From the IMG/VR virus record IMGVR_UViG_3300007609_000943, positions 1 through 20,885 of that record: a stretch of 20,885 nt of DNA; one strand, 5' to 3'. Under the pieces are notes generated by a model, which searched no databases, was not told the origin of the DNA, and saw nothing but the letters and a program-made list of their open reading frames with translations. This document shows, one piece after another, positions 1 through 20,885 of this stretch (within the stretch, counting starts at the first letter, position 1; the number at the start of each line of letters is the position of its first letter). Both the position numbers and the translations under genes were made by a program. This DNA comes from a virus.

Positions 1-1
1 T

Positions 2-1405
2 GAAGACATGACGCTAAAGAAAAAGAGCTTTGCAGGCAGTTGGGAAGGTAGATTTGCGACAGAAGAATACGAAGCAGTTATGGATCAACGCAAGGACATT
101 GCACTTACTGTTGATTGGGAAGATGGTAGGTCGGACGTACTATCGGGTGCGGAGATTTATCAGCTGATTTTTGATAGCCAAATGCCGTGGATGCTTAGTG
201 CTAATGGTACAATCTTTACACAAGAATTTGAAGGTGTAATTCCAGGTATTCTTAAACGCTGGTATGCTGAACGTAAAGACATGCAGAAGATGCTCAAGAA
301 GGCAAAGGATGCTAAGAACGAAGCTGAGATTGAATACTGGGACAAACGACAGTTGGTTAAGAAGATTAACTTGAACAGTTTGTATGGTGCGATTCTTAAT
401 CCTGGCTGTAGATTTTTCGATAAGCGCATCGGACAGAGTACTACACTTACAGGTAGACAGATTGTTAAACACATGAGTGCAGAAGCAAACAAGACTATTG
501 CTGGTGAATATGATCACGTAGGCAAAGCTGTAATTTACGGTGATACTGACTCCGTGTACTTTAGTGCTTGGCCCGTGCTCAAAGATGACATCGAAAGCGG
601 CAAGCTGGAGTGGAACACTGAAAAAGCTATTGCACTGTATGATCAAATCTGTGAGCAAGTAGATACTACGTTTGTTGACTTTATGGCAAGAGCATTTCAT
701 TGTCCTAAAACACGAGCAGATGTAATTGCAGCAGGACGTGAGATTGTTGCTGTGAGCGGCTTGTATATTACCAAGAAACGTTATGCGGCACTAGTAGTAG
801 ACAACGAGGGCTTTAGAACAGACCAAGAAGGCGAACCGGGTAAAGTAAAAGCCATGGGGTTAGACTTGAGACGTTCAGATACTCCTGTGTTTATGCAAGA
901 CTTTCTTAAAGAACTGTTGCTAATGGTGCTTACTGATATTCCTCAGGAAGATGTATTAGAACGCATTACAAAATTCCGCAAAGAGTTTAGCGAAATGCCA
1001 GGTTGGGAAAAGGGATCGCCCAAACGTGCAAACAAGATTGGGCATTATCAGCGTCTTGAGGAAAAGCAAGGCAAAGCAAACATGCCCGGACATGTTCGTG
1101 CAAGTATTAACTGGAATACACTAAAGCGTATGAACGGTGACAAATACTCGCAAGAGATTGTTGACGGTATGAAAGTTATTGTTTGTAAACTAAAACAGAA
1201 TCCGCTAGGCTATACTAGTGTTGCATACCCTACAGACGAGTTGCGTTTGCCAGAATGGTTCAAAGAATTGCCGTTTGATGACGCAGCAATGGCAGAAACT
1301 ATTATTGATAATAAGTTGGACAATTTGATCGGTGTGTTGGACTATCCACTAGAGGATACAAAACAGCACACTACATTTTCAAGTTTGTTTGACTTCGGAG
1401 AGTAA
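2..1405 (+). CDS. 43: DNA polymerase, family B (T4 gp43-like), C-terminal part; 5' end outside window
   Basis: Replicative phage DNA polymerase; this part carries the palm, fingers and thumb. The frame is open from base 2, so the start, the 3'-5' exonuclease domain and palm motif A lie upstream. Counting from the first Met in the window (base 8), motif B KINLNSLYGA is at residues 119-128 and motif C YGDTDSVYF, with the two catalytic Asp, at 177-185. A later KKRYA segment matches the T4 gp43 thumb region. The last residues, SSLFDFGE, resemble the C-terminal clamp-binding peptide of T4 gp43 (SLFDMFDF), which fits a sliding clamp encoded at 5035. The Met at base 8 is internal, not a start. The family assignment is secure; the link to gp43 rests on the motifs and the C-terminal peptide. 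Confidence 0.95.
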   Translation, partial: EDMTLKKKSFAGSWEGRFATEEYEAVMDQRKDIALTVDWEDGRSDVLSGAEIYQLIFDSQMPWMLSANGTIFTQEFEGVIPGILKRWYAERKDMQKMLKKAKDAKNEAEIEYWDKRQLVKKINLNSLYGAILNPGCRFFDKRIGQSTTLTGRQIVKHMSAEANKTIAGEYDHVGKAVIYGDTDSVYFSAWPVLKDDIESGKLEWNTEKAIALYDQICEQVDTTFVDFMARAFHCPKTRADVIAAGREIVAVSGLYITKKRYAALVVDNEGFRTDQEGEPGKVKAMGLDLRRSDTPVFMQDFLKELLLMVLTDIPQEDVLERITKFRKEFSEMPGWEKGSPKRANKIGHYQRLEEKQGKANMPGHVRASINWNTLKRMNGDKYSQEIVDGMKVIVCKLKQNPLGYTSVAYPTDELRLPEWFKELPFDDAAMAETIIDNKLDNLIGVLDYPLEDTKQHTTFSSLFDFGE

Positions 1406-1406
1406 T

Positions 1407-1577
1407 ATGAAAATTAAATTTGAAGTAGAACTTGATACAGAAAACGAGCAAGACATCGACCTAGTTGATGAACTGCTTGACTATGTAAATGACTTTAAAC
1501 AAATGTTAGAACAACCTCAACAAAACCTAAATAAACGTAATAACTATACGAAAAAACCTAACAATAGGAGTAAGTAA
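1407..1577 (+). CDS. small acidic hypothetical protein
   Basis: A 56-residue protein, acidic in the first half (many Asp and Glu) and Asn/Lys-rich in the last 15 residues. I chose the ATG at 1407 because GGAG lies 7 bases upstream, and the alternative in-frame start at 1389 would sit inside the polymerase C-terminus. It begins one base after the polymerase stop, and its stop overlaps the reductase start (TAATG at 1575-1579), so it is probably translated in the same operon. No family is recognised. The acidic half is predicted helical by eye and could be a small binding peptide, but nothing shows a function. Confidence 0.6.
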   Translation: MKIKFEVELDTENEQDIDLVDELLDYVNDFKQMLEQPQQNLNKRNNYTKKPNNRSK

Positions 1578-2386
1578 TGGCTTGTGGATGTGGACGATCA
1601 CCAGACGGATGCCGCGGATGGCATGCTCTTAGTGAAGAAGAATATCAAATTGAATACAAGAAGTATTTAGAAGAAGAACAAGGACAACTAACTGTAACAG
1701 AAGTAGAACACTACACAGATAGTTTGTTCCGCTTTAGACTGACTAAGCCTAGTAACTTCAAGTTTCGTGCAGGTGAGTTTACTATGATTAGTGTAGAAGA
1801 CGCACCTAAACGTGCTTACAGTATTACTAGCGGCCCAGATGACGACTTTGTTGAGTTTTATAGCATTAAAGTGCCAGACGGTCCTCTTACAAATAAACTA
1901 CAAAAGATTGAAGTTGGGGATACTGTTAGTGTAGGTAACAAACCTACAGGCACATTACTCATCGATAACCTAACAGAAGGAACAGACTTGTGGTTGTTAG
2001 CCACTGGTACAGGCATTGCACCATTCATCAGTTTGTTGCGCGATCCTGCAACACGTTCTAAATACAAGCGTATACACGTTGTATGGAGTGTGAGAACAGA
2101 AGCTGAGATACTAGCATATAATGAGTTTTTACAAGGACAGGACATTGATTATACTCCTGTAGTAACTCGCGGAGATAATTGGATCGGAGAATCTAATCGT
2201 ATTACAGACTTGATTAAAAATGGTGCAATTATGACAGCGTCTTCTCCAGACAGTGACAAAGTTATGCTTTGTGGTAATATGGAGTTTAATTTGGACATCA
2301 AAGAAATGTTAGACAAGAACGGTTGGACTGAAGGTACTAAAAAAGAGCAAGGTTCGTATGTATTAGAAAAGGCATTTGTAGGATGA
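1577..2386 (+). CDS. ferredoxin/flavodoxin-NADP+ reductase (Fpr-like) with Cys/His-rich N-terminal extension
   Basis: FAD-dependent oxidoreductase that passes electrons between NADPH and ferredoxin or flavodoxin. The core runs from about residue 36 to 269. The FAD-binding RAYS motif is at 79-82, the pyrophosphate-binding ATGTGIAP at 142-149 and CGN of the NADP domain at 232-234. The C-terminus YVLEKAFVG resembles bacterial Fpr enzymes, which end in a similar aromatic/acidic tail. Residues 1-35 are an extra segment beginning CGCGRSPDGCRGWH, giving Cys3-x-Cys5-x6-Cys12-x3-His16. This spacing recalls the CDGSH 2Fe-2S ligand set (CxCx8CxxxH) but is two residues shorter. Translation is coupled to the small acidic ORF upstream and to the cytidylyltransferase downstream (ATGA). 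A phage copy could feed electrons to the radical SAM enzyme QueE or to ribonucleotide reduction; that is inference. Confidence 0.9.
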   Translation: MACGCGRSPDGCRGWHALSEEEYQIEYKKYLEEEQGQLTVTEVEHYTDSLFRFRLTKPSNFKFRAGEFTMISVEDAPKRAYSITSGPDDDFVEFYSIKVPDGPLTNKLQKIEVGDTVSVGNKPTGTLLIDNLTEGTDLWLLATGTGIAPFISLLRDPATRSKYKRIHVVWSVRTEAEILAYNEFLQGQDIDYTPVVTRGDNWIGESNRITDLIKNGAIMTASSPDSDKVMLCGNMEFNLDIKEMLDKNGWTEGTKKEQGSYVLEKAFVG

Positions 2387-2802
2387 GAGTAGGATTTACT
2401 TGCAGCACGTTTGACTTGTGTCATGCAGGTCATGTGCAAATGTTACGCGAAGCAAAAGAACAGTGCGATTATCTTATTTGCGGATTGCAGGTAGATCCTA
2501 GTGTGGATCGTCCTGAAAAAAATGCTCCTGTACAAACTGTTGTAGAGCGTTACACACAGCTCAAAGCAGTCAAGTACGTTGATGAAATAATCCCGTATTC
2601 TACAGAAAAAGATCTAGAAGATATCTTGACAATGTATCAAATAGATGTTAGAATATTAGGAGAAGAGTATAGAGATGGAACGTTCACTGGTCGAGCAATC
2701 TGTGCAAAACGTGACATTGAGCTGTACTTTAACAAACGTGATCATCGCTTTAGTAGTAGCGATCTTAGAGCTAGAGTAGCAGAAAGACAGACCGATGGGT
2801 AA
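2383..2802 (+). CDS. cytidylyltransferase-like nucleotidyltransferase (TagD family)
   Basis: A 139-residue nucleotidyltransferase of the glycerol-3-phosphate cytidylyltransferase type, which joins CTP to a phosphorylated polyol or sugar. TagD enzymes are about 130 residues. The nucleotide-binding HxGH signature is HAGH at 14-17, after an N-terminal strand and the conserved Thr-Phe-Asp. Near the C-terminus RFSSSDLR corresponds to the family's RTxGISTT-like motif, which contacts the triphosphate, although here it is divergent. It starts with an ATGA overlap on the reductase. The true acceptor is unknown; neighbouring phosphomannomutase-like and epimerase genes suggest activated-sugar chemistry. 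An internal sigma70-like promoter lies at 2626. Confidence 0.85.
   Translation: MRVGFTCSTFDLCHAGHVQMLREAKEQCDYLICGLQVDPSVDRPEKNAPVQTVVERYTQLKAVKYVDEIIPYSTEKDLEDILTMYQIDVRILGEEYRDGTFTGRAICAKRDIELYFNKRDHRFSSSDLRARVAERQTDG
2626..2654 (+). promoter_or_regulatory. sigma70-type promoter inside the cytidylyltransferase gene
   Basis: TTGACA (2626-2631), a 17-base spacer and TAGAAT (2649-2654, one mismatch to TATAAT). TG-T directly before the -10 is an extended -10 element. It would serve the small ORFs from 2795 onward. It lies in mid-gene, so it is less certain than those at gene ends. Confidence 0.5.
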
Positions 2803-2953
2803 ACATATTAAAACTCAAATGGACTATGATATGATTGAACAACTTGCACGAGAAGTACACAAGTTGGATCCTAATAACAGTGTACTGGCAAAGTTTGCAA
2901 GCATGGATAACTTTGAAGGAAACGAACTGAGAAAGGCTATCAAGGATGAGTGA
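2795..2953 (+). CDS. small hypothetical protein (52 aa)
   Basis: A 52-residue soluble, charged, probably helical protein. It starts inside the last codons of the cytidylyltransferase (8-base overlap) and ends 8 bases inside the next small ORF, typical of real tightly packed phage genes. The upstream bases are purine-rich (AGAAAGACAG), a plausible ribosome site. No cysteine, no membrane segment and no recognised family. It is too short for homology calls by eye; the overlap pattern is the main support. Confidence 0.55.
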   Translation: MGKHIKTQMDYDMIEQLAREVHKLDPNNSVLAKFASMDNFEGNELRKAIKDE

Positions 2954-3125
2954 ACAAACAAACTACTGCACACTAAAAGGTCTTGGGTGGGCTTTTTTGT
3001 TAATTACATTTTTTATGGTAGGCGTACCGTTGCTAACAAGCATCGCTGTTATGGGACCAGAAGAGTATGCTAGAAAATGTAATATGTCGGTTGTCACACC
3101 GTGCTTCGGACTAGGTAGTGACTGA
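2946..3125 (+). CDS. small membrane protein (59 aa)
   Basis: A 59-residue protein with one clear hydrophobic stretch at about residues 13-36 (GWAFLLITFFMVGVPLL and onward), preceded by a short polar N-terminus and followed by a charged segment with two Cys (46 and 53). It is probably a single-pass inner membrane protein, or an exported peptide with an uncleaved signal. Upstream, AAGGATG gives an adequate ribosome site. It overlaps the 2795 ORF by 8 bases, and its stop overlaps the next start (TGATG). Function unknown; holin-like or host-envelope roles are possible but unsupported. Confidence 0.55.
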   Translation: MSEQTNYCTLKGLGWAFLLITFFMVGVPLLTSIAVMGPEEYARKCNMSVVTPCFGLGSD

Positions 3126-3283
3126 TGTGGACACTTTGGATTGTTAGCACAGTAATTGGCAGCACAGAACCTAAATACACTCGCTATGGCGAGTACGAAA
3201 CTGCTATGAGTTGTCATATTGAGCAGGCAATTCAAGAAGTACAATTTACTCAAGGCGAAACAGCGTTTTGCGAGGAAGACTAA
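3125..3283 (+). CDS. small hypothetical protein with hydrophobic N-terminus (52 aa)
   Basis: A 52-residue ORF beginning MWTLWIVSTVIG, a short hydrophobic start that could be a weak signal or membrane anchor. The rest is polar with two Cys (30 and 49) that could pair if exported. It is joined by one-base overlaps to the membrane ORF upstream (TGATG) and the one downstream (TAATG), which argues for genuine coupled translation. I have an impression of similar short proteins in marine T4-like phages, but this is memory rather than a search. No function assigned. Confidence 0.6.
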   Translation: MWTLWIVSTVIGSTEPKYTRYGEYETAMSCHIEQAIQEVQFTQGETAFCEED

Positions 3284-3444
3284 TGATACGTTGGTATGAT
3301 TATCCAGCAGCATTGTTGGCAGCAGATTTAATGATGACTATGGCATTTACTATTCCGTATGTTGGCTTTGTTGCTGCATATGCATTTTACGAATACGGCT
3401 GGGAGGCTTACTGCCAATGGAGATTAAAACAAGAGAATGAATGA
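3283..3444 (+). CDS. small membrane protein (53 aa)
   Basis: A 53-residue protein rich in Ala, Met, Phe and Tyr. One long hydrophobic region covers roughly residues 8-36, either a single long helix or two short ones, and a charged tail WRLKQENE follows. It is likely an inner membrane peptide. A TAATG junction with the previous ORF and an 8-base overlap with the next support translation. GAGGAAGACTA upstream supplies a ribosome site. No recognised family. Confidence 0.6.
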   Translation: MIRWYDYPAALLAADLMMTMAFTIPYVGFVAAYAFYEYGWEAYCQWRLKQENE

Positions 3445-3571
3445 TGATTGTGTAAAAGATTACGAACTTGAAGATGTTAAGGACCAAGTGTTAGAGCTAG
3501 AATCTGCGCTTGATCAACTTCGTAGAGAGTTTGAAGAATTTAAAAATAGGCACACAGACGATGGCAAATAA
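3437..3571 (+). CDS. small coiled-coil protein (44 aa)
   Basis: A 44-residue, highly charged protein. Residues 8-37 show a heptad-like pattern of Leu, Val and Phe (DVKDQVLELESALDQLRREF), consistent with a short coiled coil that could oligomerise. The start at 3437 has AAGAG about 3 bases upstream and overlaps the membrane ORF by 8 bases. Its end overlaps the phosphomannomutase-like start at 3561 by 11 bases. Unknown function. Confidence 0.55.
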   Translation: MNDDCVKDYELEDVKDQVLELESALDQLRREFEEFKNRHTDDGK

Positions 3572-4271
3572 ATTTATATTTGATGTTGACGGCACACTAA
3601 CACCAAGCCGTGGACGAATGGACAAAGACTTTGCTGTATGGTTCAGTCACTTTTGCGAGGACAATGAAGTATATCTTGTTACTGGTAGTGATCGTGATAA
3701 AACTATTGAGCAAGTAGGTGAATACATTTATCACAAGTGCAAACGTGTGTATCAATGCAACGGAAATGATGTATGGGAACGTGATCGCAACATTCGCACT
3801 AACCAATGGATACTACCAGAGTCGCCGCATCACTGGCTATCTGAGCGTTTAACATTTAGTGACTTTCCTAAACGCACAGGATTGCACTTTGAATATCGTC
3901 CTGGCATGGTAAACTTTAGTATTGTAGGACGCAATGCGAACGCAGACGAACGTGCTTACTATGTCAAGTGGGACAAAGAAACTAGCGAACGTGCAAACAT
4001 TGCTGTAACGTTTAATACTATCTTTCCCGACTTAGATGCACGAGTAGGCGGAGAGACTGGGATTGACATTAGCCCTAGAGGATACGACAAGAGTCAAATC
4101 AAGAAAGATTTTTGGGTAGATGACACACTATGGTTCTTTGGTGATGCTATTTACGAAGGCGGCAATGACTATCCTCTAGCACAAGTTGTAAACAATCACA
4201 GGCAAGTTAGAGACTGGCGTATGACTAAAGAATATTTGCAGGTATTGCAGGAACAGAGAATAGCATTATGA
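3561..4271 (+). CDS. phosphomannomutase-like HAD hydrolase (eukaryotic PMM type)
   Basis: A 236-residue HAD-superfamily enzyme resembling eukaryotic-type phosphomannomutase, which interconverts mannose-6-P and mannose-1-P through an aspartyl-phosphate. Motif I DVDGT is at 8-12 (Asp8 nucleophile, Asp10 acid/base), motif II TGS at 41-43, and the cap-domain segment RPGMVNFSIVGR at 113-124 parallels PMM2 RNGMLNVSPIGR. GIDISPRGYDK follows at 167-177, with the motif III Lys, then FFGD (192-195) and GGND (200-203) for magnesium. The 236 aa length matches PMM (about 245). I chose ATG 3561; a TTG at 3510 lies inside the coiled-coil ORF. It overlaps the epimerase start (ATGA). A sugar phosphatase of the same fold is the main alternative. 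Confidence 0.85.
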   Translation: MANKFIFDVDGTLTPSRGRMDKDFAVWFSHFCEDNEVYLVTGSDRDKTIEQVGEYIYHKCKRVYQCNGNDVWERDRNIRTNQWILPESPHHWLSERLTFSDFPKRTGLHFEYRPGMVNFSIVGRNANADERAYYVKWDKETSERANIAVTFNTIFPDLDARVGGETGIDISPRGYDKSQIKKDFWVDDTLWFFGDAIYEGGNDYPLAQVVNNHRQVRDWRMTKEYLQVLQEQRIAL

Positions 4272-5038
4272 AGATTTTACTAACAGGTCATCTAGGATTT
4301 ATCGGTACTGGATTATCCAAACGGTTAAAGAAAGCAGGACATACTGTATACGGTGTTGACATTAAACAAGGTCCGCAGTTTGATTTACTACACTACACAG
4401 ACTGGCCCGAAGTAGATCTTGTTGTACATTTAGCAGGCAAGAGCGGTGTACGTGAAAGTGCAGCCGATCCTGCCAGTTACTGGTTTAATAACGTAGAAGC
4501 AAGCCGTAGACTGTTTGAACGCTATTCCGATACACGCATACTGTATGCGAGCAGTTCGAGCGCTTACGAGCCCGATTTGAACCCTTATGCGGCGTCTAAG
4601 TTCCTTATGGAAGAACTAGCAGAACGCTACGGTACGGATCATGTGGGTATGCGTTTTCACACAGTGTACAGCGATAGTTGTCCTAGAGAAAATATGTTTT
4701 TTAACAAGCTACGCAACGGTACACTAGAATACACAACTAAACATCACAGAGATTTTATTCATCTAGAAGATGTACTGGATGCGATAGAAATATTAATTAA
4801 AGCCCCACATGTACAGGGCTATGTTGATATTGGGACAGGGAATCCTGTTAGGATCCAAGACTTGGCTCCGGATCTACCGGTTCGTCTAAATACCCTAGGA
4901 GAGCGGAACTGGACTTGTGCTAACATGGAAAAAATGCGAGCACTTGGCTTCGAACCTAAATACTCGGTAGAAAAGTTCTTGACAAACAACAACTTAGGCA
5001 ATATAATAAACTTATTCAATGGAGAAAAGGTAACATGA
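4268..5038 (+). CDS. NAD-dependent sugar epimerase/dehydratase (extended SDR)
   Basis: A 256-residue short-chain dehydrogenase of the GalE/RmlB superfamily, acting on a nucleotide sugar. The NAD-binding TGHLGFIG is at 6-13 with an acidic residue ending strand 2 (Asp31). HLAGKSGV at 54-61 follows, then the catalytic SSSS (95-98) and Y107-x3-K111 (PYAASK). The usual HxxD-type end motif appears as RDFIHLEDV (161-169). It is shorter than full epimerases (about 320-340), mainly in the substrate-binding lobe, so the substrate may be small or the specificity unusual. Both ends have ATGA overlaps. A perfect sigma70 promoter for the next gene is buried in its last 60 bases. Confidence 0.88.
   Translation: MKILLTGHLGFIGTGLSKRLKKAGHTVYGVDIKQGPQFDLLHYTDWPEVDLVVHLAGKSGVRESAADPASYWFNNVEASRRLFERYSDTRILYASSSSAYEPDLNPYAASKFLMEELAERYGTDHVGMRFHTVYSDSCPRENMFFNKLRNGTLEYTTKHHRDFIHLEDVLDAIEILIKAPHVQGYVDIGTGNPVRIQDLAPDLPVRLNTLGERNWTCANMEKMRALGFEPKYSVEKFLTNNNLGNIINLFNGEKVT
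4979..5007 (+). promoter_or_regulatory. consensus sigma70 promoter upstream of the sliding clamp
   Basis: TTGACA (4979-4984), 17 bases, TATAAT (5002-5007): both hexamers are perfect. Transcription would start near 5014, about 20 bases before the clamp ATG at 5035, with the ribosome site GGAGAAAAGG at 5021-5030. The promoter lies inside the epimerase coding sequence. A short inverted repeat AATAA-AC-TTATT (5005-5016) overlaps its start region. Confidence 0.85.
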
Positions 5039-5763
5039 AAGATATCTTACAAGACGTAGTAGCACATACTCACGCACTAGGCTTCCTGACATTAGTAAAG
5101 GTTACTAATGAAGATGGAACAGCAATTGACTCGATGGCGGAAGACCGTAGTGTTATTTTGTCGGCAGAGACACACAACCCTGTAAACGAGTTTGTAGGCA
5201 CATTTGGTATGCCTAACCTAGACAAACTTGCATTGCATTTAAAAAACCCAGAGTACAAAGACAGTGCAAAGATCGACGTAGTACAAGCAGAGCGTAACGG
5301 CGAAACTATTCCTACGCATATTCACTTTGAAAACGCAGCAGGTGACTTCCAAAACGATTATCGCTTTATGAATAAAGCAATTATTGAAGAGAAGTTGAAA
5401 ACTGTTAAGTTTAAAGGTGCTAGCTGGAACGTAGAGTTTACTCCGAGCATGGCAGCTATTGCACGTATGAAGTTGATGAGTGCAGCACATTCAGAAGAGC
5501 CTACATTCAATGTTAAAACTGTAGACGGCAACTTGGTGTTCTCGTTTGGTGATGCAAGCACACACGCAGGTGAGTTTGTATTTGAAGCAGGCGTTGAAGG
5601 TAAACTACAGCATACATGGAGTTGGCCCGTAGCACAAACACAAGCCATTCTAAACTTGGATGGCGACTTGACTATGAGCATTTCGGATCAAGGTGCTATG
5701 AAGATTAGTGTAGATTCAGGTATGGTAAAATACGATTACATTCTTCCAGCGCAGAGCAAATAA
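5035..5763 (+). CDS. 45: DNA polymerase sliding clamp (T4 gp45-like)
   Basis: Processivity factor expected to ring DNA and hold the polymerase. It is 242 residues, close to T4 gp45 (228). Sequence identity to T4 is low. What supports the call is the two-part beta-rich layout, the N-terminal segment ending in FGMPNLDKLALHLKNP (position 58 onward), which matches the clamp pattern of marine T4-like phages as I remember it, and the final hydrophobic strand MVKYDYILPAQ, similar to gp45 C-termini. The polymerase at the start of the window ends in a clamp-binding peptide, which fits. It has its own perfect promoter and a strong ribosome site, as expected for an abundantly needed protein. I see no clamp loader (gp44/62) in the window. 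Confidence 0.75.
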   Translation: MKDILQDVVAHTHALGFLTLVKVTNEDGTAIDSMAEDRSVILSAETHNPVNEFVGTFGMPNLDKLALHLKNPEYKDSAKIDVVQAERNGETIPTHIHFENAAGDFQNDYRFMNKAIIEEKLKTVKFKGASWNVEFTPSMAAIARMKLMSAAHSEEPTFNVKTVDGNLVFSFGDASTHAGEFVFEAGVEGKLQHTWSWPVAQTQAILNLDGDLTMSISDQGAMKISVDSGMVKYDYILPAQSK

Positions 5764-5764
5764 G

Positions 5765-7339
5765 ATGAGCGATAAAACAGAGGACATGAACACAGACCTA
5801 ACTGCATCACAAAACGACTATGCGTTGTTTTTGCCGGCAACCTCTGGATTTTATGCTGCATTTATTGGTTATCAACGAAATCGATATCCGTATGTTGAAC
5901 CTGCTAGATTACCTAAAAACTTTACGAACGATGTAGAAAGCATTAACTACTTGGATCCTAAAAGTCCATTGTTGTATTACAAGTGGTGTTTGTATTCTGC
6001 AGGACATGCAAATCTTAACTTGAACAAACAAGACGATAGAGAAGATATGTTTCGCAAACGTCCTCGCAATGGAGACAGTTGGGTGCTAGGAGACTCAGGT
6101 GGCTTCCAGATTGGTAAGGGCAAGTGGCCCGCTGACTGGAAAGATCCTAACTGTCCAGCTGCACAAAAGAAACGCAGTCAAGTGTTAAACTGGATGGACA
6201 GTTTAATGGATTACGGCATGTGTTTGGATATTCCGGCTTGGGTTTCTCGCAGTCCAGAAGGTCAAAAAGCCACAGGTATTACAACATACGAAGAAGCATG
6301 TCGTGCAACAGAAATCAACAACGAATACTTTATCCAAAATAGAAATGGCAATTGTAAATTCTTAAACGTACTGCAAGGTGAGAACCATGCGGACGCAGAT
6401 GATTGGTACGATCGCATGAAGAAGTATTGCGATCCTAAAGTATACCCAGACAATCATTTTAATGGTTGGGGTATGGGTGGACAGAACATGTGTGACGTAC
6501 ACTTGGTTCTTAAACGTCTGGTTGCACTACGTTTTGATGGGTTGCTAGAAGAAGGGTTGCATGACTGGATGCACTTCCTAGGCACTAGTAAACTAGAATG
6601 GGCACTGGTACTGACAGACATTCAACGTGCTGTACGCAAGTATCATAACCCTAAATTTACTATTAGTTTTGACTGTGCTAGTCCGTTCCTTGCTACAGCA
6701 AACGGACAAGTGTACACTGAACTTGAAATAGAAGATCGAGGCAAGTGGTCGTATCGAATGGCTGCGGCAGTGGATGATAAAAAATATGCACAAGATACTA
6801 GATTGTTCAGAGACGCAGTTGTACAAGATGGTCATCATAAAGCATTTGCTAACAGTCCTGTGATGAAAGATGTTTTGATGAAAGACGTATGTATCTATGC
6901 GCCTGGAGACTTAAACAGAATCGGCAAGGAAGGCAGAACTTCGTGGGATAGTTTTAGTTATGCAATCTTAATGGCACACAATGTATGGATGCATTTAAAC
7001 GCTGTACAAGAAGCAAATCGTCAATATGACCAAGGTAAAGTTCCTGCAATGCTAGTAAATGAAAATTTTGATCAGCTTTATAGTAGAGATGTTATTGACG
7101 CAATTTTTGCTACCGATAACAGAGAAGAAGCTGAAAAGATTATCGAAGATCACAGTAGACTTTGGATGCAAATTCCGGGCACACGCGGTGCAGTAGGCAA
7201 AAAGACTGTAAATGCTAGTACACACTTTAATGCACTCTTTGATGTAGAAGAACCAGAGCCTGAAGACGAGCACGAAGACGGTTGTTTCTCTCAAGAGGAA
7301 GAAACTAAGTTGGAGAATTTGGATGAGCAACTGGACTGA
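5765..7339 (+). CDS. dpdA: DpdA-like DNA 7-deazaguanine transglycosylase (TGT superfamily)
   Basis: A 524-residue homologue of tRNA-guanine transglycosylase. Phage members of this branch (DpdA) exchange guanine in DNA for a 7-deazaguanine. GDSGGFQIGKG at 109-119 corresponds to the TGT SDSGGFQ motif with the first catalytic Asp (110). CLDIPAW (153-159), FLNVLQGE (199-206) and GWGMGG (234-239) follow the order of the TGT barrel strands, then FLGTSKLEWAL (271-281). SFDCASP at 301-307 matches FDCVLPTR, whose Asp (303 here) is the nucleophile. There is no obvious four-ligand tRNA-TGT zinc site, and the protein is longer than bacterial Tgt (about 375), which favours the DNA-type branch. The last 35 residues are acidic. 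It follows the clamp by one base, probably on the 4979 promoter. FolE, QueD and QueE homologues lie further downstream. Confidence 0.85.
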   Translation: MSDKTEDMNTDLTASQNDYALFLPATSGFYAAFIGYQRNRYPYVEPARLPKNFTNDVESINYLDPKSPLLYYKWCLYSAGHANLNLNKQDDREDMFRKRPRNGDSWVLGDSGGFQIGKGKWPADWKDPNCPAAQKKRSQVLNWMDSLMDYGMCLDIPAWVSRSPEGQKATGITTYEEACRATEINNEYFIQNRNGNCKFLNVLQGENHADADDWYDRMKKYCDPKVYPDNHFNGWGMGGQNMCDVHLVLKRLVALRFDGLLEEGLHDWMHFLGTSKLEWALVLTDIQRAVRKYHNPKFTISFDCASPFLATANGQVYTELEIEDRGKWSYRMAAAVDDKKYAQDTRLFRDAVVQDGHHKAFANSPVMKDVLMKDVCIYAPGDLNRIGKEGRTSWDSFSYAILMAHNVWMHLNAVQEANRQYDQGKVPAMLVNENFDQLYSRDVIDAIFATDNREEAEKIIEDHSRLWMQIPGTRGAVGKKTVNASTHFNALFDVEEPEPEDEHEDGCFSQEEETKLENLDEQLD

Positions 7340-7532
7340 AGAGAAAGATAAACTTCTAGCACATTATGAAGAACTTGAGCGCAAGCATAGAGAAATTGAT
7401 AATGAGCTAGAAGAACGTTATAAAAACGAATCAGCTACAGAAGAAGCTAGACGTATGAAGACAATGAAGTTATACTTAAAAGACGAAATGCATCGAATCA
7501 ATGCATACTTGGTACAACGAGGTTTAGAATGA
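7323..7532 (+). CDS. DUF465/YdcH-like small helical protein
   Basis: A 69-residue, highly charged protein. The pattern HYEELERKHREIDNELEE, a short linker, then KTMKLYLKDEMHRI resembles the DUF465 (YdcH) family, which has a similar helix, loop, and K-x-K-L-x-LKDE helix arrangement. DUF465 proteins are 60-75 residues; their biochemical role is unknown. It starts inside the acidic tail of the dpdA-like gene (17-base overlap) with GGAG about 8 bases upstream, and shares an ATGA overlap with the Gfo/Idh gene. Family assignment is by pattern only. Confidence 0.7.
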   Translation: MSNWTEEKDKLLAHYEELERKHREIDNELEERYKNESATEEARRMKTMKLYLKDEMHRINAYLVQRGLE

Positions 7533-8395
7533 AAAGTCTTGTAATAGGTATGGGTATAGGCGGATTATACAAGTCTGTGCTATCTAGTTTAGGATACAGT
7601 GTAGTAACTGTGGATACTGATCCGAGCAAAGATCCTGATTATGTTAGAGTGGAAACTGCACTAGAAGTTCACGGACACTTTGACACTGTTAATGTGTGTA
7701 CTCCTAATTTTACACACAAAGAAATTACAGAACTTGTCGCTCCACATTCTGATATTGTGTTTGTAGAAAAACCAGGCTTTAAAGATAGTAATGAATGGAA
7801 AGATGTGTGTAGCAGTTTTCCTAATACACGTATTATGATGGTAAAAAATAATATGTGGAGAGACAACGTTTCAGAAATGAAGTCTCTTGCAACTCAAAGC
7901 AATCGTGTAGACATTAACTGGATTAGAAAAAACTGTATTCCTAATCCAGGCAGTTGGTTTACTAATAAAGAATTAGCATACGGCGGTGTAAGTAGAGACT
8001 TGTTGCCTCATCTTTTAAGTTTGTATATTGTAATGAATCCTAATTGGAACAATACATCTGCAAATGAAAAACAAAGTAAACAGCAGTGGCAATTAGACGA
8101 GGTTGACAGCACAGACTATGGTACTATTAACCGTCAAGGAACACATGATGTAGACGACTTTAGTAGTTTACAATATAACAGTAAGTGGCATCTTGAAGCA
8201 AACTGGCGTGATATGACCAAAGAAGAAAGTTGTATTAGATTTGACAATGATGCTGTTATTGACTTAGGTTGGTGTCCAGAAAATGCATACAAAAATATGA
8301 TACAAGATGCTGTCAGTAACCTAAATAACATTGAGTTCTGGAAAGAACAATTGTCACAAGATGTTTGGATACATCAGCAAATAGAGGCACTATGA
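7529..8395 (+). CDS. Gfo/Idh/MocA-family oxidoreductase
   Basis: A 288-residue NAD(P)-dependent dehydrogenase of the glucose-fructose oxidoreductase / inositol dehydrogenase superfamily. The N-terminal Rossmann motif GMGIGG is at 7-12, with an acidic residue (Asp29) closing strand 2, which favours NAD over NADP. VNVCTPNFTHKE (54-65) is the typical (S/C)TPxxxH segment. EKP at 80-82 supplies the catalytic Lys81. GGVSRDLLPH at 152-161 is the usual GGxxxDxxxH active-site element (Asp157, His161). Members oxidise or reduce sugars, sugar nucleotides or inositols. The ATGA overlap with the MDR dehydrogenase downstream suggests the two act on the same metabolite. The substrate is not determinable here. 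Confidence 0.88.
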   Translation: MKSLVIGMGIGGLYKSVLSSLGYSVVTVDTDPSKDPDYVRVETALEVHGHFDTVNVCTPNFTHKEITELVAPHSDIVFVEKPGFKDSNEWKDVCSSFPNTRIMMVKNNMWRDNVSEMKSLATQSNRVDINWIRKNCIPNPGSWFTNKELAYGGVSRDLLPHLLSLYIVMNPNWNNTSANEKQSKQQWQLDEVDSTDYGTINRQGTHDVDDFSSLQYNSKWHLEANWRDMTKEESCIRFDNDAVIDLGWCPENAYKNMIQDAVSNLNNIEFWKEQLSQDVWIHQQIEAL

Positions 8396-9291
8396 AAGTT
8401 AAACTGTTAAGCACAACAGGCAAGGGCAAGTTCGAAGAAATCGAATGGACTAAACCTGCACACACTGCGGATGAAATAGAAGTTAAAGCTGTTATGACCG
8501 GTGTGTGTCGTAGCGATTTAGAAATGATGCTAGGAAACTTCGGTCCGCTTCCACTTAGTATGCAAGGACACGAAGGACTAGGTGTTGTTACGCAAGTCGG
8601 AGACAACATCAGTAATGTTAATGTTGGAGACTATGTAGCAACACGTGGCGAACCTGCTTATGCCGACTATTACAATTGCAGAGCAAATGAATATGTACCA
8701 GTTCCTAGTGCTGAACCTAAATACATACTAGAGCCAGTTGCATGTGGAATTAATGTTGTGATGCAACCTTTGGACGCAATTAAAACTCGTGCCGTATCAG
8801 GCAAACGCTGTCTTATCTTAGGCAGTGGATTTCTTGCACAAATTGTATACAAAACCTTAGAGCTGCTTAATATTGAGTTTGAAACTATTGATGTTGTAGG
8901 AAACTATAATCGAGAGTTATGGGGCGATACTTTACAAAGTGAACCTAATGGAAGTTACGATGTTGTGATTGATCTAAGTTCGAGAACAGATGTGTTAGAC
9001 AATGTCGAGTACACCAACGAAGCATTACTAGTACTAGGTGTACAAAAGCAATTGACAAGCGACTACGGTAACTTGCTGTGGAAGGCATGTACTATTGTTT
9101 TTCCTAGTCCAAGAGCAGAATGTTTTATCGACGCAATGGTATACGCTGAAAAATGGATCACCAACAAGCAGTTAATAGTTGACAACTTCTGGACTAAAGC
9201 ATATAATAGAAGTACAGAATGGAAAGATGCGTTCGACGAAGGGTTAAACAGACCCGATGGCTATAGTAGAGGTTATATCAAATGGCACTAA
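8392..9291 (+). CDS. zinc-type alcohol dehydrogenase-like protein (MDR superfamily)
   Basis: A 299-residue medium-chain dehydrogenase. GVCRSD at 37-42 carries the catalytic-zinc Cys39, and GHEGLGVV at 59-66 carries His60 and Glu61. EPVACGINVV (114-123) matches the conserved segment before the cofactor domain. LILGSGFLAQ (141-150) is the GxGxxA-type nucleotide loop. The usual four-cysteine structural-zinc lobe is missing (AYADYYNCRANEYV there holds a single Cys), and the protein is shorter than typical members (about 340). The start is ATG 8392, with an ATGA overlap; a frame extension to 8365 lies inside the previous gene. A strong promoter for the next genes is buried near its 3' end. Substrate unknown; a sugar or polyol is suggested by its neighbours. 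Confidence 0.85.
   Translation: MKVKLLSTTGKGKFEEIEWTKPAHTADEIEVKAVMTGVCRSDLEMMLGNFGPLPLSMQGHEGLGVVTQVGDNISNVNVGDYVATRGEPAYADYYNCRANEYVPVPSAEPKYILEPVACGINVVMQPLDAIKTRAVSGKRCLILGSGFLAQIVYKTLELLNIEFETIDVVGNYNRELWGDTLQSEPNGSYDVVIDLSSRTDVLDNVEYTNEALLVLGVQKQLTSDYGNLLWKACTIVFPSPRAECFIDAMVYAEKWITNKQLIVDNFWTKAYNRSTEWKDAFDEGLNRPDGYSRGYIKWH
9179..9207 (+). promoter_or_regulatory. consensus sigma70 promoter upstream of the 9282 gene
   Basis: TTGACA (9179-9184), 17 bases, TATAAT (9202-9207), both perfect. It lies within the MDR dehydrogenase coding region and would start transcripts near 9214, leaving about 68 bases of leader before the ATG at 9282. Confidence 0.8.
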
Positions 9292-9809
9292 ACACTGAAG
9301 AACGACAAGACGTAGTATATTTTACTGGTATTGAAGTTGAACAGACTGCAATGTATGGGCAAGAAACTTTGTTTGTTGTAGGTGTACAACCTGCAGAAGA
9401 AATTAAAAAACGTGCAGACGCACATAATATTAAACATTTATACTTTGGTACCAGTCAAAGTTTTACTCCTGGTTTAAATCTTCCAGACGATGCTCGTAGT
9501 TGGGAAGCGTGGGAAAATATGATCTTTCCTCTACTAAAAGATGGATATTGGTGTACTCTTGATTATGATTCTAAATATGCTGAAGGTGTTTTGGAAACAG
9601 GATTCGATGAATATAATAATTTTATTAGTATGATCAGTGTTAAATTGCCATATCTAAAACAATTTAATTACAATGCAACTATTAAACTAGATGACACTAC
9701 TTGGGGTCACAGCAATTCAGGTGTATGGTGTCACAGTCTGCATGAGTTAATGGATCGAAAAGTTTATACAGATTGGAACGATTATGGGCTTGACACGGTT
9801 ATTGAATGA
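9282..9809 (+). CDS. hypothetical protein, aromatic-rich (175 aa)
   Basis: A 175-residue soluble protein that I cannot assign to a known fold. It has alternating beta-like segments early on (VVYFTGIEVE, LFVVGVQ, HLYFGTSQSF), then a Trp-, Tyr- and Asp-rich middle. The well-ordered segment KLDDTTWGHSNSGVWCH at about residues 137-153, with nearby His, Asp and Cys, looks like a candidate active or binding site. It starts 10 bases inside the MDR gene, with AGAGG upstream, and has its own perfect promoter. The queD-like gene follows directly, so a link to base modification is possible, but the adjacent glycosyltransferase offers another context. Coding is well supported; function unknown. Confidence 0.8.
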   Translation: MALNTEERQDVVYFTGIEVEQTAMYGQETLFVVGVQPAEEIKKRADAHNIKHLYFGTSQSFTPGLNLPDDARSWEAWENMIFPLLKDGYWCTLDYDSKYAEGVLETGFDEYNNFISMISVKLPYLKQFNYNATIKLDDTTWGHSNSGVWCHSLHELMDRKVYTDWNDYGLDTVIE

Positions 9810-9818
9810 AAGTATACT
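9790..9818 (+). promoter_or_regulatory. sigma70 promoter upstream of the queD-like gene
   Basis: TTGACA (9790-9795), 17 bases, TATACT (9813-9818, one mismatch). The -10 lies within the 8-base palindrome AGTATACT (9811-9818). Transcription would begin near 9825, so the ATG at 9826 would be at the very 5' end. This favours a later start codon for the downstream gene. Confidence 0.75.
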
Positions 9819-9879
9819 ATAAACAATGCAAGAACGCTATCACAACTATATGTTACGTAGAATGAGAGAAGAAGACAAT

Positions 9880-10266
9880 ATGCAAAACGCAGAACGCAGT
9901 ATTTGGGTAACCTTCGCCAAAGAAGGGGTGCATATGTACCCAGGCGCAGATACTGATCCTAAACTAGCAACAGGCGATTGGGACGATGTATCATTTCTCG
10001 GTATTCCGCATCGTCATATCTTTCACTTTCGTGTTCGTATTGAAGTATTTCATAACGATCGCGATATTGAATTCATTCAGTTTAAACGCTGGATGCAACG
10101 ACTCTATGACGTCGAAGGCGTACTAGAGCTTAACCACAAGAGCTGTGAGATGATTGCAGATGACTTGTACAAAGAAATCTCTGCAAAGTACCCAGGCCGA
10201 TTTGTAGAGATTAGTGTCGCTGAGGACAACGAAAATGGCTGTTCTATTTTTTACCCTAAGTCATAA
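9880..10266 (+). CDS. queD: QueD-like 6-carboxytetrahydropterin synthase (PTPS family)
   Basis: Probable T-fold enzyme of the PTPS/QueD family, which converts dihydroneopterin triphosphate to 6-carboxytetrahydropterin in 7-deazaguanine synthesis. From ATG 9880 it is 128 residues, the usual QueD size. Candidate zinc ligands are His18 and the His44-x-His46 pair (IPHRH), like the family's H...HxH. IEFIQFKRWM (63-72) parallels the family's conserved DF segment, KSCEMIADDLY (87-97) parallels PT(S/A)ENLA, and the Glu in VAEDNEN is in the substrate-anchor position. The catalytic Cys four residues before HxH in E. coli QueD is not present (Leu40). The frame opens at 9826, but that ATG coincides with the predicted transcript start, while 9880 has GAGAAGAAG upstream; 9862 is a third option. 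The set of folE, queE and dpdA homologues supports the role. Confidence 0.7.
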   Translation: MQNAERSIWVTFAKEGVHMYPGADTDPKLATGDWDDVSFLGIPHRHIFHFRVRIEVFHNDRDIEFIQFKRWMQRLYDVEGVLELNHKSCEMIADDLYKEISAKYPGRFVEISVAEDNENGCSIFYPKS

Positions 10267-10284
10267 CAAGAGGAATTATAAATT

Positions 10285-10521
10285 ATGACAATCGCAAATC
10301 CCACTGTAAACAAAGTATTCAACGACTTGGATACATATCGTGATTTTTGTCGTTTCGAAGGCAAAGTGTTTGACGAACGAGCACTTTACAACAAACAAGA
10401 TCCTAACTGGATTGCTTATCAAAAGTATCAAGGATGGCTTCGTGCAAAAGCACGTAACGGCGGCAAAGACTTTGTCCAGCGTGATCGTCGTCCTAAACAA
10501 CGTCATAATCAAGGACAGTAA
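10285..10521 (+). CDS. small basic hypothetical protein (78 aa)
   Basis: A 78-residue protein with a neutral first half (VFNDLDTYRDFCRFEGKVFDE region) and a strongly basic last third rich in Arg, Lys and Gln, which could bind nucleic acid. A good ribosome site AAGAGGA (10268-10274) stands 10 bases before the ATG. It fits between the queD-like gene and the glycosyltransferase with only short gaps. A shorter overlapping frame at 10340-10549 lacks such a site. Similar short proteins, as I recall, occur in marine T4-like phages. No function assigned. Confidence 0.75.
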   Translation: MTIANPTVNKVFNDLDTYRDFCRFEGKVFDERALYNKQDPNWIAYQKYQGWLRAKARNGGKDFVQRDRRPKQRHNQGQ

Positions 10522-10523
10522 CA

Positions 10524-11597
10524 ATGACAATCTACATTGTAGATATTGAAGCAGTAGATACACGCTACACCAAGCAATGGAAGGACTATCTTCCATGGCA
10601 ACTTCAACGTGCTACAGATGTAGATGTTGTAGTTATTAGTGGTGGGGAAACGCCTCATGCAACTACGCCCGGGGCTTTCCTTAACTTCGGTGGTACTAAC
10701 GTTTATAAATCGAAACAGCTCGAGCAGATTGGCGAGATGTTTTGCAACGGAGAAATTAAAGATGGAGATTATTTCCTATATACAGATGCGTGGAACCCAA
10801 CTGTTATCCAGTTGCGCTACATGGCTGAACTCCTTGGGGTCGACATTGGAATCGGTGGTCTTTGGCATGCTGGTAGTTATGATCCTCATGATTTCCTTGG
10901 TAGGCTGATAGGAGATGCACCTTGGGTACGTAACGCAGAAGCAAGCATGTTTCATGTGTACGACGACAACTTTTTTGCTACAGACTTTCATATAGACTTG
11001 TTTGCACAAGGACTGTTTGATGAGGACGACTCAGACGAACTACGCGAATACTATCCTAGCATCAAACGTGTTGGATGGCCTATGGAATATTTGCGTGATA
11101 GCCTTGTATCCTACAGTGGCATGGACAAGCGTGATATTATTTTATTCCCACATCGTATTGCTCCTGAGAAACAAGTAGACATCTTCCGTGACCTATCAGA
11201 ACATCTACCCGAGTATGAGTTTGTAGTATGTCAAGAACGTGAGCTTACAAAGAATGAGTATCATAACTTGCTAGGTGAGGCTAAGATGGTGTTTTCAGCC
11301 AATCTGCAAGAAACGTTAGGCATTAGTTGGTACGAAGGCGCTATTACTAACGCAATTCCTATGGTTCCGGATAGACTGAGCTATAGCGAGATGGCACTGA
11401 GCGAGTTTAAGTATCCAAGCAAGTGGACAGAAGATTGGAGTAGTTATGTAAAGTATCGCGGAGAGCTTGTTGCTAAGATTCGAGACTATATGGAAAACTA
11501 CAACGACTATCTAGTAAGTTTAGACAAACAACGTACTAAACTAAACAAAGAATTTTTTAGCGGAGCAGCATTGTATGACGCAATCAAAGCAGACTGA
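10524..11597 (+). CDS. GT-B fold glycosyltransferase (GT4-like)
   Basis: A 357-residue glycosyltransferase of GT-B type, which moves a sugar from an activated donor. The C-terminal Rossmann half begins at IILFPHRIAPEKQ (205-217), the usual donor-domain strand with a basic residue after it. LTKNEYHNLLGEAKMVFSAN (241-260) and ETLGISWYEG (263-272) follow; the latter holds the EX7E signature of retaining GT4 enzymes (Glu263, Glu271). NAIPMVPDRLSYSEM closes the donor site. The N-terminal half is more divergent, as acceptor domains are. The acceptor could be host surface glycan, a phage protein or modified DNA; nothing in the sequence decides. The ribosome site AAGGA lies about 8 bases before the ATG. 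It overlaps the next gene by 23 bases. Confidence 0.85.
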   Translation: MTIYIVDIEAVDTRYTKQWKDYLPWQLQRATDVDVVVISGGETPHATTPGAFLNFGGTNVYKSKQLEQIGEMFCNGEIKDGDYFLYTDAWNPTVIQLRYMAELLGVDIGIGGLWHAGSYDPHDFLGRLIGDAPWVRNAEASMFHVYDDNFFATDFHIDLFAQGLFDEDDSDELREYYPSIKRVGWPMEYLRDSLVSYSGMDKRDIILFPHRIAPEKQVDIFRDLSEHLPEYEFVVCQERELTKNEYHNLLGEAKMVFSANLQETLGISWYEGAITNAIPMVPDRLSYSEMALSEFKYPSKWTEDWSSYVKYRGELVAKIRDYMENYNDYLVSLDKQRTKLNKEFFSGAALYDAIKAD

Positions 11598-11982
11598 TTT
11601 TGAGAGTACAATTAATATTGACGAATTAGATTTAAGTGATCTAGGGTTATCAAACGATGATACTATTACTCTTAACTTAGACGACACATATGGCGCAACT
11701 ACTACATACTGGACAGGCGATAGCGTTAGTGATATTACTGTAAGCGGTGTTAGTGACGGTACGTTTAGTATAGATTTAAACGATATTACAACCGATACTA
11801 TCGACATAGATTGGCTTACTGGTAAATTAAATATCAATCCAAGTGAAGTTGAACGTATGTGCCAAGAGTATCCTAGTTTAGAAAAAACATGGCGTAACTT
11901 TAAAAGTGTATACGACATGGTCAAACAAGACTGGGAAGGTAAAAAGAAAGCAGGTGAAGTAGATGATGACATTCCTTTCTAA
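11575..11982 (+). CDS. acidic hypothetical protein with SSB-like C-terminal tail (DDDIPF)
   Basis: A 135-residue acidic protein. Residues 1-80 are Asp-, Thr- and Ser-rich with repeated short beta-like units (TINIDEL, TITLNLDD, DITVSGVSDG, TIDIDW). Residues 83-125 look helical (NPSEVERMCQEYPSLEKTW and onward). The last residues, EVDDDIPF, are the same as the acidic tip of bacterial single-stranded DNA-binding proteins (E. coli SSB ends DDDIPF), which docks onto repair and replication partners. There is no OB-fold, so it is not an SSB. The tail codons also encode the start of the cupin gene (20-base overlap). The helical part resembles proteins I recall from marine T4-like phages. Function unknown. 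Confidence 0.78.
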   Translation: MTQSKQTDFESTINIDELDLSDLGLSNDDTITLNLDDTYGATTTYWTGDSVSDITVSGVSDGTFSIDLNDITTDTIDIDWLTGKLNINPSEVERMCQEYPSLEKTWRNFKSVYDMVKQDWEGKKKAGEVDDDIPF

Positions 11983-12412
11983 GATTATGGATAGACTTGG
12001 AAGACGGCGAGTTATTACAGAACGTGATAGCGATGTACCTTATCTCATTCGCTACTACGTATTCTTAAAAGACAGAAAGCGTTTTCCTTTTAACATCACA
12101 CTGCACAAAGTACTAGTAAGTGATGAACCTACACTACACGATCATCCTTGGAGTTATGCAACATTTATCATTGCAGGCGGCTATTGGGAGAACACTCCTC
12201 AAGGGCGATTCTGGAGAGGTCTAGGACATTTTCGTTATCGCAAAGCAAGTGACTTGCATTGGTTAGAGTTAGAAAGAGATACTGACGGCAACGAAATTCC
12301 TTGCTGGAGTCTTTTCTTCATGGGACAAAAAGCAGGACAATGGGGATTTATCAAAGACGGAGAATGGATACACAATGAACAATACCTTGCTAGGGGTGCC
12401 AAAGACGAGTAA
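11963..12412 (+). CDS. cupin-like phage protein with HDHPW motif
   Basis: A 149-residue cupin-type beta-barrel candidate. The segment LHKVLVSDEPTLHDHPWSYA, centred on HDHPW at 59-63, then GGYWENTP and RYRKASDLHWLEL, follows a pattern seen in a family of phage and prophage cupin-like proteins. The His residues (59, 61 and 99) are plausible metal ligands, as in dioxygenase or isomerase cupins, but the reaction is unknown. PCWSLFFMGQKAGQWGF continues the barrel. Two tandem ATGs at 11963 and 11966 lie inside the end of the previous ORF. Given nearby sugar enzymes, a nucleotide-sugar isomerase-like role is imaginable but not shown. Confidence 0.8.
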   Translation: MMTFLSKIMDRLGRRRVITERDSDVPYLIRYYVFLKDRKRFPFNITLHKVLVSDEPTLHDHPWSYATFIIAGGYWENTPQGRFWRGLGHFRYRKASDLHWLELERDTDGNEIPCWSLFFMGQKAGQWGFIKDGEWIHNEQYLARGAKDE

Positions 12413-12473
12413 GAGTTACATAAAACGTATCTGTGAAAGAGAAGCGGCAGAAATGAAGCGTAAAGAAAAATAG
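12375..12473 (+). CDS. possible very small basic protein (32 aa)
   Basis: A 32-residue frame starting inside the cupin gene (38-base overlap) and covering most of the 82-base gap before the 12495 gene. The product is very basic (KSYIKRICEREAAEMKRKEK) and would be helical. A purine-rich stretch GGAGAATGGATA precedes the ATG at moderate distance. It is the only coding candidate in the gap, but short frames like this arise by chance. Confidence 0.35.
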   Translation: MNNTLLGVPKTSKSYIKRICEREAAEMKRKEK

Positions 12474-12494
12474 TCAAAAGAATTGAAACAGAAA

Positions 12495-12818
12495 ATGAGC
12501 AATAATAACAACTATGCATATGGATCCGGTATCGGGAACTTATCTAGTGGCTATACTGGCGGCACTATTAGTACTACTACACGTATTGCAGACAGTGCTA
12601 TTACTATAGACGGTGGTGAGAATGGTAGTATGCGTGTTGACGTTCCGCTTTTAGTAGATGGCAGAGACGTTATGCGAGAACTTGACGAAATGCGTGATGC
12701 TCTGCTATTGTTAAAGCGTGACGTAGATATGGAAGCTAAGTATCCTAAACTGCGAGAACTAAAGGATGAGTACGAAGTACAACTTGAAAAATACAAAACT
12801 TGGGAAGCAATGAAATGA
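12495..12818 (+). CDS. conserved phage hypothetical protein (107 aa)
   Basis: A 107-residue protein with a Gly/Ser/Asn/Thr-rich N-terminal 40 residues, a beta-like middle (SAITIDGGENGSMRVDVPLLVDGRDV) and a helical, charged C-terminus (ELDEMRDALLLLKRDVDMEAKYPKLRELKDEY region) likely to form a coiled coil. This arrangement recalls small proteins common in marine T4-like phages, thought to be structural, but I cannot verify that. I chose ATG 12495 over an upstream TTG at 12483 because the flexible MSNNNN start is more natural. The ATGA junction to the phosphoribosyltransferase indicates coupling. Confidence 0.75.
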   Translation: MSNNNNYAYGSGIGNLSSGYTGGTISTTTRIADSAITIDGGENGSMRVDVPLLVDGRDVMRELDEMRDALLLLKRDVDMEAKYPKLRELKDEYEVQLEKYKTWEAMK

Positions 12819-13378
12819 TTAAGAAACATTATTACTCGTGGCAAGACGTTGAAGACGCTTGTGTAAACATTGCACTACAGATGTACAAAGACAACTGGCG
12901 TCCTGACTACATTGTAGGCATTACACGAGGTGGCAACGTTCCTGCTACTATTCTCAGTAACATGCTGGACGTTCGTTGTGAAGCACTAAAGGTTAGTTTG
13001 CGTGACGACAGTGTAGGTCCAGAAACTAACTGTTGGATGAGCGAAGATGCGTTTGGTTACAACTATCCTGAAGAAACTGGTGTCACTGGTGCTCGTTGGG
13101 ATACAAAACTGCGTAAGAAAATTCTCATTGTAGATGATATCAACGATACTGGTGCTACGTTCAACTGGATTAAACAAGATTGGCAGAGCAGTTGCTTGCC
13201 CAACGAAGACAATGCTTGGAATAGTGTTTGGAATGGCGACATAGCAAATGTAAGATTTGCAACTATTACAGAAAATTTATCAAGCGACTTTGGCGGTGTA
13301 CGATACAGTGCGCACGAAGTAAACAAAGCAGAAGAAGATGTTTGGCTAGTTTATCCTTGGGAGAATGTAGGACAATGA
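12815..13378 (+). CDS. phosphoribosyltransferase (type I PRTase)
   Basis: A 187-residue type I PRTase, the family that joins bases to PRPP. YIVGITRGGNVPA at 32-44 is the conserved strand and Gly-rich loop. ILIVDDINDTGAT at 103-115 is the 13-residue PRPP-binding motif, with the paired acidic residues. Size and the PDYIVGITRGG segment are close to xanthine/hypoxanthine-guanine PRTases, so purine salvage is the best guess, although base specificity cannot be read from sequence. Salvage would raise nucleotide supply during phage replication. It might also handle 7-deazaguanine bases, given the pathway nearby, but that is speculation. Start ATG 12815 (ATGA), since the longer frame lies in the upstream gene. 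Confidence 0.9.
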   Translation: MIKKHYYSWQDVEDACVNIALQMYKDNWRPDYIVGITRGGNVPATILSNMLDVRCEALKVSLRDDSVGPETNCWMSEDAFGYNYPEETGVTGARWDTKLRKKILIVDDINDTGATFNWIKQDWQSSCLPNEDNAWNSVWNGDIANVRFATITENLSSDFGGVRYSAHEVNKAEEDVWLVYPWENVGQ

Positions 13379-13521
13379 TTTTTTTAGAAAAATTATTCAA
13401 TAAAAAAGAAAAAAGACTTGTATCTGACAAAGAAAGAGACTTAGCTAATGCACTTGTTTCGCATATGATAAATGCTAATAAGGGTGCTACAGCAAAGAAT
13501 ACAAAGGATTTAAATAGATGA
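13375..13521 (+). CDS. small basic hypothetical protein (48 aa)
   Basis: A 48-residue Lys-rich protein beginning MIFLEKLFNKKEKR, then a helical stretch with KERDLANALVSHMINANK. Both its start and its stop form ATGA overlaps with flanking real genes (PRTase and HIT), which strongly suggests it is translated. No motif, no cysteine. The hydrophobic-basic N-terminus could contact membrane or nucleic acid, but there is no direct evidence. Confidence 0.65.
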   Translation: MIFLEKLFNKKEKRLVSDKERDLANALVSHMINANKGATAKNTKDLNR

Positions 13522-13943
13522 GCGATACTTTAGAAAAAGCAAGACAAGAAGGCAGAGCGCCTTGGTCTGATATACAAGTGGATACTAGAGATTTTGTTGT
13601 ATACAATGATGGCTTTCCTGTTACAGAGGGACACACTCTAGTAGTGCCTAAAATAAACAATCAAGAAGAAGTAATGAAGTGTTTTAAGTTTGCTCTTACT
13701 ATGGGCGAACAAAATGTTGCCGCTGCATCAAACGATATTACAGGCTACAACATTGGTTTAAACACAGGAGCTAGTGCAGGACAAACTTGCATGTATCCTC
13801 ACGTACATTTAATCTTTCGCAGAGACGGTGACTGCGAAAATCCAAAAGGCGGCATTAGACATTGTGTGCCAGGTAAAGGAGACTACACTAGACTGTCTTC
13901 AGGATTCACCGAATACGCAGTAGAAACATTGGAAGGATGTTAA
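13518..13943 (+). CDS. HIT-family hydrolase with altered histidine triad
   Basis: A 141-residue histidine-triad protein; relatives hydrolyse dinucleoside polyphosphates (Ap4A) or nucleoside phosphoramidates. VYNDGFPVTEGHTLVVPK (28-45) is the typical HIT beginning. GYNIGLNTGASAGQTCMYPH leads to YPHVHLIFRR at 93-102. Aligned with the standard HxHxHxx, the first His is Tyr93 while the nucleophilic middle His95 and His97 remain. DGDCENPKGGIRHCVPGKGDY (103 onward) matches the Ap4A-hydrolase-like tail DPRGGVRGVIPxK. Activity is likely preserved because the middle His is kept. ATGA coupling upstream. A role in breaking down alarmone-like dinucleotides or adenylylated intermediates is possible. Confidence 0.87.
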   Translation: MSDTLEKARQEGRAPWSDIQVDTRDFVVYNDGFPVTEGHTLVVPKINNQEEVMKCFKFALTMGEQNVAAASNDITGYNIGLNTGASAGQTCMYPHVHLIFRRDGDCENPKGGIRHCVPGKGDYTRLSSGFTEYAVETLEGC

Positions 13944-13944
13944 A

Positions 13945-14148
13945 ATGAGAGAACAACTATTAAAGGCATTTGTGTCTCACGCCAAAGGACACATTGATAA
14001 ACACGTAGCAAACGTGGAAGTATACTTGCATAATCCAGCAGGCATCGGCGAGCATTCAGACATTATCGAAGCAATCGAATGTGAAGTTAAGCAGATTGCA
14101 GAATATGATGACATGCTTGAAATGGCAAAAAAATACTTTAACGCTTGA
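13945..14148 (+). CDS. small conserved phage hypothetical protein (67 aa)
   Basis: A 67-residue helical, acidic protein. The central element HNPAGIGEHSDIIEAIECEV (positions 29-48) is very like short proteins I recall from cyanophages and other marine T4-like phages, so it is probably a conserved phage accessory protein of unknown role. A good ribosome site AAGGA lies about 9 bases before the ATG, one base after the HIT stop. Its TGA stop (14146-14148) is inside the -35 box of the folE promoter. Confidence 0.82.
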   Translation: MREQLLKAFVSHAKGHIDKHVANVEVYLHNPAGIGEHSDIIEAIECEVKQIAEYDDMLEMAKKYFNA

Positions 14149-14173
14149 CAAAAACCTAAATATATGGTATACT
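14145..14173 (+). promoter_or_regulatory. sigma70 promoter for folE-queE
   Basis: TTGACA (14145-14150), 17 bases, TATACT (14168-14173), with TG-G just before the -10 (extended -10). The upstream gene's stop TGA is inside the -35. The -10 is part of the left arm of a large hairpin (14162-14195), so activity could be modulated by a protein bound to the dyad. Start near 14180, leader about 50 bases; FolE ribosome site CGGAGA. Confidence 0.8.
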
Positions 14174-14200
14174 TAATAATATGAGTATACCATATTTTTT
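14162..14200 (+). terminator. hairpin with T-tract (terminator for the upstream operon and/or operator)
   Basis: Perfect 12-base inverted repeat, 14162-14173 against 14184-14195, extendable by one G-U and one A-T pair inward to leave a 6-base loop, followed by TTTTTT ending at 14200. Shape and T-run fit a rho-independent terminator for the operon ending at 14148, though the stem is AT-rich. It overlaps the folE promoter, so the same DNA could also be an operator. Confidence 0.6.
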
Positions 14201-14231
14201 GCGATCCACCGCATTAACTCGGAGAAATTAG

Positions 14232-14915
14232 ATGAAAAAATACGAAGAAATTATCGAACGCTGTAAAGCCGCAGACAAGCGTTACTGGGCTGGCGATAAC
14301 ATTGCTCGCTTGCTACAAGACGGCGATAAAGAAAAACTGATTGATGAAGCTACAGAGGCTTTTGAAACTGTACTAGACACACTGATTATTGATAGACATA
14401 CTGATCCTAACAGCAAGGGTACAGCAAGACGTCTTGCTAAAATGTACTTTAATGAGATTATGGCAGGACGTTATGACTATCGTCCAGATGCAACTGCATT
14501 TCCTAATGACAGCGAAGATCGCTATGAAGGTATGCTTGTTGTACGTTCAGAACTAAAGAGCATGTGTAGTCACCATCACCAGCCTGTAAGCGGTGTTGCA
14601 TACATTGGCATTATTGCCGCAGACAAACTTATCGGACTGAGCAAGTACACACGCATTGCACAGTGGTGCGCTCGACGTGGTACACTGCAAGAAGAACTTG
14701 CAAATGATATTGCACGTGAGATTGCTTATTCAACAGGTGCAGAACACTTGGGTGTGTACATTCAAGCAACACACGGATGCTGTGAAAATCGTGGTATTAT
14801 GGCACACAGCAGTCTCACACAAACAACTGTACTCAAAGGTGCATTTAAAGATGATGCAGGCACAAAGAAAGAGTTCTTTGACAATATCAAACTACAACAG
14901 GAATTTAGTTGCTAA
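14232..14915 (+). CDS. folE: GTP cyclohydrolase I (FolE)
   Basis: A 227-residue type I GTP cyclohydrolase (E. coli FolE 222 aa), which makes dihydroneopterin triphosphate from GTP; it is the first step to both folate and 7-deazaguanines. SMCSHHHQPVSG at 110-121 corresponds to the SLCEHHLLPF zinc and substrate motif (Cys112, His115). GLSKYTRIAQWCARRGTLQE (135-154) matches GLSKxxRxVxxxARRxQxQE, and HGCCENRGI (181-189) supplies the second zinc Cys (183) and the RG substrate contact. The first 90 residues are helical and more divergent. It has its own promoter at 14145 and ribosome site CGGAGA, and its stop overlaps the queE start (TAATG), so the pair is co-transcribed and coupled. Confidence 0.93.
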   Translation: MKKYEEIIERCKAADKRYWAGDNIARLLQDGDKEKLIDEATEAFETVLDTLIIDRHTDPNSKGTARRLAKMYFNEIMAGRYDYRPDATAFPNDSEDRYEGMLVVRSELKSMCSHHHQPVSGVAYIGIIAADKLIGLSKYTRIAQWCARRGTLQEELANDIAREIAYSTGAEHLGVYIQATHGCCENRGIMAHSSLTQTTVLKGAFKDDAGTKKEFFDNIKLQQEFSC

Positions 14916-15874
14916 TGGAAGCTCCAGTATTTGAAAAAGGATATCCGTCATATGAAGCAGTTAATAGGAAGCCAGCAATGAAACTACGATATAGTGAAGC
15001 GTTTTACAGTGTACAAGGCGAAGGCAAGTTTGTAGGAGTACCCAGTGTATTCCTACGCACATTTGGTTGTAACTTCCGCTGTATGAACTTTGGTGTTGAC
15101 AAAAGTGTTGGTAGTCGTTGGGAGCAACATGCTAAGGGTCAGCGCTACAATGCAGAAGTTAAAAACTTGATTGACATGAAAGTGCATGAAACAACTGAGA
15201 AGTTTGAAGACTTGCCTATTATTCACACAGGTTGCGATACATATGCAAGTATCTATCCTGAGTTTAAAGACTTTAACAAGTTGGCAGAAGTTGACGAAGT
15301 AGTGGATCACTTGCTTAGTTTGCTTCCAGAAGGCAAGTGGACTATGGATAATGGGCAAGATGTTCACCTTATCCTCACAGGCGGCGAGCCTTTGCTTGCA
15401 TGGCAACGACTGTATGTCGAACTATTCGAACATCCTAAGATGAAGGATTTAAAAAATGTCACTATTGAAACAAATACAACACAACCGCTACATAGCGATT
15501 TTGCAGAATACCTCAACACTCAAGAACGCTTCACAGTTACATTTTCATGCTCACCGAAGCTCTCCGTTAGCGGAGAATCTTGGGAAGATGCTATTAAGCC
15601 TCAAGTTGCTTGCCAATACGCTGGTGTACGTGGTAGTGACATTTACTTTAAGTTTGTGGTTGCCGATCAAGACGATGTTGACGAAGTTACTAGAGCTGTT
15701 CAGCTTTATAGAGATGCCGGAGTTGACTGTCCGGTCTACCTTATGCCGTTGGGCGGGCGCAGTGAAGAATATACCCTCAATGTTCAAGAAGTCGCGGAAC
15801 TCTGTATGCAACGAGGATGGCGATTCAGCCCCCGACTCCACATATCGCTATTCGGGAATGCCTGGGGGACTTAG
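14915..15874 (+). CDS. queE: 7-carboxy-7-deazaguanine synthase QueE (radical SAM), with insertion splitting the cysteine motif
   Basis: A 319-residue radical SAM enzyme converting 6-carboxytetrahydropterin to 7-carboxy-7-deazaguanine. YSEAFYSVQGEGKFVGVPS (26-44) is the QueE N-terminal signature. FGCNFRCMNFG at 50-60 gives Cys52 and Cys56. The third cluster cysteine is not at the usual place two residues later; TGCDTYAS (105-112, Cys107) matches the CDTxYA that normally follows it. The cluster motif is therefore CX3CX50C, with about 47 extra residues inserted. HLILTGGEPLLAWQ (151-164) holds the SAM-binding GGE. The protein is longer than compact QueE (about 210-240) because of this insertion and the C-terminal part ending FGNAWGT. 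Start at 14915, coupled to folE. Confidence 0.9.
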   Translation: MEAPVFEKGYPSYEAVNRKPAMKLRYSEAFYSVQGEGKFVGVPSVFLRTFGCNFRCMNFGVDKSVGSRWEQHAKGQRYNAEVKNLIDMKVHETTEKFEDLPIIHTGCDTYASIYPEFKDFNKLAEVDEVVDHLLSLLPEGKWTMDNGQDVHLILTGGEPLLAWQRLYVELFEHPKMKDLKNVTIETNTTQPLHSDFAEYLNTQERFTVTFSCSPKLSVSGESWEDAIKPQVACQYAGVRGSDIYFKFVVADQDDVDEVTRAVQLYRDAGVDCPVYLMPLGGRSEEYTLNVQEVAELCMQRGWRFSPRLHISLFGNAWGT

Positions 15875-15950
15875 TAAAGAAGACTATGAACTTCTACAAG
15901 GTCGAAAGATTACCGAAGAACAATACGACAAGATAAGGAAACAAATATAA
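15858..15950 (+). CDS. possible small protein (30 aa), SHOCT-like
   Basis: A 30-residue frame beginning MPGGLSKEDYELLQG and ending EEQYDKIRKQI. The helix-turn-helix pattern (LSKEDYELL, ITEEQYDKI) resembles the short C-terminal SHOCT domain seen in many small proteins. It overlaps queE by 17 bases, and its stop forms a TAATG junction with the next gene, which argues it is translated. CGGGA precedes the ATG closely. Longer readings of this frame through queE are shadows. Confidence 0.45.
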   Translation: MPGGLSKEDYELLQGRKITEEQYDKIRKQI

Positions 15951-16363
15951 TGGGATGGTGGAATAAAAAAGTAAGAGACTTGACAGGTATTACTGCTAAA
16001 GAACAAGCACTGGCAGCAGAAGAAGCACGTATTGCAGAGGAAGAAATGCAACTTCTTAAAAAGAAAGATCCAAAAGAATATGCCACACGCCGCAAGGAGC
16101 CTTGGGTTAGTGTGCTGGATGTAAAAGTCAATGAGGATAATGTACGCAATGGATTCTTCGAAATGGATTGGAATGAATACTTTATCAAAGAATTAATACA
16201 AGCAGGTTATGGTGTTGACAACGATCCAGAAGAAGAAATTGTCGATAGATGGTTTAGAGATATCGTATATAACATGCTATCTGATGAAGGCATGGACACT
16301 GATAGAGGCGCAGGATACATAAATGTTGTGCCGATCGACAAAGGCAAAAGTGAAGTAAGTTGA
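15950..16363 (+). CDS. conserved marine-phage hypothetical protein (137 aa)
   Basis: A 137-residue protein. The N-terminus is MGWWNKKV, followed by a charged helix (about residues 15-45) rich in Ala, Glu and Lys, then the ordered segment EPWVSVLDVKVNEDNVRNG and FEMDWNEYFIKELIQAGY. The WNEYF block and the EVS C-terminus match, as I recall, a widespread hypothetical of T4-like marine phages. The DxxxExDW-type segment could be structural. It starts by overlap with the small ORF upstream, and its TGA stop lies within the -35 of the 16360 promoter. Function unknown. Confidence 0.85.
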   Translation: MGWWNKKVRDLTGITAKEQALAAEEARIAEEEMQLLKKKDPKEYATRRKEPWVSVLDVKVNEDNVRNGFFEMDWNEYFIKELIQAGYGVDNDPEEEIVDRWFRDIVYNMLSDEGMDTDRGAGYINVVPIDKGKSEVS

Positions 16364-16388
16364 CATTTATAAGAGAAACTGTTATAAT
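16360..16388 (+). promoter_or_regulatory. perfect sigma70 promoter for the 5' nuclease gene
   Basis: TTGACA (16360-16365), 17 bases, TATAAT (16383-16388), plus TG-T before the -10 (extended -10). The -10 is the left arm of a perfect inverted repeat TATAAT-AC-ATTATA (16383-16396). The upstream gene's TGA is inside the -35. The start near 16395 excludes the ATG at 16398 as a normal start and supports ATG 16425. Confidence 0.88.
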
Positions 16389-16424
16389 ACATTATAGATG
16401 CAAACACAAACAAAAGGCAATTCA

Positions 16425-17408
16425 ATGAGTACATATGTACTAGTAGACACAGCAAATACATTCTTTAGAGCGCGACACGTTGTGCGTGGCGATGTTGATA
16501 CAAAACTAGGTATGGCATTGCACATTACACTCAACAGTGTTAAGAAGGCATGGCAAGACTTCGATGCAGATCATGTTGTGTTCTGTCTTGAAGGTCGCAG
16601 TTGGCGCAAGGACTATTACGAACCATACAAGCGTAACCGCAAGGAAACACGCGATGCAATGACTCCTACACAGCAAGAAGAAGACACGTTGTTTTGGGAA
16701 ATCTTTGACGAGTTTAAAGACTTTGTTACAGAAAAAACTAACTGTACTGTTATGCGTCATCCGCAACTAGAAGCAGATGATTTGATTGCAGGCTGGGTGC
16801 AAGCACATCCTAATGATACACATATTATTATTAGTACAGATGGCGACTTTGCACAGTTGATTGCTCCTAACGTAAAGCAGTACAACGGTGTTAGTAATAC
16901 TACAATTACACACGAAGGATACTTTGATGACAAAGGTGCTCCTGTAATTGACAAGAAAACTAAGGAAGCAAAGCCTGCTCCTGATCCTGCGTTCATGCTG
17001 TTTGAAAAGTGTATGCGTGGTGATACAAGTGACAACGTGTTCAGTGCATACCCTGGTGTACGCAAGAAAGGCACAAAGAATAAAGTAGGACTAATAGAAG
17101 CATTTGAAGACAAAACTACAAAAGGTTATAATTGGAATAATCTTATGCTACAGCGTTGGACTGATCATAACGGTGATGAACACAGAGTCTTGGACGATTA
17201 CAATCGGAATGTAGTGTTGTGTGACTTAACGGCACAGCCTGAAGACATTCGAGAGATAATTAATAACACTATTGCAGAAGTAGAACCTAAAGACATTACA
17301 CAAGTTGGTATGCGTCTTATGAAGTTCTGTGCTAAATGGGATATGCAACGTATTGCAGATCAGGCACAATTTTATGCAGAACCATTACAAGCGAGGTATC
17401 CTAAATGA
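16425..17408 (+). CDS. rnh: 5'-3' exonuclease / RNase H (FEN family, T4 Rnh-like)
   Basis: A 327-residue flap-endonuclease-family nuclease; the T4 counterpart (305 aa) removes RNA primers from lagging-strand fragments. Conserved acidic sites are Asp8 (VLVDTANTFFRA), LEADDLIAGW at 115-124 (Glu116, Asp118, Asp119), ISTDGDFAQL (136-145) and GDTSDN at 199-204, followed by the K-rich GVRKKGTKNK helix-hairpin-helix-like element. Basic residues RKDYYEPYKRNR (61-72) form the helical-arch type DNA contact. I chose ATG 16425, preceded by AAAAGG, because the in-frame ATG at 16398 coincides with the promoter start. It belongs with the polymerase and clamp in the replication set. ATGA overlap with the next gene. 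Confidence 0.92.
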   Translation: MSTYVLVDTANTFFRARHVVRGDVDTKLGMALHITLNSVKKAWQDFDADHVVFCLEGRSWRKDYYEPYKRNRKETRDAMTPTQQEEDTLFWEIFDEFKDFVTEKTNCTVMRHPQLEADDLIAGWVQAHPNDTHIIISTDGDFAQLIAPNVKQYNGVSNTTITHEGYFDDKGAPVIDKKTKEAKPAPDPAFMLFEKCMRGDTSDNVFSAYPGVRKKGTKNKVGLIEAFEDKTTKGYNWNNLMLQRWTDHNGDEHRVLDDYNRNVVLCDLTAQPEDIREIINNTIAEVEPKDITQVGMRLMKFCAKWDMQRIADQAQFYAEPLQARYPK

Positions 17409-17875
17409 CATTAAAAGCAAAATCTGTACTTAAAGATAAATTTTGGATTGTAGAACAAGACGAAAAACGTATAGGAACATTGTCTTGGAACGATGATAGA
17501 TATATATTTTCGAGTAAATCGGAAACATGTTTTTTCGACAACGAACGACAAATAAAGAAAAAGTTCGGAGTCATTGTTTGGGGAGACGAGCTTACTACTC
17601 CTAAGATTGTTCCTGAAGATCTTCAAATACACGGATACCCAACTAGAGTCACTCCGTATAATAGCATGTATGATGTAAAACGCAAATTGCCTTTGTTTAC
17701 AAAAAGTGAAAAATCTAAGAGTCTGTATTGTGCAGGCTACTATATTATTAGATTTGAAAAAGGATGGGTCAAGTCATTTTGTCCAAAATTGATCACTGTG
17801 GAACGCTACGAAACACGTGGTCCATTTAAAACTGACTTTGAAATGAAACAGGAGTTAAATCGTGCCAGCAGTTGA
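17405..17875 (+). CDS. conserved phage hypothetical protein (156 aa)
   Basis: A 156-residue basic protein. The second half contains a well-conserved looking stretch, DVKRKLPLFTKSEKSKSLYC (about 90-109) then AGYYIIRFEKGWVKSFCPK and RYETRGPFKT, which I recall from pelagiphage and cyanophage hypotheticals. Three Cys (42, 109, 124) and many Lys and aromatic residues suggest a nucleic-acid or metal role, but there is no defined motif. ATGA overlap with the nuclease gene; shares 14 bases with the next gene. Function unknown. Confidence 0.82.
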   Translation: MTLKAKSVLKDKFWIVEQDEKRIGTLSWNDDRYIFSSKSETCFFDNERQIKKKFGVIVWGDELTTPKIVPEDLQIHGYPTRVTPYNSMYDVKRKLPLFTKSEKSKSLYCAGYYIIRFEKGWVKSFCPKLITVERYETRGPFKTDFEMKQELNRASS

Positions 17876-18110
17876 TCCGTTAAATACTGCACCTGTACAA
17901 CAGTTTATACAACAGGTAAAAAATGCAGAAAACAGTCGTTCAAAAGATGTCAGATTGGACATTACACAGGCAAAAAATCTTGCATTCACACTGGGCGTGG
18001 TTATGTCTAGATTGCATGGTGATTTAGAAAAACTGGTGGTAGACTCTAAATCCAGTGACTCTGAAGAAGTTATCCAAGTTCAATTAGACGGCGGTTCTGG
18101 GTGGAAGTAA
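17862..18110 (+). CDS. small hypothetical protein (82 aa), GTG start
   Basis: An 82-residue helical, mildly acidic protein (LDITQAKNLAFTLGVVMSRL and onward). It starts with GTG at 17862; the choice is decided by AGGAG about 7 bases upstream, and no ATG is available nearby. The C-terminus is Ser/Asp/Glu-rich then Gly-rich. Overlap of 14 bases with the preceding gene. Not recognised. Confidence 0.7.
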   Translation: MPAVDPLNTAPVQQFIQQVKNAENSRSKDVRLDITQAKNLAFTLGVVMSRLHGDLEKLVVDSKSSDSEEVIQVQLDGGSGWK

Positions 18111-18132
18111 ACTGCTAGTATAACTTTAAAAA

Positions 18133-18140
18133 GATAAATA
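18133..18140 (+). promoter_or_regulatory. candidate T4-type late promoter (GATAAATA)
   Basis: GATAAATA matches the NATAAATA late motif described for T4-like cyanophages and is one base from T4's TATAAATA. It lies in a 57-base intergenic gap (18111-18167), 28 bases upstream of the next start codon, and I found no other ATAAATA in the window on either strand. Short motifs occur by chance in AT-rich DNA. Confidence 0.45.
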
Positions 18141-18167
18141 TATGCGTAGTTAATAAGGATTATGCAT

Positions 18168-18455
18168 ATGAGTCGGCCTAAGCCAAATGTTATATTAGAA
18201 CACATAAACAATAAAACCTATAAGTCAGAACAAATTTTAGAAGCTGAAGCAATATGGGCTGTATTTTACAAAGGCAAACCTTTTAATCTAAAAAGCTCAA
18301 ATGCACTAACAAACTATCCAGGACCCAAGTATAAAAAGGTAAGTTTTTCAAATCCTGGACATGCTCATAATCTTGCTAAAAAATTAAATGACCTTTTTAA
18401 TTGTAAGGACTTTACAGTATGTAAACTTACAACAGGTGAAGAAGTTTCCGAATGA
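18168..18455 (+). CDS. conserved marine-phage hypothetical protein (95 aa)
   Basis: A 95-residue basic protein. KPNVILEHINNKTYKSEQIL at the start, YPGPKYKKVSFSNPGHA in the middle and LAKKLNDLF near the end form a pattern I recall from T4-like cyanophages. The PGPKYKK segment suggests a nucleic-acid-binding loop. Two in-frame ATGs (18162, 18168) exist; AAGGA at 18155-18159 is only 2 bases from the first but 8 from the second, so 18168 is preferred. ATGA overlap with the next gene. Confidence 0.8.
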   Translation: MSRPKPNVILEHINNKTYKSEQILEAEAIWAVFYKGKPFNLKSSNALTNYPGPKYKKVSFSNPGHAHNLAKKLNDLFNCKDFTVCKLTTGEEVSE

Positions 18456-18847
18456 ACTGGAAAGAGGCATATACTAAAATTTTTTTAAAACAGCTAGGGC
18501 AGGCTACGTCTGAAGCAAATGTAAAACAGTATATGCCTCTTTGGTGGCAAAATACTAGAAATAAAGGCGCTGGCGGATTAAGGTTGACCGATGAAGGCAT
18601 GAACATACTACAGCAAATAGGTTTGGCAACATATGATATTCCTTATCCAAAAGAAATGCCACTAACCACACAGATTATTATATTCTTGGATCAATTTATT
18701 GATTGTCCCTACTATCTTACAAATAGAAGCATAACTGTGACAAATGAAAAGAAAGCAGTAGAACTAACGTTATTTTCCGGCGATTTACGCAAGTATGGAC
18801 TAACAAAAGCATTAAATCGTCAGAAAAAAGAAGACGAAAACAGTTGA
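18452..18847 (+). CDS. conserved marine-phage hypothetical protein (131 aa)
   Basis: A 131-residue protein with MPLWWQNTRNKGAGGLRLTD (28-47), FLDQFIDCPYYLTNRSITV (78-96) and a last part ELTLFSGDLRKYGLTKALNR (103-122). These blocks look highly conserved in composition (Trp-Trp, Gly-Gly, Cys-Pro-Tyr), and I recall close counterparts in T4-like marine phages, where the gene is of unknown function. It is coupled by ATGA to the 18168 gene, forming a likely two-gene unit. The TGA stop (18845-18847) lies within the -35 of the next promoter. Confidence 0.85.
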   Translation: MNWKEAYTKIFLKQLGQATSEANVKQYMPLWWQNTRNKGAGGLRLTDEGMNILQQIGLATYDIPYPKEMPLTTQIIIFLDQFIDCPYYLTNRSITVTNEKKAVELTLFSGDLRKYGLTKALNRQKKEDENS

Positions 18848-18871
18848 CATCTGCTGTAGTGATGCTATTAT
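18844..18871 (+). promoter_or_regulatory. sigma70 promoter for the MoxR-type gene
   Basis: TTGACA (18844-18849), 16 bases, TATTAT (18866-18871, one mismatch), preceded by TG-C (extended -10). An alternative -10 TATAGT at 18869 would have a 19-base spacer. The start near 18878 leaves about 42 bases before the ATG at 18920, whose ribosome site is AGAGGA. The upstream stop codon TGA is inside the -35. Confidence 0.75.
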
Positions 18872-18919
18872 AGTTACATAGTTAGAAATAAGCACTGATC
18901 CAACTAAGAGGAATACACT

Positions 18920-19999
18920 ATGGATACTGCACGTACTGTAAGCCCGAACGCCGCTAAGGCTTCTATCAAACACGCTATTGCAAAACAGCGTCCTATCTTT
19001 CTTTGGGGACCTCCAGGTATCGGCAAATCCGATATTGTTCACCAGATTGCGGACACTATTAACGCTCACGTAATCGACATTCGTTTGAGTCTTTGGGAAC
19101 CCACTGACATCAAAGGCATTCCCTACTTTGACAGCAATGCCAACAAAATGGTGTGGGGTGCTCCTGCAGAACTACCCGACGCAGAAATGGCATCACAACA
19201 TGAAGCAATTGTTCTTTTTCTTGACGAAATGAACAGTGCGGCTCCTGCTGTACAAGCGGCAGCATATCAGCTGATTCTTAACCGCAAGGTAGGACAGTAT
19301 CACTTGCCAGACAACGTTTATATTGTTGCGGCAGGTAACCGTGAAGCAGACAAAGGTGTTACATATCGTATGCCTGCTCCGTTGGCTAATCGCTTTGTAC
19401 ACCTGGAAATGCGTGTGGATTTTGATGATTGGTTCCAGTGGGCTGTTAACAACAATATTCACACAGACGTAGTAGGTTTCCTTACTTTTAGTAAGAAAGA
19501 CTTGTATGATTTTGATCCTAAAAGTCCAAGCCGTAGCTTTGCAACACCACGTAGCTGGAGTTTTGTAAGCGAACTTATCGAAGACGAGTTGGACGAAAAT
19601 ACTACTACTGATCTTGTGTCAGGTTCAGTTGGTGAAGGTTTGGCTGTCAAGTTTATGGCTCACCGCAAAGTAGCGGCGAGTATGCCTAATCCAACTGATA
19701 TTCTTGCAGGCAAAGTAAAAGAGATGAAGGCAAAAGAAATCAGTGCTATGTATTCCTTGACCGTGTCTCTTTGCTACGAACTAAAAGAAGCCTGCGACAA
19801 CGGCGACAAGAAGTTTGATGACAAAGTCAACAACTTCCTGCGCTTTGCAATGGACAATTTTGATACTGAGCTGGTTGTTATGGGTATTAAACTCGCGCTA
19901 ACACAGTATGCATTGCCCATTGATCCAGACGAAGTGGAGTGCTTTGACGAATTCCACGAGCGTTATGGCAAATACATTAAGGCAGCACAGTCTGCATAA
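18920..19999 (+). CDS. MoxR-type AAA+ ATPase
   Basis: A 359-residue AAA+ ATPase. Walker A GPPGIGKS is at 30-37, Walker B IVLFLDE at 97-103, a sensor-1 AAGN at 137-140, and an arginine-finger-type ANRF at 156-159. MPAPLANRF and the DIKGIP/VWGAPAELP segments (63-68, 79-86) resemble the MoxR branch, which acts as a chaperone-like remodelling ring, usually with a VWA-domain partner. The partner here is probably the DUF2201-type gene at 20104. Expression appears to come from its own promoter, and a perfect terminator follows within 10 bases of its stop, so it is a separate transcript from its partner. Role in the phage unknown. Confidence 0.9.
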   Translation: MDTARTVSPNAAKASIKHAIAKQRPIFLWGPPGIGKSDIVHQIADTINAHVIDIRLSLWEPTDIKGIPYFDSNANKMVWGAPAELPDAEMASQHEAIVLFLDEMNSAAPAVQAAAYQLILNRKVGQYHLPDNVYIVAAGNREADKGVTYRMPAPLANRFVHLEMRVDFDDWFQWAVNNNIHTDVVGFLTFSKKDLYDFDPKSPSRSFATPRSWSFVSELIEDELDENTTTDLVSGSVGEGLAVKFMAHRKVAASMPNPTDILAGKVKEMKAKEISAMYSLTVSLCYELKEACDNGDKKFDDKVNNFLRFAMDNFDTELVVMGIKLALTQYALPIDPDEVECFDEFHERYGKYIKAAQSA

Positions 20000-20005
20000 T
20001 GTTCC

Positions 20006-20037
20006 AAAAGTGGGCTTACGAGCCCACTTTTTCTTTT
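20006..20037 (+). terminator. rho-independent terminator after the MoxR-type gene
   Basis: Stem AAAAGTGGGCT (20006-20016) against AGCCCACTTTT (20021-20031), 11 perfect base pairs with a TACG (UNCG-type) tetraloop, then a T-rich run TCTTTTC. It is 6 bases past the TAA stop at 19999. This is the only GC-rich terminator in the window. Confidence 0.92.
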
Positions 20038-20042
20038 CTAGG

Positions 20043-20071
20043 TTGACAAACTTTGTAAATACTGTTATAGT
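20043..20071 (+). promoter_or_regulatory. sigma70 promoter for the DUF2201-type gene
   Basis: TTGACA (20043-20048), 17 bases, TATAGT (20066-20071, one mismatch), TG-T before the -10. The -10 and its downstream bases form the inverted repeat TATAGT-TAT-ACTATA (20066-20080). Transcription near 20079 leaves about 25 bases before the ATG at 20104, including AAAGG as ribosome site. Confidence 0.82.
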
Positions 20072-20103
20072 TATACTATAGAAACTAGCAATAAAGGTGC
20101 GAC

Positions 20104-20885
20104 ATGGCAGCTAAAGACACAGCAAGCAAACTTAAAAATTGGCAACCAGACCCAGATATTACACCAGAAGCACTTGAAAAAATGCGTGTCGAAGTACTTG
20201 ATCGCATTATTGTTGCACGAGTAGGGCTACTGTTGCGTCATCCTTTCTTTGGTAATATGGCTACACGTTTGCGCATTTTGGCAGCAGATGAATGGTTGCC
20301 TACTGCGGCTGTAGACGGACGCAACTTGTATTACAACACTCAGTTCTTTAATGCAATGGGCAATAAAGAGATTGAGTTTGTTGTAGCACACGAAATTCTG
20401 CACATGGTGTTTGATCATCTAGGACGTAGAGATGACCGCAATCCTATGCTGTACAACATTGCCGCTGACTACATTGTTAACAACACTCTTGTGCGTGATC
20501 GAATCGGCGAGACACCTAAAATTGTAGACTGCTTCCAAGACTTCAAATACGAAGGATGGACGTCAGAAGAAGTATACGAAGAGTTGTTCAAGCAAGTAGA
20601 AGAACAAGGCAAAGAACTTGCCGACTTGTTAAAAGAATTAGACGAAAAAGGCGAGATGCTGGATGAACACCTTGACAGCGAAAGCGACGAAGGTGAAGAC
20701 GGAGAAGAAGGCAAAGACAGCAACGGTAATAGTGTTAGTAAAAAACCTGCAAAATATTCTAAAGAAGAATTAAAAAAGATCAAAGACGAGATCAAAGAAG
20801 CAACTATTAATGCCGCACAGGCAGCAGGCGCTGGTAACACTCCTGCAGGTGTTCAGCGTATGATCAAAGAACTTACCGAGCCTAA
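20104..20885 (+). CDS. DUF2201/VWA-type metallopeptidase-like protein, 3' end outside window
   Basis: The frame is open to the window end (260 codons visible). HEILH at 96-100, extended to HExxHxxxxH with His105, is a zinc-peptidase-like signature. It is followed by LGRRDDR and NIAADYIVNN (118-127), the typical segment order of the DUF2201 N-terminal domain (putative metallopeptidase), which usually continues into a VWA domain that would lie beyond the window. Residues from about 150 become very acidic and Lys-rich (long Glu/Asp run near 190-220), probably a flexible linker. Such proteins commonly pair with MoxR-type ATPases, as with the gene just upstream. Start ATG 20104 has AAAGG upstream and its own promoter. 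Function in the phage is unknown; remodelling of host complexes is a guess. Confidence 0.85.
   Translation, partial: MAAKDTASKLKNWQPDPDITPEALEKMRVEVLDRIIVARVGLLLRHPFFGNMATRLRILAADEWLPTAAVDGRNLYYNTQFFNAMGNKEIEFVVAHEILHMVFDHLGRRDDRNPMLYNIAADYIVNNTLVRDRIGETPKIVDCFQDFKYEGWTSEEVYEELFKQVEEQGKELADLLKELDEKGEMLDEHLDSESDEGEDGEEGKDSNGNSVSKKPAKYSKEELKKIKDEIKEATINAAQAAGAGNTPAGVQRMIKELTEP

Follow-up and report, generated by a model that had tools for sequence, protein, structure and literature searches.

Organization of the locus

The window analysed here, the whole 20,885-nucleotide stretch of IMG/VR virus record IMGVR_UViG_3300007609_000943 (positions 1 to 20,885), represents part of a large phage genome. 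The DNA polymerase it encodes has its nearest cultured-phage relatives among jumbo phages, for instance Sinorhizobium phage Phosso (50% identity) and Agrobacterium phage Atu_ph07 (45%), and for its MoxR-type ATPase the closest counterpart is found in PA5oct-like phages. The gene under study lies on the plus strand (Table 1) and terminates in KKKAGEVDDDIPF-TAA. As read in the original prediction, its product, hereafter the tip protein, ends in EVDDDIPF (GEVDDDIPF with one residue more), and a basic stretch, KGKKKAGE, comes just before the tip. The last six residues are identical to the C-terminal tip of bacterial SSB (SSB-Ct; DDDIPF in E. coli). The same DNA does encode the start of a cupin-like protein, as had been proposed, and the nucleotides shared by the two ORFs comprise the whole tip minus its first base: GATGATGACATTCCTTTCTAA reads D-D-D-I-P-F-stop in the frame of the tip and, from the second base, M-M-T-F-L-S-K.

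The upstream gene is predicted to be glycosyltransferase-like from its place and from its N-terminus relative to Phosso XYS97382; ORFs alone served to place the starts of the neighbouring genes. Farther upstream, positions 5035–5763 encode a phrog_12062 protein where Phosso has a protein of comparable length annotated as a DNA polymerase III beta sliding clamp, and the window protein is possibly a phage clamp. At 14232–15874 a FolE-like GTP cyclohydrolase adjoins a QueE-like protein, as in Phosso, and the pair suggests 7-deazaguanine DNA modification. A small neighbour protein, variable at its N-terminus but with a C-terminus that is constant and looks helical (DALLLLKRDVDMEAKYPKL...KYKTWEAMK), is encoded at 12489–12818 of the window, at 4681–5049 of contig L001 and in L264; it is tipless, and its layout resembles that of the tip protein.

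Table 1. Positions of the features described, in window coordinates unless a contig is named.
Feature	Location	Strand	Basis or remark
Gene upstream; the neighbour is conserved across homologous loci	10524..11597	+	ORF; 3′ end overlaps the start of the tip-protein gene
Gene of the tip protein, 135 aa	11575..11982	+	ORF, ATG start; 68 distinct homologues
Residues 1–85: acidic, T/S/D/I/N-rich, hypervariable, predicted disordered	11575..11829	+	Composition, alignment, pLDDT
Residues 89–126: conserved, predicted helical hairpin (MCxxYPxLxxxWxNFKxxYDxxxQD)	11839..11952	+	AlphaFold helices, invariant columns
SSB-Ct-like tip DDDIPF	11962..11979	+	Sequence; retained by homologues whether or not a gene overlaps
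Cupin-like gene (phrog_4786)	11963..12412	+	+1 frame; 20-nt overlap with the tip-protein gene; silent sites frozen there
phrog_1811 protein	13945–14148		Profile match; tipless
phrog_1811 protein	L284 1279–1497	-	
phrog_1811 protein, HTVC033P gp31	L393 6001–6222		
Tip DEDDIPF without overlap	L017		Next ATG gene 22 nt downstream
Tip DDDIPF without overlap	L025		Next gene 9 nt downstream
Tip DNDFPF without overlap	L045		Next gene 18 nt downstream
Tip DDDIPF without overlap	L062		Next gene 11 nt downstream
Tip DDDIPF without overlap	L158		Next gene 9 nt downstream

Architecture of the tip protein

A pI of 4.05 and a count of 18 D/E against 2 K/R are the basis on which residues 1–85 are described as acidic. 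In an AlphaFold model built with 67 sequences, the pLDDT of these residues is mostly 42–64, two helices (residues 89–98 and 100–126) follow with block-mean pLDDT of 81–89, and the tip sits on a flexible end, with no secondary structure past residue 126 and a block pLDDT of 63 for the last residues. The alignment of homologues is divided in the same manner. The N-terminal half, acidic and with much T/D/I/S, is hypervariable; the second half, MCxxYPxLxKVWRNFKSVYDMVxQDYxGK, hardly varies and leads into the tip.

The lack of OB-fold features claimed in the original prediction is borne out. The window protein matched no SSB or OB fold in Pfam or PHROG, neither of the gp32-type phage SSB profiles (PF08804 and phrog_1192) and not the phrog_1811 profile, and it was unmatched in PADLOC. 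None of the 67 members had an SSB match at an E value of 0.1, either in Pfam (PF00436) or among the 25 PHROGs listed, and no OB fold is present in the AlphaFold model, the N-terminal half of which is of low confidence. Pfam and PHROG matches of family members were scattered and compositional, and a xylose operon regulator found by sequence in the PDB (E 0.003) was judged a chance match, as were the Foldseek matches to the model (best E 8). The best reading of the predicted model is that the protein displays the SSB-Ct on a helical hairpin rather than on an SSB, and it is probably a small, non-structural, intracellular phage protein.

Conservation and loss of the tip

Close relatives of the tip protein are few; profiles of its C-terminal part found many more in IMG/VR, and the merged results gave at least 68 distinct sequences, all from IMG/VR contigs. 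A further relative ending in KKNV (L266) was left out of the 68. No relatives were found in the bacterial genomes searched, and tblastn against cultured phages gave chance matches only, with no carrier of the family in the collection searched. The positional neighbours in Phosso look unrelated to the tip protein.

Fifty-five of the 68 homologues end in PF, nearly all after an acidic run. These are acidic at positions −6, −5 and −4 and carry I or L at −3, which is the SSB-Ct pattern; the family and bacterial SSB share the same positional tolerance (an acidic run, a hydrophobic residue and an invariant Pro-Phe), and in both the C-terminus is flexible. Three long related contigs together encode 884 predicted proteins, and among these only members of the tip-protein family have an acidic-x-PF C-terminus.

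Variable C-termini among homologues had been named as evidence against a role for the tail, and such variation exists in part, since PF is missing in 13 of the 68, where the tip is lost or degraded. The endings are DDDFSF (L005, the nearest long contig), KDELF (L142), DDLLI (L197), NDTSI (L248), DAENS (L259), DDTQF (L061), NAKW (L109), GEIYE (L063, L064), GALI and GVLI (L066, L071), EKNN (L070) and DLND (L178). Because of these losses, the tip is, as far as the alignment tells, an advantage that certain phages or hosts allow to be dispensed with.

The tip and the overlapping reading frame

A cupin start of MTFLSK dictates D-x-x-x-stop in the other frame, where the three variable residues can be I/L/V/F, then P/S (or L/F), then F/I/L/V. 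In the window the overlap therefore fixes the second and third Asp and leaves few choices for the last three residues, and the original prediction had suggested that the tail may be constrained by it. The homologues do not assign the main cause to this constraint. Five lineages keep the tip where no gene overlaps it (Table 1), and a tree built from the upstream protein puts them at separate positions; in six others (L006, L008, L012, L042, L056 and L264) PF is present with a non-cupin gene in the overlap. The synonymous codons of the tip often differ in lineages without overlap or with other overlapping genes.

The silent sites of the cupin start point in the same direction. In cupin-overlapped loci the codon of Phe4 is TTC in 29/31 cases versus 23% elsewhere, and that of Leu5 is CTT in 25/26 versus 22% elsewhere, counted on representatives with a median third-position difference of 51% and with only partial correction for shared ancestry. 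The silent bases frozen in the cupin are those that spell the P and F of the tail. In loci with Arg in place of Leu at cupin residue 5, the codon used is CGT, by which the Pro (as CCG) and Phe of the tail are preserved. Conversely, L005 has an intact cupin start and a decayed tip.

From amino-acid frequencies, the chance per protein of [DE][DE]xPF at the C-terminus is ~3e-5 and that of DDDIPF is ~4e-8. The tip thus exceeds what chance would give, and the codon and tree evidence shows that the overlap does not account for it either. With PF at the end of 55 of 68 homologues, some of them from lineages without overlap or with another gene at that place, the comparisons show, at the level of alignments and codons, that selection on the protein, and not the gene overlap, maintains the tip. 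That the tail merely follows from the cupin start, its likeness to the SSB-Ct being a coincidence, is very improbable: the restriction seen in the window is real, but it accounts neither for tips retained without it or under other genes, nor for silent sites frozen to spell PF, nor for the decay in L005, and overlap as the main cause is ruled out by the no-overlap lineages, their tree positions and the frozen sites.

The gene after the tip gene is often exchanged while the flanks stay constant; it may be the cupin, a TSYAN-type protein, MQHTI or MNHDA, or a phosphoribosyltransferase may follow directly (exchanges are seen, e.g., in L006, L025, L042, L045, L062 and L158). Judging from these loci, the position downstream of the tip gene is a small hot spot of gene replacement.

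Other proteins ending in DDDIPF

A DNA-pattern scan for DDDIPF-stop gave at least 80 viral loci, and 77 proteins from the matches listed were then profile-scanned. Among these listed matches the proteins are mostly DNA-metabolism-like and chiefly SSBs: 22 of the 77 match the Pfam SSB and others match divergent-SSB PHROGs, alongside two DEAD/ResIII helicases, one DnaB and five phrog_1811 proteins. The two DEAD/ResIII-type helicases (L292 4839–6524, minus strand; L312 942–2771, plus strand) are further non-SSB carriers of the ending.

The phrog_1811 proteins form a small family that is common in marine phages and is predicted to fold as a helical hairpin. One clade, which includes gp31 of Pelagibacter phage HTVC033P, ends in [DE]DDIPF without gene overlap. 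Like the tip protein, it is a small non-SSB phage protein with the tip at the flexible end of a predicted helical hairpin; unlike the tip protein, to which it is unrelated in sequence, it has no disordered acidic N-terminus and no overlap, and within phrog_1811 the tip is confined to this clade. Compensation, in which phrog_1811 would gain a tip where the tip-protein family has lost it, was considered and rejected, as phrog_1811 is tipless at every family locus with its C-terminus read; the lone tip match at these loci, in L219, is spurious.

Proposed function of the tip protein

At least 17 genome-maintenance proteins of E. coli use the SSB-Ct as their docking hub, and peptides of the SSB tip suffice to bind RecO, PriA, chi and PriC (PMC7145534). 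The SSB of phage HK620 requires a similar tail, NDYPPF, to recruit its partner Sak4 (PMC5928155). Since the SSB tip alone suffices and the HK620 tail recruits Sak4, the tip on another scaffold should also be able to dock on SSB-interacting proteins (SIPs). We put at about even the probability that the tip protein is a mimic of the SSB-Ct which docks on host SIPs as a decoy or an adaptor. The tip would enter the SSB-Ct pocket of at least one host SIP, for instance RecO, PriA, RecQ, exonuclease I or the polymerase III chi subunit. As a decoy, the protein would pull SIPs off host SSB; as an adaptor, it would carry them to replicating phage DNA coated by a tipless phage SSB. The hairpin and acidic N-terminus could provide a second contact or serve in oligomerisation. 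Judged from the conservation of the tail, the phage probably uses it to engage these host enzymes or to block them.

The related contigs do encode a separate SSB of the gp32 type, which PF08804 missed and phrog_1192 detected in two of the eight contigs (G002 and G003). It ends in DILAMIRSRQG(Q), so that the phages' own SSB is ruled out as the source of the motif. A broader proposition, plausible if somewhat short of even, is that in aquatic phages the SSB tip serves as a portable module, borne by small helical-hairpin proteins that are not related to SSB (the tip-protein family and the phrog_1811 clade), which would seize or block host SIPs in trans while the phages' own gp32-type SSB is tipless.

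A partner encoded by the phage itself, such as a helicase, nuclease, recombinase or other replication protein, is a rather unlikely alternative. Its precedent is the HK620 tail, which recruits a phage protein (PMC5928155), and much of the replication machinery of these phages is their own (DNA polymerase, exonuclease, SSB). Against it, the exact SSB-Ct pattern is what would be expected from a pocket shaped by bacterial SSB, and a phage pocket would serve the tip protein alone, the phage SSB being tipless. Moreover, host partners are favoured because RNase HI, the exonuclease I C-terminal domain and the RecQ zinc-binding domain, the canonical SIP families tested, were not found in the eight contigs, which are possibly incomplete.

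The tails of SSB and of gp2.5-type proteins shield a basic surface when ssDNA is absent. A similar use of the acidic PF tail, within the protein or its oligomer, is improbable here; the basic KGKKKAGE would offer a surface and the E. coli SSB tip can bind the DNA-binding domain (PMC7145534), but the tip protein has no recognised DNA-binding domain, is mostly acidic (pI 4.05), and would not need an exact terminal PF for such a purpose. More doubtful still is a virion or assembly protein with the tail as a structural contact, because the T/D/I-rich N-terminal half matches a few structural PHROGs only weakly (best 8.8e-4; 3/67 members) and probably by composition, and the neighbours are DNA polymerase, FolE, QueE, exonuclease and ATPase genes, with no head or tail genes; this setting in DNA and nucleotide metabolism also speaks for the SSB-Ct mimic.

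The reading as an SSB-Ct mimic sets the tip protein apart from known carriers of such tails. In contrast to bacterial SSB, it has no recognised OB fold, its hairpin and disordered N-terminus are predicted, and its partners are putative. T7 gp2.5 is an OB-fold SSB whose acidic tail with a terminal Phe recruits replication partners; the tip protein shares the acidic, Phe-terminated tail, but gp2.5 does not carry DDDIPF. The HK620 protein is likewise phage-borne with an SSB-Ct-like tail, which recruits a DNA-metabolism partner, but it belongs to the SSBs, and the partner known for it is phage-encoded.

The open-access literature searched yielded no report of a natural SSB-Ct mimic on an unrelated phage scaffold. 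If the proposal is true, a phage protein presenting the SSB tip on such a scaffold would be one, and the SSB-Ct is an antibacterial target. How phages whose SSB is tipless handle the recombination and restart enzymes of the host would also become a more concrete question. A similar tip is available in a cultured phage as HTVC033P gp31.
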